The notes under the pieces: generated by a model
Told to the model about the DNA's origin: nothing
What the model saw: only the letters and a program-made list of their open reading frames with translations
The model's database searches: none
Assembly: GCF_000264455.2 (NCBI RefSeq)
Contig: NC_017957.2
Location: forward strand, 434,001 to 498,000
Direction of reading: 5' to 3'
From: Tistrella mobilis KA081020-065
GTDB taxonomy: Bacteria > Pseudomonadota > Alphaproteobacteria > Tistrellales > Tistrellaceae
Length of the DNA: 64,000 nucleotides
Program-made: the position numbers and the translations under genes
Shown: positions 1-64,000 of the stretch, piece by piece
Layout: each line of letters starts with the position of its first letter
How positions within the stretch are numbered: position 1 is the stretch's first letter

Positions 1-172
1 TCCAGCTGCCGTCGGGATCGGTGACCGCCACCCGGTCGGGATGGCGTGCCGCCATCTGCTCCCAGGCTTCGGGCATGGTGAGGGTGTCGAAGAGGCCGAG
101 CGCATCATAGCGGGCGGTGTCGGCCGCCGACGGATAGACGACACCCGGGATCGGGGTCCGGACGCTGGGCAT
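1..172 (-). CDS. AMP-dependent acyl-CoA synthetase/ligase, N-terminal fragment
   Basis: Only the first 57 or so codons lie in the window; the gene runs off the left edge on the minus strand. The translation opens MPSVRTPIPG and contains WEQMAARHPDRVAVTDPDG, the usual N-terminal pattern of adenylate-forming acyl-CoA ligases just before the first nucleotide-binding strand. A ribosome-binding site (GGGAGGA) precedes the ATG at 172-170. Such enzymes activate a carboxylic acid to its CoA thioester. The substrate cannot be read from this fragment. The neighbouring TetR gene is in the same orientation and may control it. Confidence 0.65.
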   Translation of the reverse strand, partial: MPSVRTPIPGVVYPSAADTARYDALGLFDTLTMPEAWEQMAARHPDRVAVTDPDGSW

Positions 173-234
173 GGTTTCCTCCCGTGTCTGTTCTTGGATC
201 AGACCATAGCGCTCTCCGGCGTCAGGAATCAACG

Positions 235-266
235 ATAACGTAGATTATTCTTCAGATTCGTAGAAT
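235..266. promoter_or_regulatory. Possible regulator-binding dyads upstream of the acyl-CoA synthetase gene
   Basis: Two short inverted repeats lie here: ATAA-CGTAGA-TTAT at 235-248 and ATTC-GTA-GAAT at 256-266. The ten bases AACGTAGATT at 237-246 recur exactly at 1081-1090, upstream of the TRAP operon on the other side of the TetR gene and again inside a dyad. This suggests both promoters share one operator type, with the TetR protein between them as the obvious candidate. This is inference from pattern only. Confidence 0.35.
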
Positions 267-274
267 TTTGTCGA

Positions 275-976
275 TCAGAGCATCTGCTCCAGCCGTCCGA
301 TCTGGTTGCGCATGCCGTCGAGCAGGGCGTCGATCGAGCCGGCCGGGCTGTCGCTGCGGTCGGTTTCGAGCGCGCGGACCGCCATGTCGGCGAAGATCTC
401 CGCCAGTTCGGCCGGGGCCGGCGGCCGGTCGGGGCTGTGCCATTGCGCCGTCCAGGCGGCCATGCCGATCACGGCGAGGGCCGCCACCCGGTCGTCGACC
501 GGGCGGAACACGCCGGCCCGGATGCCGTCGCGGATGATCCGGCGGCAATCTTCCAGATAGCGGCGCTTCGATGCGGCATGGCGCGCGGCGAGCGCGGGCG
601 GCAGGGCGGCCTCGGTGACCGCGATCATCCGCATCAGCACCTGGCGGTCGATGACGCTGACGACATGGCGGCGCACCATGTCGCGGAGTTCTTCCGCCGG
701 GCCCGCCGCCGCGCGGTCATGGCAGCCAAGCAGGGTCTGGATCGGGCGTTCCGACACCTCGGCGACGATCGCTTCCAGCAGCGCCTCCTTGTTCTCGAAG
801 TAGTAGTAGATCGCCGCCCGGCTCAACCCCACCGCATCGGCGATGTCGGTCAGGCTGGTGCCGTCGAAGCCCTTGCGCGCGAACAGCGTGCAGGCCTTGT
901 CCTTGATTTCGCGCTCCAGCAGGGCCTTGCGCCGCTCCCGCACCGTGCCGGATCCGGTTCCGTCCATCTCGCTCAT
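275..976 (-). CDS. TetR/AcrR family transcriptional regulator
   Basis: A 233-residue protein with a classic N-terminal TetR helix-turn-helix (about residues 15-65): an Ala-rich helix, FARKGFDGTSLTDIADAVGLS, then AAIYYYFENKEALL. The C-terminal 160 residues form the variable all-helical ligand-binding and dimerisation domain. The gene lies between an acyl-CoA synthetase (same strand, downstream) and a divergent TRAP transporter operon. TetR proteins beside acyl-CoA genes often sense acyl-CoA esters, but the ligand is not visible here. A dyad at 1077-1094 in the divergent promoter region is a candidate binding site. Confidence 0.9.
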   Translation of the reverse strand: MSEMDGTGSGTVRERRKALLEREIKDKACTLFARKGFDGTSLTDIADAVGLSRAAIYYYFENKEALLEAIVAEVSERPIQTLLGCHDRAAAGPAEELRDMVRRHVVSVIDRQVLMRMIAVTEAALPPALAARHAASKRRYLEDCRRIIRDGIRAGVFRPVDDRVAALAVIGMAAWTAQWHSPDRPPAPAELAEIFADMAVRALETDRSDSPAGSIDALLDGMRNQIGRLEQML

Positions 977-1076
977 ACCTGTCTCCCATCGGGGGCGTCG
1001 CTCGGGAAATTGCGCCGCGCCGTGTCGTGGCTGTTGACATCCTCGCAGATTTTAAACGAGATAGTTAAAAGTTTCA

Positions 1077-1094
1077 CGCAAACGTAGATTTGCG
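1077..1094. promoter_or_regulatory. Candidate operator (CGCAAA-N6-TTTGCG) upstream of the TRAP operon
   Basis: A perfect six-base inverted repeat around the central CGTAGA, 24 bases upstream of the dctP start and within the divergent tetR/TRAP promoter region. A TTGACA box at 1034-1039 suggests a promoter just upstream, so a repressor bound here would block transcription. The central AACGTAGATT is repeated at 237-246. Binding by the adjacent TetR protein is inference. Confidence 0.4.
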
Positions 1095-1117
1095 GAACCT
1101 GACGGGAGAAAACGAAG

Positions 1118-2176
1118 ATGATGGGCACATACAAACGCCTCCGCATGGCTGCGGTGGTGACGGCCGGCTTCACCCTTGCGGCTTTCAACCTCGCGGCGCC
1201 GGCCGCGGCGGGCCAGACGCTCACTTACAGCGAATACGGCACCGAACGCGGCGTTCAGGGCATCGTGCTGGCGAAATTCGCCGACCAGCTGCGCGAGGCC
1301 ACCGATGGCGCGCTGAATGTGCGGATCACGTATGGTGCTGCGCTGATCGCACTGCGGGACGTGCTGCGCGGCGTCGGTGACGGGGTGGCCGATATGGGGA
1401 CCGTGGTCGGTGTCAGCACGCCGGCGGAGCTGTTCAACTTTCGGGTCGGCGATCTGCCGATGGGCAGTTCCGATCCCTGGGTCGGCATGAAGGTGATGCA
1501 GGAACTGGCGGCGACCAACCCGACGATCAAACGGGAATTCGCCGATCAGAACGTCCGGCTGATCGCCAATTTCACCACCACGCCGGTGGTGCTGATCTGC
1601 ACCAGCCCGGTGACCGGCCTGGCGGATCTCAAGGGCCGGAAGGTCCGCGCCAACCCGCCGCATTCGCTGGCATTCGAAGCCTTCGGCGCGATCCCGGTGT
1701 CGGTCGCCTTCACCGATGTCTACCAGTCGCTGGATCGGGGGTTGATCGACTGCGCGCAGACCTATGTCAACGCCATCATCCCCTTCCGCCATTTCGAGGT
1801 GGCGAAGCATGTCACCATCCTGGATTTCGGCCAGAATCTGGCTTTCGGCGTGGTGATGAACGAGCGCAGCTTCCGCCGCCTGCCGGCCGAACGTCAGGCG
1901 GCGCTGCTCAAGGCCGCAGACGCGCTGTCCACCGCCGGCGCCCGGCTCAACATCGAGACGATCGCCTCGGCGCGGGCCGAGCTTGAAACCAGCCACGGGG
2001 TGACCTTCCACACCCTCTCGCCCGAGGATCACGCCCGGCTGCTGGAGGCGGGGAAGATCACCGTCGATGCCTTCCTGGAGAAGGGCGATCCGGCGGTGCT
2101 CGACCAGTTCAAGGCGCTGCAGGCGAAGTATCAGGCCGAGCTGGCAACGGAGGGCTATCCGTGGACGCGCAAGTGA
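1118..2176 (+). CDS. dctP: TRAP transporter solute-binding protein (DctP family)
   Basis: A 352-residue periplasmic binding protein. Residues 1-30 form a Sec signal peptide (basic start, hydrophobic Ala-rich core, cleavage near AAPAAAG). The mature part shows the DctP/TAXI-like fold pattern: early YSEYGTERG, a central LADLKGRKVRANPPHSLAFEAFGAIPVSV (the conserved Arg region that binds the substrate carboxylate) and SLDRGLIDCAQ. It delivers an organic acid to the DctQM permease encoded next. It starts the operon, divergent from tetR. ATG at 1118 follows GGGAG; a second ATG at 1121 is possible. The ligand is unknown. Confidence 0.88.
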   Translation: MMGTYKRLRMAAVVTAGFTLAAFNLAAPAAAGQTLTYSEYGTERGVQGIVLAKFADQLREATDGALNVRITYGAALIALRDVLRGVGDGVADMGTVVGVSTPAELFNFRVGDLPMGSSDPWVGMKVMQELAATNPTIKREFADQNVRLIANFTTTPVVLICTSPVTGLADLKGRKVRANPPHSLAFEAFGAIPVSVAFTDVYQSLDRGLIDCAQTYVNAIIPFRHFEVAKHVTILDFGQNLAFGVVMNERSFRRLPAERQAALLKAADALSTAGARLNIETIASARAELETSHGVTFHTLSPEDHARLLEAGKITVDAFLEKGDPAVLDQFKALQAKYQAELATEGYPWTRK

Positions 2177-2919
2177 GCGCGGCCGTCCGGCCGGTGCCCT
2201 GGCTGGATCTGGCCGAAAAGGGGCTGGGCGCGATCGGCGTCGCGGCACTCGCCTTCAGCGTGATCTATGTCGGCATCGCGGTGGCCGGCACGCTGGTGGG
2301 CCTGGTGCCGCCGGACGAGGACCTGCTGGTGGCCGAGGCCATGGTGGTCGTGGCCTTCCTGCCGCAATGGCTGCTGGTCCGCCGCCGGCGCCATGTGGCG
2401 GTGGAGGCGCTGACACGGGCCCTGCCGGCGGGGGTGCAGCGGGCGCTCGATGTCTTCGCGGCGCTCTGCGGCATCGCCGCCTATGGCATCCTCGGCTGGG
2501 CGGCCTGGATCGCCTTCGACCGGGCCTGGCTCAGCGGCTCGCTCTATATCGGCGAGCTTGAACTCATGGCCTGGCCGGGGCGGCTGCTGGTGGTCATCGG
2601 CCTGGCGGGCGGCCTGGCGGCCTGCCTGCTGGAGCTGTTGCGGGCGGTGACGGCAGGGGCGGCCAGGGCGGAAGGGCAGGCCAGGGAAGGGGGACCGGGA
2701 GATGAACTCGGCCTATGCGATCGGCGCCAGTTTTCTGGCCGTGCTCGGCTTCGTGGGGCTGCGCGTTCCCATCGCCTTCGCCCTGATCCTGGGGGCGGTG
2801 GCCGGGCTGTTCCTGGTCTATGGCTGGTACCCGGGCGAGGCCTTCGATCCCGAAGCCGCACTCCGGCCGATGATGTCGGTGCTGGCCGACGTCCCCTTCC
2901 GCTTCGTCCACAGCTATGA
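2161..2919 (+). CDS. dctQ: TRAP transporter small permease (DctQ family), C-terminus probably frameshifted
   Basis: Starts with GTG inside the end of dctP. The first 165 residues have four hydrophobic segments and the DctQ pattern (WLDLAEKGLGAIGVAALAFSV, VAFLPQWLLVRRRRHVAVEAL). The frame then runs 218 bases into dctM, giving 252 residues against about 180 for the family, and the last 70 residues are Arg/Pro/Gly-rich and look like off-frame translation of dctM. Adding one base in the G run at 2689-2693 would end the protein at a TGA (2703-2705) that overlaps the dctM ATG, giving 181 residues and a normal ATGA coupling. A missing base in the sequence or a real recent frameshift are both possible. 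Confidence 0.78.
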   Translation: MDAQVSAAVRPVPWLDLAEKGLGAIGVAALAFSVIYVGIAVAGTLVGLVPPDEDLLVAEAMVVVAFLPQWLLVRRRRHVAVEALTRALPAGVQRALDVFAALCGIAAYGILGWAAWIAFDRAWLSGSLYIGELELMAWPGRLLVVIGLAGGLAACLLELLRAVTAGAARAEGQAREGGPGDELGLCDRRQFSGRARLRGAARSHRLRPDPGGGGRAVPGLWLVPGRGLRSRSRTPADDVGAGRRPLPLRPQL

Positions 2920-4048
2920 ACTCAGCACCATCCCGCTCTATATCCTGCTGGGTGCCGTGGCGCATAAATCGGGCATCACCACCGATGTTTTCCGGTCGAT
3001 GCGGGTGCTGCTGGGCCGCATGCCGGGCGGGCTGGCGGTCGCCTGCATCTTCGGCTGCGGCGGGTTTTCGGCGCTGTCGGGATCGAGCCTCGCCTGTGCC
3101 GCGGCCATGGGCCGGATCTCGATCCCCGAGATGATCGACAACGGCTATGACCGGCGGCTCGCCGCCGGCACGGTGGCGATGGGCGGCACGGTCGGCTCGA
3201 TGATCCCGCCCTCGATCCCCTTTCTGCTGTTCGCGATCCTGGCCGAGGTGTCGGTGGGGCAGCTGCTGCTGGCCGGCATTCTGCCGGGGCTGCTGACCCT
3301 GCTCGGCTATGTGATCACGGTGCAGATCTGGGTGCGGCTGCGCCCCGAAGCGGCGCCCGGGCGGGCGGTACGGGTCTCGGGCCGCGACATGCTGGGGGCG
3401 ATCCTCGGCCTCTGGCCGGCGACCCTGCTGTTCGCGATCATCGCGGTCGGCATCTTCACCGGCCTGTTCACCACCATCCAGTCGGCGGCGGTGAGCGTGA
3501 TCGCGGCCACCCTGATCGGCATCGCCCGCGGCGCGCTCCGCCTCAGCGACATGTACGAGGCGCTGGAGGAGGCGGTCTCGCAATCGGCCCAGCTCTTCAT
3601 CATGGCCTTCGGCGCCAAGGTGCTGATCACCCTGGTCGCCGCCTCGAACCTCACCTCCGGCCTGATCGGCTGGACCCAGCATGCCGGGCTGGAGCCCTGG
3701 CAGATCATGGCGGCGATCATCGTGCTGTTCCTGATCCTGGGGATGTTCCTCGATCCCTCGGGCATTCTGCTGCTGATGGTGCCGATCACCCTGCCCATCG
3801 TGTCGGATCTGGGCTACGACCTGATCTGGTATGCGGTGATCGTGGTCAAGCTGCTGGAGATCGGCTTGGTGACGCCGCCCATGGGGCTGAACGCCTTCAT
3901 GGTCAATGCCTCGGTGCCACGCAGCCATGCGGTGGATCTGCGCGAGGTCTTCGCCGGCATCGCCCCCTTCCTGGTGCTGGAAGCGGTGGTAACCGGGCTG
4001 CTGCTCGGCTTCCCGATCATCTCGCTGCTGATCCCGGGCATGATGTGA
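2702..4048 (+). CDS. dctM: TRAP transporter large permease (DctM family)
   Basis: A 448-residue polytopic inner-membrane protein with about 12 hydrophobic segments. Family motifs include GGLAVACIFGCGGFSALSGSS near residue 110, GSMIPPSIPFLLFAI in the middle and LGMFLDPSGILLLMVP and TPPMGLNAFM near the end. It forms the ion-driven channel subunit of the transporter together with DctQ and receives substrate from DctP. It is the last gene of the operon, ending 22 bases before a convergent phosphotransferase gene. Confidence 0.93.
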   Translation: MNSAYAIGASFLAVLGFVGLRVPIAFALILGAVAGLFLVYGWYPGEAFDPEAALRPMMSVLADVPFRFVHSYELSTIPLYILLGAVAHKSGITTDVFRSMRVLLGRMPGGLAVACIFGCGGFSALSGSSLACAAAMGRISIPEMIDNGYDRRLAAGTVAMGGTVGSMIPPSIPFLLFAILAEVSVGQLLLAGILPGLLTLLGYVITVQIWVRLRPEAAPGRAVRVSGRDMLGAILGLWPATLLFAIIAVGIFTGLFTTIQSAAVSVIAATLIGIARGALRLSDMYEALEEAVSQSAQLFIMAFGAKVLITLVAASNLTSGLIGWTQHAGLEPWQIMAAIIVLFLILGMFLDPSGILLLMVPITLPIVSDLGYDLIWYAVIVVKLLEIGLVTPPMGLNAFMVNASVPRSHAVDLREVFAGIAPFLVLEAVVTGLLLGFPIISLLIPGMM

Positions 4049-4070
4049 CCTCCGCCCGTCCCGCTGCCGG

Positions 4071-5093
4071 TCAGCGGATCTTTTCCGCAAACGACCAGGC
4101 GAGGTCCGCCAGCGGCACCGCCTTGCGGCCGACCTCTTCGGCATCGGCATTGGCGGCGGTGCCGTCCTGCGCGCGGCGGGCGATGCCCTGCAGGATGGCG
4201 GCCAGGCGGAACACCACATAGACATCCCAGGACGGCGAGGGCGCAAAGCCGGTGCGGGCCAGCCACATCTCCAGATAGGCGCGTTCGTCCGGGATGCCGG
4301 CGGCGGCGAAATCGGTGCCGGCCAGGCCGCGGAACAGGCCCGGGGCGATGCGCCAGGTCATCATGTGATAGGCGAAATCGGCCAGCGGATTGCCGAGCGT
4401 CGACAGCTCCCAGTCCAGCACCGCCACCACCCGGGGTTCGGTCGGGTGGATGATCACATTGTCCAGCCGGTAGTCGCCATGAACCAGGCGGGTGTCGTCT
4501 TCCGCCGGCACATGTTCGGGCAGCCATTGGATCAGCCGTTCCATGGCCGGATTGGCCACGGTCTCGGATGCCCGGTACTGGCGGGTCCAGCGGGCGATCT
4601 GGCGTTCGACGTAATTGCCGCGCCGGCCATGATCGCCCAGCCCGATCGCATCCGGGTCGAGCGCATGGATGCGGGCGATGGCGTCGTTCATCGACGAGAA
4701 GATCGCGCCGCGCTCGGCCGGGGAGAGGTCGGGGAGACGCGGATCCCAGAAGATCCGGCCGGGCACGAAATCCATCACATAAAACATCGATCTGAACACC
4801 GCCGGATCGGTGCAGAGCGCATGCACCGGCGGCACCGGCACGCCCGTGCCCTGAAGTGCGGCCAGCACGCGGAATTCGCGGTCGACCGCATGGGCGGAGG
4901 GCAGCACCTCGCCCAGCGGCTTGCGGCGCAGCACATAGGTTCCGGCCTCGCTCCGGATCCGGAAGGTCGGGTTCGACTGGCCACCGGCGAAGCGCTCCAG
5001 CGCCAGCCGGCCATGCCGGCCGGGGACGTGGTCGGCGAACCAGGCTTCGAGGGCTTCGGTGTCGGGTGTGGTGGTCTCGGGGGTGATGCTCAT
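4071..5093 (-). CDS. Phosphotransferase family protein (APH/ACAD10-like kinase)
   Basis: A 340-residue protein of the aminoglycoside-phosphotransferase/choline-kinase fold. The N-lobe has FAGGQSNPTFRI and YVLRRKPLGEVLPSAHAVDREFRVL. The catalytic loop is LVHGDYRLDNVI and the metal-binding Asp lies in VAVLDWELSTLGNPLADFAYHMM. This subgroup is commonly found beside acyl-CoA dehydrogenases, and its eukaryotic relative is the N-terminal part of ACAD10/11, which phosphorylates 4-hydroxyacyl-CoA. No acyl-CoA dehydrogenase is adjacent here, so the substrate is uncertain. Convergent to the TRAP operon. Confidence 0.85.
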   Translation of the reverse strand: MSITPETTTPDTEALEAWFADHVPGRHGRLALERFAGGQSNPTFRIRSEAGTYVLRRKPLGEVLPSAHAVDREFRVLAALQGTGVPVPPVHALCTDPAVFRSMFYVMDFVPGRIFWDPRLPDLSPAERGAIFSSMNDAIARIHALDPDAIGLGDHGRRGNYVERQIARWTRQYRASETVANPAMERLIQWLPEHVPAEDDTRLVHGDYRLDNVIIHPTEPRVVAVLDWELSTLGNPLADFAYHMMTWRIAPGLFRGLAGTDFAAAGIPDERAYLEMWLARTGFAPSPSWDVYVVFRLAAILQGIARRAQDGTAANADAEEVGRKAVPLADLAWSFAEKIR

Positions 5094-5217
5094 GGGCCGG
5101 CGGCTCCTGCGACCTTGTTTTGGTCATCAGTTTACCCGTGGGTCGAGCCGGGTTCCAGAGGGTTGCGGGAGGGGGTCCCCCGGCGCAGACTGTGCACCCA
5201 CATCCGGAGCCCCGCCC

Positions 5218-5982
5218 ATGACCTGGTCCCCCGCCCGATATCTGACCTTCGAGGCCGAGCGCACCCGCCCGGTGGTCGATCTGCTGGCCCATGTGCCGAC
5301 CGATCCGGTCCGGAGCGCGGTCGATCTGGGCTGCGGCCCGGGCAATTCGACCGAGGTGCTGATCCGCCGCTTTCCGGGCGCGCGGGTGACCGCACTCGAT
5401 TCCTCGCCCGAGATGGTGGCGGCCGCCAGGGCAAGATTGCCGGATATTGATGTCGCGCAGGATGATGTCAGCCGCTGGCAGGCGACCGGGCCCTTCGACG
5501 TGATCCTGTCCAACGCCGTGCTGCAATGGGTGCCGGGGCATGACGTGCTGCTGCCGGCGCTGGTGGAACGCCTGGCCCCGGGCGGCAGCCTGGCGGTGCA
5601 GATGCCCGACAACATGGCCGAACCCAGCCATGTGCTGATGCGCGAAACCGCCGCCGAAGGCCCATGGGCCGACCGGCTGGCGGGTGCTGCCCGCGCGCCC
5701 CTGCCGCCCGCCGCCTGGTATTACCAGCTGCTGCGCAATCTGGCGTCCCGCGTGGATATCTGGCGCACCACCTATATCCACGTCCTGCCCGGCGGGCCGG
5801 ATGCGGTGGTGGAGTGGGTGAAGGCGACGGGGCTGCGCCCCTTCCTGGACCCGCTGAGCCCGGGTGAGCGCGACGACTTCCTGAACCGCTACCGTGCGAA
5901 GATCGCCGCCGCCTATCCGGCGCTTGCCGACGGTACGGTGCTGCTGCCCTTCCCGCGCCTGTTCATGATCGCCACCCGCTGA
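5218..5982 (+). CDS. tam: Trans-aconitate 2-methyltransferase
   Basis: A 254-residue class I SAM-dependent methyltransferase that looks like Tam, which methylates trans-aconitate (an aconitase inhibitor) and related acids. It opens WSPARYLTFEAERTRPVVDLL, typical of Tam, followed by motif I VDLGCGPGNSTE, the acidic ALDSSPEM, then DVILSNAVLQWVPGH and LAPGGSLAVQMPDN. The length matches E. coli Tam (252). ATG at 5218 is chosen because it starts this conserved N-terminus; an upstream in-frame ATG at 5059 would add unrelated residues. The GST gene follows 18 bases downstream, probably in the same transcript. Confidence 0.88.
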   Translation: MTWSPARYLTFEAERTRPVVDLLAHVPTDPVRSAVDLGCGPGNSTEVLIRRFPGARVTALDSSPEMVAAARARLPDIDVAQDDVSRWQATGPFDVILSNAVLQWVPGHDVLLPALVERLAPGGSLAVQMPDNMAEPSHVLMRETAAEGPWADRLAGAARAPLPPAAWYYQLLRNLASRVDIWRTTYIHVLPGGPDAVVEWVKATGLRPFLDPLSPGERDDFLNRYRAKIAAAYPALADGTVLLPFPRLFMIATR

Positions 5983-6000
5983 GCCGGAGCCCCAAGCCCC

Positions 6001-6609
6001 ATGTCCGACGAGCTGATCCTTTACACCAACCCGCAATCGCGCGGCATGATCGCGCGCTGGATGCTGGAAGAGGTGGGCGTGCCCTATCGCATGGTGGTGC
6101 TGGAGTATGGCGCGCCGATGAAGGCGCCCGATTATCTGGCGCTCAACCCCATGGGCAAGGTGCCGACCCTGGTCCATAACGGCGCGGTGGTGACCGAATG
6201 CGCCGCGATCTGCGCCTATCTGGCCGAAACCTTCCCCGAAGCGGGGCTCGCCCCCCGTCCCCATGAACGCGCGGCCTGGTTCCGCTGGCTGTTCTTCGGC
6301 GCGGGGCCGCTGGAGGCGGCGGTCAGCAACCGCGCACTCGGCATCGAGGTGCCGGCGGAACGCGAGCGCAGCATCGGCTATGGCAGTTTCACCCGGGTGA
6401 TGGACACGCTGGAGGTGGCCGTTTCCGCCAGCCCCTACCTTGCCGGCGACCGCTTCACCGCGGCGGATGTGTATCTCGGCGCCCAGATCGGCTGGGGCCT
6501 GCAATTCGGCACCATCGACCGACGCCCGGCCTTTGAAACCTACTGGGCCCGCCTGGCCGGCCGGCCGGCGTTGACGCGGGCCTCGGCGACCGACGACATG
6601 GCGGGGTAG
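6001..6609 (+). CDS. Glutathione S-transferase family protein
   Basis: A 202-residue GST. The N-terminal thioredoxin-like domain (1-80) contains YTNPQSRGMIARWMLEEVG, the cis-Pro region MGKVPTLV and the glutathione-contact TECAAICAYL. The C-terminal helical domain has AGDRFTAADVYLG, the conserved N-capping box. Ser in NPQSRG occupies the usual catalytic position. Follows tam by 18 bases and is likely co-transcribed. It could act in detoxification or glutathione-dependent isomerisation; nothing here decides which. Confidence 0.88.
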   Translation: MSDELILYTNPQSRGMIARWMLEEVGVPYRMVVLEYGAPMKAPDYLALNPMGKVPTLVHNGAVVTECAAICAYLAETFPEAGLAPRPHERAAWFRWLFFGAGPLEAAVSNRALGIEVPAERERSIGYGSFTRVMDTLEVAVSASPYLAGDRFTAADVYLGAQIGWGLQFGTIDRRPAFETYWARLAGRPALTRASATDDMAG

Positions 6610-6631
6610 GCATGGCCGTGGGCTATGTCAG

Positions 6632-7036
6632 TCAATGCGCCGGTACAAGCTCGATGCGATAACCATCGGGATCTTCCAGGAAGGCGATGATCTCGCCCAG
6701 CCCGCCCCGTTGCGGCGAAAGATGGGCCATTGGTCCAGCCGGGCGGATCAGGTTTGCGCCCCTGGCTTCGAGACGGGCGCACTGCGCGTAAACATCGTCC
6801 ACGGCGATTGCGATATGGCCCCAGGCATTGCCGCGATCATAGGCGGTGATGTCCCAATTCCAGGTGAGTTCGACGGTCGCCCCGGTCGTCTCTTGACCAT
6901 ACCCCAGGAACGCCAGCGTAAAGCGTCCGGTTGGATAGTCTTCGCGCCGGAACAATGTCATGCCCAGCACTTGCGTGTAAAAACCTATGGAACGGTCGAG
7001 ATCGGCGACCCGGATCATTGTGTAGGCAACGCGCAT
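6632..7036 (-). CDS. gloA: Glyoxalase I-like protein (lactoylglutathione lyase family) lacking one metal-ligand His
   Basis: A 134-residue VOC-fold protein closely patterned on bacterial GloA: MIRVADLDRSIGFYTQVLGM, LAFLGYG, VELTWNW, WGHIAIAV and EDPDGYRIELV. GloA isomerises the hemithioacetal of methylglyoxal and glutathione to lactoylglutathione. Of the four metal ligands in E. coli GlxI (His5, Glu56, His74, Glu122), the two Glu and second His are present, but residue 5 is Tyr (codon TAC). The enzyme may therefore be altered in metal use or activity. ATG at 7036 has GAGGAG upstream; longer in-frame starts add residues unlike the family. Confidence 0.85.
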   Translation of the reverse strand: MRVAYTMIRVADLDRSIGFYTQVLGMTLFRREDYPTGRFTLAFLGYGQETTGATVELTWNWDITAYDRGNAWGHIAIAVDDVYAQCARLEARGANLIRPAGPMAHLSPQRGGLGEIIAFLEDPDGYRIELVPAH

Positions 7037-7222
7037 GACGCGGCTCCTCGGGAAACTGGTCAGGTAGCGGGCTGGTCCGGATGGCGGGGGAGAAGCGGCA
7101 GGCTGCCGGGAAAGTCGGCCCTGCCGGTCAGACCACCTGTCTGCCGGATCGGGCCGATTGGCGACCTGGCCTGCCGCCCCACTGCGCGCATCAGTCAAGC
7201 GCGGGCCGCGCGCAACGGCAGG

Positions 7223-7639
7223 TCACCCGGCTGAAATCGCGTCGCCCAGTTCGGCATTGCTCAAGGCCCTGCCACCGAGATTCCAGGTTCCGTCGACGGC
7301 GTGGACACCATCCGACCAGATGCGATCCTTGCTGAGCACGCCGCCGGACAATTCGTGCAGGATTTCAGTCGCGTCGCCCAGGAAGGCGGTCTGGATCGCG
7401 CGATCCGCGAGCGCGAATGAGGGGGTCTTGGTCTCGATCCACGCGCCGTCGACCGGCTTGCCGCCGGCGTAGGTTTTGCCCTTGGGCAGCACGTTGACGT
7501 GCGAGGTGACGTTGGGGGTCATGACGCTGTTTCCGGCGAGTCCGTGATGGCGCAGGAACGACGCGACGATGCGCTCCACCGCAACGCCTTCTTTTTCGGC
7601 GGGAATGACGCCTTCGGTCAGTGTGAGGACGATGGGCAT
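7223..7639 (-). CDS. Tautomerase family protein
   Basis: A 138-residue protein starting MPIVLTLTEG, placing Pro directly after the initiator Met as needed for the catalytic N-terminal proline of 4-oxalocrotonate-tautomerase-like enzymes. The length suggests a double-unit tautomerase rather than the 62-residue 4-OT. The start at 7639 is chosen because it exposes Pro2; an upstream TTG would bury it. Its promoter is divergent from a TetR gene and overlaps two near-identical operators (7724-7769), so the TetR protein very likely represses it. The substrate is not known. Confidence 0.75.
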   Translation of the reverse strand: MPIVLTLTEGVIPAEKEGVAVERIVASFLRHHGLAGNSVMTPNVTSHVNVLPKGKTYAGGKPVDGAWIETKTPSFALADRAIQTAFLGDATEILHELSGGVLSKDRIWSDGVHAVDGTWNLGGRALSNAELGDAISAG

Positions 7640-7723
7640 GGTTTTCGACTTTCCGTGGGGAGGCAGGTTCGGGCGCTGCCTGTCGCAGGCGGACGTTACG
7701 TAACGACCGTGATGCAACTATTG

Positions 7724-7739
7724 AATAACGATCGTTATT
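7724..7739. promoter_or_regulatory. TetR operator site 1 (perfect palindrome)
   Basis: AATAACGATCGTTATT is a perfect 16-base palindrome in the divergent promoter region between the tautomerase gene and the tetR gene. An almost identical copy lies exactly 30 bases downstream. Paired palindromes of this size are typical of TetR-family dimers controlling themselves and a divergent gene. Confidence 0.8.
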
Positions 7740-7753
7740 CTGTCAATGTCAAA

Positions 7754-7769
7754 AATAACGATCGCTATG
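7754..7769. promoter_or_regulatory. TetR operator site 2 (near-perfect copy)
   Basis: AATAACGATCGCTATG differs from site 1 at two positions. The centres are 30 bases apart, close to three helical turns, so two dimers would sit on the same DNA face. The site ends 11 bases before the tetR start codon, which suggests autorepression. Confidence 0.75.
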
Positions 7770-7780
7770 AGAGGACGCTG

Positions 7781-8362
7781 ATGCGCTACTCGGACCGTCA
7801 GAAAGCCGAGGCACGAGACCGGTTGCTGAATGCCGCCGGGCGTGCATTCCGGCGCGAGGGCTATGGCGGAATCGGGGTCGATGGCCTCGCCAGGGAAGCG
7901 GGTGTCACCTCCGGCGCCTTCTATGGGCATTTCAAATCCAAGGATGAGGCATTCGCCGAAGTCGCTGTTGCGGGCCTGGAACAGCTGGAGGCGGCGATCC
8001 GGGATCTGCAAACGGCCCATCCGGACGACTGGGCAGAGCGCTTCATCGATCTTTATCTTGGCGAGCGACTGGCCTGCGACCTGGATGTGAGCTGTGCGCT
8101 CCAGAGCATGACGCCCGATGTCATGCGATCCGGTGAGGCGACCCGGCAGCGCTACGAGGTGGTTATCCAACGCATCGTCAAGCTGGTGGCAGGCGGCATA
8201 GCCGGGCCCACGTCAGAGGCATCGGAACGCATGGCCATTGCGCTTCTCGCCATGCTGTCCGGCGGCGTGACGATGGCGCGCAGCCTTGGATCCGAGGCAA
8301 TGCGTGCGGCGTTTGCGCGGCAACTCAAGGACGCCGCGAAGCAGTTGCTCAAATCGGACTGA
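7781..8362 (+). CDS. TetR/AcrR family transcriptional regulator
   Basis: A 193-residue repressor with an N-terminal HTH (AGRAFRREGYGGIGVDGLAREAGVTSGAFYGHFKSKDEAF) and a helical C-terminal sensor domain containing a Cys (DLDVSCAL), in the manner of the AcrR/NemR-like subgroup with redox or electrophile sensing. ATG at 7781 is preferred because it follows the twin operators; longer frames run through them. Likely represses the divergent tautomerase gene and itself. The inducer is unknown. Confidence 0.9.
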   Translation: MRYSDRQKAEARDRLLNAAGRAFRREGYGGIGVDGLAREAGVTSGAFYGHFKSKDEAFAEVAVAGLEQLEAAIRDLQTAHPDDWAERFIDLYLGERLACDLDVSCALQSMTPDVMRSGEATRQRYEVVIQRIVKLVAGGIAGPTSEASERMAIALLAMLSGGVTMARSLGSEAMRAAFARQLKDAAKQLLKSD

Positions 8363-8377
8363 GGACCCGGCGCCCGT

Positions 8378-9799
8378 TCAGGCTACGGAAGCCGCGAGAC
8401 CATCGTCCGGGCGCGCCGCCGCAGCACCCGCCACCCGCCCCAGCGTCACCGCGGTGAGCAGGCCGTTGCCCGAGAGATAGCCCGCGGCTTTGGACCCCGA
8501 GACACCGCAGGCGGCGCCGCCGGCGGCGTAGAGGTTGGGGAGGGGGTGGCCTGAGGTGTCGAGGACGCGGGCCGTGGCGTCGACGACCAGGCCGCCCTGG
8601 GTATGGAAGAGCGCGCCGGTGACCTTGACCGCGCAATAGGGGGCGGCGAGCGGGCGCGTGGTGGTGAAGTCGCGGCCGAAGGCGTCGGGGATGGTGCCGG
8701 CGCGGGCCGCGTCGACCGCGGCCATGGTGCGGGTGAGTGTGTCGGCGGGAACGTTCATGCGGCGGGCGAGGGTTGGCAGGTCGTCCGCCGTGATCACGGC
8801 GCCCATGGCCTCGGCGCGCTTGAAATCTTCGAACTGGCGGGTGATGGCGGCGATGCGGCCGTCGAACACCGTCCAGGCGAGGCCGTCCGGCTGGCGCAGC
8901 ACCTCGGCCGCCTGTTCGGAATAGCCGGTGGCCTCGTTGGAGAAGCGCTCGCCCGCCAGATTGACCTGAATGCCGCCCTCGGTGATCGTCGCCCAGCTGA
9001 TCAGGATGCCGACCGGATGGGCGACCGAGCCATGGCCCTGATGGCCGGGCAGATGGCGGGTGGCGGCGCCCAGCGCCTGGCCCCAGAGCAGCGCATCGCC
9101 CTTGTTGCCGTCATGGCCGAAATAGAGCGCATCGGCGAGCGACGGGATGTGCTCGCGCACCAGCGACTTGTTGCCGCCATAGCCGTTGCAGGCCAGGATC
9201 AGCCGGCCGCAGCCGACCTCGTCGACCGAGCCGTCGGGCCGGGTGAAGGCGAGGCCGGTGACGCGGCCCGCCGCATCGGCATAAAGCCGGGTGACGGTCG
9301 CCTCGCACAGGATGTCGATGCCGGCGGCCTCTGCCGCACCGCGCAGCGCATCGATCAACTCCTCGCCCGAGCGGGTCGGCAGGCCGTGCATGCGCCGGGC
9401 GCTGTGGCCGGGATAGCTGAAATCCGCCACCACCGAGAAGGGCAGGCCGTAGCGCGCGCCCAGCCATTCGATGGCGGGGCCGGCTTCGCGCGTCACCAGC
9501 GCCACCAGATCGGGGTCGGGCTCTCCCTTCGCCTTGGCCATGATGTCGGCGGCGAAGGCCTCTGCCGTGTCGGCGATGCCGGCGGCTTTCTGCCAATGCG
9601 TGCCGGCGGCCGGGATCAGCCCGGCGGAGAGGGCGGTGGAGCCGCGCGGCACGACATCGCGTTCCAGCACCAGCACCTCGGCACCCGCCTCGCGCGCCGC
9701 CAGCGCCGCAACCAGACCGGCGGCTCCGGCGCCGACCACCACCACGGGCACGGTGAATTCGAACAGCTTCGTGCCGTCCCGGACCACCTCGCTCACCAT
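8378..9799 (-). CDS. FAD-dependent oxidoreductase (fumarate reductase/ketosteroid-dehydrogenase type)
   Basis: A 473-residue flavoprotein of the succinate dehydrogenase/fumarate reductase flavoprotein family. The Rossmann dinucleotide motif is VVVVGAGAAGLVAALAAREAGAEVLVLERD (residues about 18-47). The C-terminal FAD segment is LYAAGGAACGVSG with GYLSGNGLLTAV, and the substrate-side motif ALFHTQGGLVVDATARVL is typical. It has no signal peptide, so it is probably cytoplasmic. It oxidises or reduces a C-C bond next to a carboxylate or ketone. A paralogue lies at 19454-20821. Divergent from an OYE-type reductase across a palindromic operator, suggesting joint control. Confidence 0.88.
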   Translation of the reverse strand: MVSEVVRDGTKLFEFTVPVVVVGAGAAGLVAALAAREAGAEVLVLERDVVPRGSTALSAGLIPAAGTHWQKAAGIADTAEAFAADIMAKAKGEPDPDLVALVTREAGPAIEWLGARYGLPFSVVADFSYPGHSARRMHGLPTRSGEELIDALRGAAEAAGIDILCEATVTRLYADAAGRVTGLAFTRPDGSVDEVGCGRLILACNGYGGNKSLVREHIPSLADALYFGHDGNKGDALLWGQALGAATRHLPGHQGHGSVAHPVGILISWATITEGGIQVNLAGERFSNEATGYSEQAAEVLRQPDGLAWTVFDGRIAAITRQFEDFKRAEAMGAVITADDLPTLARRMNVPADTLTRTMAAVDAARAGTIPDAFGRDFTTTRPLAAPYCAVKVTGALFHTQGGLVVDATARVLDTSGHPLPNLYAAGGAACGVSGSKAAGYLSGNGLLTAVTLGRVAGAAAARPDDGLAASVA

Positions 9800-9874
9800 C
9801 AGCCTCCCTGCTTGCCCCTACCGGACCCCGTTGTCGACAGGACCGCAACCTGTTGCATGAAACGGAGTGTAACC

Positions 9875-9892
9875 TGTATCAGATCTGATACA
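9875..9892. promoter_or_regulatory. 18-base perfect palindrome in divergent promoter
   Basis: TGTATCAGATCTGATACA is a perfect palindrome midway between the minus-strand flavoprotein gene and the plus-strand OYE gene. Its half-site (TATCAG) resembles that of the dyad in front of the GntR gene at 10981-11002 (ATACAG), so the GntR regulator is the best candidate ligand. Binding is inferred. Confidence 0.6.
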
Positions 9893-9957
9893 AGATTTGT
9901 CATACGCGGGTAAAGCGTCGTAGGCTTGATGACAGGCAGATGCGCCGGGGAGGACGG

Positions 9958-10935
9958 ATGGACGGGAGGTTGGCCTTTACGCCGGTCAGGCTGGGCGGGC
10001 TTCGGCTGAAGAACCGGATCGTATTGCCGCCGATGCAGCAGTATCAGGGTACGGCCGAGGGTTTCGCCACCGCCTATCACCTGCACCATTATGCCCGGCG
10101 CGCCCGGGGCGGGGTGGGGCTGGTGATCCTGGAATCGACCGCCATCGCGCCGGAAGGCCGGCTGATGGCCGATGACATCGGCATCTTCACAGCCGCGCAT
10201 ATCCCGTCGCTTGCGGCGATCGCAGAGGCGGTCAAGGCCGAGGGCGTGCCGGTGATGGTGCAGCTGAGCCATGGCGGGCGGAAGTCGCGGCCACAGGGCG
10301 GCGGCCGGCTGCTGGCGCCTTCGCCAATCCCGTACAGTGCAGATTATGGCATGCCGGAGGCGATGACCGCGGTCGACATCGACCGGGTGGTGGCGGCCTT
10401 CACCACAGCGGCAAAGCGCGCCCTGGCCGCGGGATTCGACGGCATCGAGCTGCATGCCGCGCACGGCTATCTGCTGCACCAGTTCCTCTCGCCCCTGTCC
10501 AACCATCGCAATGACGGCTATGGCGGCACATCCGACGGCCGGGTGCGGCTTCTGGCCGAGGTGCTGGCTGCCGTGCGCGATGCGGTGGGGCCGGATGTGC
10601 CGGTCACCGTCCGGGTGTCGGCCGCGGATTACGACCCGGGCGGGCTGACGGCGGCCGAGGTGGCGGAGATGCTGGCCGGGCTGGTGGGGCAGGGGCTGGA
10701 CGGCGTTCATGTCTCGTCCGGCGGATTGACGCCGACACCGCCCGATGCGACCGGCCCCGGCTACCAGCTGGGCTTCGCCCGCGAGATCCGTGAACGCACC
10801 GGTCTGCCGGTGATCGGCGTCGGCAACATCCGCGGCCGGGCACAGGTGGAGGCGGCGCTTCAGGGCGGTATGGCCGATCTGGTCGCGATCGGCCGGCCGC
10901 TGCTGGTTCACCCCGATCTGGCGCGGGTGTTGTGA
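9958..10935 (+). CDS. NADH:flavin oxidoreductase/Old Yellow Enzyme family protein
   Basis: About 325 residues forming an FMN-binding TIM barrel. The N-terminus FTPVRLGGLRLKNRIVLPPM is the OYE signature, GFDGIELHAAHGYLLHQFLSPLSNHR is the conserved central motif with the catalytic-site residues, and the C-terminus has the phosphate-binding VGNIRG and DLVAIGRPLLVHPDLAR. Such enzymes reduce activated alkenes or act in fatty-acid and aromatic catabolism. The ATG at 9958 follows GGGGAGG; a start at 9940 would add six residues. Located between the flavoprotein gene and gntR in the catabolic island. Confidence 0.88.
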   Translation: MDGRLAFTPVRLGGLRLKNRIVLPPMQQYQGTAEGFATAYHLHHYARRARGGVGLVILESTAIAPEGRLMADDIGIFTAAHIPSLAAIAEAVKAEGVPVMVQLSHGGRKSRPQGGGRLLAPSPIPYSADYGMPEAMTAVDIDRVVAAFTTAAKRALAAGFDGIELHAAHGYLLHQFLSPLSNHRNDGYGGTSDGRVRLLAEVLAAVRDAVGPDVPVTVRVSAADYDPGGLTAAEVAEMLAGLVGQGLDGVHVSSGGLTPTPPDATGPGYQLGFAREIRERTGLPVIGVGNIRGRAQVEAALQGGMADLVAIGRPLLVHPDLARVL

Positions 10936-10980
10936 CAGCCATTGCGGTGCAGGCTTGACAAGCAGGGTACTGCGGTTCGA

Positions 10981-11002
10981 ATAATACAGGCAGCTGTATT
11001 AT
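10981..11002. promoter_or_regulatory. Operator-like dyad upstream of gntR (ATAATACAG-N4-CTGTATTAT)
   Basis: Perfect nine-base inverted repeats separated by GCAG, ending 23 bases before the gntR start codon at 11026. Position and symmetry suggest autoregulation by the GntR/UTRA protein. The half-site resembles the palindrome at 9875-9892. Confidence 0.65.
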
Positions 11003-11025
11003 GAATGGGACAGGAGAGGGGCCGC

Positions 11026-11901
11026 ATGGCGGGGGTCGAGCCGTTGAAGGCACGCAGGCTCTACCTGCTGCTGCGTGACCGCATCATCAGCGGCGAGGAT
11101 CGCCCGCAGACCCGCCTGCCCAGCGAGCCGATGCTGGCCGAACAGCATGGCGTGTCGCGGGTGACCGTGCGCCGGGCGCTGGACAAGCTGGCCGGCGAAG
11201 GGCTGATCGAGCGGCGGCCCGGATCGGGCACCTTCGTGGCGGGGCGGCGCACAGAGGCGCCGGTGACGGCGGATTTTTCCAACCTGCTGACCCATCTGGT
11301 CGAAATGGGCCGGCGGACCGAGGTGCGCCTGCTGTCCTTCGGCTATGTGACGCCGCCACCGGCGGTGGCCGAGGCGCTGGGCCTGGCGGCGGGGGAGCGG
11401 GTGCAGCGGGCGGTGCGCCTGCGCCTGATCGACGGCGCGCCCTTCTCGTATCTCATCACCCATGTGCCGGAGCGCATCGGCGTGTCCTATTCCGAGGCGG
11501 AAATGGCCTCCACGCCGCTGCTGGAACTGCTGGAGCGATCGGGCATCGTGGCCGACCGCGCCAGCCAGACCATCGGCGCGACACTTGCCGGCCCCGACCT
11601 CGCGGAAGCGCTGGGGCTGGAAATCGGTGCGGCCCTGCTGTCGATGACCCGCGTGGTGCAAGGCGTCGACGGCGAGGGCATCGAGCATCTGCACGCCTTC
11701 TACCGGCCCGATCTCTATTCCTTCCGGATGGATCTGGTGCGCACCGGGCCGGGGGATGCCCGGTCGTGGACACCGGTGGGGCCGGCCCGCAAGGGCGCCA
11801 CCCGATCCCGCGGCCAGGCCGCGGCGCGGGCGGAGACCGAAACCCATCAGCGGCGGAGCACGGTGCGGCGGGGGAGCACGCCGCGCAAGACGACGCCGTG
11901 A
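11026..11901 (+). CDS. GntR family regulator with UTRA domain (HutC type)
   Basis: A 291-residue regulator. Residues 5-75 form the winged HTH (RLYLLLRDRIISGEDRPQTRLPSEPMLAEQHGVSRVTVRRAL then LIERRPGSGTFVAG). Residues 90-235 form a UTRA ligand-binding domain with the typical LGLAAGERVQRAVRLRLIDG, a central sensor helix and a final FYRPDLYSFRMDL. The tail of about 45 residues is Arg/Thr-rich and disordered. AGGAG nine bases upstream supports the ATG at 11026 over one at 11005. It is the first gene before the ABC transporter operon and probably controls the whole island. Confidence 0.9.
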   Translation: MAGVEPLKARRLYLLLRDRIISGEDRPQTRLPSEPMLAEQHGVSRVTVRRALDKLAGEGLIERRPGSGTFVAGRRTEAPVTADFSNLLTHLVEMGRRTEVRLLSFGYVTPPPAVAEALGLAAGERVQRAVRLRLIDGAPFSYLITHVPERIGVSYSEAEMASTPLLELLERSGIVADRASQTIGATLAGPDLAEALGLEIGAALLSMTRVVQGVDGEGIEHLHAFYRPDLYSFRMDLVRTGPGDARSWTPVGPARKGATRSRGQAAARAETETHQRRSTVRRGSTPRKTTP

Positions 11902-11999
11902 TCGAAGCCCGCCCCCCAAGAGGGCGGGACGGGATCGACACACAAAAGACGATGACAGCGGCCGGCGGTGGGACGACGGCCGGCAGAGGAGGCACGATC

Positions 12000-13223
12000 A
12001 TGACTTTGTTCGACAAATCGATCAGCCGCCGTACCGCGCTGAAGGGCGGGATGGCCGCGGCGGCGGTGATGGCGGCACCGGCGGTGCTGCGCGCTGCCGA
12101 ACCGCCGGCGGTGAAGATCGGCGTGCTGCAGCCGGTGACCGGCGCGCTGGCGATGGACGGTGAATTCGGCCGCACGGGCGCCGAGCTTGCCATCGCCGAC
12201 ATCAACGCCTCGGGTGGCATCAAATCGCTGGGCGGTGCGAAGATCGAGATGGTCTTCGGCGATGCGCGATCGAACCCCGAAGTCGGCGTGCAGGAAGTGG
12301 AGCGGATGCAGAGCGAGGGCGTGGCCGCCGTCGTCGGCGGCTTTGCCAGCCCGATCTGCCTGGCCACCACCCAGGCGGCGGCGCGCTATGACCTGCCCTA
12401 TATCGTTGATGTCGGCGTGTCGGACCAGATCATCAGCCGCGGCCTGACCAATACCTTCCGCTTCGCCCCCGGTTTCAGCATCTGCACCCGCACCGCGATC
12501 GACAATCTGGTGCGGATCAACAACGCCGCCGGCCGCCCGGCCAAGACCGTGGCGCTGGTGCATGAAGACGGGCTGTTCGGGTCGGGCCTGGCCAAGCTGA
12601 TGCAGACCGAGCTGCCCAAGCACGGCTTCGAGATCCTTGAGACCATCGCCGTGCCGACGCCGTCGCGCGATCTGTCGAACGTGGTGCTGCGGCTGCGGTC
12701 GCTGCGCCCGGATCTGGTGATCCCCAGCACCTATTACGGCGAAACCGTGCTGCTGGCGCGGACCATGCAGCAGCAGCGCGTGCGGCCGAAGGCGGTCTAT
12801 GCCGTGGTCAATGGTGCGGCATCGAATATGCGCTTCGTGAAGGAATTCCCCGAAGCGGCCGAGAACATCATGGACGTGAACCACTGGCACGATCCGCGCA
12901 ATCCGAAGAATGCCGCGCTGCAGAAGCGGGTGGCCGATGCCGGCAAGCAGTGGAACTACAACACCCCGCTCAACTATTCCTGCATGATGCTGCTGGCCGA
13001 TGCGATCGAGCGTGCGGCGAGCGCCGATCGCACCAAGATCATCGAGGTGCTGGCCTCTTCGACCTTCTCGGACCATCTGATGCCCTATGGCCCGACGAAG
13101 TTCGAGGGCGGGCAGAACCAGGGTGCGGCACCGGTGTCGACCCAGGTGCAGAAGTCCCAGATCCGGGTGGTCTATCCGGAAAGCTTCGCGGACGCCAAGC
13201 CGATCTTCCCTGTCGAGAGCTGA
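12000..13223 (+). CDS. livK: ABC transporter substrate-binding protein (LIV/urea type, Tat signal)
   Basis: A 407-residue type I periplasmic binding protein. The N-terminus has a twin-arginine signal (SRRTALKGG, hydrophobic Ala-rich core, cleavage near LRAAE). The mature part shows VKIGVLQPVTGALAMDGEFGRTGAELAIADIN, and AAVVGGFASPICLATTQAAARYDLPYIVDVGVSD, the standard LivK-like fold. AGAGGAGG with seven-base spacing fixes the ATG at 12000. It binds a small polar substrate for the LivHMGF permease encoded downstream. The substrate is unknown; the surrounding enzymes suggest an organic acid rather than leucine. A 14-bp hairpin separates it from livH. Confidence 0.88.
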   Translation: MTLFDKSISRRTALKGGMAAAAVMAAPAVLRAAEPPAVKIGVLQPVTGALAMDGEFGRTGAELAIADINASGGIKSLGGAKIEMVFGDARSNPEVGVQEVERMQSEGVAAVVGGFASPICLATTQAAARYDLPYIVDVGVSDQIISRGLTNTFRFAPGFSICTRTAIDNLVRINNAAGRPAKTVALVHEDGLFGSGLAKLMQTELPKHGFEILETIAVPTPSRDLSNVVLRLRSLRPDLVIPSTYYGETVLLARTMQQQRVRPKAVYAVVNGAASNMRFVKEFPEAAENIMDVNHWHDPRNPKNAALQKRVADAGKQWNYNTPLNYSCMMLLADAIERAASADRTKIIEVLASSTFSDHLMPYGPTKFEGGQNQGAAPVSTQVQKSQIRVVYPESFADAKPIFPVES

Positions 13224-13230
13224 TCCGGGC

Positions 13231-13269
13231 GACCGGGCGGCGCCTGGCCTCTGCCGGCGCCGCCCGGTC
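13231..13269 (+). other. Intercistronic hairpin between livK-like gene and livH
   Basis: Perfect 14-bp inverted repeat (GACCGGGCGGCGCC / GGCGCCGCCCGGTC) with an 11-base loop, eight bases after the binding-protein stop codon. No T tract follows, so it is more likely an mRNA-stabilising or attenuating hairpin than a full terminator. This arrangement would allow more binding protein than permease. Confidence 0.7.
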
Positions 13270-13294
13270 CCCGTTTGCCGAAACGGATCGCACG

Positions 13295-14167
13295 ATGTAC
13301 TCCCTTCCCATCGTCGCGGAAGCCATGCTGAACGGGCTTCTGACCGGTGCGGTCTATGCGCTCATCGCGCTGGGTCTGACGCTGGTGTATGGTGTTTTGC
13401 ACATCATCAATTTTGCGCACGGCGCCCTGCTGACCTGCGCGATGTTCGCCGTCTGGCTGGTCTACACCGCCTTCGGCCTGGATCCCTATCTCGCGATCCT
13501 GCCGCTGACGCTGGTCTTTTTCGCCATCGGCTATGGCGTGCAGCGCTTCATCATCGGGCCGGCCGCCCATGGCGATGACGGCAATATCCTGCTGGTGACG
13601 CTGGGCCTGTCGATCGTGATCGAGAACGTGCTGCTCGCGGTCTTCCAGTCGGATACCCGGTCGCTGTCGACCGATTATTCCTTCCAGGTGGTGGAGCTGG
13701 GGCCGCTGCTGATTTCCCAGGCCCGGCTGTATGGCTTTGCAGGCGCTGTGGTGGTGAGCGCGCTGCTCTGGCTGCTGCTGGCACGCACCGATACCGGCAA
13801 GGCGATCCGCGCAGTGGCGAAAGAGAAGCTGGGCGCACGGCTGGTCGGCATCAATGTCGCCCATGTCTTCGCCGTCACCTTCGGCCTGGGTTGCGCCACG
13901 CTCGCCATCGCCGCCTGCCTGCTGATGCCGACCTTCTACGTCAACCCGCGCGTCGGCGGCGCCTTCGTGCTGGTCGCCTTCACCATCGTGGTTCTGGGCG
14001 GCATGGGGTCGATCACCGGCGCGCTGCTCGGCGGGCTGTTCATCGGCGTGGTCGAAAGCCTGTGCGGGCTGTATCTGGGCGAAAGCCTGGGCCAGATCGG
14101 CATCTTCCTGATCTTCATCCTGGTGTTGCTGTTCCGGCCCACCGGTCTGTTCGGAGCAAGGGCGTGA
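13295..14167 (+). CDS. livH: Branched-chain amino acid type ABC transporter permease (LivH)
   Basis: A 290-residue inner-membrane permease with about eight hydrophobic segments. LivH motifs include LLTGAVYALIALGLTLVYGVLHIINFAHG at the N-terminus, GINVAHVFAVTFGLG (the EAA-like loop that contacts the ATPases) and FTIVVLGGMGSITGALLGGLFIG. The ATG at 13295 begins the conserved N-terminal segment. The stop overlaps the livM start by one base (TGATG), indicating translational coupling. Forms the channel with LivM. Confidence 0.93.
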   Translation: MYSLPIVAEAMLNGLLTGAVYALIALGLTLVYGVLHIINFAHGALLTCAMFAVWLVYTAFGLDPYLAILPLTLVFFAIGYGVQRFIIGPAAHGDDGNILLVTLGLSIVIENVLLAVFQSDTRSLSTDYSFQVVELGPLLISQARLYGFAGAVVVSALLWLLLARTDTGKAIRAVAKEKLGARLVGINVAHVFAVTFGLGCATLAIAACLLMPTFYVNPRVGGAFVLVAFTIVVLGGMGSITGALLGGLFIGVVESLCGLYLGESLGQIGIFLIFILVLLFRPTGLFGARA

Positions 14168-15150
14168 TGCGACGCGGCTATCTTCCCATCGCCCTGATCC
14201 TGGTGGTGCTGGCGGCCCTGCCGCTGGTGGTGACCTCCAACGTCATCCTCAATTTCGTCGTCTTCGTGCTGATCATCACCCTGGTGGCGCAGGGCTGGAA
14301 CCTGCTGGGCGGCACGGGCGGCCAGTCATCCTTTGGCCATGCCGCGTTTTTCGGCACCGGCGCCTATGCCTCGGCCATCCTTCAGACCCGCTATGGCGTG
14401 AATGCCTGGGCGGCGATGGCGGCGGGCGTGATCGCGGGCGCCGTGGTCGGCCGGGTGATCGGCTATCTGGCCTTCCGCGCCGGGTTGCGCGGATCCTATT
14501 TCGCGCTGGTGACGCTGGCCTTCGCCGAGGTGCTGCGCATTCTGGCCAATGCCTCGGGCTTCACCAATGGGGCGGCCGGTCTGCTGCTGAAGCTGGATGT
14601 CGGCTTCTGGAACATGCAGTTCAGCAGCCGCGGCGCCTTTCTGTGGCTGGCGCTGGCCTTTGTGGCCGCCGGTCTGGTGATCTGCCAGATGATCGCCAAT
14701 TCCCGCTTCGGCGCCCAGCTGGTGGCGGTGCGCGAGAACGAGGAAGCGGCGCGGGCGCTGGGCGTCGACGTGCTGGCGGTGAAGCTGCGGGCGATTACGG
14801 TCTCAGGCGCACTGACCGCGGCCGCAGGCTGCCTCTATCTGCAGTATTTCCTCTACATCGATGCCAACATCGCCTACGGGCTGTGGATTTCGGTCGAGGC
14901 GCTGCTGGCGCCGATGGTCGGCGGGCGCGGCCTGGTGCTGGGGCCGATCATCGGCGCCTTCACCCTGCACGGGCTGGGTGAGGCGACCAAGATGTTCACC
15001 GGCCGGGTGCCGGGCATCGATCTGGCGGTCTATGGCGCGGTGCTGGTGCTGGTGATCGCCTTCGCTCCGGGCGGTGTGCTGGGCCTGCTGCACAAGCTGC
15101 GGCGCGGCGGGCGTGCCAAAGGAACCGGAACCGGCGGGGAGGGCGCGTGA
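14167..15150 (+). CDS. livM: Branched-chain amino acid type ABC transporter permease (LivM)
   Basis: A 327-residue polytopic permease. Recognisable LivM motifs are LLGGTGGQSSFGHAAFFGTGAYASAIL, GLRGSYFALVTLAFAEVLRIL, VAVRENEEAARALGVDVLAVKL and EALLAPMVGGRGLVLGPIIGAF. Coupled to livH upstream and livG downstream by one-base overlaps. Acts as the second channel subunit of the importer. Confidence 0.93.
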   Translation: MRRGYLPIALILVVLAALPLVVTSNVILNFVVFVLIITLVAQGWNLLGGTGGQSSFGHAAFFGTGAYASAILQTRYGVNAWAAMAAGVIAGAVVGRVIGYLAFRAGLRGSYFALVTLAFAEVLRILANASGFTNGAAGLLLKLDVGFWNMQFSSRGAFLWLALAFVAAGLVICQMIANSRFGAQLVAVRENEEAARALGVDVLAVKLRAITVSGALTAAAGCLYLQYFLYIDANIAYGLWISVEALLAPMVGGRGLVLGPIIGAFTLHGLGEATKMFTGRVPGIDLAVYGAVLVLVIAFAPGGVLGLLHKLRRGGRAKGTGTGGEGA

Positions 15151-15889
15151 TGCTGGAAGTTCAGGACATCACCATGCGCTTCGGCGGGCTGACCGCGGTG
15201 GGCGGCGCCTCGCTGAAGGTGGTGCCCGGACGGATCGTCGGGCTGATCGGGCCCAACGGCGCCGGCAAGACCACGCTGTTCGCGATCATCGCCGGGTTTC
15301 TGACCCCGACCGCCGGCCGGGTGGTGCTGGAAGGGACCGACATCACCGGACGGCCTGCGCACGAACGTGCGAAACTCGGCATTGCCCGCACCTTCCAGAT
15401 CGTCCAGCCCTTCGCCGGGCTGAATGTGCGCGAGAACATCGCCGTCGGCGCCTATCTGCGCCATGCCGGTGCCGCCGAGGCCCATGCCCGGGCCGAGGCC
15501 GTCGCCCGCCGGCTGGGGCTGGGGGGGGATCTGGACAAGCCGGCATCGAGCCTGACGGTCGCCGGCCGCAAGCGTCTGGAACTGGCCCGGGCGCTGGCGA
15601 CTGAGCCGCGGCTGCTGCTGCTGGACGAGGTGCTGGCCGGGCTGAACCCGTCGGAGATCCGCGACATCGTCCCGGTGATCCGCGCGATCCGCGACGAGGG
15701 CATCACCATCCTGATGATCGAACATGTGATGCAGGCGGTGATGAACCTGTGCGACGAGGTCTATGTGCTGGCCCAGGGCGAGATGATCGCAGAGGGCACG
15801 CCCCGCGAGGTCTGCGTCGACCCGAAGGTGATCGAAGCCTATCTGGGCCGCGGCGCCGCGGAACGGCTGAAGGCGGAAGGGGCACGGCC

Positions 15890-15893
<4 letters not shown>
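15150..15893 (+). CDS. livG: ABC transporter ATP-binding protein (LivG)
   Basis: A 247-residue ATPase with Walker A GPNGAGKTTLF, Q-loop ARTFQIVQPF, Walker B LLLLDEVLAGLNPSE and a C-terminal H-loop (MIEHVM). The signature helix reads LTVAGRKRLELARAL, a divergent version of the usual LSGGQ seen in some LivG proteins. A GTG three bases upstream is an alternative start. The stop overlaps the livF ATG by four bases. Confidence 0.93.
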
Positions 15894-16609
<716 letters not shown>

Positions 16610-16621
16610 GGAGCCGCCCCC

Positions 16622-18040
16622 ATGGCCATCGTCACCCCCGGTGTCGTGCCGGCCTCGGTTCTGCTGGCAGAGCCGCGTCCGGCCTGGCTGAAGCGCTTCG
16701 CCGAGGCGGCAACCACCATCCGCTTCGGCGATTTCGACGCCGATTTGTCCGCTCAGGCGCGGCTGGTGGTGCTGGACTGCCTGGGCGCCATCGCCGCCGG
16801 CATGCAGGAACCCGAGATGCGGGCGCTGACCGCGCGCCTCGCCCGCCGCGGCGGGCGGGTCACGGCCCCCGCCGTGGGCGCCGGGCTCGCCCTCCGCGCC
16901 GATGATGCGGCGCTGGCCAACGGCATCGCCGGCACCATGCTGGAACTGGACGAGGGCAATTCCTTCGCCCGCGGCCATCCCGGCATCCACGTGCTGCCGG
17001 CCCTGCTGGCGGTGCGGCCCCTGGCGGAGGTGTCCGGCCCGGACTTCCTGCACGCCTTCGTCTTCGGCTACGAGGCCGGTGCCCGGATCGGCGCCGCATC
17101 CCGGCTGCGCAATGCGCTGCACCCCCATGGCACCTGGGGCACCGTGGGGGCGGCCGTGGGCGCCGCCCTGCTGGACGGCGCCGGGGCGGAAGAGGTGATC
17201 GGCGCGATCAACCTCTCGTCCAGCCTGTCGGTCGGCTCCAGCCTCAGGACCATGCTGGAGGGGGCGACGGTGCGCAATGCCTATGCCGGCATGTCGGCAC
17301 GCAACGGGCTGACCGCCTGGGATCTGGTGACGGCAGGCTTCACCGGCGAGACCGACGGGGTGCGCAGCGTGTATGGCGGCGTGCTGGCCGAAGGCTTCCG
17401 CCCCGAGGAGATGGTGGCGGAACTGGGCACGCGCTGGGAGATCCGGCGCAACTACTTCAAGCGCCATGCCGCCTGCCGCTTCACCCATGCCGCCCTCGAC
17501 GTGGTGGCGGGGCTGATCGCCGGGCACGGCCCGATCGCGCCCGAAGCGGTGGCCGGCATCGAGGTGGTGACCTATGTCTGGGCGGCGCAGCTGGACGGGG
17601 CCCGGCCCGACAACATGCTGGCGGCCAAGTTCTCGGTGCCGTTCGCGGTCGCCACCATGCTGGCCCATGGGGCTGCGAGCGTGCCGGCCTTCCGGGCACC
17701 GGCGCTGACCGATGCGCGGATTCTGGATCTGGCCGGGCGGGTGACGGTCGACGAGGACCCGGCGATGAGCGCCATGCTGCCCGACCGGCGGCCGGCACGG
17801 GTCACCATCCGCCTGACCGACGGCCGGGTGCTGACGGCCGAAACCTTCACCAATCGCGGCGATGCCGTCGACCCCTACGGGCCCGACGAGGTGGTCGCGA
17901 AATTCATGGAACTGGCCACGCCCGTCTGGGGCGCGGCCCATGCCACCCGCATCAGGGAGGCGGTCGACGGCCTGGACCGGGCCGCCGATCTTGCGGATCT
18001 GGATGCGCTGCTCAAAGAGCCGGCGCGCGAGGAACATTGA
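16622..18040 (+). CDS. MmgE/PrpD family protein
   Basis: A 472-residue member of the MmgE/PrpD fold, which includes 2-methylcitrate dehydratase and cis-aconitate decarboxylase. Family features: an N-terminal helical domain (DCLGAIAAGMQEP, GTMLELDEGNSFARGHPGIHVLPALLAV), SSLSVGSSLRTMLEGATVRNAYAGMSARNGL, KRHAACRFTHAALDV and a C-terminal lid domain. It probably dehydrates, hydrates or isomerises a polycarboxylic acid imported by the preceding transporter. It shares the operon with a second, divergent MmgE/PrpD (22300-23646). Exact reaction unknown. Confidence 0.88.
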   Translation: MAIVTPGVVPASVLLAEPRPAWLKRFAEAATTIRFGDFDADLSAQARLVVLDCLGAIAAGMQEPEMRALTARLARRGGRVTAPAVGAGLALRADDAALANGIAGTMLELDEGNSFARGHPGIHVLPALLAVRPLAEVSGPDFLHAFVFGYEAGARIGAASRLRNALHPHGTWGTVGAAVGAALLDGAGAEEVIGAINLSSSLSVGSSLRTMLEGATVRNAYAGMSARNGLTAWDLVTAGFTGETDGVRSVYGGVLAEGFRPEEMVAELGTRWEIRRNYFKRHAACRFTHAALDVVAGLIAGHGPIAPEAVAGIEVVTYVWAAQLDGARPDNMLAAKFSVPFAVATMLAHGAASVPAFRAPALTDARILDLAGRVTVDEDPAMSAMLPDRRPARVTIRLTDGRVLTAETFTNRGDAVDPYGPDEVVAKFMELATPVWGAAHATRIREAVDGLDRAADLADLDALLKEPAREEH

Positions 18041-18041
18041 G

Positions 18042-18920
18042 ATGAGCCTGAAGCAGAGACTGACGACCGCCGCCCCCGTGGTCGCCCCCGGCGTCTATGA
18101 CGCCCTGACCGCATCGATCGCCACCGCTGCCGGGTTCGAGGCGCTGTACCTGTCGGGTGCCGCCATCGCCTATACCCGCCTCGGCCGCCCCGATATCGGG
18201 CTGGTATCGATGAGCGAGGTGGCCGAGGTCGTCACCCTGGTGCGCGACCGCGTGCCGACGCCGCTGATCGTGGATGCCGATAACGGCTATGGCAACGCGC
18301 TGAACGTGCAGCGCACCGTGCGCCTGTTCGAACGCGCGGGCGCGACCGCCATCCAGCTGGAAGACCAGACCCTGCCCAAGCGCTGCGGCCATCTTCAGGA
18401 CAAGAGCCTGATCACGGCCGCCGAGATGGCCGGCAAGGTGAAGGCCGCGGTCGATGCGCGGCAGAGCGACGAGACCCTGATCGTGGCCCGCACCGATGCG
18501 GTGGCGGTGGAAGGCTTCGACCGTGCCATCGACCGCGCCCATCTTTACGCCGAGGCCGGCGCCGACGTGCTGTTCGTCGAAGCGCCCCGATCGCGCGAAC
18601 AGCTGGTGGCGGTGACCCGCTCGCTGGGCGGTATCCGGCCTTTGCTGGTCAACATGGTCGAAGGCGGCGACACGCCGCTTGCCAGCGCCGAGGATCTGGG
18701 CGGGCTGGGGTTCAGGATCGTGATCTTCCCCGGCGGCATCGTCCGCGCGCTGGCCCATACTGCCCAGGCCTATTACCGCTCGCTGAAGGCCAACGGCACC
18801 AACCAGCCGTTCAAGGACCGGATGTTCGACTTCAACGCCTTGAACGCGCTGATCGGCACGCCCGAGATGCTGGCGCTGGGGCGGAGCTATGAAGAGCCGG
18901 AAGAGGGGGCGGTGGCGTAA
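18042..18920 (+). CDS. Isocitrate lyase/PEP mutase family protein
   Basis: A 292-residue TIM-barrel protein of the isocitrate lyase/PEP mutase superfamily. It has the metal-binding stretch PLIVDADNGYGNALNVQRTV, the active-site loop QLEDQTLPKRCGHL (the Cys-containing KRCGH typical of methylisocitrate and 2,3-dimethylmalate lyases) and IVARTDA. This suggests a C-C lyase acting on a branched malate or isocitrate-like acid. It starts two bases after the upstream stop codon. Together with MmgE/PrpD proteins it makes a hydratase-lyase pair plausible, which is inference. Confidence 0.87.
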   Translation: MSLKQRLTTAAPVVAPGVYDALTASIATAAGFEALYLSGAAIAYTRLGRPDIGLVSMSEVAEVVTLVRDRVPTPLIVDADNGYGNALNVQRTVRLFERAGATAIQLEDQTLPKRCGHLQDKSLITAAEMAGKVKAAVDARQSDETLIVARTDAVAVEGFDRAIDRAHLYAEAGADVLFVEAPRSREQLVAVTRSLGGIRPLLVNMVEGGDTPLASAEDLGGLGFRIVIFPGGIVRALAHTAQAYYRSLKANGTNQPFKDRMFDFNALNALIGTPEMLALGRSYEEPEEGAVA

Positions 18921-18965
18921 CCGCGCCCCGGACACCGCCCGAGAGAAAACCAGGGAGGCAGATCC

Positions 18966-19457
18966 ATGCCGGTCGTCGAGACCACCGTCATCGAAGGCTA
19001 TGACGCCGCCACCAAGGCCCGGCTGCTGAAGGGCATGACCCGTGTGGTGCGGTCGGTGATGGCCGCGCCGCCGGACGGGGTGGTGACCATCCTGCGCGAG
19101 GTGGCCGCCAGTTCCTATGCCCGCGGCGGCGTGTCGCGCGTGCCCGGCCCGCCGCTGCCGCCGGCAACGGATCTCGCCGGGGCGCTGGCGGCGGCGCTGG
19201 GGCGCGGCGATGTGGCGGCGGCGGCGCCGCTGGTCGCCGGGGACTTCGTGGCGGTGACGGCAGAGGGCGCGCGGCTGGATCTGGCGGCGGCTGCTGCTGC
19301 GGATGCCGAAGCCGGTCGGCGCTATGACGGCTTCGTCGAGGCGCTGACCGATGATGGCAGCCTGGTTTTCGGCCATGGGCGTCTTGCCGACGGCCGGCGC
19401 TTCATCGACCGCTTCCGCCTGGCCGGGCCGGTGATCGCCGACCGCGAGAGCTGGTGA
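18966..19457 (+). CDS. Tautomerase-like domain fused to an NTF2/SnoaL-like C-terminal domain
   Basis: A 163-residue protein. Residues 1-60 look like a 4-OT tautomerase unit: Pro2 after the initiator Met, EGYDAATKARLLKGMTRVVRSV, and VVTILREV. After a Pro-rich linker (GPPLPPATDL) the C-terminal 95 residues have the cone-like NTF2/SnoaL pattern (LGRGDVAAAAPLVAGDFVAV and a final strand pair FGHGRLADGRRFIDRF). The C-terminal assignment is weaker. AGGGAGG-like SD precedes the ATG. Its stop overlaps the next gene by four bases. It may isomerise an enol/keto acid in the same pathway. Confidence 0.65.
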   Translation: MPVVETTVIEGYDAATKARLLKGMTRVVRSVMAAPPDGVVTILREVAASSYARGGVSRVPGPPLPPATDLAGALAAALGRGDVAAAAPLVAGDFVAVTAEGARLDLAAAAAADAEAGRRYDGFVEALTDDGSLVFGHGRLADGRRFIDRFRLAGPVIADRESW

Positions 19458-20821
19458 GCGGGGTGGAGGCCGGGACCCTTCCGGTCGTCGTCGTCGGGGC
19501 CGGTGCCGCCGGCCTGACCGCGGCGCTGGCCGTCCGCGATGCCGGGGCACCGGTGGTGGTGCTGGAGCGCGATGCGGTGCCCGCCGGCAACACCGCGCTG
19601 ACCCTCGGCATGCTGCCGGGGGCCGGCACCCGCTTTCAGCGCGCGGCCGGCATCGAAGACGATGCGGCGCTGTTTCTGGCCGATATCCTGGCCAAGGCCA
19701 AGGGCCGGACCGATCACGATCTTGCCCGGGCGATCACCGCGGCCTCGGGGCCGGCGGTGGAATGGCTGGCGGATCGCCACGGCGTCGCCTTCGAGCTGCT
19801 GGACGACATTCTCTACCCCGGCCATTCGCGCCATCGCTATCACGTGCCGCCCGACCGCACCGGCACCGCCTTCATGGCCGATCTGCTGGCGGCGGCGAGC
19901 CGGGCGGGGGTGCAGCTGGTGACGGAGGCCATCGTCGAGGCGCCCGAGACGGATGCGGACGGCCGGGTCACCGGGGTGGTCTGGCGCGACGATGCCGGAC
20001 GGCGGCATCACACGGCCTGCCGGGCGCTGGTGCTGGCGAGCGGCGGCTATGGTGCCGACCCGGAGGCCGTTGCCCGATACATCCCCGAGATGGCCGGCGC
20101 GGTCCATGGCGGCCATCACGGCAGCCGCGGCGATGCCCTCGTCTGGGGCGAGAGGCTGGGCGCTGCCCTGGTCGATCCGGGCAGCTATCAGGGCCATTGC
20201 GTCGCCGACGGGCCGAACCTGCCGGTGACCTGGGCGCTGATCATCCGCGGCGGGTTTCAGGTCGGGTCCGACGGCCGGCGGTTTTCCAACGAGATGAGCG
20301 GCTATTCCGAACAGGCCCATGCGGTGGCGGCGCAGCCGGGCGGGGTGGCCTGGACGATCTATGACCGGCGCTGCGAGGAACCGGCGCTGACCTTCCGCGA
20401 CTATCACCGCGTGCTGGAGAGCGGTGTGGTGACGACGGGTGAGACGGTGGACGACCTCGCCCGGGCCTGCGGCCTGCCGGTGGGCGCGCTGGCCGAAACG
20501 CTGGCCGAGGTCGAGGCAGTGACCAGGGGCCATGCCCCCGACCGCTTTGGCCGGGTTTTCGACGGCACACCGCCCTTGCAGCCGCCCTTCCGGGCGGTGC
20601 GGGTCAGGGCGGCGCTGTTCCACACCCAGGGCGGGCTTGCCATCGATACCCGGGCGCGGGTGCTGGACCGGGCGGGCCGGCCGCTGCCCGGACTGTTCGC
20701 CGCGGGCGGTGCGGCGCGGGGCCTCTCGGGTCCTGCAGCCTGGGGTTATCTGGGTGGCAATGGTTTGTTGACTGCGGTTGTGCCGGGCCGTTTCGCCGGC
20801 ACCGCGGCCGCCGCGTGTTGA
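19454..20821 (+). CDS. FAD-dependent oxidoreductase (fumarate reductase/tricarballylate-dehydrogenase type)
   Basis: A 455-residue flavoprotein with N-terminal VVVVGAGAAGLTAALAVRDAG, the FAD-contact LERDAVPAGNTALTLG, the substrate-domain motif LFHTQGGLAIDTRARVLDR, and the C-terminal FAAGGAARGLSG with GYLGGNGLLTAVVPGR. A paralogue of the protein at 8378-9799. It starts with GTG in a GTGA overlap with the upstream tautomerase fusion. Likely introduces or removes a double bond in a carboxylic acid; tricarballylate dehydrogenase (TcuA) is one comparable known reaction, but this is not established. Confidence 0.87.
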   Translation: MSGVEAGTLPVVVVGAGAAGLTAALAVRDAGAPVVVLERDAVPAGNTALTLGMLPGAGTRFQRAAGIEDDAALFLADILAKAKGRTDHDLARAITAASGPAVEWLADRHGVAFELLDDILYPGHSRHRYHVPPDRTGTAFMADLLAAASRAGVQLVTEAIVEAPETDADGRVTGVVWRDDAGRRHHTACRALVLASGGYGADPEAVARYIPEMAGAVHGGHHGSRGDALVWGERLGAALVDPGSYQGHCVADGPNLPVTWALIIRGGFQVGSDGRRFSNEMSGYSEQAHAVAAQPGGVAWTIYDRRCEEPALTFRDYHRVLESGVVTTGETVDDLARACGLPVGALAETLAEVEAVTRGHAPDRFGRVFDGTPPLQPPFRAVRVRAALFHTQGGLAIDTRARVLDRAGRPLPGLFAAGGAARGLSGPAAWGYLGGNGLLTAVVPGRFAGTAAAAC

Positions 20822-20840
20822 GATGCAGGGAGCCGAAATC

Positions 20841-21599
20841 ATGGCCAGGGTTCTGGTGATCGTGCCGTTTCCGATGGATGCGGACAATCTGGAGATGCGC
20901 CGCGCGCAGCTGCGGTCGGTGCGGCTGGGACCGGGGATGGATTTCGACTTCCGCCCGGTCCGGATCGCGCCGGTCAATTATGTCAGCCAGCAGGACAGCG
21001 TGCTCTCGGATGTGGGCATTCTGGAGGCCGGCATCCGCGCCCAAGCCGAGGGCTATGATGCCGTCTGCATCGACACGGTCAGCGATGGCGGCATGGCGCC
21101 GCTGCGCTCGGTGCTCGACATCCCGGTGATCGGGGCCGGGCGTCATGCCATGCTGACCGCGCTGATGCTGGGCGACCGCTTCTCCATCCTCGCCATGTGG
21201 GACCGCTGGCGGCATCTCTATACCAAGACGCTGGCCGAACTGGGGCTGGGGGCGAAATGCGCCTCGCTGCGCTCGGCCGATCTTCAGCCCGACAATCAGA
21301 GCCTGATGGCGGGCAAGGAAGAGGCGTTCTTTCCGGCGCTTCATGCCGCGGCGCTGCGCTGCGTGGAAGAGGATGGCGCCGATGTCATCGTGCTCGGCTC
21401 CACCACCATGCATCAGGCCCATGCCTATCTGGCCGAACGCCTGCCGGTGCCGGTGATCAACCCCGGCCCGCTGACCTACCGCCTGGCCGAAATCGCCATC
21501 CGCCAGAAGCTTACCCACAGCCGGGCGAGCTTTCCCCGCCCCGCCGCCCCGGCCGACGCGGCGCTGGCCGCCATGGGTGTGGCGGCGACGCGGCTTTGA
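20841..21599 (+). CDS. Asp/Glu/hydantoin racemase family protein, catalytic Cys residues replaced
   Basis: A 252-residue protein with the duplicated Rossmann-like fold of the Asp/Glu racemase superfamily: YDAVCIDTVSDGGMAPLRSVLDIPVIGAGRHA in the first half and DVIVLGSTTMHQ, then LPVPVINPGPLTYRLAE in the second. Hydantoin racemases carry one Cys in the first motif (AC-x-D-D-P-G) and one in GCAGM. Here those positions are Thr/Ser (DTVSDGG and GSTTM), so classical two-base racemisation is unlikely. It may act as a different isomerase, decarboxylase or a regulator. The SD AGGGA supports the ATG at 20841. Confidence 0.75.
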   Translation: MARVLVIVPFPMDADNLEMRRAQLRSVRLGPGMDFDFRPVRIAPVNYVSQQDSVLSDVGILEAGIRAQAEGYDAVCIDTVSDGGMAPLRSVLDIPVIGAGRHAMLTALMLGDRFSILAMWDRWRHLYTKTLAELGLGAKCASLRSADLQPDNQSLMAGKEEAFFPALHAAALRCVEEDGADVIVLGSTTMHQAHAYLAERLPVPVINPGPLTYRLAEIAIRQKLTHSRASFPRPAAPADAALAAMGVAATRL

Positions 21600-21613
21600 C
21601 AGGGAGAGACCGG

Positions 21614-22303
21614 ATGTCCCGGATTCTGATGATCTTCACCGCCGACCACCCGGCGCCCGAAAGTGCCGAGGCGGAGGTGGTGACGCTGACGGCACCCGGT
21701 CTGCCGGCCGGGCTGATCAGCGCCCATGACTGGACGCTGGCCGATCTGGCGGTGCTGGCGGCGGGCCAGGATGCTGCGAACCAGGGGGCGGCGGCAGAGG
21801 GCTATGCCGCGGTCTGTGTCGCCGACCCCGGCGATTACGGGGCGAATGCGCTCCGCTCGGTGCTGGATGTGCCGGTGGTGGGGGCCGGGCGGAGCGCACT
21901 GTTCTATGCCCTGACGCTGGGCGCCTGTTTCGGCGTGCTGGCACCGGCGGGCGGTTACACGCGGGCGAAGAAGCTGGTGCAGGAATACGGGCTGGCGACG
22001 CAGTGCACGGGGGTACGCCGGATCGGCGCGGGCGACGACGCCATCCTGACCGCGGCGCGCGCTGCGATCACGGAAGACGGCGCCGAGGTGCTGGTGCTGT
22101 GGCAGCCGCTTACGGCAGCCGCGACCGCCCGGCTGGCCGCGGACCTGCCGGTGCCGCTGATCGAGCCCGCCAGCCTGTCGCTGCGGCTGGCCGAGGCCTT
22201 TCTGGGGCTGGGCTTGGCCCAGAGCCGGCGGACCTGGCCGATGCCGCAGGTCGCGAAGCCTGATCTGATCGCGGCCCTGGTGGCCGCAGGGGCGGAGGCA
22301 TGA
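21614..22303 (+). CDS. Asp/Glu racemase-like protein, diverged paralogue of the upstream gene
   Basis: A 229-residue relative of the preceding gene product. Shared motifs: GYAAVCVADPGDYGANALRSVLDVPVVGAGRSALFYALTLG, a mid-domain VLVLW segment, and DLPVPLIEPASLSLRLAEAFLGLGLAQSR matching the upstream PVINPGPLTYRLAE stretch. The catalytic Cys positions are again absent. Adjacent, related and both Cys-less suggests a heteromeric enzyme or two steps on related compounds. Its last codons overlap the next gene by four bases. Confidence 0.68.
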   Translation: MSRILMIFTADHPAPESAEAEVVTLTAPGLPAGLISAHDWTLADLAVLAAGQDAANQGAAAEGYAAVCVADPGDYGANALRSVLDVPVVGAGRSALFYALTLGACFGVLAPAGGYTRAKKLVQEYGLATQCTGVRRIGAGDDAILTAARAAITEDGAEVLVLWQPLTAAATARLAADLPVPLIEPASLSLRLAEAFLGLGLAQSRRTWPMPQVAKPDLIAALVAAGAEA

Positions 22304-23646
22304 TCCCGGCGGCACCGGTTCTGACCGAACCTTCCGAAACCGCCCATGCGCTGGCCCGGCTGGCGCTGACGGTGCGGCTGGACGATCTGCCCGCCGCGGT
22401 GGTGGCCCAGGCGAAGCGGATCCTGCGCGACACCGTGGGGGTGATGCTGGGCGGAGCGGCCCTGCCCGAGATCCGCAATCTGGCCGCCATCGCCCCCGGC
22501 CTGGCGGTGGGCGGCGCCTCGCTGTTCGGGACCGGCACCCGGGCGGCGGCCCATATGGCGGCGCTGGTCAACGGCACCGGCGGGGTGTCGCTGGAACTGG
22601 ACGAGGGCAACCAGTTCGCGGTCAACCATCCGGGCGTGCACATCATCCCGGCGCTCTGGGCGCTGGCAGAGGAAGAGGGCGCATCGGGCGCCGCCCTGCT
22701 GGAAGCCCTGGTTGCGGGCTACGAGATCGCCGTCCGGGTGGGGGCGGCCACAAAGCTGCGCGGGCCGGTGCATCCCTTCGGGACCCATACCATCATCGGC
22801 ACCGCGGTGGGGGCGGCGCGGCTGCTGGGCCATGATGCGGCACTGACGGCGCGCGCGATCGAACTGGCGGCCGGGCTGCCGATCGCGTCCTCGCAGATGG
22901 CGGCCAATTCCGGCGCCTCGGTGCGCAACCTCTTCACCGGTTTCACCAATCATAACGGGCTGCTGGTGGCGAAGCTTGCCCGCGCCGGCTTCTGCGGCGA
23001 GCCGGGGGCGCTGGAAACGGTCTTCGGGCAGATCCTGGGCGAGCGGTTCGGGATCGCCGTCGAGGCACGGATCGACCATTTCTACCTCACCCGCAACTAC
23101 TTCAAGATCTATGCCTGCAGCCGCTGGAACCATGCCCCGATCGAGGCGGCGCGCGATCTGCGCGCGGCCCACGGGCTGACGCCGGCGATGATCGATCGGG
23201 TGGTCGTCCACACCTACGATCCGGCGACCCGGCTGGGCGGCGGCCGGGTGGCCAATGCCTATGCGGCGAAGCACTCGATCCCGTTCAACGTCGCGGCACG
23301 GCTGATGCATGGCAGCAATGATGTCGGGGTCTACAGCGATGCCGTGGTCCGCGACCCGGCGATGGTCGATCTGATCGCCCGGGTGACGGTGCGCGAGGAT
23401 CCGGCGCTGACCGCGCTGCTGCCGGGGGTGCGGGCGGCCAGGGTGGAGATCCGTCTGCGCGACGGCCGGGTGGTCTCGGCACAATCCGACACCCCGATCG
23501 GCGGCTTCGACAACCCGCTGCCCGAGGCCGATCTGCGGGCCAAGTTCCGCCGGCTGGCGGGGTTCACGCTCGACGAGGCTGCGATCGACGCCCTGGAAGC
23601 CGATCTGGACCGGCTCGAAAGCCTGGCGCGGATCAGCCCGGTCTGA
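22300..23646 (+). CDS. MmgE/PrpD family protein
   Basis: A 448-residue MmgE/PrpD protein, clearly homologous to 16622-18040 (ELDEGNQFAVNHPGVHIIPALWAL, ASVRNLFTGFTNHNGLLVAKLA, RNYFKIYACSRWNHAPIEA) but diverged. Starts in an ATGA overlap with the racemase-like gene and ends the operon that began at 12000. Having two members in one operon suggests a dehydration/hydration pair or a heteromer acting on successive acids. Exact substrate unknown. Confidence 0.87.
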   Translation: MIPAAPVLTEPSETAHALARLALTVRLDDLPAAVVAQAKRILRDTVGVMLGGAALPEIRNLAAIAPGLAVGGASLFGTGTRAAAHMAALVNGTGGVSLELDEGNQFAVNHPGVHIIPALWALAEEEGASGAALLEALVAGYEIAVRVGAATKLRGPVHPFGTHTIIGTAVGAARLLGHDAALTARAIELAAGLPIASSQMAANSGASVRNLFTGFTNHNGLLVAKLARAGFCGEPGALETVFGQILGERFGIAVEARIDHFYLTRNYFKIYACSRWNHAPIEAARDLRAAHGLTPAMIDRVVVHTYDPATRLGGGRVANAYAAKHSIPFNVAARLMHGSNDVGVYSDAVVRDPAMVDLIARVTVREDPALTALLPGVRAARVEIRLRDGRVVSAQSDTPIGGFDNPLPEADLRAKFRRLAGFTLDEAAIDALEADLDRLESLARISPV

Positions 23647-23717
23647 ACACTGGCGTCGGAACCATGTCCGGCCATGGCGGTTTCTCCCCGATGATCCGCA
23701 ACGAGGAGAGATCCTGT

Positions 23718-23864
23718 ATGGCGACCGATCCCCGCACCGACACCGCCCGCCCCGACTCTGCCCGCATGACCCCGCCCGCCTCGCCCCGCCGCAGGCGCGG
23801 GCTGATCTGGATCGGGCTGCTGGTGGTGGCGGTCGCGGTGGTGCTGGCCCTTGCGGTCTACTGA
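23718..23864 (+). CDS. Small single-span membrane protein
   Basis: A 48-residue peptide with a Pro/Ser/Thr-rich, Arg-containing N-terminal half (RRRRGLIWIG marks the cytoplasmic side) and one hydrophobic helix ending at the C-terminus (LLVVAVAVVLALAVY). GAGGAGAG lies just upstream of the ATG. No family recognised. The next gene encodes a similar-sized protein of the same topology, so they may act together. Confidence 0.55.
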   Translation: MATDPRTDTARPDSARMTPPASPRRRRGLIWIGLLVVAVAVVLALAVY

Positions 23865-23894
23865 CCGGCCGCCATCCGGGTGAGGAGAGCTGTC

Positions 23895-24059
23895 ATGACC
23901 GGCAACGGACCGGGCGGCCCGGATAAGACGGGCCCCAGCTATACCGGCGATGAGACCAGCCAGGGAGAGATCATCCTGCGGACGAAGCGCCGCCGGCAGA
24001 TCTTCATCGGCGGGCTGATCCTGATGGGGGTGCTGGCGGTGGTGTTCAGCCTGATCTGA
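23895..24059 (+). CDS. Small single-span membrane protein with QGEIILRT motif
   Basis: A 54-residue protein: Gly/Thr-rich cytoplasmic N-terminus (SYTGDETSQGEIILRTKRRRQIFIGG) followed by one transmembrane helix (LILMGVLAVVFSLI) that reaches the C-terminus. GAGGAGAG precedes the ATG at 23895. I believe short proteins with a QGEIILRT-Arg-TM layout are conserved in alphaproteobacteria but cannot name a family. Follows the preceding tiny membrane gene by 30 bases. Confidence 0.55.
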   Translation: MTGNGPGGPDKTGPSYTGDETSQGEIILRTKRRRQIFIGGLILMGVLAVVFSLI

Positions 24060-24077
24060 CCCGCTTAAGCCCTTGAA

Positions 24078-24130
24078 CCACCGCTTCCCGCGGTGGGTGG
24101 CTTGACATTCTCTCCGCCGGGCTGAATGTT
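24078..24130 (+). promoter_or_regulatory. Hairpin and likely promoter upstream of the FabMG-like gene
   Basis: A seven-base inverted repeat CCACCGC-TTCCC-GCGGTGG at 24078-24096 lacks a T tract and may weakly terminate the small membrane genes. It is followed by TTGACA (24102-24107) and, 17 bases later, AATGTT (24125-24130), a plausible sigma-70-type promoter for the gene starting at 24266. This leaves a leader of about 130 bases with no further clear feature. Confidence 0.4.
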
Positions 24131-24265
24131 GGCCCTGCCTGCGCGTTCATACGGGCAGGCAGCGTGAATGTGAGCCCGGATCAATTCGACGTCGTCCTGT
24201 CATCCCAGGCGCCTGCGTCCGGGGCAGCAAGCTTTCGGCGTTCAGACGCCGGCAGACAGGATAAG

Positions 24266-25588
24266 ATGATGGAACACCCTCTCGCGCTGAAATCGATCCC
24301 CGCGAACACCCTGTTCGGGGAGGGCGATGTCTTCGTGCTCTTCGGGGAAATGTTCGGGCGTGGCTATGCCACCGGCCTGATCGAGGCCGCGAAGGCGGCC
24401 GGCATGACGGTCATCGGCATGACCATGGGCCGGCGGGACAATGGCGGCGCGCTCAGGCCTCTGACCGACGAGGAACTGGCGGCGGCCGAGGCCGGGCTTG
24501 GCGGGCGGATCATCAATATTCCGCTGATGGCCGGCTTCGACATGGATGCCGCCCCCGGCGAGCCCACGCCCACCGACATGCTGGGCGAGATGACGCTTGA
24601 GAACTGGCAGGGCTTCAAGCTGGACCAGGACCGGATCGCCCGGGCCCGCGAGGTGGGCGTTGCCCGCTTCCGCGACGCCGTGACCCGGGTGATGGCAGAG
24701 CTGGACGGGATGATCCCCGCCGGCCGCAACGTGTTCTTTGCCCATACCATGGCCGGCGGCATCCCGCGGGCGAAGGTGTTCATGGCGATCGCCAACCGGG
24801 TCTATAAGGGCCGCGGCGCGCGCTACATGTCGTCTCAGGCGCTGATCGACAGCGATCTGGGCAAGCTGATCCTGCAGAATTTCGACGAGGTCACCGCCAA
24901 CAGCTTCGGCCATCTGCTGGAGCTGAGCGGGCCCTTGCGCGCCCGCATCGAAGCCGAGGGCGGCCAGGTGCGCTATACCGCCTATGGCTATCACGGCACC
25001 CGGGTTCTGATCGACGGCGCCTATCGCTGGCAGACCTATACCAACTACACCCAGGGCTATGCCAAGATGCGGCTGGAAGGGCTGGCCCGGGCGGCATGGG
25101 ACAAGGGCGTGAAGGCGGTGGTGTTCAACTGCCCCGAAATCCGCACCAATTCCTCGGACGTCTTCGCCGGCATCGAGCTGTCGCTGCTGCCGCTGCTGAC
25201 GGCGCTGCGCCACGAGGGCGGCGGCGCCTGGGTCGACGACCTGTGGCAGTATTGCGAGACCCTGCTGCAGGACGGCATCAGCGTCGACACGGTGCTGCAG
25301 ATGGTCCACGACTATCAGCACAACCCGGCCATGCAGCCCTATTACGATTTCGCCAGCTGGCCCAAGGCCAACAGCGCCGAGCAGGTGGAACAGACCGTCG
25401 GCACCTCGCAGGACATCGTGAACCTGCACAAGGACCGCAAGACCCTGGTCAGCGACGTGCTGAGCCAGCATGTGGTCGCCGCCACCGGCCGGCTGATCTT
25501 CGGCGCCACCAGCGCCCCCGAAGCGCCGGTGCTGTGGCTGGACCATGACATCGTGGCGCAGCAGCTGATCGCGATGCACGGCGCCTGA
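24266..25588 (+). CDS. Conserved protein, possibly enoyl-ACP reductase FabMG family
   Basis: A 440-residue soluble protein. It opens EHPLALKSIPANTLFGEGDVFVLFGEMFGRGYATGLIEAAKAAGMTVIG, a Rossmann-like start, and continues with highly ordered charged and aromatic stretches (VRYTAYGYHGTRVLIDGAYRW, NCPEIRTNSSDVFAGIELSLLPLL). I associate this pattern with the FabMG family (a triclosan-tolerant enoyl-ACP reductase type), but from memory only. The start at 24266 (MMEHP) is preferred over 24164 because an AGG box lies just upstream and the conserved segment begins there. Monocistronic, ended by a strong terminator. Confidence 0.6.
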   Translation: MMEHPLALKSIPANTLFGEGDVFVLFGEMFGRGYATGLIEAAKAAGMTVIGMTMGRRDNGGALRPLTDEELAAAEAGLGGRIINIPLMAGFDMDAAPGEPTPTDMLGEMTLENWQGFKLDQDRIARAREVGVARFRDAVTRVMAELDGMIPAGRNVFFAHTMAGGIPRAKVFMAIANRVYKGRGARYMSSQALIDSDLGKLILQNFDEVTANSFGHLLELSGPLRARIEAEGGQVRYTAYGYHGTRVLIDGAYRWQTYTNYTQGYAKMRLEGLARAAWDKGVKAVVFNCPEIRTNSSDVFAGIELSLLPLLTALRHEGGGAWVDDLWQYCETLLQDGISVDTVLQMVHDYQHNPAMQPYYDFASWPKANSAEQVEQTVGTSQDIVNLHKDRKTLVSDVLSQHVVAATGRLIFGATSAPEAPVLWLDHDIVAQQLIAMHGA

Positions 25589-25609
25589 CCACGGGTGCCC
25601 GATATGCGA

Positions 25610-25656
25610 AAAGGCCCGGCCGGGTAACGCCACCCGGCCGGGCCTTTCTTTTTTTT
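25610..25656. terminator. Strong bidirectional rho-independent terminator
   Basis: A 16-bp perfect stem (AAAGGCCCGGCCGGGT at 25610-25625 with its complement at 25632-25647), a six-base loop and a tract of T residues on the plus strand up to 25656; a short A run on the other side serves the minus strand. It lies between two convergent genes (FabMG-like and amidase). Confidence 0.93.
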
Positions 25657-25667
25657 CCGGTCGCCTC

Positions 25668-27101
25668 TCAGCCCGGCACCACCGGTGCGGTGGGGAAGCG
25701 CGGCGGGCAGGTGAGTTCATAGGCGCGGGCCGCGCGCAGCACCAGCTCGTCGCGGAAGCGGGGGCCGACGATGTGCAGGCCGACCGGCAGCCCGTCATCG
25801 CCGAAGCCGCACTGAACCGAGGCCGCCGGCTGCTGGGTCAGGTTGAAGGGGTAGGTGAAGGGCGTCCACTGCATCCAGTGATCCAGCCCCGAGCCCGGGG
25901 GCACGTCGTGGCCGGCTTCGAAGGCGGTGATCGGCAGGCTGGGGGTGACCAGCAGGTCGTAGCGCTGGTGGAAGGCGGCCATGCGCTCGCCCAGCGCCAC
26001 CCGGGCATCGACCGCGCGCATATAGTCGACGATGTCGATGCCCGTGCCCAGTTCCGCCACCCGGCGCAGCCCCGGATCGATCAACGCGCGCTGATCGGCC
26101 GGGGTATTGGCCAGGATCTTGGCGGCACCGGCGAACCAGTGGGCGTTGAAGATCTCGATCGGGTCTTCGAAGCCGGGATCGACCTCGTCCACGATCGCGC
26201 CGAGTGCCGCCAGGACCTCGACCGCCTTGCGGACCTCGCGCGCGACATCCTCGCGGACGTTCACGTAACCCAGGGTCGGGCTGAAGGCGATGCGCAGCCC
26301 GCGCACGCCCTGGTCCAGCCCCAGCCGCCAGTCGCGAGAGATCGGCGCACCCATATACCAGTCGCGGTCATCCGCCTGGCCGACCACCGTCATCATCAGC
26401 GCGACATCGGCGATGGTGCGGGCCATCGGCCCCAGATGCGAGGTGGTGCCCATGGCGCTGGCCGGCCATTGGGGGATGATGCCGAAGGTCGGCTTGATGC
26501 CGGCGGTGCCTGTGAAGCCGCAGGGAATGCGGATCGAGCCGCCGGCATCCGAGCCCTGATGCAGCACGCCCATATTGAGCGCCGCCGCCGCACCGGCACC
26601 ACCGCTGGAACCACCTGCCGTGGTATTTACATTCCATGGGTTGCGGGTGATGCCGGTGAGCGCGCTGTCGGTGACCCCCTTCCAGCCGAATTCCGGCGTG
26701 GTGGTCTTGCCGAGCAGCACGGCACCCGCGCCCCGCATGAAGGCGGTGAAGGGGGCATCCACCTCCCAGGGGCCGTCGGCGGCGATGGTCTTCGATCCCT
26801 TGCGGGTGGGCCAGCCGCGGGTGAAGGTCAGATCCTTGATCGAGGACGGCACGCCGTCGACCGGCCCGATCGGCCGGCCGGCCATCCAGCGCGCTTCCGA
26901 CGCCTTCGCATCGGCGCGGGCGCTGTCTTCATCGACCAGGACATAGGCGTTGACCGCGCCGTCGAAGCGGCGGATGCGATCCAGCGCCGCCTCGGTCGCC
27001 TCGACCGGCGAGGCCGCCTTGCGGGCATAGAGGCCGAGCAGTTCGCCCGCGCCGAGTTCGCCCAGATCTGTAGATGAGAGGGGGGTGGAGGACTGGGGCA
27101 T
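25668..27101 (-). CDS. Amidase (amidase signature family)
   Basis: A 477-residue amidase-signature hydrolase. The catalytic triad is recognisable: Lys in PSSIKDLTF (about residue 98), Ser in the NTTAGGSSGGAGAAAA glycine/serine region (about 165-180) and the nucleophile in GSDAGGSIRIP. The C-terminus has QPAASVQCGFGDDGLPVGLHIVGPRFRD, typical of this family. It hydrolyses an amide to a carboxylate. It lies immediately downstream of a LIV-type importer operon on the same strand (27 bases after livF), so its amide substrate or a related compound is probably what that importer carries. Confidence 0.92.
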   Translation of the reverse strand: MPQSSTPLSSTDLGELGAGELLGLYARKAASPVEATEAALDRIRRFDGAVNAYVLVDEDSARADAKASEARWMAGRPIGPVDGVPSSIKDLTFTRGWPTRKGSKTIAADGPWEVDAPFTAFMRGAGAVLLGKTTTPEFGWKGVTDSALTGITRNPWNVNTTAGGSSGGAGAAAALNMGVLHQGSDAGGSIRIPCGFTGTAGIKPTFGIIPQWPASAMGTTSHLGPMARTIADVALMMTVVGQADDRDWYMGAPISRDWRLGLDQGVRGLRIAFSPTLGYVNVREDVAREVRKAVEVLAALGAIVDEVDPGFEDPIEIFNAHWFAGAAKILANTPADQRALIDPGLRRVAELGTGIDIVDYMRAVDARVALGERMAAFHQRYDLLVTPSLPITAFEAGHDVPPGSGLDHWMQWTPFTYPFNLTQQPAASVQCGFGDDGLPVGLHIVGPRFRDELVLRAARAYELTCPPRFPTAPVVPG

Positions 27102-27128
27102 GGGCTCTTATCCTTTTCTGAACGGCGT

Positions 27129-27814
27129 TCAGGCGTCGAGCGCCAGATAGCGGTCGCGGACGCTGCGGTCGGCGCGGAAATCGGCATTGCTGCCGGCATA
27201 GACGATACGGCCCTGTTCCAGGACGTAATGCCGGTCGGCCAGCTTCTCGCAGACCGCGAGGTTCTGTTCGACCAGCAGCACCGGCACGCCGCTTTCGCGG
27301 ATCCGGCCCAGGATGCGGACGATTTCGTCCACGATCACCGGCGCCAGCCCCTCGGTCGGCTCGTCCAGCAACAGGATGCGGGGGGCGTTGACCAGCGCGC
27401 GGGCGATGGCCAGCATCTGCTGTTCGCCGCCCGAGAGCGCCTTGCCGCCATTGCGCCGCCGTTCCTTCAGCCGCGGGAACATGGTGTAGACGTCGTCGAG
27501 CGACCAGCGGCTGCCCTTGCGGACCGAGATCTTCAGATTTTCCTCGACCGAGAGCATGCCGAAGATGCCGCGATGTTCCTGCACCAGCGCGACGCCGCGG
27601 CGGGCGATGTCGTGCGAGGGGCGGCCGGTGATCGCGGTGCCGTCGAAGCTGATCGTGCCTTTCGTCTCCACCATGCCGGCGATGGATTTGAGCGTGGTGG
27701 TCTTGCCGGCGCCGTTGCGGCCGAGCAGGGTGACCAGCTCGCCGGGCCGCACCTCCAGCGACACGCCTTCCAGAACATGGCTTTTGCCGTAATAGGCGTG
27801 GACCTGATCCAGCG

Positions 27815-27821
<7 letters not shown>
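27129..27821 (-). CDS. livF: ABC transporter ATP-binding protein (LivF)
   Basis: A 230-residue ATPase: Walker A GRNGAGKTTTL, VQEHRGIFGMLSVEENL (LivF-type Q-loop region), signature LSGGEQQMLAIARAL and Walker B LLLDEPTEGLAP. Its start overlaps the end of livG by seven bases. Last transport gene of the second LIV-type operon; the amidase gene follows. Confidence 0.93.
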
Positions 27822-28602
<781 letters not shown>

Positions 28603-28606
<4 letters not shown>

Positions 28607-29601
28607 GCCTCGGGCCCTCCGCGCCGCTCGCGCAGTTTTGCGACCACGCCTTCGATACCGCCCCAGAGGCCGCCGCGCATGAAGATCACCACGCCGATCA
28701 GCGCGATGCCGAGCAGCATCAGCCAGCGCGGCCAGATGGCCGACAGCCAGTCGCCCAGCAGCACGATCGCGGTCGAGCCCAGCAGCGAGCCGAGCAGAGA
28801 GCCGGTGCCGCCGATGATGGTCATGATCAGGATGTTTTCCGACATCGGCAGTTCGATGTTCGAGAGCGGTGCGAAGTGCAGGAGCATGGCGTAGAGCGCG
28901 CCGGCGATGCCGGTGATGGCGCCCGAAAGCGTGAAGGCCAGGATCTTGAACTGGCGGGTGTCGTAGCCGACCGCGGCCGCCCGGTCGGGGTTTTCACGGA
29001 TCGCGACCAGGGTGCTGCCGAAGGGCGAGCCGATGATCCGGCGCGCGGCCACGAACAGCAGCAGGAACAGGGCGGCGACGAAGATGTAGTACGAGACCGC
29101 CGGTTCCAGATCGGCGATGACCAGCCCGCCCAGCGCCAGCGGCGGCCGGGGCACGTCCAGCAGACCGTTATCGCCGCCGGTCCAGTCGGAGGCGGTATAG
29201 GCGATGAAATAGGCGAGCTGGGTGAAGGCCAGCGTCAGCATCACGAAATAGATGCCGGTCCGCCGGATCGCGAGCGCGCCGACCAGGGCGGCGGCAAGGG
29301 CACCGGCGATGGCGGCCACCACCAGCGCCGTGATCAGCCCGGCGCCCAGATGGATCATCACCAGCGACGACAGATAGGCGCCGATGCCGAAGAAGATCGC
29401 CTGGCCGAAGGAAAGCAGGCCGGTATAGCCGAGCAGCAGATTGCAGGCGAGCGCCGCCATGGCGAAGATCACGATCTCGGTCGCGAGCGTCGCAGACGGC
29501 AGGATCAGCGGCAGGGCGATGAGGGCGGCGAGTGCCGCCAGCGTGATGCCGCCGAAGAGAGAGGAGGAGGAAGCGGAGGCGGGAGAGCGTGTCGTCTGCA
29601 T
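28603..29601 (-). CDS. livM: Branched-chain amino acid type ABC transporter permease (LivM)
   Basis: A 332-residue permease with LivM motifs LLLGYTGLLSFGQAIFFGIGAYLSSL, RRTGIYFVMLTLAFTQLAYF, VAIRENPDRAAAVGYDTRQFK and MTIIGGTGSLLGSLLGS. About ten hydrophobic segments. Three bases separate it from livH upstream and it is coupled to livG. Confidence 0.93.
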
Positions 29602-29604
29602 GGC

Positions 29605-30465
29605 TCACGCCCTTCCGAACAGGCCATAGGGGCGGAGCAGGATGACCGCGGCCATGGCGCCGTAGATCATCAGGCTGGCACCCTGGGGCCAGATGCTGGT
29701 CATCAGGCTCTGCACCAGCCCGACCAACAGTCCGCCGACCAGCGCGCCCCCGAACGAGCCCATGCCGCCGATCACCACCGTGACGAAGGCGATGCCGAGC
29801 ACTTCGGTGCCGACGAAGGGATGGGCGCCGCGCAGGGGCGCCGAGAGCACGCCCGCCAGCCCGGCCAGTGCGACGCCCAGCGCGAAGGTGGCCGAAAACA
29901 GCCGGTAGATGTTGGTGCCGAGCAGGGCCACCTGTTCCGGGTTCTCGCTGCCCGCGCGCACCTTGGCGCCGAAGGTCGTGCGTTCAAGCAGCAGCCAGAG
30001 GGCGAAGCCGACCAGGGCCGCGAAGCCGATCATGAACAGCCGGTATTCCGGATAGGCGAAATTGCCGAAGCGGACCACGCCCTTCAGCATGTCCGGCGGC
30101 GGCACCGACTTGCCGACCGGACCCCAGATCATGATCGCGCTTTCCTGGATGATCAGCGCGATGCCCAGCGTGATCAGGATCTGGAAGGTGTGCGGCAGGT
30201 GATAGACCCGGCGCACCAGCACCCGTTCGGTGACCCAGGCGATGGCGCCGGCGATCAGCGGGCCTGCGACCAGCGCCGCCCAGAAATTGCCGGTGGCGGC
30301 GACGACCGTGAAGCAGAGATAGGAGCCGATCAGGAAAAAGGCGCCATGGGCGAAGTTCACGAAGTTGAGCAGGCCGAAAATGATCGTGAGCCCCACGGAG
30401 GTGAGGAAATAGATCATCCCCAACCCCAGACCGTTCAGGATCTGGAAGAGGTAGACGTTGAGCAT
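29605..30465 (-). CDS. livH: Branched-chain amino acid type ABC transporter permease (LivH)
   Basis: A 286-residue permease: N-terminal NGLGLGMIYFLTSVGLTIIFGLLNFVNFAHG, a central AGSENPEQVALLGTNIYRLFSATFALG loop and FVTVVIGGMGSFGGALVGGLLVG near the end. Follows the binding-protein gene after 90 bases that contain a hairpin. Forms the channel with LivM. Confidence 0.93.
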   Translation of the reverse strand: MLNVYLFQILNGLGLGMIYFLTSVGLTIIFGLLNFVNFAHGAFFLIGSYLCFTVVAATGNFWAALVAGPLIAGAIAWVTERVLVRRVYHLPHTFQILITLGIALIIQESAIMIWGPVGKSVPPPDMLKGVVRFGNFAYPEYRLFMIGFAALVGFALWLLLERTTFGAKVRAGSENPEQVALLGTNIYRLFSATFALGVALAGLAGVLSAPLRGAHPFVGTEVLGIAFVTVVIGGMGSFGGALVGGLLVGLVQSLMTSIWPQGASLMIYGAMAAVILLRPYGLFGRA

Positions 30466-30502
30466 GGGTGACCGGTCTCCGTCCCGTGACGTCGAGGCGG
30501 CA

Positions 30503-30530
30503 GGGCCGGCCCGTCAGACGGGCGCGGCCC
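30503..30530 (-). other. Intercistronic hairpin between binding-protein gene and livH
   Basis: A GC-rich stem-loop: GGGCC/GGCCC outer arms and GCCCGT-CAG-ACGGGC inner arms with a small internal bulge, in the gap between the binding-protein stop and the livH start on the minus strand. It has no T tract. Placement matches the hairpin after the other binding-protein gene (13231-13269). Confidence 0.55.
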
Positions 30531-30555
30531 CGCGGGGGGCGCGAAGAGTGTGTGG

Positions 30556-31776
30556 TCAGGCCATCTTGCAGGCGATGGCATCGCCCTCGGGGAAGGACTT
30601 GCCCGACGAGATCAGCTCGGCCAGATCGTCTTCGTCGGCCTTGGCGGAGGCCGCTTTGCCCTTCAGCAGGTAATAATCCTTGATCACCTGATGGTCGGCG
30701 GCGCGCACGGTTTCAGAGCCGGTCGGGCCGTCGAAACTCATGCCCGAGAGGGCGGCACGGACCGCGGCACCGTCGGCCGAGCCCGCCTTGGCGATGGCAT
30801 CCAGGATCACCTTCGTGCCGATATAGTCGGCCGCCAGCGGATAGTTTGCGGTGATGCCATAGGCCTCGCGCACCCGGGCGACCAGCTTCTTGTTCATCGG
30901 GCTGTCGACCTGGTGCCAGTACTGGGCGCCCAGATACACGCCCTCGATCACGTCGGAGCCCAGTTCCTGGAACTGGTCGAGACCGGCCGACCAGGCGAGC
31001 AGGATGGTCATCTGGCTTTTCAGGCCGAAATTCACCGCCTGACGCAGGGCGTTGGACGACTGGCCGCCGAAATTCAGGATCAGCAGCACATCGGGTGCCG
31101 CCCCCATGGCATTGGTCAGATAGCCCGAGAATTCCTGTTCCTGCAGCGAATGATAGCTGTTGCCGACATGCTCGATGCCCTTCTCTTCGAAGATGCGCTT
31201 GGCATTGGCCAGCAGCGCCTCGCCGAAGACGTATTGGGGCGTGATGGTGTACCAGCGCTTCGCCTCGGGCATGCGTTCGATCAGCGGCCGGACGGTCTGT
31301 TCGATGGCGCCGTAAGTGGGCACCGACCAGCGGAAGGTGCCGGGGTTGCAGTCGGTGCCGGTCAGCTCGTCGGCACCGGCCGGGGTCATGAACACGCCGC
31401 CGGCCTTGTCGACCTCCTTGCCGACCGCCAGCGCCGAGGACGAGAGCGTGCAACCGTTGAAGAAGCGGGCGCCGTCCTGCTGGATGGCTTCCTGCACCTT
31501 GCGCACCGCCTTGCCGGCATTGCCTTCGGTGTCGATCGCCTTGTAGCCGACGGGGGCGCCGAGCAGGTCGCCGTAATCCTGAATGGCGAGCTTCGAGCCC
31601 ATATCGGCGAATTTGCCATAGCTGGCAAAGGCGCCCGACAGCGACTTGACGCCGTGGATGGTGACCGCATCGGCGGCGAGGGCGCGCCTGCGGATGATGG
31701 CGGGGGCGGCGAGCAGCGTGCCGGCGGCAAGGCCGCCCTTGAGCAGCGTGCGGCGGGTGGTGGTGATCATCGTCAT
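30556..31776 (-). CDS. livK: ABC transporter substrate-binding protein (LIV/urea type, Tat signal)
   Basis: A 406-residue periplasmic binding protein. The N-terminus has a twin-arginine signal (TTRRTLLKGGLAAGTLLAAPAII). The mature chain begins AVTIHGVKSLSGAFASYGKFADMGSKLAIQDYGDLLG, with GKEVDKAGGVFMTPAGADELTGTDC, the ligand-pocket region. It delivers substrate to the LivHM permease encoded downstream. Amidase as the last gene of the operon suggests an amide-containing ligand; this is inference. A FadR-type regulator is encoded directly upstream on the same strand. Confidence 0.9.
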   Translation of the reverse strand: MTMITTTRRTLLKGGLAAGTLLAAPAIIRRRALAADAVTIHGVKSLSGAFASYGKFADMGSKLAIQDYGDLLGAPVGYKAIDTEGNAGKAVRKVQEAIQQDGARFFNGCTLSSSALAVGKEVDKAGGVFMTPAGADELTGTDCNPGTFRWSVPTYGAIEQTVRPLIERMPEAKRWYTITPQYVFGEALLANAKRIFEEKGIEHVGNSYHSLQEQEFSGYLTNAMGAAPDVLLILNFGGQSSNALRQAVNFGLKSQMTILLAWSAGLDQFQELGSDVIEGVYLGAQYWHQVDSPMNKKLVARVREAYGITANYPLAADYIGTKVILDAIAKAGSADGAAVRAALSGMSFDGPTGSETVRAADHQVIKDYYLLKGKAASAKADEDDLAELISSGKSFPEGDAIACKMA

Positions 31777-31960
31777 CGAGCCTCCATGTCACGTCCGGGG
31801 CGTGTGTTCCGCCCCTCGGACCCTTTTTTGATCGGAATACAGCGATTCCTCGGGTCATCCTCCGGTGCCGCCCGGTTCTGGTTCTGACATGCCGCCGCGC
31901 GCTCTCCCTGCGCGGGCCGCCGGTGCGGCAGGTGGTCGTCGTCTCGGAGCCCGCCGGGGG

Positions 31961-32752
31961 TCAGCCCGATCCGGGTTCCAGCAGGAAGCGGCGCGCGACT
32001 TCGGCCTCGAGCGCGTCGAGGTGATCTTCGGCGTCGCACATATGGTCCAGCATCAGCCGGCGGACCTCTGCCGCATCCTCGCGGCGGAGGGCGTCGATCA
32101 GCCGGCGGTGATAGTCGACATTGTTCAGGCCGAACTGCCGGCGTTCGGGCAGATAGACCTTTTTCAGCACGACGACGTCGCGCAGCAGCTCGTTCAGGAA
32201 CCGGCCCAGAAAGCCGAAGATCGGGTTGGGGCAGACATCGGCGAGCACGTTGTGGAAATCGATCTCGGCGATGCGCTGGATCCGCTGTTCCTCTTCGGTC
32301 ACCGGTTCATGGGCGCAGAGGGCGATATTGGCTTCCAGCACCTCGAAATCGGCGGGGCCGAGCCGGCCCACCGCCAGCACCGCCACCTCGGGCTCGATGA
32401 GCTTGCGCAGGGCGTAGATCTGGTGGCCGTCGGGATGTCGGAACTGCAGGAAATTGCGCAGCGCCCGCGAGGCATGGTCATGGGTCGGCCGGGCCAGCCA
32501 GGCACCGCCGCCGGGCCCCGTGCGGCTGACCACCAGCCCCTCCACCTCCAGCCCCTTCAGGGCCTCGCGCACCGTGCCCTTGGAACAGCCATGCAGCCGG
32601 ATCAGCTCCGCCTCGCCGGGCAGCCGGTCGCCCGGTTTCAGCTGCTCGGTGACGATCCGGCGCTTCACATCCTCGACGATCAGCTCCGACAGCTTGGGGC
32701 GCCGCCGTGTGGGGGCGCCACGCCTGCCGCCTGCCGATCGCCCCTCAGCCAT
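31961..32752 (-). CDS. FadR/GntR family regulator with FCD domain
   Basis: A 263-residue regulator: winged HTH at about 20-90 (LSELIVEDVKRRIVTEQLKPGDRLPGEAELIRLHGCSKGTVREALKGLEVEGLV) and an all-helical FCD domain with the metal/ligand His and Asp positions (DFHNVLADV, NVDYHRRLIDALRRED, MLDHMCDAEDHL). Its position just upstream of the LIV-type transporter and amidase genes suggests that it controls them, probably in response to a carboxylate. Confidence 0.9.
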   Translation of the reverse strand: MAEGRSAGGRRGAPTRRRPKLSELIVEDVKRRIVTEQLKPGDRLPGEAELIRLHGCSKGTVREALKGLEVEGLVVSRTGPGGGAWLARPTHDHASRALRNFLQFRHPDGHQIYALRKLIEPEVAVLAVGRLGPADFEVLEANIALCAHEPVTEEEQRIQRIAEIDFHNVLADVCPNPIFGFLGRFLNELLRDVVVLKKVYLPERRQFGLNNVDYHRRLIDALRREDAAEVRRLMLDHMCDAEDHLDALEAEVARRFLLEPGSG

Positions 32753-32780
32753 ATGCCCCGTCTCCGCATCGATCCTATTT

Positions 32781-32791
32781 ATTATGATAAT
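32781..32791. promoter_or_regulatory. Short AT-rich dyad upstream of the FCD regulator gene
   Basis: ATTAT-G-ATAAT, a perfect 5-base inverted repeat in an unusually AT-rich stretch 29 bases before the regulator's start codon. It could be a promoter -10 region or an operator for autoregulation. Too short to be sure. Confidence 0.3.
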
Positions 32792-32970
32792 TAGGTGCCG
32801 GGAAAAGACGCCCTGTCAAGCGGCTCTGACGGCTTCAGGCGCCGCCTGGGCGAAAGCGACTGCAGGCTGATAGCGTGATCGCGTGGTTTTTTGCTCCCGT
32901 ATACTTTGGTAGAATTAAAATGATGTCGGCGGGTAAGGTGCAGTCGACGACCTTGGCATGATGGAGCCTG

Positions 32971-33120
32971 ATGATGCAGATGGATAACTTGACTCCGGCC
33001 GTGGAAACGGCTGCGGTCCCTGATCGGGGCGCCTGGACGCGGCCGGTGCTGGAGGTGCTGTCGGCGGGTGAGACGGCGGGCGCTTTCGGCCCCGTATATG
33101 ATGGGAGCGGCCAGTCCTGA
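32971..33120 (+). CDS. RiPP-like precursor peptide 1 (paeninodin-like leader)
   Basis: A 49-residue peptide. The leader carries AWTRPVLEVLSAGETA; the predicted core is GAFGPVYDGSGQS. It has the family features seen in all eight copies in this window: aromatic-x-Arg-Pro-x-Leu, Thr-Ala, an Asp eight residues after the Ala and a final Ser. Here the core starts with Gly, so a Gly1-Asp8 macrolactam would be the classical lasso arrangement. GGAG lies 4 bases before the ATG at 32971 and 7 before a second ATG at 32974, which is probably the true start. First gene of a plus-strand run of precursors. Function inferred, not shown. Confidence 0.68.
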   Translation: MMQMDNLTPAVETAAVPDRGAWTRPVLEVLSAGETAGAFGPVYDGSGQS

Positions 33121-33172
33121 TCGTTTCCGGGACGAGATGATCACTCCCGAAACAACCATAGGAGGCATAGCC

Positions 33173-33316
33173 ATGCGGGATAAAATCGAACGCCATCGTC
33201 GTCGCTTCCGGCCGGCTGCCGGTACCGGCTGGGCGCGGCCCGTGCTGACCGTGGTTCTCTACGAAGAAACCGCGGAGAATCCTGGCGCAGGGGGTGACGG
33301 CTCGGGACGATCCTGA
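33173..33316 (+). CDS. RiPP-like precursor peptide 2
   Basis: A 47-residue peptide with a strongly basic N-terminus (RDKIERHRRRFRP), the leader motif GWARPVLTVVLYEETA and predicted core ENPGAGGDGSGRS. AGGAGG seven bases before the ATG is the best ribosome-binding site of the set. Glu follows the Thr-Ala pair, so an amino-terminal ring would need Glu1, which is unusual. The Asp8 and final Ser are kept. Lies 52 bases after precursor 1. Confidence 0.66.
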   Translation: MRDKIERHRRRFRPAAGTGWARPVLTVVLYEETAENPGAGGDGSGRS

Positions 33317-33447
33317 GATCTCCACCGGCGGGCGTGCAGATGCGGCATCCTCGCGCATAAATCTGGTGTCCGACGTGTTTTGCCTGTTATGGTTGTGGTC
33401 TTTCAGGGGGGCCTTCCGGCCGCCCGGGTGGATAACACGGCCGGCAG

Positions 33448-33612
33448 ATGCAGGATATCGACAGGCAAAAGCCCGCCCCCGGGGTGGCGGCCACGACCGA
33501 CAGGATCAGTCGCCGGCACAAGCGCTGGAGCCGGCCCGTGTTCGACATCCTGTCGCTGAACGACACGGCGATCAGCGGGGCCACGATATCGGACTACTAC
33601 AGCCTGTCCTGA
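33448..33612 (+). CDS. RiPP-like precursor peptide 3
   Basis: A 54-residue peptide and the longest of the family. Leader: KRWSRPVFDILSLNDTA; predicted core: ISGATISDYYSLS. The Leu of the motif is Phe and the usual GSG after Asp8 is YYS, making this the most diverged tail in the tandem group. The basic stretch RISRRHKR precedes the motif. The ATG at 33448 lacks a strong SD, so expression is less certain. Confidence 0.6.
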   Translation: MQDIDRQKPAPGVAATTDRISRRHKRWSRPVFDILSLNDTAISGATISDYYSLS

Positions 33613-33758
33613 TCTGGTCCTGGCCTCTCCACCTGAGGGAGCACAGCTGCAGGTAAATGAACGTGAGCCTGTGGTTGCTGATCAGTGCCTGATGCGGTAT
33701 GACCGAAAAAGATCGGTCGGCATGTGTCGCCGATCGGTCGCCGTTGTACTGGAGCGAG

Positions 33759-33899
33759 ATGATGCAGATGAACGCCAAGCCGGTGACGACCGCCGCTTCA
33801 GTTCGTGGTGTCTGGAGCCGGCCCGAGCTTGAGGTGCTGTCGATCGACGAGACCGCGATCGGTGCTGGCGTCGTGAATGACGGTTCCGGCCAGTCCTGA
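33759..33899 (+). CDS. RiPP-like precursor peptide 4
   Basis: A 46-residue peptide: leader GVWSRPELEVLSIDETA, predicted core IGAGVVNDGSGQS. The start region (GGAGCGAGATGATGCAGATG) is nearly identical to that of precursor 1, which shows a duplication that includes the ribosome-binding site. Longer in-frame starts exist upstream but lack this shared context. The last five residues match precursor 1 exactly while the seven-residue ring-like segment differs. Confidence 0.66.
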   Translation: MMQMNAKPVTTAASVRGVWSRPELEVLSIDETAIGAGVVNDGSGQS

Positions 33900-33954
33900 T
33901 CTCCGTCCCCGATCCATCGGGAAAGATGCCGGGCTGATCGGGGGGACCGCCTGC

Positions 33955-34107
33955 ATGGGCAGCCTGATGGAAGTGTTACGACTTCTGTTCTCGCCGCGCG
34001 CACGGCTGGTGCTGATCCCCTTCGTGCTGGTGCTGCTGCTGTTTGCGGTGGTCCTCGTGGCCACCCAGGGGACCGCCTGGTCGCCTTTCCTGTATGCCGT
34101 GTTCTAG
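33955..34107 (+). CDS. Small membrane protein, DUF5989-like
   Basis: A 50-residue protein: short amphipathic N-terminus (MGSLMEVLRLLFSPRARLVLIP), one long hydrophobic helix (FVLVLLLFAVVLVATQG) and a TAWSPFLYAVF tail. This layout (basic lead-in, hydrophobic span, QG then a hydrophobic/aromatic tail) matches my memory of DUF5989, a family of tiny proteins encoded beside SGNH hydrolases and other polymer- or secondary-metabolite-modifying genes. It lies between precursor 4 and precursor 5 in the same orientation, upstream of an SGNH and an MBOAT gene. Confidence 0.6.
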   Translation: MGSLMEVLRLLFSPRARLVLIPFVLVLLLFAVVLVATQGTAWSPFLYAVF

Positions 34108-34151
34108 GCCGGCAACCCTGTCGAAAACCAATCGGACCCGGAGTTGGGCAT

Positions 34152-34298
34152 ATGCAGGACATGGACATGCAGAAGACCGCGCCGATGGCGACTGACGAGG
34201 ACCGCAAGCTGTGGGGCCGGCCCGTGCTCGCGGTGTCGGCTGCGAACGATACGGCCTTCGCCGTTGCCGGTTCGGATGACGGCTCGGGACTTTCCTGA
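34152..34298 (+). CDS. RiPP-like precursor peptide 5
   Basis: A 48-residue peptide: leader KLWGRPVLAVSAANDTA, predicted core FAVAGSDDGSGLS. GGAG with an eight-base spacer precedes the ATG. The Met-rich start MQDMDMQK resembles precursors 1, 3 and 4. Asp occurs at both positions 7 and 8 of the core. It sits directly before the SGNH hydrolase gene (47 bases), the last precursor of the tandem group. Confidence 0.66.
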   Translation: MQDMDMQKTAPMATDEDRKLWGRPVLAVSAANDTAFAVAGSDDGSGLS

Positions 34299-34345
34299 GC
34301 CCGCCCGTGCCGACCTGAACACCGCCGTCTGACCGGGGTGCGTCG

Positions 34346-35305
34346 ATGCGTCGCGTGATGCGTGCCCTGGTGCTGGTGCTGGTCGGCATCATCTTCGGCT
34401 GCCTGGCTGGGGAAGGGCTGGTGCGGCTCGGCACCGCCAATCAGAAGAACTACGTCATCGAGATGTGGCGCTATGCAAAGCTGCTGAAGCGCCCGAGCGA
34501 CGACCCCGCCATCGGCCATGAACATGTGCCGGGCGCATCCGCGCGCCTGCAGGGCGTCGAGGTCTCGATCAATTCCCTGGGGCTGCGCGGGCCGGAACCG
34601 GTGCCCGGTCGTCCGGCCGTGGTACTGGCGGGCGACAGCATGACGCTGGGCTGGGGTGTGGCGGAAAGCGGCACGCTGGCCGGTCAGCTTGCCCGCCGGC
34701 TGGGCGACGATGTTCAGGTGGTGAATGCCGGCGTCGGCAACATGACCGTGCCGCAGATCGTGGCCCACTGGCTGGAGATCCGCCGGCGGATCGGCGACGC
34801 CTTTCCGGTGCGGACACTGGTGCTGCTGCCCTCGTCGCGCGCCGGGCTGCCGCAGCCCGCGGGTGATGCCGGCTGGCTGGTGCGCCACAGCGAGCTGGCG
34901 GCGCTGATCGCGACCTTCTGGGCCCAGGCGACCAGCGGCGCCGCCGGCCGCGACGAGATGGTCGCCGCCTATCGCACCGCCTGGACCGGCCCCGAGGGGC
35001 AGGCGCGCATTGCGCAGGCCTTCGACCGGCTGGCCGCCGAAACCCGGGCCGACGGCATCCGGGTGATCGTGGCCCAGATGCCCGACACCAATGATTTCCG
35101 CGACTATGCCTTCGGCTTCGTGACCGGGACCACGGGGCGCGAAGCCGCCGCGCATGGCTGGGACTTCGTCGATCTTTACCCGCTGTTCGCCGGCGAGACG
35201 GCGGCGGACTTCTGGACGATGCCCGGCGACATCCACCCCAATGCCGCGGCCTATGCCCGGATCGCCGACCGGCTGGCGCCGCTGCTCGCCGCGCCGGCCT
35301 CGTGA
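34346..35305 (+). CDS. SGNH/GDSL hydrolase family protein, membrane-anchored
   Basis: A 319-residue protein with an uncleaved signal anchor (about residues 5-22) followed by a periplasmic SGNH domain. Block I is VVLAGDSMTLGWGV (Ser98), block II NAGVGN and block V GDIHPN with His297 as the likely catalytic base. It probably acts as an esterase or acyltransferase on an extracytoplasmic substrate. It lies between the precursor cluster and an MBOAT acyltransferase gene; SGNH plus MBOAT pairs usually O-acylate polymers outside the cytoplasm. Confidence 0.82.
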   Translation: MRRVMRALVLVLVGIIFGCLAGEGLVRLGTANQKNYVIEMWRYAKLLKRPSDDPAIGHEHVPGASARLQGVEVSINSLGLRGPEPVPGRPAVVLAGDSMTLGWGVAESGTLAGQLARRLGDDVQVVNAGVGNMTVPQIVAHWLEIRRRIGDAFPVRTLVLLPSSRAGLPQPAGDAGWLVRHSELAALIATFWAQATSGAAGRDEMVAAYRTAWTGPEGQARIAQAFDRLAAETRADGIRVIVAQMPDTNDFRDYAFGFVTGTTGREAAAHGWDFVDLYPLFAGETAADFWTMPGDIHPNAAAYARIADRLAPLLAAPAS

Positions 35306-35321
35306 CCCCCGGCCAGGCCCC

Positions 35322-36677
35322 ATGCTGTTCCAGCTGCCCAGCTTCTTCGTCTTTCTGGCGGTCTTCGCGGCCGGGCTGGCGCTCTGCCCCCGGCGGCTGG
35401 TGCTGGCCTATGTCTTCACGGCCAGCCTGGTCTTCTATGCCTGGTGGTATCCCCCCTATACCGCGCTGATCCTGGGCTATGTGGCGGCCGCCTGGATCGG
35501 CGGGCGGCTGGTCCGGGCGCATCCGCGGCTGCTGCCGGTGGTGGTGGTGACGGTGCTGCTGCCGCTGCTGCTGTTCAAATACACCGATTTCGTGATGACG
35601 ACGCTGGAAGAGCTGACCGGCGCCGGGCTGCCGCATCTCGGTTGGGGCCTGCCGCTGGGCGTGTCTTTCGTCACCTTTTCGGTGATCAGCCTGCTGGTCG
35701 ATACCGCGCATCACCCGAAACGCCCCTTCCCGCGTTTCGGCATCGTTGCGGTCTATGTCACCTTCTTCCCGCATCTGATCGCCGGGCCGATCCTGCGCCT
35801 GCACAAGATGGTGCCGCGGCTGTCGGATATCCGGATCGATCGGGAGGCGTTCACGGCGAATGCCGGGCTGTTCGCCATCGGTATGATGAAGAAGGTGCTG
35901 ATCGCCGACCCGATCGGGCTGTGGATCGACGGGGTGATCACGGAACCCGGACAGCTGGGCCTCATCGAGGCCTGGTTCGTGATGCTGGGCTTCGCGGTCC
36001 AGATCTATTGCGATTTCAGCGCCTATTCCGATATGGCGATCGGGCTGGCCGGCATGTTCGGCGTGGCCTTCCCCGAGAATTTCCACAAACCCTATGCCGC
36101 GACCTCCATGACCGAGGTCTGGCAGCGCTGGCATATGACCCTCAGCTTCTGGTTGCGGGATTATGTTTATAAATACCTGCGCGAGCCGCTGGGGCGGGTG
36201 CTCGCCATCCTCGGCACCATGGCGGTGTCGGGGCTGTGGCATGGCGCCGCCTGGACCTTCGTGGTCTGGGGGCTGATCCACGGCACGATCATGATGGCGG
36301 AGGCCCTGACCGGCCATGCCGTCAGGGCGCGCCAGTCCCGCGGCCTGGCCCGGGCGGGCTTCATTCTGGCGACCTTCCTGACCTGGGCGGTGGTCACCAC
36401 CTTCTTCCGCGCGCCGACGCTGGAGGTCGCCGCATCGGTGATCGCCGGCGGCTTCGGCGCGCATGGGCCGGGCCTGCTGCCGGCGGATGCCCCGCTGCTG
36501 GCCGGGCTGATCCTGGTGACTCTGGCCCTGCACCCGCTGGATACGATCAACCGCATCCGCAGCGCGACCGCCCGGGTGCCGGCGGCGCTGGCCCTGCCGG
36601 TGATCCTGGTCCTCGTCGCCGGCTGCGCGATGATCGCGGCCGGCCGGCCGCAGGCGTTTTTCTATTTCGACTTCTGA
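35322..36677 (+). CDS. MBOAT family O-acyltransferase (AlgI/DltB-like)
   Basis: A 451-residue polytopic membrane protein of the MBOAT family. Typical features: PHLIAGPILRLHKMVPRL, CDFSAYSDMAIGLAGMFG, PENFHKPYAATSMTEVWQRWHMTLSFWLRDYVY and the catalytic His in VSGLWHGAAWTFVVWGLIHG. AlgI-like members pass acyl groups from the cytoplasm to a periplasmic SGNH partner such as AlgX/AlgJ. The start at 35322 begins the conserved first helix. Its TGA (36675-36677) abuts the stop of the convergent SGNH-like gene with no gap. Confidence 0.93.
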   Translation: MLFQLPSFFVFLAVFAAGLALCPRRLVLAYVFTASLVFYAWWYPPYTALILGYVAAAWIGGRLVRAHPRLLPVVVVTVLLPLLLFKYTDFVMTTLEELTGAGLPHLGWGLPLGVSFVTFSVISLLVDTAHHPKRPFPRFGIVAVYVTFFPHLIAGPILRLHKMVPRLSDIRIDREAFTANAGLFAIGMMKKVLIADPIGLWIDGVITEPGQLGLIEAWFVMLGFAVQIYCDFSAYSDMAIGLAGMFGVAFPENFHKPYAATSMTEVWQRWHMTLSFWLRDYVYKYLREPLGRVLAILGTMAVSGLWHGAAWTFVVWGLIHGTIMMAEALTGHAVRARQSRGLARAGFILATFLTWAVVTTFFRAPTLEVAASVIAGGFGAHGPGLLPADAPLLAGLILVTLALHPLDTINRIRSATARVPAALALPVILVLVAGCAMIAAGRPQAFFYFDF

Positions 36678-37709
36678 TCAGTCCGGGAGGGGCGCGGGCG
36701 GCAGCTGCCGGTTCAGATCCTCTGCGATCCGCCGGGCCAGGAGCTGATTGCCCGCATCGCTGAGATGGCCGTAGAAGTCGGAGAACAGCCCCCGGCCGTC
36801 GGAGGGGAAAGCCTCTGAGAGATCCAGAACATCGGGCAGCCCTGCCGCCGCCAGCTTCTGTCGGAAGGCCGTGAGGGCGGGCCCGAGCGCCGTCGCATAG
36901 GCGCCCACCGCCGCGGGATCGCGGACCACCTCGGCCTCTGCGGGGGTGCCGAACGGCACCGGGGGGAGCACGAATGTGACCCGCACATTCCGGCGCTGCG
37001 CGTAATCGAGCAGGCCCCGCAGGTCTTCAAGCACGCGGGTCGCGGCGGTTTCGCGACCATCTGCCGTGGCACAGGGATCCTGGCGCAGGCCGTCTTTCCG
37101 ATGCCGGCTGCCCGAGGACGTCAGCTGCCGGGCGATCTCTGCAATCACCGGCCGCGTGGCGGCGGGCGGCGGCAGCCTGGCGGCCAGCACGCAGACGCGG
37201 ACAAGATCGACCGATCCGTTGACCACGATCACCCGATCATACGCTTCTCCGGCGGCGAGCCGGGCGTCGAGCATCATGACATTCGCAGGGATCGTGTGCC
37301 CGGGCATGCTGAAATTGCGCACCAGCGTGCCGGGCAGCTGGCGTTCCAGCGCAGCCGCGAGCGTCTCGTCATCGTCATTGGAGAAGCCGAAGGACTGCGA
37401 GGCCCCGAGCAGCAGGACCCGGCGTCGGGCGTCTTCGGGCGCGACCAGATGCCGATGCAGGCGCTCGCCCTCGGGGCCGATGGTCACGCCCGGCACTGCG
37501 GCCGGCAGAATGACGTCACCCAGGCCAGGGACGTATCGTTTGGGGAGCCCCCCGATCCGGGCCAGGCGGGTGGCTGTCGCATTGCCGTCGGTGCCGCCTG
37601 CGATCACCCCTTTCAGCCTGCCGGCGATACCAGACCCGATATCGAGCACGCCGTCGATCAGACAGACGACCAGGAACAGGCCGAAGAGCAGGGAGACGAT
37701 CTTTTTCAT
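36678..37709 (-). CDS. Secreted/anchored SGNH hydrolase-like protein (paralogue A)
   Basis: A 343-residue protein with an N-terminal signal anchor (KKIVSLLFGLFLVVCLIDGVLDIG). The nucleophile block reads LLLGASQSFGFSND, i.e. GAS instead of GDS, and the C-terminal block is DFYGHLSDAGNQLLARRI with Asp and His in the usual SGNH positions. Ends PPAPLPD. The protein at 38362-39393 has the same length and layout, so the two are recent duplicates. Likely partner of the adjacent MBOAT in O-acyl transfer, in the manner of AlgX/AlgJ; this role is inferred. Confidence 0.75.
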   Translation of the reverse strand: MKKIVSLLFGLFLVVCLIDGVLDIGSGIAGRLKGVIAGGTDGNATATRLARIGGLPKRYVPGLGDVILPAAVPGVTIGPEGERLHRHLVAPEDARRRVLLLGASQSFGFSNDDDETLAAALERQLPGTLVRNFSMPGHTIPANVMMLDARLAAGEAYDRVIVVNGSVDLVRVCVLAARLPPPAATRPVIAEIARQLTSSGSRHRKDGLRQDPCATADGRETAATRVLEDLRGLLDYAQRRNVRVTFVLPPVPFGTPAEAEVVRDPAAVGAYATALGPALTAFRQKLAAAGLPDVLDLSEAFPSDGRGLFSDFYGHLSDAGNQLLARRIAEDLNRQLPPAPLPD

Positions 37710-38146
37710 CAGGTCGGTCGGTCCGGTATCGGAGGAGATCAGTCGGGGGCGAAAGCGCGGGGAACGGCGCGGGATCCTGATCGGATATGTCGTGTGTGGC
37801 CGGGGCCCGGCGGTCATCCCTTCCTGTCCGGTGCCTCATGCCCGGTGTCGGGCCAGTCTGCCCGCAGGGCTGCATCAGATCCAGTTGAAGCGCGCGGCCG
37901 TCTGGAAAAGCCTCGACCAGATCTGCGGGCCGACCAGATCTGCGGGCCTCTGCCGTGAACGCCGACGTCTTACCGGAGTTGCGCCGGAACGGGTGATGTG
38001 CCGGAAGGGGGGCAGCACATCGATGACGTGCCCGGATTCTCGATTGGCGACCATCATGACAACGGCTATGGTGTGATGCATGTGTGGAGGTGGTTTCACG
38101 GTCTGTCGTCGGATCGCCTTCGAGCGTCAAGCGGAGACGTATTGAA
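37710..38146. other. 437-base stretch without a supported gene
   Basis: Between the start of SGNH paralogue A and precursor 6 I find no coding frame with a ribosome-binding site and sensible composition. The left part should hold the promoter of the minus-strand SGNH gene, the right part that of precursor 6. It contains a tandem 17-base duplication (see 37915-37948). Confidence 0.6.
37915..37948. repeat. Tandem duplication of a 17-base unit
   Basis: GACCAGATCTGCGGGCC occurs twice in direct succession (37915-37931 and 37932-37948). Both copies are identical, so the duplication is recent. No function can be assigned. Confidence 0.85.
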
Positions 38147-38290
38147 ATGGACACGCAGATGAATGAAGACGTCGCCGTCGGCCGGCGGCCGGGCGGTATC
38201 TGGTCGCGGCCTGTGCTGGAGGTGATGCCGGCGGCTGAGACCGCAATCGGCATCGCTACCACTCTGGATGGCGGCGCCGGCCTGTCCTGA
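38147..38290 (+). CDS. RiPP-like precursor peptide 6
   Basis: A 47-residue peptide: leader GIWSRPVLEVMPAAETA, predicted core IGIATTLDGGAGLS (one residue longer in the tail than precursors 1-5). GGAG ten bases upstream supports the ATG at 38147. It lies alone between the two minus-strand SGNH paralogues and is the closest precursor to them, which ties these genes to the peptide family. Confidence 0.66.
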   Translation: MDTQMNEDVAVGRRPGGIWSRPVLEVMPAAETAIGIATTLDGGAGLS

Positions 38291-38361
38291 CCAGCAGCGG
38301 CGGGCCGTGCGTCAGGCTGCTTGCGGTGGCGTTGGTCAGAGCACGGCCCTGAGAGACCCGA

Positions 38362-39393
38362 TCAGTCGGGACGGGGCGCGGGCGGCTTCTGCCGGTTCAG
38401 CGCCCCGGTGAGCAGCGGGGCCAGGGCCTGATTGCCGGCATCGGTGAAGTGGCCGTGGAGGTCGATGAACATGCCGGGCCGGCCGGTGCCGAAGCCCTGC
38501 GTCAGATCGACGATCCCGTCCATATCCGCGATCCGCGCCCGCAGAGCGGTGTTCAGCGGATCGATGACCCGGCGATAGCGCTGAAACTGCGCCAGATCTG
38601 CGAATGTGCCGTCACCGGCATCGGCGACATAGGGCATGGGCACGATCGCCAGTATGGCCGGCAGGTTGTGGCGCCGTGCCGCCGACAGCACCTCGTTCAT
38701 ATCGGCCATCAGCCGGTTCAGCACGGCGGCCCGGCCTTCGGGCGTGGTGCAGCCGTCGTGGGATGCGGCAGCCGGACGGTCTGACGCTCCACCGGTCAGC
38801 CGGGCGGCGATTTCGGCCAGGACCGGCCGGGGGCGGGGCGCCGGATAGGCCTGCGGCAGGCAGTACATGATCAGGTCCAGCGTGCCGTTGACGATCAGCA
38901 CCTGATCGATCCGGTCACCCGCGGCGATGCGCTGCTCCAGAACCATGGTGTTGCCGGGCAGCCGCTGGCCGGGGCTTGCGAAATTGCGGACCACCGTGCC
39001 GGGCATCGCGCGTTCCAGCGCCGCCGCCAGGCTGGCATCGTCCTGATTCAACGATCCGAAGGCCTGAGAGGCGCCGAGCAGCAGAACATGGCGGGTGGCC
39101 TCGTCCGGTGCCGTGACATGGGTATGCAGCCTCTCCCCATCCTCACCGATGGTCAGTCCCGGCACGGCGCCCGGCTGGTAGATGCTGCCGGTTCCCGGCA
39201 CATAGCGCTGCGGCAGGGCATCCAGACGGGCCAGTGCCTCTTCCCTCATCTCTGCATAGGGGTCGGCATTGCGCGCGGCCTCGGCCATCCGGTTTCGCAG
39301 CCCATAGGCCAGCCCCAGCCCGATATCGAGCACGCCGTCGACCAGGGCTATGAGCAGAAACAGCCCGAAGATCAGGGAGGCGAGCTTTTTCAT
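38362..39393 (-). CDS. Secreted/anchored SGNH hydrolase-like protein (paralogue B)
   Basis: A 343-residue paralogue of 36678-37709 with the same plan: signal anchor (KKLASLIFGLFLLIALVDGVLDIG), YVPGTGSIYQPGAVPGLTIGEDGERLHTHV, nucleophile block LLLGASQAFGSLNQ, block III IVNGTLDL and C-terminal DLHGHFTDAGNQALAPLL, ending PPAPRPD. GAS replaces GDS in both. A low-divergence duplication with conserved length suggests both remain functional, possibly with different acceptors. Confidence 0.75.
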   Translation of the reverse strand: MKKLASLIFGLFLLIALVDGVLDIGLGLAYGLRNRMAEAARNADPYAEMREEALARLDALPQRYVPGTGSIYQPGAVPGLTIGEDGERLHTHVTAPDEATRHVLLLGASQAFGSLNQDDASLAAALERAMPGTVVRNFASPGQRLPGNTMVLEQRIAAGDRIDQVLIVNGTLDLIMYCLPQAYPAPRPRPVLAEIAARLTGGASDRPAAASHDGCTTPEGRAAVLNRLMADMNEVLSAARRHNLPAILAIVPMPYVADAGDGTFADLAQFQRYRRVIDPLNTALRARIADMDGIVDLTQGFGTGRPGMFIDLHGHFTDAGNQALAPLLTGALNRQKPPAPRPD

Positions 39394-39500
39394 GGGGGGA
39401 TCGATCCGGGAGGGGATGAGGGCCGGCCGCCATGAATACAGGGAGCAAATCCTGCCGTCGATGGTTAAGGGGGCACAGTCTTCGATAAAGGAGCCGGCTC

Positions 39501-39692
39501 ATGCCTGCCAAATCCAAGGCCCAGCAGAAAGCCGCCGGAGCGGCGCTCTCCGCCAAGCGCGGCGAAACGAAGATGAGCGATCTTCAGGGCGCGTCGAAAT
39601 CGATGGTTAAGTCGATGAGCGAGAAGGAGCTGCACGACATGGCCGCCACCCGACGCAAGGGCAAGCCAGAGCACGCCTCCAAATCCGACTGA
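39501..39692 (+). CDS. DUF3008 family small basic protein
   Basis: A 63-residue Lys/Ala/Ser-rich protein starting MPAKSKAQQKAAGAALSAKRGE, followed by ASKSMVKSMSEKELHDMAATRRKGKPEHAS. This is the usual sequence style of DUF3008 proteins, often stress-related and of unknown function. A GGAG ribosome-binding site precedes the ATG. Followed after 19 bases by another small hydrophilic protein. Confidence 0.85.
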   Translation: MPAKSKAQQKAAGAALSAKRGETKMSDLQGASKSMVKSMSEKELHDMAATRRKGKPEHASKSD

Positions 39693-39711
39693 GGGGAAGG
39701 ACGACACCACC

Positions 39712-39978
39712 ATGGCCAATGCGAGCAAAAAACATATCGGCATCGGATCCCAGGGCAAGGGCAGTGGTGCAGGCGCCATGACCGACCTGCCCGGGGATGT
39801 GGAGATGGGCGACAACGAGGTGCTGTCGAACCGCGACAAGGCCCAGGGTGCGAAGACCCGCGGCTTCGACGGCAAGGCCACCCGGACCGACCAATACCAG
39901 GACCACGAAGCTGACCGCCGGACGCGGGATGTCGGGGAGGGCCGGGGCGGGGGCCAGAGAGATGGGGACCACAGGTGA
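39712..39978 (+). CDS. Small hydrophilic conserved hypothetical protein
   Basis: An 88-residue, Gly/Asp/Arg-rich, probably disordered protein: MANASKKHIGIGSQGKGSGAG, DNEVLSNRDKAQGAKTRG and YQDHEADRRTRD. I do not recognise a named family, but the NEVLSNRDK segment looks conserved in alphaproteobacteria. Its composition and its DUF3008 neighbour suggest a stress-related role; this is a guess. GGGAAGGA lies upstream of the ATG. Confidence 0.65.
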   Translation: MANASKKHIGIGSQGKGSGAGAMTDLPGDVEMGDNEVLSNRDKAQGAKTRGFDGKATRTDQYQDHEADRRTRDVGEGRGGGQRDGDHR

Positions 39979-39985
39979 CGGCGCC

Positions 39986-40507
39986 ATGACCGACACGCTC
40001 TCCCCCGCCTTGCCGGCCGATCTGGACCGGAGGATTCACGAGGTGATGGGCCGGATCTGCGCGCGTGGATACCGCCTCGCCACCGCCGAGAGCTGCACCG
40101 GAGGGTTGATCGCATCGGTGCTGACCGACGTTCCTGGCTGTGCCCATGTCTTCGAGCGCGGCTTCGTGGTCTACAGCCCCGAGGCCAAGCGCGAGATCCT
40201 GGGGGTCTCGCAGCTGCTGCTCGACGGCCCCGGCCCGGTGTCGGAACCGGTGGCCCGGGCCATGGCCGAGGGCGCGCTGGCGCGGTCGATCACCGAGATG
40301 GCGATCGCCGTCACCGGCTTCGCCGGCCCGGGCGGGCCGGGCGATGAACCGGGGCTGGTGCACGTGGCCGTGGCCATGCACCGCCGCCCGACCCTGCACC
40401 GGGTCGCCCGCTTCCAGGACGGCAGCCGCGGTGCGGTGCGGCTGGGGGCGTTGAGCGTGGTGCTGGAGCTGATGGAGGCCCAGCTGGAGGGAGCGCCTGC
40501 GGCATAA
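39986..40507 (+). CDS. pncC: CinA-like C-terminal domain protein (nicotinamide-nucleotide amidase, PncC type)
   Basis: A 173-residue stand-alone CinA C-terminal domain. The signature motifs TAESCTGGLIASVLTDVPG, FVVYSPEAKREILGV and AVTGFAGPGG are present. PncC deamidates nicotinamide mononucleotide for NAD recycling. It starts seven bases after the upstream hypothetical gene. The length agrees with family members lacking the N-terminal molybdopterin-like domain. Confidence 0.92.
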   Translation: MTDTLSPALPADLDRRIHEVMGRICARGYRLATAESCTGGLIASVLTDVPGCAHVFERGFVVYSPEAKREILGVSQLLLDGPGPVSEPVARAMAEGALARSITEMAIAVTGFAGPGGPGDEPGLVHVAVAMHRRPTLHRVARFQDGSRGAVRLGALSVVLELMEAQLEGAPAA

Positions 40508-40599
40508 CGACCATGCATCCCGGACGCAGTGGTTGCCGGGCTCCCATCGGTGATATACCGTTCTGCGGAATTCGCCCTAACCGCAGACGGACAGTACCC

Positions 40600-42111
40600 G
40601 TGAGCACTGAGCAGACCATCCGCGCCGCCGCGTTTCGATCCAAGATCATGTCGGCCGATGATGCCGCGGCGCTGGTGCCGCCCGGCGCCAATGTCGGCAT
40701 GAGCGGCTTCACCGGCTCCGGCTATCCGAAGGCGGTGCCGCAGGCGCTGGCGCGGCGGATCGAGGCCGAGCATGCCGCCGGCCGGCCGTTCAAAATCGGG
40801 GTCTGGACCGGTGCCTCGACCGCGCCCGAGCTGGACGGCGCGCTGGCAAAGGCGAAGGGGATCGAACTGCGCCTGCCCTATCAGTCCGATCCGGTCTGCC
40901 GGGAAGAGATCAATAGCGGGCGGATGGAGTATATCGACATCCACCTGAGCCATGTTGCCCAGTTCGTCTGGTTCGGCTTTCTGGGCAAGCTGGACGTGGC
41001 CGTCATCGAGGTGACGGAAATTCTGGAGGACGGCACGCTGGTGCCGTCGACCTCCATCGGTAACAACAAGACCTGGATCGACCTGGCCGACAAGGTGATC
41101 ATCGAGGTCAATTCCTGGCAGAACCCCGCCCTGCGGGGCATGCACGACATCTATTACGGCACCCGCCTGCCGCCGCACCGCACGCCGATCCCGATCCTGG
41201 CCGCCGGAGACCGGATCGGCCAGCCGGTGTTCTCGGTGGATCCGGCCAAGGTGGTGGCGGTGGTGGAAACCCACGGCCCCGACCGCAACACCGCCTTCTC
41301 TCCGCCCGATGCCACCTCGCAGGCGATCGCCGGCCATATCCTGGAATTCTTCGAGCACGAGATCGCCCGCGGCCGCCTGCCGCGCGGCCTGCTGCCGCTG
41401 CAATCGGGGGTGGGCAATGTCGCCAATGCGGTGATGGCCGGGCTGGGGCAGGGCAGCTTCGAGGGGCTGACCGCCTATACCGAGGTGCTGCAGGACGGCA
41501 TGCTGGAGCTGATCCGGTCGGGCAGGATGACGCTGGCCTCGGCCACCGGCCTGTCGCTCAGCCCCGAGGCGACCCGGATCTTCAACGACGAGGCCGAGGC
41601 GCTGAAGAAGCATGTCGTGCTGCGCCCGCAGGAAATCTCCAACCACCCCGAGGTCATCCGCCGGCTGGGCGTGATCGCCATGAACGGCATGATCGAGGCT
41701 GACATCTACGGCAACGTCAACTCCACCCATATCCGCGGCACCCGGATCATGAACGGCATCGGCGGCTCGGGCGATTTCGCCCGCAACGGCTATCTGTCGA
41801 TCTTCATGACCCCGTCGACCGCCAAGGGCGGCACGCTGTCGGCGATCGTGCCGATGGCGACCCATGTCGACCATACCGAACACGATGTGCAGGTGATCGT
41901 CACCGAACAGGGGCTGGCGGATCTGCGCGGCCTGTCGCCCAAACAGCGGGCGCGGGTGATCATCGACAATTGCGCCCATCCGAGCTTCCGCCCGGCGCTG
42001 GACGACTATTTCGCCCGGGCGCGGGCGCGGGCGGCCGGCCAGCATACGCCGCATCTGCTGGATGAGGCGTTCCATTTGCTGACCCCGATGCCGTCTTCTG
42101 ATAAAAGATGA
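40600..42111 (+). CDS. Succinate CoA-transferase/acetyl-CoA hydrolase family protein
   Basis: About 503 residues. The family order is clear: MSADDAAALVPPGANVGMSGFTGSGYPKAVP, PYQSDPVCREEINSGRMEYIDIHLSHVAQ, GVGNVANAVMAGLGQGSFEGLTAYTEVLQDGML (with the catalytic Glu expected in TEVLQ) and GNVNSTHIRGTRIMNGIGGSGDFARN. This matches AarC-like succinyl-CoA:acetate CoA-transferases. The GTG at 40600 starts the conserved part; an upstream ATG at 40513 would add 29 atypical residues. It recycles CoA between acetate and succinate in the cytoplasm. Confidence 0.87.
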   Translation: MSTEQTIRAAAFRSKIMSADDAAALVPPGANVGMSGFTGSGYPKAVPQALARRIEAEHAAGRPFKIGVWTGASTAPELDGALAKAKGIELRLPYQSDPVCREEINSGRMEYIDIHLSHVAQFVWFGFLGKLDVAVIEVTEILEDGTLVPSTSIGNNKTWIDLADKVIIEVNSWQNPALRGMHDIYYGTRLPPHRTPIPILAAGDRIGQPVFSVDPAKVVAVVETHGPDRNTAFSPPDATSQAIAGHILEFFEHEIARGRLPRGLLPLQSGVGNVANAVMAGLGQGSFEGLTAYTEVLQDGMLELIRSGRMTLASATGLSLSPEATRIFNDEAEALKKHVVLRPQEISNHPEVIRRLGVIAMNGMIEADIYGNVNSTHIRGTRIMNGIGGSGDFARNGYLSIFMTPSTAKGGTLSAIVPMATHVDHTEHDVQVIVTEQGLADLRGLSPKQRARVIIDNCAHPSFRPALDDYFARARARAAGQHTPHLLDEAFHLLTPMPSSDKR

Positions 42112-42144
42112 CATCAGGCTTGAGCAATGGGAGGGGAAACGATC

Positions 42145-42273
42145 ATGAGTGAGCGCGCCGACGAAATCATGCAGCAGCCCGTCTGGCAGCGGCCGGTTCT
42201 GGAGATGATGCCGGCCGAAGACACCGCCAGCTCGTCCGGCGCCGTTGGGGACGGCAGTCTGGGCCTGTCCTGA
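42145..42273 (+). CDS. RiPP-like precursor peptide 7 (solitary)
   Basis: A 42-residue peptide, the shortest of the family: leader PVWQRPVLEMMPAEDTA, predicted core SSSGAVGDGSLGLS. A strong SD (GGGAGGGG, eight-base spacing) and a perfect terminator 28 bases downstream show that this is a real, expressed-looking unit of its own, not a relic. No modification gene is adjacent. Its independent location argues that maturation enzymes act in trans. Confidence 0.7.
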   Translation: MSERADEIMQQPVWQRPVLEMMPAEDTASSSGAVGDGSLGLS

Positions 42274-42300
42274 CCTTCTGTCTTTCCGACGGTTTTCAAA

Positions 42301-42332
42301 CGCCCGGATGTCCGCCCGCATCCGGGCGTTTT
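42301..42332 (+). terminator. Rho-independent terminator after precursor peptide 7
   Basis: Ten-base perfect stem CGCCCGGATG / CATCCGGGCG with an eight-base loop, followed directly by TTTT. Ends the precursor 7 transcript and separates it from the GMC oxidoreductase gene. Confidence 0.9.
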
Positions 42333-42490
42333 CGTGCGCAGAAGCGGCCCCATGCGCATGTTTCGCGATCGCTGTGCGGGTTTGCAGGGTCCGGATGTTG
42401 CAATACTCATCTGGAAAACCATGCCCGGGGGGACTATTCCTGGGTCAGGAGTGAGACGCCCCCTAAGAACGCCAGGCCGGAAAGAGACGC

Positions 42491-44116
42491 ATGACCACCA
42501 CCCCCGCCTTCGACACGATCATCGTCGGTGCCGGAACGGCCGGCTGCCTGCTCGCCAACCGGTTGAGCGCCGATCCCGGCCGCCGGGTGCTGCTGATCGA
42601 GGCCGGCGGCAAGGACGACTATATCTGGATCCATGTGCCGGTCGGCTATCTGTACTGCATCGGCAACAAGCGCACCGACTGGTGCTTCCAGACCGAGCCG
42701 GATGCCGGGCTGAACGGCCGGGTGCTGCGCTATCCGCGCGGCAAGGTGCTGGGCGGCTGTTCCAGCATCAACGGCATGATCTATATGCGCGGCCAGGCCC
42801 GCGACTATCGCCAGTGGTCGGAAATCACCGGCGAGGAGGCCTGGGACTGGGACCAGGTGCTGCCCTATTTCAAGCGCCATGAAGACCATCACAAGGGCGG
42901 CGACGATCTGCACGGCCATGGCGGCGAATGGCGGGTGGAACGCCAGCGCCTGCGCTGGGACATTCTGGACGCCTGGGCGGAAGCGGCGGTGCAGGCCGGG
43001 CTGCCGGCGACCGGCGATTTCAATCGCGGCGACAATGAAGGCGTCGGCTATTTCGAGGTCAACCAGCGCAATGGCTGGCGCTGGAACGCCGCCAAAGCCT
43101 TCCTGCGCCCGGCGCTGAACCGCCCCAATCTGACGGTCTGGACCAAGGCCCAGGTCGCCCGGCTGCTGACCGGCCGCGATGCCGACGGCCATCTGCGCTG
43201 CACGGGCGTCGAGCTGGTTCAGGATGGCCAGCGCAAGACCGTGACGGCGAAATCCGAGGTGGTGCTGTCTTCGGGCGCCATCGGCTCACCCCAGATCCTG
43301 CAGCTGTCGGGCATCGGCCCGGCGGCCCTGCTGGCCCGCCACGGGATCGAGGTGGTGCATGATCTGCCCGGCGTCGGCGCCAATCTGCAGGACCATCTGC
43401 AGATCCGCTCGGTGTTCAAGGTGAAGGGCACCCGCACGCTCAACACCATTGCCGGTAATCTGATCGGCAAGGCGACGATCGGTCTTGAATATGCGCTGAA
43501 GCGTACCGGACCGATGAGCATGGCCCCCTCGCAGCTCGGCGCCTTCACCCGCTCGTCCCCTGAGAAGAACGCCGCCAACATCCAGTTCCATGTTCAGCCG
43601 CTCAGCCTGGATGCCTTCGGCGAGCCGCTGCACGGCTTCGATGCCTTCACCGCCAGCGTCTGCAACCTGAACCCCACCAGCCGGGGCAGCGTCACCATCC
43701 GCAGCGGCCGGTTCGAGGATGCGCCGCTGATCGCGCCCAATTATCTGTCGACCGAAGAGGACCGCAAGGTGGCGGCGGATTCCCTGCGCGTCACGCGGCG
43801 GATCTGCGGCCAGACGGCGCTGGCGCGCTTCCAGCCGGAAGAATGGAAGCCGGGCGTGCAGTACCAGACCGACGAGCAGCTGGCGAAGCTGGCCGGCGAC
43901 ATCGCCTCGACCATCTTCCACCCGGTCGGCACCACCCGCATGGGCCGCGCCGACGATCCGGACGCCGTGCTGGACCCGCATTTCCAGCTCCGCGGCATGC
44001 GTGGCCTGCGCGTGGTCGATGCCGGCGCCATGCCGACCATCACCAGCGGCAACACCAACTCGCCGACGCTGATGATGGCGGAAAAGGCGGCGGAGTGGAT
44101 ACGGGCGGGGGTGTGA
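42491..44116 (+). CDS. GMC family oxidoreductase (choline/alcohol dehydrogenase-like)
   Basis: A 541-residue FAD enzyme: N-terminal FDTIIVGAGTAGCLLANRLSADP, GMC signature 1 in YPRGKVLGGCSSINGMIYMRGQARDY, signature 2 in SSGAIGSPQILQLSGIGP, and the C-terminal HPVGTTRMG and SGNTNSPTLMMAEKAAEWI with the active-site His/Asn region. It oxidises an alcohol or polyol; the substrate cannot be read from sequence. Monocistronic and followed by a terminator-like hairpin. Confidence 0.93.
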   Translation: MTTTPAFDTIIVGAGTAGCLLANRLSADPGRRVLLIEAGGKDDYIWIHVPVGYLYCIGNKRTDWCFQTEPDAGLNGRVLRYPRGKVLGGCSSINGMIYMRGQARDYRQWSEITGEEAWDWDQVLPYFKRHEDHHKGGDDLHGHGGEWRVERQRLRWDILDAWAEAAVQAGLPATGDFNRGDNEGVGYFEVNQRNGWRWNAAKAFLRPALNRPNLTVWTKAQVARLLTGRDADGHLRCTGVELVQDGQRKTVTAKSEVVLSSGAIGSPQILQLSGIGPAALLARHGIEVVHDLPGVGANLQDHLQIRSVFKVKGTRTLNTIAGNLIGKATIGLEYALKRTGPMSMAPSQLGAFTRSSPEKNAANIQFHVQPLSLDAFGEPLHGFDAFTASVCNLNPTSRGSVTIRSGRFEDAPLIAPNYLSTEEDRKVAADSLRVTRRICGQTALARFQPEEWKPGVQYQTDEQLAKLAGDIASTIFHPVGTTRMGRADDPDAVLDPHFQLRGMRGLRVVDAGAMPTITSGNTNSPTLMMAEKAAEWIRAGV

Positions 44117-44153
44117 TCCGCCGCCTCTGACCCGAGACCGACCGACTGTCCTT

Positions 44154-44195
44154 ACGACCCGCCCCGGCGCATGCCGCGGCGGGTCGTTGCGTTTC
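44154..44195 (+). terminator. Probable terminator after the GMC oxidoreductase gene
   Basis: A ten-base perfect stem, ACGACCCGCC (44154-44163) with GGCGGGTCGT (44178-44187), enclosing a 14-base loop with its own GGC/GCC pairing, then TGCGTTTCGTT. The T tract is interrupted, so termination may be partial. Confidence 0.6.
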
Positions 44196-44340
44196 GTTCG
44201 CCCGCCATTTCATCACATATCTGATACCGTCTTCACATCCACGATGAATATCTGGACGCCCCGGCATGGTGGCGCCTACAGTTCTTTCTGAACGATGCGG
44301 GGGCCGCAGCGATGCGCCGCCGGCAGGCATGTCCCTGAAA

Positions 44341-44353
44341 ATATGGATCATAT
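44341..44353. promoter_or_regulatory. Dyad (ATATG-GAT-CATAT) upstream of the C5-acid TRAP operon
   Basis: A perfect five-base inverted repeat 125 bases before the second dctP gene, in the otherwise empty 44196-44480 stretch. It could be an operator for the operon's IclR-type regulator (53146-53898). The rest of the interval holds no supported gene. Confidence 0.35.
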
Positions 44354-44480
44354 CATCCCGGCCGCGCCAACGGCCGGGCAGGGAGAAGTCATGCCAATGC
44401 ATGTGTCCGCCGTCTCGTGGCGGCGGGCGAGCATCAGCACCAGACGCCGGTTCACGGCGCGGTCATGCCAGGAGGAAATG

Positions 44481-45503
44481 ATGACGTTTTCACGCTGGGG
44501 AGCGGCCGGTGCCGGCGCCGTGCTCGCCTGGACGGTTGCCATGGGGGCCGCGTCTGCGGCGGATACCGTCGACTTCCGGATCTCGCTCGACACCTCGCCC
44601 ACCCATGTCCGCACGACCTGGGTGCAGGAATTCGCCGAGCGGCTGAAAGACCAGTCCGGTGGTACGCTCAACGCCACGGTCTATCACAGCGGCCAGCTGT
44701 TCAAGGATGTGAATGTCGCCAAGGCCCTGCGTCAGGGCAGTGTCGAGATGGCCGTGCCCGGTACCTGGGTGCTGGGCGGGTTCGAGCGCCGCTTCGACAC
44801 CGCGACCCTGCCGATGCTCTATGGCCGCGGGCCCGACGACTATCACGCCATTTCCGACGGCGAGCCCGGCCGGCTGATCGCCGAAGGGCTTGAGGAGAAG
44901 CTGGACGTCAAGGTGCTGGGCAAGTGGTTCGACCTCGGCGCCAGCCATACCTATTTCGCCAGCCGCAAGGTCGAGACCTATGCCGATATGAAGGGCGCCA
45001 AGGTGCGCTTCCCCGGCGGTGCCGGACTGTCGGCGCGGCTGGAATATCTGGGGGCGACGCCGGTCCTGGTGCCCTGGCCCGATGTGCCGCTGGCCATGTC
45101 GCGCGGCAATTTCGACGGGCTGATCACCACCAATGAGAGCGTGAAAAGCGCCAAGCTTTGGGAATCCGGGCTTAAATACGTCTTCGAGGACTACCAGACC
45201 TTCGGCCAGTACATCCCGATGGTGGCGGGCGGCTTCTGGAAGAAGCTGACGCCCGACCAGCAGCAGATGATGACACGGATCTGGGACGAGGTCACGACCG
45301 AGGAACGCGCTGCCGCCCTCACTGCCCAGGAAGAGGCGGGGGACGAGGCGAAGCGCCAGGGCGTGATCTTCATCACCCCGACCCCTGAAGAACGCGCCGA
45401 CATCCGCCGGCAGATGATGCAGGCGCAGGACGAGATCGCGAAATCGATCGGCATCCCGGCCGATTTCGTGACGCTGGTTCAGGATACCCTGCCGCCCGAC
45501 TGA
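44481..45503 (+). CDS. dctP: TRAP transporter solute-binding protein (DctP family)
   Basis: A 340-residue periplasmic protein with a Sec signal (WGAAGAGAVLAWTVAMGAASA) and DctP motifs: DTSPTHVRTTWVQEFAERLKDQSGGTLNATVYHSGQLFKD, the conserved MKGAKVRFPGGAGLSARLEYLGATPVLVPWPDVPLAMSRGNFDGL with the carboxylate-binding Arg. AGGAGG lies five bases before the ATG at 44481 and two before an ATG at 44478. First gene of a ten-gene operon for uptake and CoA-dependent breakdown of a dicarboxylic acid. Confidence 0.9.
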   Translation: MTFSRWGAAGAGAVLAWTVAMGAASAADTVDFRISLDTSPTHVRTTWVQEFAERLKDQSGGTLNATVYHSGQLFKDVNVAKALRQGSVEMAVPGTWVLGGFERRFDTATLPMLYGRGPDDYHAISDGEPGRLIAEGLEEKLDVKVLGKWFDLGASHTYFASRKVETYADMKGAKVRFPGGAGLSARLEYLGATPVLVPWPDVPLAMSRGNFDGLITTNESVKSAKLWESGLKYVFEDYQTFGQYIPMVAGGFWKKLTPDQQQMMTRIWDEVTTEERAAALTAQEEAGDEAKRQGVIFITPTPEERADIRRQMMQAQDEIAKSIGIPADFVTLVQDTLPPD

Positions 45504-45564
45504 CGGTCTCCCCCTCTCGCCCCCGCATCCGCACCGAGAGACGATCGTCAGCCCGGAGGCGCCC

Positions 45565-46071
45565 TTGAACCGCGTTCTGAAGCTCGTGGAACACGAGCTG
45601 GTCGGGCTCGTCGCGACCATCGCGATGCTGCTTGCGACCTGGCAGCTGCTCAGCCGCTATCTCTACCCGCCCGCATCGACCCACTGGATCGACGAGGTGG
45701 TCATCTACCTGATCATCTGGGCCTCGTGCCTGAGCTTCAGCGGGCTGGTGGCGGGCAATGCCCATGTCCGTGCCGATCTGGTGCTGCGCCTGCTGCCGCC
45801 GCGCATGCAGCGCGTGGTGGAAGGCTTCAACACGCTCGCGGCACTCACCCTCTGCGGCCTGCTGGTCTGGTTCGGCGGCCGGATCGTGTTCGACGCCTGG
45901 GATATCGGCGAGACCAGCCTCAGCGAATTGCAGTTTCCGATGTGGATCTACTACCTGGCCCTGCCGGTGGGGGCGGCGCTGATGGCGCTGCGCTATCTCG
46001 CCCGCCTGGCCGGCCTGATCACCGGATCCGTTGCCGGGCAGGACGTGCTGGATGGGGGAGGCCATCTGTGA
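45565..46071 (+). CDS. dctQ: TRAP transporter small permease (DctQ family)
   Basis: A 168-residue membrane protein with four hydrophobic segments and the DctQ signature THWIDEVVIYLIIWASCLSFSGLVAGNAHVRADLVL. TTG start supported by CGGAGG five bases upstream. Length is normal for the family, unlike the DctQ at 2161. Coupled to dctM by a four-base overlap. Confidence 0.9.
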   Translation: MNRVLKLVEHELVGLVATIAMLLATWQLLSRYLYPPASTHWIDEVVIYLIIWASCLSFSGLVAGNAHVRADLVLRLLPPRMQRVVEGFNTLAALTLCGLLVWFGGRIVFDAWDIGETSLSELQFPMWIYYLALPVGAALMALRYLARLAGLITGSVAGQDVLDGGGHL

Positions 46072-47345
46072 GCCAGGCGCTGTTCGGACTGTTCTTCGTC
46101 TTCCTCGGCGCCGGCATGCCGATCTTCGTGGTGCTGGGGCTGACCGCCGCGGTACTGCTGGCGGCCGACGGATCCTCTCTGCTGCTGCTTGCCCAGAAGG
46201 TACTGGACGAGCTGAATTCCGAGCTGCTGATGGCCTTGCCCTTCTTCGGCATGGCGGCGGTGTTCATGCAGCGCGGCGGCATCGCCCGCGCCCTGATCGA
46301 CGTTTCCGCCGCCTGGATGGGCCGCCTGCCCGGCGGCCTGGGCGTTGTGGCGGTGGCCGGCTGCACGATCTTTGCCGCCATCGCCGGGTCGAGCGTGGCC
46401 ACGGCGCTGGCCATGGGCACGATCCTGGTGCCGGCGATGATCCAGCGCGGCTATCCGGCCTCGTTCTCCACCGCGCTGATCGGCACCGGGGGCACGCTCG
46501 GCATCCTGATCCCGCCCAGCCTGCCCCTGATCCTGTTCGCGATCATCGCCGAGGAATCGGTGCCGCGGCTGTTCCTGGCCGGCGTGGTGCCGGGCGTGCT
46601 CCAGGCGCTGATGCTGATCCTGTTCGTGATCTGGACCGCCCGCCGCAAGGGCTATCCGCCCGAGCCGCGGATGAGCCGGGCGGACTTCGTCCGGGTCAAC
46701 CTGAAGGCCCTGCCGGCCTTCGCGGTGCCGGTGATCGTGGCGGTCGGCATCTATGGCGGCTTCGTCACCGTGACCGAGGCGGCGGTGCTGGCGGCGCTGG
46801 TGGCGATGCTGGTGGGCATGACCGTCTATCGCGGCTTCACCCTTGCCCAGGCGCCGGCAGTGATGGGCCATGCGGTCAGGTCCGCCGCCAGCATCATGGT
46901 GATCATCGCCATGGCGCTCGCCTTCGGCCATTGGGTGACGGAAAGCGGCGTGCCGGCGGCGGTCGTCGATTTCGTCACCCGCAACGACCTCTCGGCCTGG
47001 CAGTTCCTGCTGGCGATCAACCTGCTGCTGCTGGTGCTGGGCATGTTCCTGGAGGTGGCCTCGATCATCCTGATTGCGGTACCGATCCTGATGCCGGTGG
47101 TCACGGCACTCGGCATCGACCCGGTCCATTTCGCGATCGTGATCGTGGTGAACATGGAGATCGCGCTGCTGACCCCGCCGGTCGGGCTCAATCTCTACGT
47201 CCTCTCCAGCATTTCCAAGGTGCCGATCGGCGAGGTGATCCGCGGCATCTGGCCGTTCATCGCCCTGTTTGCGGTCTATCTGGCGCTGATCACCTATGTG
47301 CCCGCCCTGTCGCTCTGGCTGCCGACCCTGGTCTATGGCGGCTGA
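46068..47345 (+). CDS. dctM: TRAP transporter large permease (DctM family)
   Basis: A 425-residue polytopic permease starting with GTG in a GTGA overlap with dctQ. Motifs: FFGMAAVFMQRGGIARALIDVSAAWMGRLPGGLGVVAVAGCTIFAAIAGSSVATALAMG, GTLGILIPPSLPLILFAI, LGMFLEVASIILIAVPILMP and LTPPVGLNLYVL. Works with the DctP and DctQ encoded upstream. Confidence 0.94.
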   Translation: MSQALFGLFFVFLGAGMPIFVVLGLTAAVLLAADGSSLLLLAQKVLDELNSELLMALPFFGMAAVFMQRGGIARALIDVSAAWMGRLPGGLGVVAVAGCTIFAAIAGSSVATALAMGTILVPAMIQRGYPASFSTALIGTGGTLGILIPPSLPLILFAIIAEESVPRLFLAGVVPGVLQALMLILFVIWTARRKGYPPEPRMSRADFVRVNLKALPAFAVPVIVAVGIYGGFVTVTEAAVLAALVAMLVGMTVYRGFTLAQAPAVMGHAVRSAASIMVIIAMALAFGHWVTESGVPAAVVDFVTRNDLSAWQFLLAINLLLLVLGMFLEVASIILIAVPILMPVVTALGIDPVHFAIVIVVNMEIALLTPPVGLNLYVLSSISKVPIGEVIRGIWPFIALFAVYLALITYVPALSLWLPTLVYGG

Positions 47346-47376
47346 GCTTCATCCCATTCCCTGTCGAGGAGACGAG

Positions 47377-48729
47377 ATGATGACCTCGATCGATGGTTCC
47401 GGCGGCATCACCGGAGCGTTCACCCGCCTGCTGGCCGGGCTCGGCACTGCAGCGATCGACGAGGAGGCGGCGACCGTTGCCCGGCAATGCCTGCTCGACT
47501 GGATCGGTGTGTCGCTGGCCGGCCGGCATGAGCCGCTGGTCGACATTCTGGTCGAGACGGCACGTGAGGAGGGCGGCGACGGCCATCTGCCGCTGCCCGG
47601 CCGGCCCGAGACCCTGCCGCTGACCCAGGCGGTGACCGTCATCGGCGCCATGTCCCATGCGCTGGATTATGACGACGTCCATCTGGCGATGCAGGGCCAT
47701 CCGAGCGTGGCGGTGATCCCGGCAGCCTGGGCCCTGGCCCTGGCAGAGGGCCGGGACGGCGCCGCCCTGATCCGGTCGATCGTGGGCGGGTTCGAGATCG
47801 CCTGCCGGACAGGCCTGCTGATGGGACCGTCGCATTATGCCCGCGGCTGGCATGCCACCGGCACGGTCGGCACCTTCGGTGCGATGGCGGCCTCGGCCCT
47901 GCTGCTGGGGCTTGACGAGGACCGCATGGCCCATGGTTTCGGCATCGCCGGCACCCAGGCCGCCGGGCTGAAGGCGGTGTTCGGCACGATGAGCAAGCCG
48001 CTCCATGCCGGGCGCGCCGCGGCCAACGGGCTGACGGCGGCCCGGCTCGCCGCCCGCGGCTTCACCAGCCATACCGACATCCTGGGCGCGGCCCAGGGCT
48101 TCGGCGACACCCAGTCCGACGGGCTGGATCCCGCGGCGGCGCTTGCCCCGGCGCCGGGCTTCATGATCCGCGACACCCTCTTCAAGTATCATGCCGCCTG
48201 CTACCTGACCCATTCCGCGATCGAGGCGGTGCACAGCCTGGGCCGGATCGACCCCGAGGCGGTGCGGCGGGTGACGGTCCGGGTCGATCCCGGCCATCTC
48301 AGGGTCTGCAACATTCCGGCCCCGGCGACGGGGCTGGAGATGAAGTTCTCGCTGCGCATGACTGCGGCGCTCGCCCTTGCCGGCGAAGACACCGCGCGCG
48401 AGGCGCTGTTTGCCGATGCGACCGCCGCCCGGCCCGATCTCGTCCGGCTGCGCGATGCGGTGACGGTCGAGCCGCGCGCGGCGCCGAGCAGCACACTGTC
48501 TGAAATCGAGGTCGAGCTTGCCGACGGCGCCACCCGCCGCGCCGCTTTCGATGTCGGCGTGCCGGCGGCCGATCTCGACCGGCAATGGCAGCGGCTGTCG
48601 GCCAAATTCCTCGGCCTTGCCCGGCCGGTGCTGGGCGAGGCCCGCAGCCGCGAGGTGCTGAGCCGGGTGCGTGAACTGGATGCCCGCACCGATCTCGGCA
48701 CCCTGGCCGGGCTTCTGGCCGCCGCCTGA
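47377..48729 (+). CDS. MmgE/PrpD family protein (C5/C6 acid operon)
   Basis: A 450-residue MmgE/PrpD protein: DWIGVSLAGRHEP, SHALDYDDVHLAMQGHPSVAVIPAAWALA, GTFGAMAASALLLGLDEDRMAHGFGIAGTQAAGLKAVFGTMSKPLHAGRAAANGL and FKYHAACYLTHSAIEAV. This family contains cis-aconitate decarboxylase, which forms itaconate, and 2-methylcitrate dehydratase. A homologue sits in the Pseudomonas itaconate locus, so its presence here supports that assignment. ATG at 47377 follows GAGGAGA; a second ATG follows directly. Confidence 0.9.
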   Translation: MMTSIDGSGGITGAFTRLLAGLGTAAIDEEAATVARQCLLDWIGVSLAGRHEPLVDILVETAREEGGDGHLPLPGRPETLPLTQAVTVIGAMSHALDYDDVHLAMQGHPSVAVIPAAWALALAEGRDGAALIRSIVGGFEIACRTGLLMGPSHYARGWHATGTVGTFGAMAASALLLGLDEDRMAHGFGIAGTQAAGLKAVFGTMSKPLHAGRAAANGLTAARLAARGFTSHTDILGAAQGFGDTQSDGLDPAAALAPAPGFMIRDTLFKYHAACYLTHSAIEAVHSLGRIDPEAVRRVTVRVDPGHLRVCNIPAPATGLEMKFSLRMTAALALAGEDTAREALFADATAARPDLVRLRDAVTVEPRAAPSSTLSEIEVELADGATRRAAFDVGVPAADLDRQWQRLSAKFLGLARPVLGEARSREVLSRVRELDARTDLGTLAGLLAAA

Positions 48730-48755
48730 CTTATCCCCAAGGAGTACCGAACGAT

Positions 48756-49256
48756 ATGAGTGACAGCACCGACAAGAGCGGGGATTTCCGGGAGAGGGCG
48801 ATCCTGCTCGCCCGCGGCAACCGCTACGAGGATTTCGAGCCGGGGCGGGTGTTCGAGCATCATCTGGGGCGCACGCTGACCGAGGGCGACAACATCGCCT
48901 TCACCACGCTGACGCTTCATTACAACCCGCTCTATTTCAACGAGGCTTTCGCCCGGGCCAACGGCCATGACGGGCTGGTGGCCAACCCGCTGCTGGTCTT
49001 CAACATCGTCTTCGGCCTGTCGGTCGAGGATCTGAGCGAGGGCGGTGGACCGTTCCTCGGCGTCGACGACCTCAACTTCCTGCGCCCGGTCCGGGTCGGC
49101 GAGACGCTGCTCGCCCGCAGCCGGGTGCTGGACCGCCGTCCGTCGGACAAGTTCAAGGGCTACGGCATCGTGAGCTGGGCGACCGAGGGCTTCACGCCCG
49201 AGGGCCTGACCGTCGTCACCTTCCAGCGCTCCAACCTCGTGAGGTACCGGCAGTGA
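48756..49256 (+). CDS. MaoC family dehydratase/hydratase 1
   Basis: A 166-residue single hot-dog MaoC-like protein: YEDFEPGRVFEHHLGRTLTEGDNIAFTTLTLHYNPLYFNEAFAR, then FLRPVRVGETLLARSRVLDRRPSDKFKGYGIVSWATEG. Candidate itaconyl-CoA or mesaconyl-CoA hydratase, or one half of such an enzyme together with the second MaoC gene (50439-50921). GTGA overlap with the acyl-CoA dehydrogenase gene. Confidence 0.87.
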   Translation: MSDSTDKSGDFRERAILLARGNRYEDFEPGRVFEHHLGRTLTEGDNIAFTTLTLHYNPLYFNEAFARANGHDGLVANPLLVFNIVFGLSVEDLSEGGGPFLGVDDLNFLRPVRVGETLLARSRVLDRRPSDKFKGYGIVSWATEGFTPEGLTVVTFQRSNLVRYRQ

Positions 49257-50428
49257 GCACGCGTCCCGAAACCGGCGGCTATATGACCGAGGACCGCCGG
49301 ATGATCCAGCAATCTGCCCGCGATTTCGCGATGCGCGAGGTGCTGCCGGTCGCCAACCGGCTGGACCCCGAACAGGGCGACATCCCGATGGCGCTGCGCG
49401 ACAAGATGGCCGAGATGGGCTATTTCGGCATCACCATCGACGAGAAATACGGCGGTCTGGGCCTCGGCTGTTTCGAATACTGCCTGGTGGCCGAGGAACT
49501 GGCGCGGGCCTGGATGAGTGTGGCCAGCATCATCGCCCGCGGTAACGGCATGATCGGCTTCGATGCGATGAGCGAGGCGCAGCGGGCGGAGATCATGCCC
49601 CGGGTCGCCTCGGGCCAGTATCTCGGCGCCTTCTCGATGTCGGAACCGAATGCAGGATCGGACGTCGCCAATATCAGCTGCCGGGCGCGGCGCGACGGCG
49701 ACGACTGGCTGATCACCGGCAACAAATACTGGTGCACCTTCGCCGACGGTGCCGACTACATCATCGTCATTGCCCGCACCGACCCTGATGTCGACCCGAA
49801 GCGTCGCCACAAGGGGCTGTCGATCTTCCTGGTCGACAAGCCGCGCGGCCAGCTGCCGCCCGGCTGCCAGGGTAACCCGATCCCCAAGATCGGCTATTTC
49901 GGCTGGAAGACCTGGGAACTGGCCTTCGACGACTGCCGGGTACCGGCTTCGGCCATGGTGGGCGAAGAGGGCAAGGCCTTCTATGCCGTGACCCATGGGC
50001 TTGAGAAGGCCCGCGCCCATACCGCCGCCCGTGCCATCGGGCTTGCCCGCGCGGCGCTGGAAGATGCCACCGCCTATGCGCAGGAGCGCATCCAGTTCGG
50101 CCGGCCGATCGGCGATTTCCAGGCGATCCGCTTCAAGCTTGCGACCATGGCGACCGAGATCGAGGCCGCCCGCCAGCTGATGTATTTCGTCTGCACCGAG
50201 ATCGACAGCGGCCGGCGCTGCGACAAGGAGGCGGCGATGGTGAAGTATTTCGCCTCGGAAATGGCCGAGCGGGTCACCAGCCAGGGCCTGCAGATCCTGG
50301 GCGGCGCCGGCTACACCAAGCTGCACGCCATGGAGCGCCACTGGCGCGACGCCCGGCTGACCAAGATCTTCGAGGGTACCTCCGAGATCCAGCAGCGCAT
50401 CATTTCCGACCATCTGCTCGGACGCTGA
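49253..50428 (+). CDS. Acyl-CoA dehydrogenase
   Basis: A 391-residue flavoprotein with YFGITIDEKYGGLGLG, the FAD/substrate motif FSMSEPNAGSDVANISCRA, WCTFADGADYIIVIARTD, the RIQFGRPIGDFQAIRFKLA helix and the C-terminal TKIFEGTSEIQQRIISDHLLGR. In this operon it may oxidise a methylsuccinyl-CoA-type thioester to an unsaturated C5-CoA, feeding the MaoC hydratases. Substrate is inferred from context only. Confidence 0.93.
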   Translation: MSTRPETGGYMTEDRRMIQQSARDFAMREVLPVANRLDPEQGDIPMALRDKMAEMGYFGITIDEKYGGLGLGCFEYCLVAEELARAWMSVASIIARGNGMIGFDAMSEAQRAEIMPRVASGQYLGAFSMSEPNAGSDVANISCRARRDGDDWLITGNKYWCTFADGADYIIVIARTDPDVDPKRRHKGLSIFLVDKPRGQLPPGCQGNPIPKIGYFGWKTWELAFDDCRVPASAMVGEEGKAFYAVTHGLEKARAHTAARAIGLARAALEDATAYAQERIQFGRPIGDFQAIRFKLATMATEIEAARQLMYFVCTEIDSGRRCDKEAAMVKYFASEMAERVTSQGLQILGGAGYTKLHAMERHWRDARLTKIFEGTSEIQQRIISDHLLGR

Positions 50429-50438
50429 GGAGGCGGAC

Positions 50439-50921
50439 ATGTTGAGCACGCTCACCGCATCTTCGAAATATTTCGAGGATTTCACCCCCGGCGAGGTCTA
50501 CCGCCATGCCCGCGGCAAGACCGTCACCGAGATGGACAACGTGATGATCACCAACATGGTGATGAACACCGCCGAGGGCCATTTCAACGAGCATCTGATG
50601 AAGGGCAACGAGATCTTCGGCCAGCGCGTGGTGTTCGGCGGCATCAACATCTCGATGGTGATCGGCCTCGCCGCCCAGGACACCGCCGCCAATGCCGTTG
50701 CCGAACTCGGCATGGATAAGATCCGGTTGCGCCATCCGGTCGTCCATGGCGACACGCTCTATGCCTATAGCGAGGTGCTGTCGGCGGAGGCCGCCGCCGA
50801 CCGCGACGATGCCGGCGTGGTGACCTTCCGCCATTGGGGCGTCAATCAGGACGACAGGCTGGTCTTCCAGGGTGAGCGGCGGGTGCTGATCAAGCGCCGC
50901 AGCCATTGGGGGGAGAAATGA
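50439..50921 (+). CDS. MaoC family dehydratase/hydratase 2
   Basis: A 160-residue hot-dog protein: YFEDFTPGEVYRHARGKTVTEMDNVMITNMVMNTAEGHFNEHLMKG, and KIRLRHPVVHGDTLYAYSEVLS. Different from MaoC 1 in the active-site stretch (NTAEGHFNE versus HYNPLYFNE), so the two are not redundant and may form a heteromer. The stop overlaps the CoA-transferase start. Confidence 0.87.
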   Translation: MLSTLTASSKYFEDFTPGEVYRHARGKTVTEMDNVMITNMVMNTAEGHFNEHLMKGNEIFGQRVVFGGINISMVIGLAAQDTAANAVAELGMDKIRLRHPVVHGDTLYAYSEVLSAEAAADRDDAGVVTFRHWGVNQDDRLVFQGERRVLIKRRSHWGEK

Positions 50922-52153
50922 GCACCCCCCCGGGCGGCAGCCTTCCGGGTGCGCTCGCCGGGCTGAAGGTCATCGATCTGACGGTGATGCTGGCGGGGCC
51001 GTTCTGCACCATGCTGCTGGCCGATCAGGGCGCCGACGTGATCAAGGTGGAACCGCCCGAGGGCGACCATACCCGCACCGTCGGCCCGTTCATGCCCGAT
51101 GACGGACTGCGCGCCTTCGGCGGCTATTTCCAGAGCGTCAACCGCAACAAGCGCAGCATTGCGCTCGACCTGAAGAGCGCGGCCGGCCGGGCCGATTTCC
51201 TGAAGCTGGTCGCAGGCGCCGATGTGGTGGTGGAGAACTTCCGCACCGGGGTGATGGACCGGCTGGGCCTGGGCTACGAGACCCTGGCCGCGGTCAATCC
51301 CCGGCTGGTTTATGCCTGCCTGCGCGGCTTCGGCGATCCGCGCACCGGTGCCAGCCCCTATGTCGACTGGCCGGCCTATGACGTGGTCGCCCAGGCGATG
51401 GGCGGGGTGATGGGCATCACCGGCCCCGCCCCCGACCAGCCGCTGAAGGTGGGGCCGGGCATCGGCGACACGGTGCCGGCCACCATGCTCGCCTTCGGCA
51501 TCCTGGCGGCGGTGCGCCATGCCGACCGCACCGGAAAGGGCCAGTTCGTCGACATCGCCATGTACGACGCCATTCTGGCGCTGTGCGAACGCATCGCCTT
51601 CCAGCATTCCTATGCCGGCGTGGTGCCGCATCCGGAAGGCAACGGCCACCCGCTGCTCTGTCCCTTCGGCCTGTTCCGCGCGGCCGACGGCTGGGTGTCG
51701 ATCGCCTGTCCGCAGGACCGGTTCTGGCGCGACCTCTGCACCGCCATGGGCCGGCCCGAGCTTGGCACCGATCCGCGCTATGCGCTCAACAACGACCGGG
51801 TGGTGCATCGCGCCGAGGTGATCGAGGCGGTGACCGCCTGGACCACGACCCGCAGCAAGGCGGAACTCGGCGCAGCGCTTGGCGGGCTGGTGCCGTTCGG
51901 CCCGGTCAACGATGCCGCCGACATCTTTGCCGACCCCCATGTCGCGGTGCGCGAAATGCTCCAGCCGGTCGACCATCCGGGCTCCGCCCGCCGGGGCATG
52001 ATTGCCGGCGTGCCGCTGCGCATGACCCTGACCCAGGGCCGGGTGCGCGCCCGGGCGCCGCTGCTCGACGAGCATGCCGACGATATCCGCGCCGAATTCA
52101 CACGCGCCGCGCCCTCCCTTCAGAAGACCTCGAACCAGGACCAGACATCATGA
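50918..52153 (+). CDS. CaiB/BaiF family CoA-transferase (itaconate/C5-dicarboxylate CoA-transferase candidate)
   Basis: A 411-residue class III CoA-transferase: LAGLKVIDLTVMLAGPFCTMLLADQGADVIKVEPPEGDHTR, NRNKRSIALDLKS, DVVVENFRTGVMDRLGLGYETL and the catalytic Asp expected within YVDWPAYDVVAQAMGG. In the comparable Pseudomonas locus the CaiB-type enzyme (Ict) transfers CoA from succinyl-CoA to itaconate. ATGA overlaps on both sides show tight coupling. Confidence 0.93.
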   Translation: MSTPPGGSLPGALAGLKVIDLTVMLAGPFCTMLLADQGADVIKVEPPEGDHTRTVGPFMPDDGLRAFGGYFQSVNRNKRSIALDLKSAAGRADFLKLVAGADVVVENFRTGVMDRLGLGYETLAAVNPRLVYACLRGFGDPRTGASPYVDWPAYDVVAQAMGGVMGITGPAPDQPLKVGPGIGDTVPATMLAFGILAAVRHADRTGKGQFVDIAMYDAILALCERIAFQHSYAGVVPHPEGNGHPLLCPFGLFRAADGWVSIACPQDRFWRDLCTAMGRPELGTDPRYALNNDRVVHRAEVIEAVTAWTTTRSKAELGAALGGLVPFGPVNDAADIFADPHVAVREMLQPVDHPGSARRGMIAGVPLRMTLTQGRVRARAPLLDEHADDIRAEFTRAAPSLQKTSNQDQTS

Positions 52154-53073
52154 CCGACAGCCTGAAGACCCGCCCCCGCCGCCTGCGCCGCAGCCAGCTG
52201 AGCGTGCCCGGCAGCAGCGAAAAGATGATGGCCAAGGCGGCAGGCTCGGCCGCCGACCATGTCTTTCTGGATCTGGAAGACGCGGTGGCACCCAATGCCA
52301 AGGTGGCGGCACGGTCGAAGATCGTGACCGCGCTGCGCGACCTCGACTGGGGAAACAAGACGCGCTGCGTGCGGATCAACGACCTCGGCACCGAATATGC
52401 CTATGAGGACGTGATCACCGTGGTCGAGGGCGCGGGCGCGCATCTCGACACCATCATGGTGCCGAAGGTGAAGACCGCGCATGACGTGATGTGGATCGAC
52501 ATCCTGCTCGGCCAGATCGAGCGCAAGCTCGGCCTCACCCGCCGGATCGGGGTCGAGGTGCTGATCGAGGAGGTGGAGGGCATGATGAACATCGATGCCA
52601 TCGCCGCCGCCTCGCCGCGCCTGGAATGCCTGATCTTCGGCATGGGCGACTATTCGGCCTCGCAGGGCATCGATATCGGCAGTGCCTTCGGCCCCTCGGG
52701 CTATCCGGGCGACATCTGGCATTATCCGCGCTACCGGCTGGCGATCGCCGCCCGCGCCCATGGGCTGGATGCGGTCGACGGCCCCTTTGCCGATTTCCGC
52801 AACCCGGAGGCCTATCGCGAGGAATGCCGCCGGGCGATGACCCTGGGCTGCGTCGGCAAATGGGCGATCCATCCGGCCCAGATCGAGCCGGCGCTGGAGG
52901 TCTTCTCTCCCTCCGCCGAGGCTGTCACCCGAGCGCGCAAACTCGCCGCCGCCTATGCCGAGGCCCAGGCCCGTGGCGAGGGTGCGGTGCAGGTGGACGG
53001 GGTGATGGTCGATGTCGCCTCGATCCGCATCCTGCAGAACGTGATCGACAAGGCGGAGATGATCGGGATGTGA
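52150..53073 (+). CDS. HpcH/HpaI (CitE-like) CoA ester lyase, citramalyl-/malyl-CoA lyase candidate
   Basis: A 307-residue TIM-barrel lyase: RRSQLSVPGSSEKMMAKAAGSAADHVFLDLEDAVAPNAKVAARSKI, metal ligands in LIEEVEGMMNIDAIAAAS and FGMGDYSASQG, and CVGKWAIHPAQIEPA. Such enzymes cleave malyl-, methylmalyl- or citramalyl-CoA to acetyl-CoA and a 2-oxo acid. As the last catabolic gene it would give acetyl-CoA and pyruvate from citramalyl-CoA. Confidence 0.93.
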   Translation: MTDSLKTRPRRLRRSQLSVPGSSEKMMAKAAGSAADHVFLDLEDAVAPNAKVAARSKIVTALRDLDWGNKTRCVRINDLGTEYAYEDVITVVEGAGAHLDTIMVPKVKTAHDVMWIDILLGQIERKLGLTRRIGVEVLIEEVEGMMNIDAIAAASPRLECLIFGMGDYSASQGIDIGSAFGPSGYPGDIWHYPRYRLAIAARAHGLDAVDGPFADFRNPEAYREECRRAMTLGCVGKWAIHPAQIEPALEVFSPSAEAVTRARKLAAAYAEAQARGEGAVQVDGVMVDVASIRILQNVIDKAEMIGM

Positions 53074-53145
53074 TGCGGGCGGGGCATGCCGGTCGGCATG
53101 CCCCTGCCTGCGCCACCGCATCATCCTGAAGGGGGAGCCTCATCC

Positions 53146-53898
53146 ATGGCCGAAGGCGATGGTGTCGTCAAATCCGCGGGCCGGGTGCTTGGCCTGCTTC
53201 AGGTCTTCGCCGAACATCGCCGGCCGATGCGGGTGTCCGAGATCGCCCAGGCCATGGGCATTCCGCAATCCAGTACCTCGATGCTGCTGAAGACGCTCAC
53301 CGCCATGGGCTATGTCAGCTTCGATGCCGAGGCCAAGGCCTTCCGGCCGACCCTGCGCGTGGCCCTGCTCGGGGCCTGGCTGAACGAGGAATTCGCGACC
53401 GAAGGCAGCGTCGACGAGATGATGGTCGAGATGGCCCGCGCCACGGCCGATGCGGTCATTCTGGCGGTGGAGAACGGTGTCTGGTCGGAATACATCCATG
53501 TGGTGCAGTCCGAGCAGGATCTGCGTTATGCATTGCGGCCGGGCACGAAGCGGCCCTTGCCCGCGACCAATCTGGGCCGGGTGCTGCTGGCGGCCAAGCC
53601 CGATGACGAGATTGAGCGGATCGTCCGCCGGATCAATGCCGAGGCGGCAGCGGGTGACCGGCGTTTCGATGTCGCGACAACGCTTGACGCGGTGCATGCG
53701 ATCCGGCGCGACGGCTATTCCTTCGCCCATAATCTGATCTCGTCCGGGGCGAGCGTCATCGCGCTGCCGATGCCGGTTCCGCCCGGCTACAAGCCGATGG
53801 CGATCGGCATCGGCGGCCCCACCGACCGGCTGGAGCGGGGGCAGGAGATGATCCTGGCGGAGATGCGCCGGCTGCTGTCGCAGTATCTGGGGGGCTGA
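53146..53898 (+). CDS. IclR family transcriptional regulator
   Basis: A 250-residue regulator: winged HTH (SAGRVLGLLQVFAEHRRPMRVSEIAQAMGIPQSSTSMLLKTLTAMGYV) and C-terminal IclR effector domain (YALRPGTKRPLPATNLGRVLLA, RDGYSFAHN, VIALPMPVPPGYKPMAIGIGGPTDRLERG). It follows the lyase gene by 72 bases and most likely controls the C5-acid operon. An MFS transporter gene follows. Confidence 0.92.
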   Translation: MAEGDGVVKSAGRVLGLLQVFAEHRRPMRVSEIAQAMGIPQSSTSMLLKTLTAMGYVSFDAEAKAFRPTLRVALLGAWLNEEFATEGSVDEMMVEMARATADAVILAVENGVWSEYIHVVQSEQDLRYALRPGTKRPLPATNLGRVLLAAKPDDEIERIVRRINAEAAAGDRRFDVATTLDAVHAIRRDGYSFAHNLISSGASVIALPMPVPPGYKPMAIGIGGPTDRLERGQEMILAEMRRLLSQYLGG

Positions 53899-53901
53899 GC
53901 C

Positions 53902-55089
53902 TTGTCCGCGATGCTGCCGCCGCTGCTGGTGACGCTGATCGCCCATACCGTGCTGTCGCTGTCGGCGGCATCGGTGCCGGTGCTGATGCCGATGATCGCC
54001 GGCGCCGATGCCGCGGCGGTAATCGGCTCGTTCACCGCGGTTCTCTATGCGAGCGCGGCCCTCACCTCTTTGTCCACCGGCCATCTGATCCAGCGCATCG
54101 GGCCGGTGACCGCCATCCAGATCGCGCTCTTCGCCTGTGCGGCCGGCGTGCTGCTCTGCCAGATCGGCAGCCTGCCGGCGCTGATCGGCGGGGCGGTGCT
54201 GATCGGCATCGGCTATGGCCCGGTGACGCCCGCCGGATCGTTGCTGCTGAGTTTCACCGTGCCCGTGCGCCGTTTCGGGCTCGCCTTTTCCATCAACCGC
54301 ACCGGTGTGCCGGGCGGCATTGCGCTGGCCGGCCTCATCCTCCCCCGGACCGGCCAGGCTTTCGGCTGGCATCTGTCGCTGGCCGGCATTGCCGGTGCCG
54401 CCCTGGCAGCCGCCCTCGCCCTTGGGGCGGGGCGGTTCCTCGACCGTCCCATCCGCCGTCCGCCCCCCTCCGGAGGGCGGATGGGGCGGTCTCTTGTCTC
54501 AGGTCTCGTGGCCAATCTGGCCCATGTCCTGACCGATCGGGCGGTGGCGCCGCTCTCGCTCGCCTCGGTCGTCTATCTGGGGGCGCAGAGCTGCCTTGCC
54601 GCCTTTCTGGTCGCCTTCCTGATGGGGCCGATGGGGATGGCAGCAGTGGAGGCGGGCGCCCTGCTGGCGGCAGCCCAGGCGGTCGGCATCGGTGCCCGGC
54701 TGGTGCTGGGCATGATGTCGGATCTTCTGCCCTCGCGGCTGGTCATGGTCGGGTTGATCGGTCTGGTGATCGCGCTGGCGGCCGGGCTCACCGCGGCGAT
54801 GTCCCCCGGCTGGCCGGGGATCATCGTCACCGCGGTGGTGTTGCTCTACGGCGCCTCCGCACTCGGCTGGAACGGGGTGGTGCTGGCGGCACTCGCCCAG
54901 GCGGCGCCCCGGGAGCGGGCGGCGGAAATCTCCGGCGCCTCCACGGCGGTCGCTTATGCCGGCGCGGTGGCCGGCCCCGGTCTCTTCGCCCTGGTGCTGG
55001 AGGCGGCGGGCTTCGCCGCCGCCTTTGCAACCGTGGCCGGGATCGCGGTCCTGGCCGCGCTGGTCATTCTGCGGCGGGCCACGGCGTAA
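53902..55089 (+). CDS. MFS transporter
   Basis: A 395-residue protein with 12 hydrophobic segments, in the major facilitator pattern: FTAVLYASAALTSLSTGHLIQRIGPVTAIQ (loop 2-3 motif), GYGPVTPAGSLLLS, FSINRTGVPGGIALAGLILPRTGQAFGWH and GAILSDL-like MMSDLLPSRLVMVGLIG between helices 8-9. Predicted start is TTG at 53902, with ATG at 53911 as alternative. Could be a second importer or an exporter for the acid handled by the preceding operon. Confidence 0.88.
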   Translation: MSAMLPPLLVTLIAHTVLSLSAASVPVLMPMIAGADAAAVIGSFTAVLYASAALTSLSTGHLIQRIGPVTAIQIALFACAAGVLLCQIGSLPALIGGAVLIGIGYGPVTPAGSLLLSFTVPVRRFGLAFSINRTGVPGGIALAGLILPRTGQAFGWHLSLAGIAGAALAAALALGAGRFLDRPIRRPPPSGGRMGRSLVSGLVANLAHVLTDRAVAPLSLASVVYLGAQSCLAAFLVAFLMGPMGMAAVEAGALLAAAQAVGIGARLVLGMMSDLLPSRLVMVGLIGLVIALAAGLTAAMSPGWPGIIVTAVVLLYGASALGWNGVVLAALAQAAPRERAAEISGASTAVAYAGAVAGPGLFALVLEAAGFAAAFATVAGIAVLAALVILRRATA

Positions 55090-55101
55090 CCTTTGGCACG
55101 T

Positions 55102-55947
55102 TCAGTCGCGGAAGCTGGCCGGCCGCTTTTCGAAGAAGGCGGTCATCGCTTCGGTCAGGTCGTCCGACAGCAGCATGGCGGCGTTCCAGGTGGCGATGTA
55201 GTTCAGCCCGTCGGCGACGGAATGGTCGCGGACATAGGTGATCATCTCCTTGGTGCCGCGGATGGCGAGCGGCGATTTGGCGGCGATCCCGGCCGCGATC
55301 GCCTGCACGCCCTCGTTCAGTGCGTCGACGGTGGGGAAGCGGCGGTTGATCAGCTGCATGGCCTCGGCTTCCGCCGCGGTCACCTTGCGGGCGGTATAGG
55401 CCAGCTCGCGCGCCATGCCTTCGCCCACGATCTTGGGCAGGCGCTGCAGGGTGCCGACATCCGCCGCCAGGCCCATATCGACCTCTTTGACCGAGAACCA
55501 GGCGTCTTCGGCGGCATAGCGCATGTCGCAGGCGGTGATCAGGTCGATGCCGCCGCCGACGCAGGGGCCGTTGACGGCCGCGATCACCGGCTTGCGGCAG
55601 CGTTCGACCGAGGTGACGGTGTCCTGAATGTCCAGGATCTGGCGGCGGAGCTTTTCACCCCGCCTTCCGTCGCAGCCGTCGGCCACCTCGTCCTTCATCG
55701 CGCCCAGCATGGCCAGATCGATGCCGGCGGTGAAGAAGCGCCCGGCGCCGGTGATGATGCCCACGCGCGCTTGCGGAGTCTCGTCCAGCCATTCCATCGC
55801 CGCCTTCAGCTCCACCCACATCGGCGCGTTCATGGCGTTGGCCTTGTCCGGCCGGTTCAGCGTCACGCGGGCGACGGCATTCTCCAGCGTGACGGTCAGG
55901 GTGGTGAAGTCCGGCGGCGTGACGGCGGCGGGGCGGGAGGCGGACAT
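55102..55947 (-). CDS. Enoyl-CoA hydratase/isomerase, delta(3,5)-delta(2,4)-dienoyl-CoA isomerase type
   Basis: A 281-residue crotonase-fold protein. NRPDKANAMNAPMWVEL and ITGAGRFFTAGIDLAML form the oxyanion-hole region. The stretch SVKEVDMGLAADVGTLQRLPKIVG is the diagnostic segment of dienoyl-CoA isomerases, including the acidic residues (Glu and Asp) used for proton transfer. It would rearrange 3,5-dienoyl-CoA to 2,4-dienoyl-CoA during breakdown of unsaturated acids. Convergent to the MFS gene. Confidence 0.88.
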   Translation of the reverse strand: MSASRPAAVTPPDFTTLTVTLENAVARVTLNRPDKANAMNAPMWVELKAAMEWLDETPQARVGIITGAGRFFTAGIDLAMLGAMKDEVADGCDGRRGEKLRRQILDIQDTVTSVERCRKPVIAAVNGPCVGGGIDLITACDMRYAAEDAWFSVKEVDMGLAADVGTLQRLPKIVGEGMARELAYTARKVTAAEAEAMQLINRRFPTVDALNEGVQAIAAGIAAKSPLAIRGTKEMITYVRDHSVADGLNYIATWNAAMLLSDDLTEAMTAFFEKRPASFRD

Positions 55948-56048
55948 CGGGGCGTTTCCTCGTCAATCAGACGTTCGTTTCAATTTGCCCGATTGTCCGT
56001 CATACCCCCCGTCAGTGCAAGGGCGTGCGCGCAAGGCTGCGCGCCCTG

Positions 56049-56444
56049 TCAGCGGCTTCCGAACAACTTGCCGACAACCGACCCCATCACCGGCATCAGG
56101 GTGGAGAGCAGGGACCCGAAGAGGCCGACCCCGCCGGCCACCCCCTCCAGATCGGCATCGCTCAAACTATCCGTGCCGGCAAGCGGCGGCACCGGCAGGA
56201 CCAGATGGTCGACGGTGCTGCGCGCCGCGACGGCGGCGGCCTCTGCGGGGGCGGTGATTTCGGCGGTGACCTGCACGCCCTCGGCCAGGATGAAACCGGC
56301 GCGGGTCAGCTCGGCCTTCGGGTCGGCCAGGAGGCGGTGATGATGTGCTGCATCGCGGCTGGCCGCCGCCAGCAGCCGGGCCAGATCTTCAAGCGTCGCG
56401 GCCTGCGGCGCGGCCGGTACGGGGGCGTGATGCGGGGCGGCCAT
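56049..56444 (-). CDS. NHLP-type RiPP precursor A
   Basis: A 131-residue protein with a long nitrile-hydratase-like leader: LEDLARLLAAASRDAAHHHRLLADPKAEL, TRAGFILAEGVQVTAEI, LVLPVPPL, then SLSDADLEGVAGG, the classical Gly-Gly cleavage site. The predicted core of 26 residues starts VGLFGSLLST and ends GKLFGSR, hydrophobic and Gly-rich with a basic end, like a membrane-active peptide. No Cys, so not a lanthipeptide. The nearest upstream neighbour on the strand is a paralogue. No NHLM transporter, LanM or radical SAM gene lies in this window. Confidence 0.82.
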   Translation of the reverse strand: MAAPHHAPVPAAPQAATLEDLARLLAAASRDAAHHHRLLADPKAELTRAGFILAEGVQVTAEITAPAEAAAVAARSTVDHLVLPVPPLAGTDSLSDADLEGVAGGVGLFGSLLSTLMPVMGSVVGKLFGSR

Positions 56445-56514
56445 TGGGGGGCTCCGGGCGTCGTATCGGAAAGAAGGGGGGTCGGGACGGAGGAGCCCGG
56501 GGAGGGGGGCGCCG

Positions 56515-56967
56515 CTACGAGTTGTAGACGGCGGAGATGTCGTTGATCGTCTTGGCCGCCGCCCCCTTGACGGAATGGCCTGTGAACAGCCCGACGGCGA
56601 ACAGCACGCCGGCGCCCATGGCCATCAGATGGGCCATGAACCGGCCGGCCGCACCGCTGCCGGCCACGGCCTCCAGATCCGCATCGCTCAACTCGCCGTC
56701 CGACAGCGGCGGCAGGGGCAGCACCAGGCATGACGGCGTGGTGCGGGCGAGCACGGCGGCAAAACCGGCGGGGAAGGTCACCTCGGTCGTAACCTCTACC
56801 CCCTCGGCGATCGGCAGGCCGGCCTCGGCCAGGACCGCCCGCGGGGCGGTGCGCAGCCGACCATGCAGATCCGGATCGCGGCCGGCGGCTTCAAGCAGCC
56901 CGGCCAGCTGTCCCAGGATCTCGGCCTGACGGGCGTCCGGCACGGTGGGGTGAAGGGTGTCTGCCAT
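56515..56967 (-). CDS. NHLP-type RiPP precursor B
   Basis: A 150-residue paralogue. The leader has ILGQLAGLLEAAGRDPDLHGRLRTAPRAVLAEAGLPIAEGVEVTTEV, LVLPLPPL and ELSDADLEAVAGS (Gly-Ser instead of Gly-Gly at the cleavage region). The predicted core of about 47 residues starts GAAGRFMAHLM, contains the hydrophobic run GAGVLFAVGLFTGHSV and ends in a polar helix. GGGAG supports the ATG at 56967; a start at 56988 is possible. Second in a tandem of three genes in one orientation. Confidence 0.82.
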   Translation of the reverse strand: MADTLHPTVPDARQAEILGQLAGLLEAAGRDPDLHGRLRTAPRAVLAEAGLPIAEGVEVTTEVTFPAGFAAVLARTTPSCLVLPLPPLSDGELSDADLEAVAGSGAAGRFMAHLMAMGAGVLFAVGLFTGHSVKGAAAKTINDISAVYNS

Positions 56968-57104
56968 GAGGGATCTCCCGGCCTGCATGCATGTCCAGGC
57001 GACAAGAATAGCAATGGGGCGCGCGGCCCGACCTGACGCTGCGTCTCGACTAACGTGCCGGGCGTCTCAATCCGGCGCGAAGCGGCCGGCGCTTCGGGCG
57101 CGCG

Positions 57105-57546
57105 TCAGCCCCCGCCCTGGGCGGCCTGCGCATCGGCATTGTGCTGGGCGACCGCCCCGGCTATGTCGACCTTCCGGTAAAAAAATCTGGTTGAAGGCTG
57201 CCCGTGCGGCCCCGAACAGGCTGCCGAAGAAATTGGCGAGCGCGCCGCCACCGGAGACGCCGTCCAGATCGGCATCGCTCAGCTCGCGGCCGTCGACCAG
57301 CGGCGGCACCGGCAGGACCAGACGGTCGGGGGTGGTGCGGCCCGCCACCGCCGCGGCCCGGGCGGGCGGGGTGATCTCTGCCGTCACCTCGACGGAATCG
57401 TCGACCGGCAGGCCGGCTTCGGCCAGTGCGGCGCGCGGATCGGCCAGCAGGCGCCCATGCAGCTCCGGATCGTGGGCGGCATGGTTCAGCAGCCGGGCCA
57501 GGCGGTGCAGGGCATCGGTGTCGGTGGCGGCAGGTGTGTCGGACAT
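57105..57546 (-). pseudogene. NHLP-type RiPP precursor C, apparent frameshift in the core at a T7 run
   Basis: Leader as in A and B: ALHRLARLLNHAAHDPELHGRLLADPRAALAEAGLPVDDSVEVTAEI, LVLPVPPL, ELSDADLDGVSGG; the core starts GALANFFGSLFGAARAAFNQIF. There the coding strand has seven T (57179-57185). The uninterrupted frame (stop at 57067) continues as Arg/Gly/Pro/Cys-rich residues unlike the paralogues. Dropping one T gives YRKVDIAGAVAQHNADAQAA and a stop at 57105, a natural helical tail comparable with precursor B. So either the sequence has a homopolymer error, the gene carries a real +1 mutation, or slippage restores the frame. The start at 57546 follows GGAAGA. Confidence 0.7.
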
Positions 57547-57675
57547 CGGGACAGTCTTCCGCTGGCGTGCAGTCATGTCTGCAGCATAGCGGGGATGGCC
57601 GGGCCGGACTTTTCACTGCGTCTCTAAAACCCGGCCGCCCGTCTCATTCGTTTCGGCGTCTCGTTCGTTCCGGGG

Positions 57676-58356
57676 CTACTTCGCCACCCCGATCTTCGGC
57701 ACCGGCACACCCTGCTCTTCGGCCGCTTTCAGCTGCACCGCCTTGGCGCGCTTAAAGCCCTCGCGCCCCGACAGCCGCTCCCAATAGGCCCGGACATTGG
57801 GGCCGAGTTCCCCGGCGAGCCCCACCGAATGGGCAAGCAGGATGGCATAGCCGACCGAGATGTCGGCGGCGGTGAAGCGGTCGGCGCAGAGATATTCCTG
57901 TTCGCCGGTCATCTGCTCGATCAGCCGCAGCCGGGCCAGGAACCATTTGGCATAGTCGTCCGCGGCCTGGGGCAGCTTGCGCTCGTCGGGTTCGAAGAAG
58001 CGATAGCGCAGCACCAGGGTCTGCGGAAAGGTCAGTGTCGCCTCGCCGAAATGCAGGAAGTTGAGGAAGGGGCCGTAATCGGCCTCGTCCGGCGACACCG
58101 CCAGGCTGGTCGGGCCATAGCGGGTGACGAGATACTGGCAGATCGCCGCCGATTCGGTCATCCGCTTACCCTCGTCGAACAGGGCCGGGATGGTGCCGAG
58201 CGGGTTGATCTCCAGATAGCTCTTCTGGAACACCCGGGGCGGGAAGGGCAACATCTTCAGCTCATAGGCCGGGCCGCCGGTCTCCACCGCCAGCTCCTCC
58301 AGCGTCCAGAGCGGGCGGAAGGAACGGGCGTCGTGGCAGTGATAAAGCGTCAGCAA
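57676..58356 (-). CDS. Glutathione S-transferase family protein
   Basis: A 226-residue GST: N-terminal YHCHDARSFRPLWTLEELAVE, NPLGTIPALFDEGKRMTESAAICQYLV, and a C-terminal domain with LCADRFTAADISVGYAILLA. Encoded 52 bases after the acyl-CoA dehydrogenase gene on the same strand, so it may belong to the carboxylase operon, as GSTs often do in alphaproteobacteria. Substrate unknown. Confidence 0.9.
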   Translation of the reverse strand: MLTLYHCHDARSFRPLWTLEELAVETGGPAYELKMLPFPPRVFQKSYLEINPLGTIPALFDEGKRMTESAAICQYLVTRYGPTSLAVSPDEADYGPFLNFLHFGEATLTFPQTLVLRYRFFEPDERKLPQAADDYAKWFLARLRLIEQMTGEQEYLCADRFTAADISVGYAILLAHSVGLAGELGPNVRAYWERLSGREGFKRAKAVQLKAAEEQGVPVPKIGVAK

Positions 58357-58407
58357 GGCGTCTGATCCTCCCGGGTGCTGTCCGTCCGGCGTAGACGACT
58401 GCGGGGC

Positions 58408-59553
58408 TTACAGCCCCATCTGCCGGCTCGCCAGATCCTTCATGATTTCCTCGGCGCCGCCGCCGATGGCATTCACCTTCACTTCGCGGTAGATCCGCTC
58501 CACCGCCGCCCCGCGCATATAGCCGGCGCCGCCGAAGATCTGCACGGCTTCCGAGGCACAATACGCCATGGTCTGCGTGGCCTGGTTCTTGGCCATGCAG
58601 ATCTGGGCAACCGGATTGTCGCCGGCTTCCAGCGCCCAGACCAGTCTTTCGATGAAGGCTTCGGTCACTTCCACACGCTGGGCCATGTCGACCAGCTTGT
58701 GGCGGATGACCTGATGGCCGGACAAAGGCTTGCCGAAGGTGGTGCGCTCGCGGGCATAGGCGGCCGCCTCGTCGACGCAGACCCGGGCGAAGGCGCAGGC
58801 GGTGGTGGCGAGCGAAATCCGCTCGTCGTTGAAATTCAGCATGATGGTCCGGAAGGCTGAGCCTTCCTCGCCGATCAGATTGGCGACCGGCACCCGCACC
58901 TCGTCGAAATGCAGCGTCGCGGTATCCGATGCCCACCAGCCCATCTTCTTCAGCGGCGTGCGGGCGAAGCCGGGGCTTCCCGCCTCGATCACCATCAGGC
59001 TGATACCGTCGCGGCCGGGGCCGCCGGTGCGCACCGCGACCGTGTAATAATCGGCGCGCATGCCCGATGTGATGAAGGTCTTCTCGCCGCTGACCACGTA
59101 ATGGTCGCCCTCGCGCCGCGCCTTCGTGCGGATGCTGGCGACGTCGGAGCCGCCATTCGGTTCGGTGATCGCCAGCGCCGAGATTTTCTCGCCCGCCAGA
59201 ATGCCCGGCAGCACCCGGGCCTTCAGCGCGTCCGAGCCCGCCTTCAGGATCGGCGGCGCGCCGATGGTGTGACTGAGCAGGCTGGCGGGCACGCCGCCCG
59301 CCCCGCAGCGCGCCAGTTCCCGGCCGGCGATCATGGCCATGAACCGGTCGGCCGGGATGCCGCCATACGCTTCCGGATAGCCGAGGCCGAGCAGCCCGAT
59401 CTCCGCCGCCTTCAGGTAGAGGTCGCGGGGGAATTCGCCCGCCTCGTCCCAGTCGTTGACGAAGGGGGTGATCTCCCGCGCCACCCAGCGGCGGAGCGTG
59501 TCCTGCCACTCCAGATGATCGGGGGAGAGATAGGGGGAGCGCAGGAGGTTCAT
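58408..59553 (-). CDS. Acyl-CoA dehydrogenase
   Basis: A 381-residue flavoprotein: LGLGYPEAYGGIPADRF, LAITEPNGGSDVASIRTKA, YVVSGEKTFITSGMRADYYTVAVRTG, RTTFGKPLSGHQVIRHKLVDMA and AVQIFGGAGYMRGAAVERIYREVKVNAIGGGAEEIM. Its partners are the biotin-dependent carboxylase subunits encoded upstream, the order seen in leucine/isovalerate and acyclic terpenoid pathways (isovaleryl-CoA or citronellyl-CoA dehydrogenase). The choice between them is open. Confidence 0.92.
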   Translation of the reverse strand: MNLLRSPYLSPDHLEWQDTLRRWVAREITPFVNDWDEAGEFPRDLYLKAAEIGLLGLGYPEAYGGIPADRFMAMIAGRELARCGAGGVPASLLSHTIGAPPILKAGSDALKARVLPGILAGEKISALAITEPNGGSDVASIRTKARREGDHYVVSGEKTFITSGMRADYYTVAVRTGGPGRDGISLMVIEAGSPGFARTPLKKMGWWASDTATLHFDEVRVPVANLIGEEGSAFRTIMLNFNDERISLATTACAFARVCVDEAAAYARERTTFGKPLSGHQVIRHKLVDMAQRVEVTEAFIERLVWALEAGDNPVAQICMAKNQATQTMAYCASEAVQIFGGAGYMRGAAVERIYREVKVNAIGGGAEEIMKDLASRQMGL

Positions 59554-59597
59554 GGGGGGCGTCTCCGTCTGGTTCAGCCTGCGGCAGCCGGGCCGGT

Positions 59598-61592
59598 TCA
59601 GCCTGCCGCAGCCGGGGCCTCGATCTCGACCAGGATCTGGCCGGCGCCGACCTGGTCGCCTTCGCCGACGGTGACGGCGGTGATCCGGCCGGCGAGGTCG
59701 GCCTTGTGCACATGCTCCATCTTCATCGCCTCCAGCGTCACCAGCGGCCGGCCGGGTTCGACCTCGTCGCCGATGGCGGCCAGAACCGCGACCACGCGGC
59801 CGTTCATCGCCGCCCGGATCCGGCCGTCACCGGCGGCCTCCCCGGCGCGATGGGCCGGTTCGAACGAGCGGTCGTCGATCCGGACCGGCCGGCCGTCCAG
59901 ATGCAGATGCAGCACATGGCCGTCGCGGGCGAAGCGCAGCCGGGTGGTGGTGCCGTCGATGGCGGCGACCAGCGCGCCGGCCACGCCATCGGCTTCGGGC
60001 ACAAGCTCGACCGGCGCCAGCGCCACCGTCTCGCCATCGACCTCGGCGGTGAACTGGCCGGGGCCGGACCGGGCGATGGAGACGGCCGCGGCAGTGCCGT
60101 CGATGGCAAGCAGCACCGGCACGGGCAGGGTATGGGCCAGGCTGCGGCCGGCGACCTTCCGCCCGTCGCCGGCAATGCCGTGGAGCAGCAGGGCCGCAAC
60201 CGCGGCGGCGCGGCGATCGGCCAAGGCGTCGCGGGCCAGCAGCTCGTCGCCATGGGTGCCGATGAAGGCGGTGGTCGCCTGGCCGGCTGCGAAGACCGGA
60301 TGGGCCAGACAGGCGGCCAGGAAGCCCTGATTGGTGGCGATGCCCAGCGCCACCGTGTCTTCCAGCCCGTGGATCAGCTTGCGGCAGGCATCGGCGCGGC
60401 TGGCGCCATGGGCGATGACCTTGGCGATCATCGAGTCGTAATAGGGCGAGATTTCCGGGTCGCCGCCCAGCGCATGGTCGACCCGCAGCGCCGCCGTCGG
60501 CTCCCAGGCCCGGAAGCGGCCGCTCTGGGGCATGAAGCCCTTCGCCGGATCCTCGGCACAGAGCCGGACCTCGATCGCATGGCCCCGCACCTGCACCTGG
60601 GCCTGGGTGATCGGCAGCGCTGCGCCTGAGGCGGCGATCAGCTGCAGTTCGACCAGGTCGAGCCCGGTAACGGCCTCGGTGACGGGATGCTCCACCTGCA
60701 GCCGGGTGTTCATCTCCATGAAGTAATAGCGGCCCCGGGCGTCGAGCAGGAATTCGAGCGTGCCGGCGCCCTCATAGCCGATGGCCCGGGCGGCCTGGAC
60801 GGCGGTCTCGCCCATCCGTGCGCGCAGATCTTCGTCGACCGCGGGCGAGGGCGCCTCTTCGATCACCTTCTGATGGCGGCGCTGAACCGAGCAGTCGCGC
60901 TCACCCAGATGCAGCACATTGCCATGACGGTCGGCGATGACCTGGATCTCGACATGGCGCGGCGACAGGATCGCCTTTTCGATGATCACATCCGGGTTGC
61001 CGAAGGCGCTCTGCGCTTCCGATCGCGCACTTTTCAGCGCGGCGGGAAAATCGGCGGCGTTCTCGACCAGCCGCATGCCGCGGCCGCCGCCACCGGCGGT
61101 GGCCTTGATCATCACCGGAAAGCCGATCCGGCCGGCCTCGGCGGCGAGCCGGGCCTCGTCCTGGTCTTCGCCCTGATAGCCGGGCACGCAGGGCACGCCG
61201 GCCGCTTCCATCACCCGCTTGGCGCCGGCCTTGTCGCCCATGGCGATGATGGCGGCGGGCGAGGGGCCGATGAACACGATCCCGGCCTCGGCGCAGGCGC
61301 TGGCGAAAGCGGCATTCTCGGCCAGGAAGCCATAGCCCGGATGGATGGCATCGGCGCCGCTGGCTTTGGCGGCGGCGATGATCGCGTCGATCTTGAGATA
61401 CGAGGCGGCGGGTGCGGCTTCGCCGATGCGCACCGCCCGGTCGGCCTCGCGGACATGGGCGGCGCCGGCATCGGCATCTGAATAGACCGCGACCGTGCGA
61501 TAGCCCAGGCGGCGGGCGGTGCGGATCACCCGGCGGGCGATCTCGCCGCGATTGGCGATGAGGATGGTGGAGAAGGGGGTAGGTTCGGCCAT
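59598..61592 (-). CDS. Acyl-CoA carboxylase alpha subunit (biotin carboxylase + biotin carrier), MCC/GCC type
   Basis: A 664-residue protein. N-terminal biotin carboxylase: ILIANRGEIARRVIRTARRLGYRTVAVYSDAD, DAIHPGYGFLAENAAFA, ATP loop KATAGGGGRGMRLV, ERDCSVQRRHQKVIEEAPSP and MEMNTRLQVEHPVTE. The C-terminal biotinyl domain has LEAMKMEHVHKADLAG with the biotin Lys. Size and order match methylcrotonyl-CoA, geranyl-CoA or related acyl-CoA carboxylases. It carboxylates enzyme-bound biotin with ATP and bicarbonate. The ATG at 61592 opens the conserved N-terminus. Confidence 0.94.
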   Translation of the reverse strand: MAEPTPFSTILIANRGEIARRVIRTARRLGYRTVAVYSDADAGAAHVREADRAVRIGEAAPAASYLKIDAIIAAAKASGADAIHPGYGFLAENAAFASACAEAGIVFIGPSPAAIIAMGDKAGAKRVMEAAGVPCVPGYQGEDQDEARLAAEAGRIGFPVMIKATAGGGGRGMRLVENAADFPAALKSARSEAQSAFGNPDVIIEKAILSPRHVEIQVIADRHGNVLHLGERDCSVQRRHQKVIEEAPSPAVDEDLRARMGETAVQAARAIGYEGAGTLEFLLDARGRYYFMEMNTRLQVEHPVTEAVTGLDLVELQLIAASGAALPITQAQVQVRGHAIEVRLCAEDPAKGFMPQSGRFRAWEPTAALRVDHALGGDPEISPYYDSMIAKVIAHGASRADACRKLIHGLEDTVALGIATNQGFLAACLAHPVFAAGQATTAFIGTHGDELLARDALADRRAAAVAALLLHGIAGDGRKVAGRSLAHTLPVPVLLAIDGTAAAVSIARSGPGQFTAEVDGETVALAPVELVPEADGVAGALVAAIDGTTTRLRFARDGHVLHLHLDGRPVRIDDRSFEPAHRAGEAAGDGRIRAAMNGRVVAVLAAIGDEVEPGRPLVTLEAMKMEHVHKADLAGRITAVTVGEGDQVGAGQILVEIEAPAAAG

Positions 61593-61672
61593 GACCCTGA
61601 CACTCTGACGGAAGACGGGAAGGGGTGGGGCAGGCCGCAGGCGCATCATGCAGGCGCGCCGCGGCCCACCGG

Positions 61673-63298
61673 TCACGGCCTGGCGACCGAGAACTGCATC
61701 CGGCGGGGCTGGCGGGCCTCGGCCTCGCGGCAGATCGCCAGCACCTCGGCCAGCACCGCGCGGGTGTCGCGCGGGTCGATCACGCCGTCGTCCAGCAGGC
61801 GGGAGCTGGTGGCGAAGACGCTCATCTGGCCGTCGAAGATGTCGATGATCCGCTTCTGAAGGGCATCCAGCTGGGCCTGATCCGGCTCCACGCCCTTGCG
61901 CTTCGCGGCCGCGGCCGTGACGATCGCCATGGTTTGGGCCGCCTGCTCGCCGCCCATCACCGCGGTGCGGGCATTGGGCCACGAGAAGCAGAAACGCGGG
62001 TGGAAGCCGCGGCCGCACATACCGTAATTGCCGGCACCGAAGGATGCGCCGCAATAGATGGTGATCTGCGGCACGGTGGCGCTGGTCACCGCCTGGATCA
62101 TCTTGGAGCCGTGCTTGATCATGCCGGCCTCTTCATAGGCGCGGCCGACCATATAGCCGGTGGTGTTGTTGAGGTAGATGATCGGGGTTTCCGACTGGCA
62201 GCAGGCCTGGATGAAATGGGTCGCCTTGTTGGCGCCGGCCGGGTCGATCGGGCCGTTATTGGTGATGATGCCGACCGCGAAACCCTCGATCCGGGCATGG
62301 CCGCAGACGGTGGCAGGGCCATAGCGCTCGCCGAATTCCAGGAAGTCGCTGTCGTCGACGATCCGGGCGATGACCTGCTTCATGTCCACCGGCCGCTTGT
62401 GGTCGACCGGCATCAGCCCGACCAGCTCTTCCGGATCGAGGCGCGGCGGCAGCGGGGCCTGTTCCGGTGCGGCGCGCACCAGGCCCGCATCCCAGTCCAG
62501 CCCCGCCACGATGTCGCGGGCGATGGCGATGGCATGGCGGTCGTCCTCGGCCAGATAGTCGCCGAGGCCCGAAATGCTGGTGTGCATCACCGCACCGCCC
62601 AGCTCCTCTTCGGTCGCGATCTCGCCGGTCGCGGCCTTCAGCAGCGGCGGGCCGGCCAGAAAGGCGCGGGTGCGGTCGCGGACCATGACGATATAGTCCG
62701 ACAGCCCGGTCTGATAGGCGCCGCCGGCCGTCGACGAGCCATGGGTGACGGTCACCACCGGCAGACCCGCGGCCGACAACCGGGCCAGGTTGCGGAACAT
62801 GCTGCCGCCATGGACGAAATCCTCCACGCGGTAGTTCATCAGATTGGCGCCGGCGCTTTCGACCAGCTGGACATAGGGCAGCTTGTTTTCCAGCGCCAGT
62901 TCCTGGGCGCGCAGCTGCTTGGCCAGGCCCATGGGCTGCAGCGCGCCGGCATCGATGCCGCTGTCGGAGGCCGACACCATCACCCGCACGCCCGAGACGA
63001 AACCGATGCCGGCGATGACGCCGCCGCCCGGAATGCTCTTCTCGGGGTCGGTGCTGTCCATCAGATAGCCGGCCAAGGTCGACAGCTCGACGAAGGGCGT
63101 GCCCGGATCCAGCAGCAGGGCGACCCGTTCGCGCGGCAGCAGCTGATGGCGCTTCTCGAACCGCGGCTTCGACCGGGCAGAGGCCGCCCGCGTCCGTGCC
63201 TCCAGCGCCCGGACGCGGTCGATCAGCGCCGTCATGTCCCGGCGGTTCGCCTGGAAGCTCTCGGCTCCGGTCGAGATGGAGGACGTTATCTGCGTCAT
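61673..63298 (-). CDS. Acyl-CoA carboxylase beta subunit (carboxyltransferase), MCC/GCC type
   Basis: A 541-residue carboxyltransferase: KRHQLLPRERVALLLDPGTPFVELSTLAGY, GGGVIAGIGFVSGVRVMVSASDSGIDAGALQPMGLAKQLRAQELALENKLPYVQLVESAGANL, HGSSTAGGAYQTGLSDYIVMV and CGASFGAGNYGMCGRGFHPRFCFSWPNARTAVMGGEQAA. It moves the carboxyl group from biotin to the acyl-CoA. The alpha-subunit gene follows downstream after 80 bases. Start at 63298 (ATG) opens the conserved N-terminus. Confidence 0.94.
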   Translation of the reverse strand: MTQITSSISTGAESFQANRRDMTALIDRVRALEARTRAASARSKPRFEKRHQLLPRERVALLLDPGTPFVELSTLAGYLMDSTDPEKSIPGGGVIAGIGFVSGVRVMVSASDSGIDAGALQPMGLAKQLRAQELALENKLPYVQLVESAGANLMNYRVEDFVHGGSMFRNLARLSAAGLPVVTVTHGSSTAGGAYQTGLSDYIVMVRDRTRAFLAGPPLLKAATGEIATEEELGGAVMHTSISGLGDYLAEDDRHAIAIARDIVAGLDWDAGLVRAAPEQAPLPPRLDPEELVGLMPVDHKRPVDMKQVIARIVDDSDFLEFGERYGPATVCGHARIEGFAVGIITNNGPIDPAGANKATHFIQACCQSETPIIYLNNTTGYMVGRAYEEAGMIKHGSKMIQAVTSATVPQITIYCGASFGAGNYGMCGRGFHPRFCFSWPNARTAVMGGEQAAQTMAIVTAAAAKRKGVEPDQAQLDALQKRIIDIFDGQMSVFATSSRLLDDGVIDPRDTRAVLAEVLAICREAEARQPRRMQFSVARP

Positions 63299-63658
63299 GG
63301 GCCGGGCACCTCTGCCGTGCGGATGGAATGGTCGTGTCTGGTCTGGTCCTGCGGGGGCGGTCGCCGGCCTCGGGAGGAGAGCATTGGGGGATGCAGCCGG
63401 CAACCGCCCGGACCACAGCCTATCGGGCCCGGGGGCGGCGCGTCTTGCGTTCAGTGGCTGCGGGGAAGGGGCGAATCAGAGGCGGGCCGATCAGGGGCGG
63501 GCCGATCAGAGGCGGGCGTGAGTGCGACATGGCGCCGCGCCGGCAGATGTGCCGGCGCCCTCCGACCCGGAAGACCATGGCGTCCGACTGTTGAATTCCG
63601 TAGAATACAGATGTGAAAATCGCAGGGCGTTGCCCCGAACTGGAAAGCTCATCAAGTG
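63299..63658. other. 360-base stretch without a supported gene
   Basis: Between the carboxylase beta gene and precursor 8. It should carry the divergent promoters for both. TAGAAT at 63601-63606 is a fair -10 candidate for precursor 8, but no matching -35 is clear. It contains the tandem 15-base repeats listed separately. Confidence 0.5.
63479..63518. repeat. Tandem 15-base repeat, about 2.6 copies
   Basis: Units GAGGCGGGCCGATCA (63479-63493) and GGGGCGGGCCGATCA (63494-63508), followed by a partial copy GAGGCGGGCG. They differ at one base. Upstream of precursor 8; function unknown. Confidence 0.8.
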
Positions 63659-63808
63659 ATGAATACGATTGTCGAAGACAAGGGGATTGAAACGATGGCG
63701 GCCGCCGCCGCGCGGCCGGCCTGGCGCAGCCCGAAGCTGGACATGCTGGATGCGGCAGAGACCCTTGCCGGCTCCGATGGCACCACTGACGGAGGCATCT
63801 TCAGCTGA
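63659..63808 (+). CDS. RiPP-like precursor peptide 8 (solitary)
   Basis: A 49-residue peptide: leader PAWRSPKLDMLDAAETL, predicted core AGSDGTTDGGIFS. It is the most diverged family member (Ser for Arg in the R-P pair, T-L for T-A) and also the closest to the paeninodin-type leader, because LDMLDAAETLAG mirrors LE-x-LD-x3-T-x-A-G. Ala1 and Asp8 would suit a macrolactam. The SD is weak (GGAAAG, 11-base spacing); an internal ATG at codon 13 is possible. Alone, 21 kb from precursor 7. Confidence 0.62.
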   Translation: MNTIVEDKGIETMAAAAARPAWRSPKLDMLDAAETLAGSDGTTDGGIFS

Positions 63809-63870
63809 CCGCATCGGGGCGGAGGGCCGGCGAATACGGGGGCGCCGGTCCTTCGCACGAATGTTCAGGT

Positions 63871-64000
63871 TTACCCCTGATTGCCGATTGCGGCCGTTCC
63901 GCAGGGGCGCGGGTCGTCGAGGCGGGCGAGGATCCGCGACGTCGAACCGAAGGCCTCGCTGCCCGTCTTCGGCGCTTTCGACCCCTGCCGGCACCCGTCG
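63871..64000 (-). CDS. Possible C-terminal end of an unidentified gene
   Basis: On the minus strand one frame is open from the right edge to a TAA at 63873-63871 and reads GSEAFGSTSRILARLDDPRPCGTAAIGNQG at its end (shown only as an impression of composition: balanced, protein-like). Competing frames are Arg/Pro-rich. With only 42 codons visible I cannot name a product or exclude chance. Confidence 0.3.
   Translation of the reverse strand, partial: DGCRQGSKAPKTGSEAFGSTSRILARLDDPRPCGTAAIGNQG

Follow-up and report, generated by a model that had tools for sequence, protein, structure and literature searches.

Lasso peptide genes are usually portrayed as compact clusters that include one precursor or a few. 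The leader of a lasso precursor carries an aromatic-x-x-P-x-L motif and a Thr at position -2, and Gly or another small residue is usual, not absolute, at core position 1. Huascopeptin and the xanthomonins are very short lasso peptides of 13–16 residues with Gly1, a ring of 7 and cis clusters. Lasso peptides of the paeninodin type, which come with an HPr-kinase homologue (ThcoK, SyanK and kin), have precursors with the leader layout Y/W-x-x-P-x-L followed by Thr, a layout shared by the leaders analysed here. Outside the lasso peptides, the prochlorosins have many scattered lanthipeptide precursors with a conserved leader and a diverse core, which are thought to share one LanM enzyme. The lasso ring is a macrolactam of 7–9 residues, as stated in PMC5067487, which also reports nanomolar binding for PadeB1. 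The review PMC8498205 reports that linear lasso precursors are phosphorylated at their C-terminal Ser by homologues of HPr kinase, and it mentions a sulfotransferase gene in some Firmicutes clusters.

Eight short genes in the window, that is, the whole analysed stretch of 64 kb (bases 434001–498000 of contig C2; the genome has 6.5 Mb in 5 contigs), resemble these systems in part. We consider it probable that they encode dispersed, diversifying precursors of the lasso clan that are matured in trans.

Eight precursor peptides in the window

The eight ORFs of 42–54 aa all translated from their proposed starts as an earlier note on this DNA had described:

32971..33120, plus strand: precursor peptide 1, 49 aa; predicted leader end TA; core GAFGPVYDGSGQS
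33173..33316, plus strand: precursor peptide 2, 47 aa; core ENPGAGGDGSGRS
33448..33612, plus strand: precursor peptide 3, 54 aa; core ISGATISDYYSLS; without ribosome-binding-site match
33759..33899, plus strand: precursor peptide 4, 46 aa; core IGAGVVNDGSGQS; counterparts in G058 and G001
34152..34298, plus strand: precursor peptide 5, 48 aa; core FAVAGSDDGSGLS
38147..38290, plus strand: precursor peptide 6, 47 aa; core IGIATTLDGGAGLS
42145..42273, plus strand: precursor peptide 7, 42 aa; core SSSGAVGDGSLGLS; counterpart in G058
63659..63808, plus strand: precursor peptide 8, 49 aa, or 37 aa from the ATG at 63695; core AGSDGTTDGGIFS; counterpart in G001

G058 and G001 are genomes of the same species and of the same genus, respectively, and together with the source genome G000 form the Tistrella set used below. 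The earlier note had described clear ribosome-binding sites for most of the genes. GGAG, AGGA or GGGA was found upstream of six of the eight starts at varied spacing, and no such match precedes 33448 or 63659. The true start of peptide 8 may be 63695 rather than 63659.

The leader signature W-x-x-P-x-[LF] followed by Thr, as in the lasso clan, was present in all eight peptides. Its spacing was stricter than previously noted, with Thr 13 residues after Trp and Asp 9 residues after Thr in 8/8, and W, P, T, D and the final S were invariant in the alignment. An acid suited to a macrolactam at core position 7–9 is thus provided by Asp8 in every peptide. The cores have 13–14 residues. Only 5–6 of these follow Asp8, and bulky plugs are mostly missing from this tail. 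It had been described as a short Gly/Ser stretch ending in Ser; the final Ser holds in 8/8, and the Gly/Ser composition is broken in peptide 3 (DYYSLS). Core residue 1 varied (G, E, I, I, F, I, S and A for peptides 1 to 8).

The peptides share with the paeninodin type the final Ser, an HprK-like kinase in the wider system and sub-threshold matches to NF033524 (3/8). They differ from it by Trp in place of Tyr, by Gly1 in only one of eight peptides, by the 13–14-residue core, by the many dispersed copies and by the lack of cis enzyme matches in the window. Their relatives also differ in having a sulfotransferase beside the kinase (70 of 80 loci that were chosen by their sulfotransferase, the best 80 of 482 relatives). 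The core length is comparable to that of huascopeptin and the xanthomonins, which differ by Gly1, a ring of 7 and cis clusters. With the prochlorosins they have in common the large number of dispersed precursors, in which the leader is conserved and the core diverse; prochlorosins are lanthipeptides with LanM, and a relation in sequence is not expected. The statement of the earlier note that no described system has so many scattered copies overlooks this family. Our literature search found no report of many dispersed lasso-type precursors and no paper on lasso peptides together with orphan precursors.

An HMM built from 40 peptides of other bacteria ranked exactly these eight at the top of the 549 window ORFs of at least 30 aa (E-values of 1.3e-8 to 0.0023; next ORF 0.8). 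The foreign peptides came from 43 candidates picked by a pattern that demanded the acid and the final Ser, of which three likely chance ORFs were removed. The same eight also came first with an HMM of 7 same-genome members from outside the window (1.4e-10 to 1.8e-4; next ORF 0.17). Three of the eight peptides matched the NCBIfam model NF033524 at 21.6, 16.4 and 15 bits, all below the cut-off of 27; the best score was that of peptide 4 (33759). The proposed likeness to paeninodin-type precursors is a good lead, as relatives occur in lasso-type clusters, and falls short of an assignment by this model. A Pfam search of the peptides gave no fitting model, the sole match being irrelevant (E 0.027). 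A DNA pattern for the leader was useless for genome-wide searches (118 matches versus 238 for the reversed control), and near-identity DNA searches of plasmid records, in which the own genome is possibly absent, yielded nothing informative.

The position of the acid was evaluated with an HMM of the leader only. This model is blind to the core, and among the profiles used it alone tests the acid fairly; foreign peptides selected for an acid made up 10 of its 27 training rows. Matches were kept if they had a W/Y/F..P motif with a Thr 10–17 residues later and dropped if ≤10 or >31 residues followed the Thr, and members without Thr are outside the denominators. An acid was present at T+9/+10 in 52 of the 55 Tistrella matches (43 at +9), compared to 0–7 of 55 at the other offsets tested (4–8, 11–14), and 53 of the 55 ended in Ser. 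Leaving out the 17 training rows gave 35/38 for the acid and 36/38 for the final Ser. Of the three misses for the acid, L045:9249 arose because the wrong Thr was picked, and L088 probably represents a chance ORF. At foreign loci, the acid was found in 25/31 and the final Ser in 27/31 matches (15/21 and 17/21 without 10 training rows). Gly was residue 1 in 11/55 Tistrella and 8/31 foreign matches. An acid at T+9/+10 corresponds to the geometry of an 8–9-residue macrolactam, as in lasso peptides.

Copies, array and divergence of the family

By our count, the source genome has 27 members, a few of them weak, spread over contigs C1, C2, C3 and C4. Besides the eight in the window, two each are present at L043, L044, L045, L047 and L090 and one each at nine further loci (L046, L049, L050, L051, L053, L054, L182, L183 and L187). 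Matches were weakest for L049, L050 and L183 (E 0.01, 0.95 and 0.026); the final Ser is missing from L049 and L183, and the Thr from these two and from L187. The eight copies listed in the earlier note are therefore too few, even if the weakest of the 27 are doubtful. When one profile was applied to 385 genomes of the class, 13 had a match at E ≤ 0.001: 18 matches in G000, 17 in G058, 15 in G001, 8 in G096 and 1–2 in nine others, all of which are lower bounds as at most 18 candidates were scored per genome. Among the 382 other Alphaproteobacteria, all but one had 0–2 matches. Profile A7 is rich in Tistrella rows, and copy numbers in other genomes may be low estimates. Profile A2 gave marginal matches only in 55 relatives outside the genus, except for G040. 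Homologues in related genomes, on which the earlier note had staked its claim, are present; its term "new family" is too strong, as the peptides are one branch of a clan with lasso-type leaders that occurs in several phyla. In a Chloroflexi MAG (L114 12653–14000), four precursor-like ORFs, two of them overlapping, follow cyclase-like and B2-like genes.

Peptides 1 to 5 form an array, which lies between a GntR gene and GDSL/MBOAT genes in all three Tistrella genomes. The array comprises five copies in the window, five in G058 by pattern (six profile matches in the same stretch) and three in G001. In G058, two successive pairs with the same two leader types are 873 bp apart and 76% identical without gaps, which suggests tandem duplication. 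Two genes follow the array:

34346..35305, plus strand: GDSL-like hydrolase, start 47 bp after peptide 5, at an identical distance in G058
35154..36677, plus strand: MBOAT O-acyltransferase, position after the array kept in G001 and G058

The GDSL-like hydrolase is a possible co-transcribed tailoring gene. The true start of the MBOAT gene is probably later than the listed 35154. A role of MBOAT as tailoring enzyme was considered and dropped, since synteny in three Tistrella genomes and one foreign cluster is too little to claim it. That cluster, in an Owenweeksia MAG (L143 12353–13774), has an MBOAT gene directly after a precursor among kinase, sulfotransferase, PqqD and cyclase genes, as after the window array; it was the only one of the 80 sulfotransferase loci (best 80 of 482 relatives) with MBOAT. 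At the locus of peptide 8 (63659), G001 and G058 have another precursor with a tail-collar gene triplet.

Leaders and cores of hand-picked ortholog pairs diverged differently. For 10 pairs with G058, amino acid identity was 0.88 and dN/dS 0.35 in the leader versus 0.53 and 1.06 in the core; for 7 pairs with G001, the values were 0.80 and 0.56 versus 0.60 and 0.95. Window peptides in these pairs were four of the eight with G058 and two with G001, five different ones overall. The G058 counterpart of peptide 2 (33173) kept 31/33 leader and 6/13 core residues, that of peptide 5 (34152) 25/34 and 4/13. Since core dS was raised too (0.42 vs. 0.18), cores may have been replaced or misaligned rather than positively selected. 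Our claim is therefore that the cores are unconstrained apart from the fixed residues, positive selection being unproven. The leader rates point to purifying selection in the tested pairs, so that the substitution-rate check proposed earlier came out in favour of the genes. Profiles, the difference between leader and core rates and the geometry together support a RiPP-like precursor family with conserved leader and variable core, as originally suggested.

Enzyme and collar genes in the genome and in related clusters

Queries for kinase, sulfotransferase, PqqD, cyclase and collar genes gave no match in the 64-kb window, and the B1, B2 and C genes that mark a lasso-clan cluster were not found together there. 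With no enzyme gene found in the window, processing in trans would be the simplest reading. The genome has 10 PqqD matches, 13 matches to PF00733 (including asparagine synthetase-like ones and pieces of single genes), a single B2 match (Transglut_core3, C3:654729, L048 9188–9712) among unrelated genes, and at least five kinases (five candidates were scored), three of which adjoin a sulfotransferase. Of the features of a kinase-tailored lasso peptide, the C-terminal Ser is present in 8/8 window peptides, and the candidate kinases are encoded elsewhere in the genome. The lone B2-like gene has a histidine kinase, a repA gene and an isopropylmalate-synthase-like gene in its vicinity, and G001 and G058 each yielded a single B2 match as well.

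Same-genome members at L044 and L045 (two peptides each) adjoin an HprK-like kinase and a sulfotransferase; others adjoin asparagine-synthase-like, PqqD, JmjC or 2OG-oxygenase genes. One cyclase, two PqqD proteins and three kinases of G000 were compared to NCBIfam, and all scored under the cut-offs. The best model for the L047 cyclase was the lasso isopeptide cyclase NF033535 (231 bits; cut-off 525), and both PqqD proteins scored best with the lasso PqqD model NF033536. There is also a likeness to the HprK-related kinase A/PqqD_rel_X system, as the three kinases weakly matched TIGR04352 and TIGR04355 and one PqqD weakly matched TIGR04353, all at scores far below cut-off. Kinase profile A6 matched HPr kinase structures by sequence (best E 3.4e-8). 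The locus at C2:7.7–8.4 kb of G000 has two peptides as neighbours; in G058, their counterparts enclose a third precursor together with two oxygenase-like genes and one cyclase-like gene, and these cyclase-like and oxygenase-like genes are absent from the locus in G000. It follows that orphan precursors and a cyclase-bearing cluster can be alternative forms of the same locus.

We scanned genome contigs with the sulfotransferase only and examined the best 80 of 482 relatives, some of which are nearly identical (L100, L101), using a home-made codon-score script as gene caller. A kinase was present in 75 of the 80 loci, in 70 of them with its end ≤400 bp from the sulfotransferase start. PqqD was found in 56, a cyclase-like gene in 54 and a B2-like gene in 41 (by a B2 profile that rests on 4 sequences), and the leader HMM at its threshold detected a precursor in only 24 of the 80. 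PF13471 (B2) was present in 26 of the 28 genomes carrying 30 examined loci. Judged from gene content, the sulfotransferase is part of a putative lasso-type cluster in most of these 80 loci, in several phyla. A further protein family (A4, 3 rows) adjoins lasso-type cyclases at L047 8054–9028, L051 8113–9144 and L053 8863–9897. Its RCGSTL motif looks like that of a second sulfotransferase type; the L047 member had no Pfam match and the profile no PDB relative. A Rhodospirillaceae MAG (L133) has eight tandem sulfotransferase-family genes.

A phage-tail-collar gene was present in 18 of the same 80 loci (best 80 of 482), in 14 of them in three or more copies. The recurrent cluster consists of PqqD, kinase, sulfotransferase, three collar genes, GNAT, precursor and cyclase, with varying order and strand and parts sometimes missing (L089, L095, L111, L113, L115, L129, L141, L149, L153, L155, L156, L160, L201, L252 and L253). 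Three tandem PF07484 genes, often with GNAT, are found at L089 6317–8036, L113 12599–14383, L160 10318–12060, L225 10007–11658 and others. PF07484 was present in 20 of 22 genomes searched, most of which had been chosen for having such a sulfotransferase locus. Nine genomes (G040, G390, G396, G399, G400, G401, G402, G408 and G410) have exactly three PF07484 genes, located together, and in all but G402 the trio is at the kinase-sulfotransferase locus. Against a strict link, no collar gene was found in G389 and G403 or in 62 of the 80 loci. With these profiles, the collar groups of G000 had a precursor at L054 only, not at L242 or L243, and the collar loci L245, L246, L247, L251, L257 and L259 had none. 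Our literature search found no paper joining the tail collar domain and lasso peptides and, for tail collars together with RiPPs, one paper on a phage genome. In G385, the genome of the Novispirillum itersonii locus L092, twelve collar genes surround a trio of kinase, sulfotransferase and PqqD (L249).

Proposed maturation and alternative readings

In the proposed maturation, the leader motif W-x-x-P-x-[LF] would be recognized by a B1 protein of the PqqD type. Cleavage after T-x would be carried out by a transglutaminase-like B2 protease, and the N-terminus thus freed would be linked to Asp8 by a C enzyme resembling asparagine synthase. The C-terminal Ser or other hydroxyls would be modified by an HprK-like kinase, sometimes together with a sulfotransferase. 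These enzymes would come from elsewhere in the genome, where there are 10 PqqD matches, several cyclases of the lasso type, five or more kinases, three kinase-sulfotransferase pairs and one B2. The array would grow by tandem duplication, with cores diversifying and leader, Thr, Asp8 and final Ser fixed, and would act as a peptide library read by shared enzymes. The threaded fold and the modifications are predicted features, and the function would perhaps be competition or self-recognition. Several observations speak against this reading: the window without enzyme matches, Gly1 in one of eight cores only, the short tails mostly lacking bulky plugs, the scores of peptides and enzymes under the NCBIfam cut-offs, a precursor in only 24 of the 80 sulfotransferase loci, and weaker members that have lost the Thr or the final Ser.

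Precursors of the same clan may also lead to a non-lasso product, either an unthreaded macrolactam or a linear Ser-phosphorylated or -sulfated peptide, with kinase and sulfotransferase as the working pair. L044 and L045, where the kinase and sulfotransferase stand beside the peptides, have no PF00733 cyclase match, the pair is kept with peptides in G001 and G058, and the short tails and the variable residue 1 fit such a product. However, it leaves the acid at T+9/+10 in 52/55 matches unexplained, as no ring would be closed, and foreign peptides with Leu1 or Asn1 (L153, L160) occur in clusters with cyclase-like, PqqD and B2-like genes. We regard a non-lasso product as possible and clearly less likely than a lasso-type one.

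It is improbable that the window array is a relic, namely orphan precursors drifting after loss of a cis cluster. The lack of enzyme matches in the window, a core dN/dS near 1, the lack in G000 of the cyclase-like gene that G058 has at C2:7.7 kb, and a G001 copy at the C4:942 kb locus (L085:8410) without acid and final Ser would all be expected of decay; they stand against purifying selection on leaders in the tested pairs, Thr, Asp and Ser kept in 8/8, and an array that lies between the same neighbours in three genomes and is duplicated in G058. Chance ORFs or short coding artefacts, of which 68% GC DNA offers many, are hardly credible given the independent profiles, the conservation in related genomes and the fixed spacing.

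The reading as lasso-clan precursors matured in trans can be extended, tentatively, to a prochlorosin-like library. About 27 scattered, fast-diversifying lasso-type cores per genome would be processed in trans by one detached B2 protease and by cyclases, kinases, sulfotransferases and oxygenases that can stand in for one another. They might work with the collar triplets, e.g., as ligands that a structure resembling a tail fibre displays or releases in competition or kin recognition.

The constant pair of kinase and sulfotransferase, for which our literature search found no assignment, points to a tailoring step, and the recurrent collar triplets suggest a biological partner for the peptides. 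The precursors seem to be uncoupled from their enzymes and to multiply and diversify alone, which would make natural combinatorial lasso biosynthesis directly testable.
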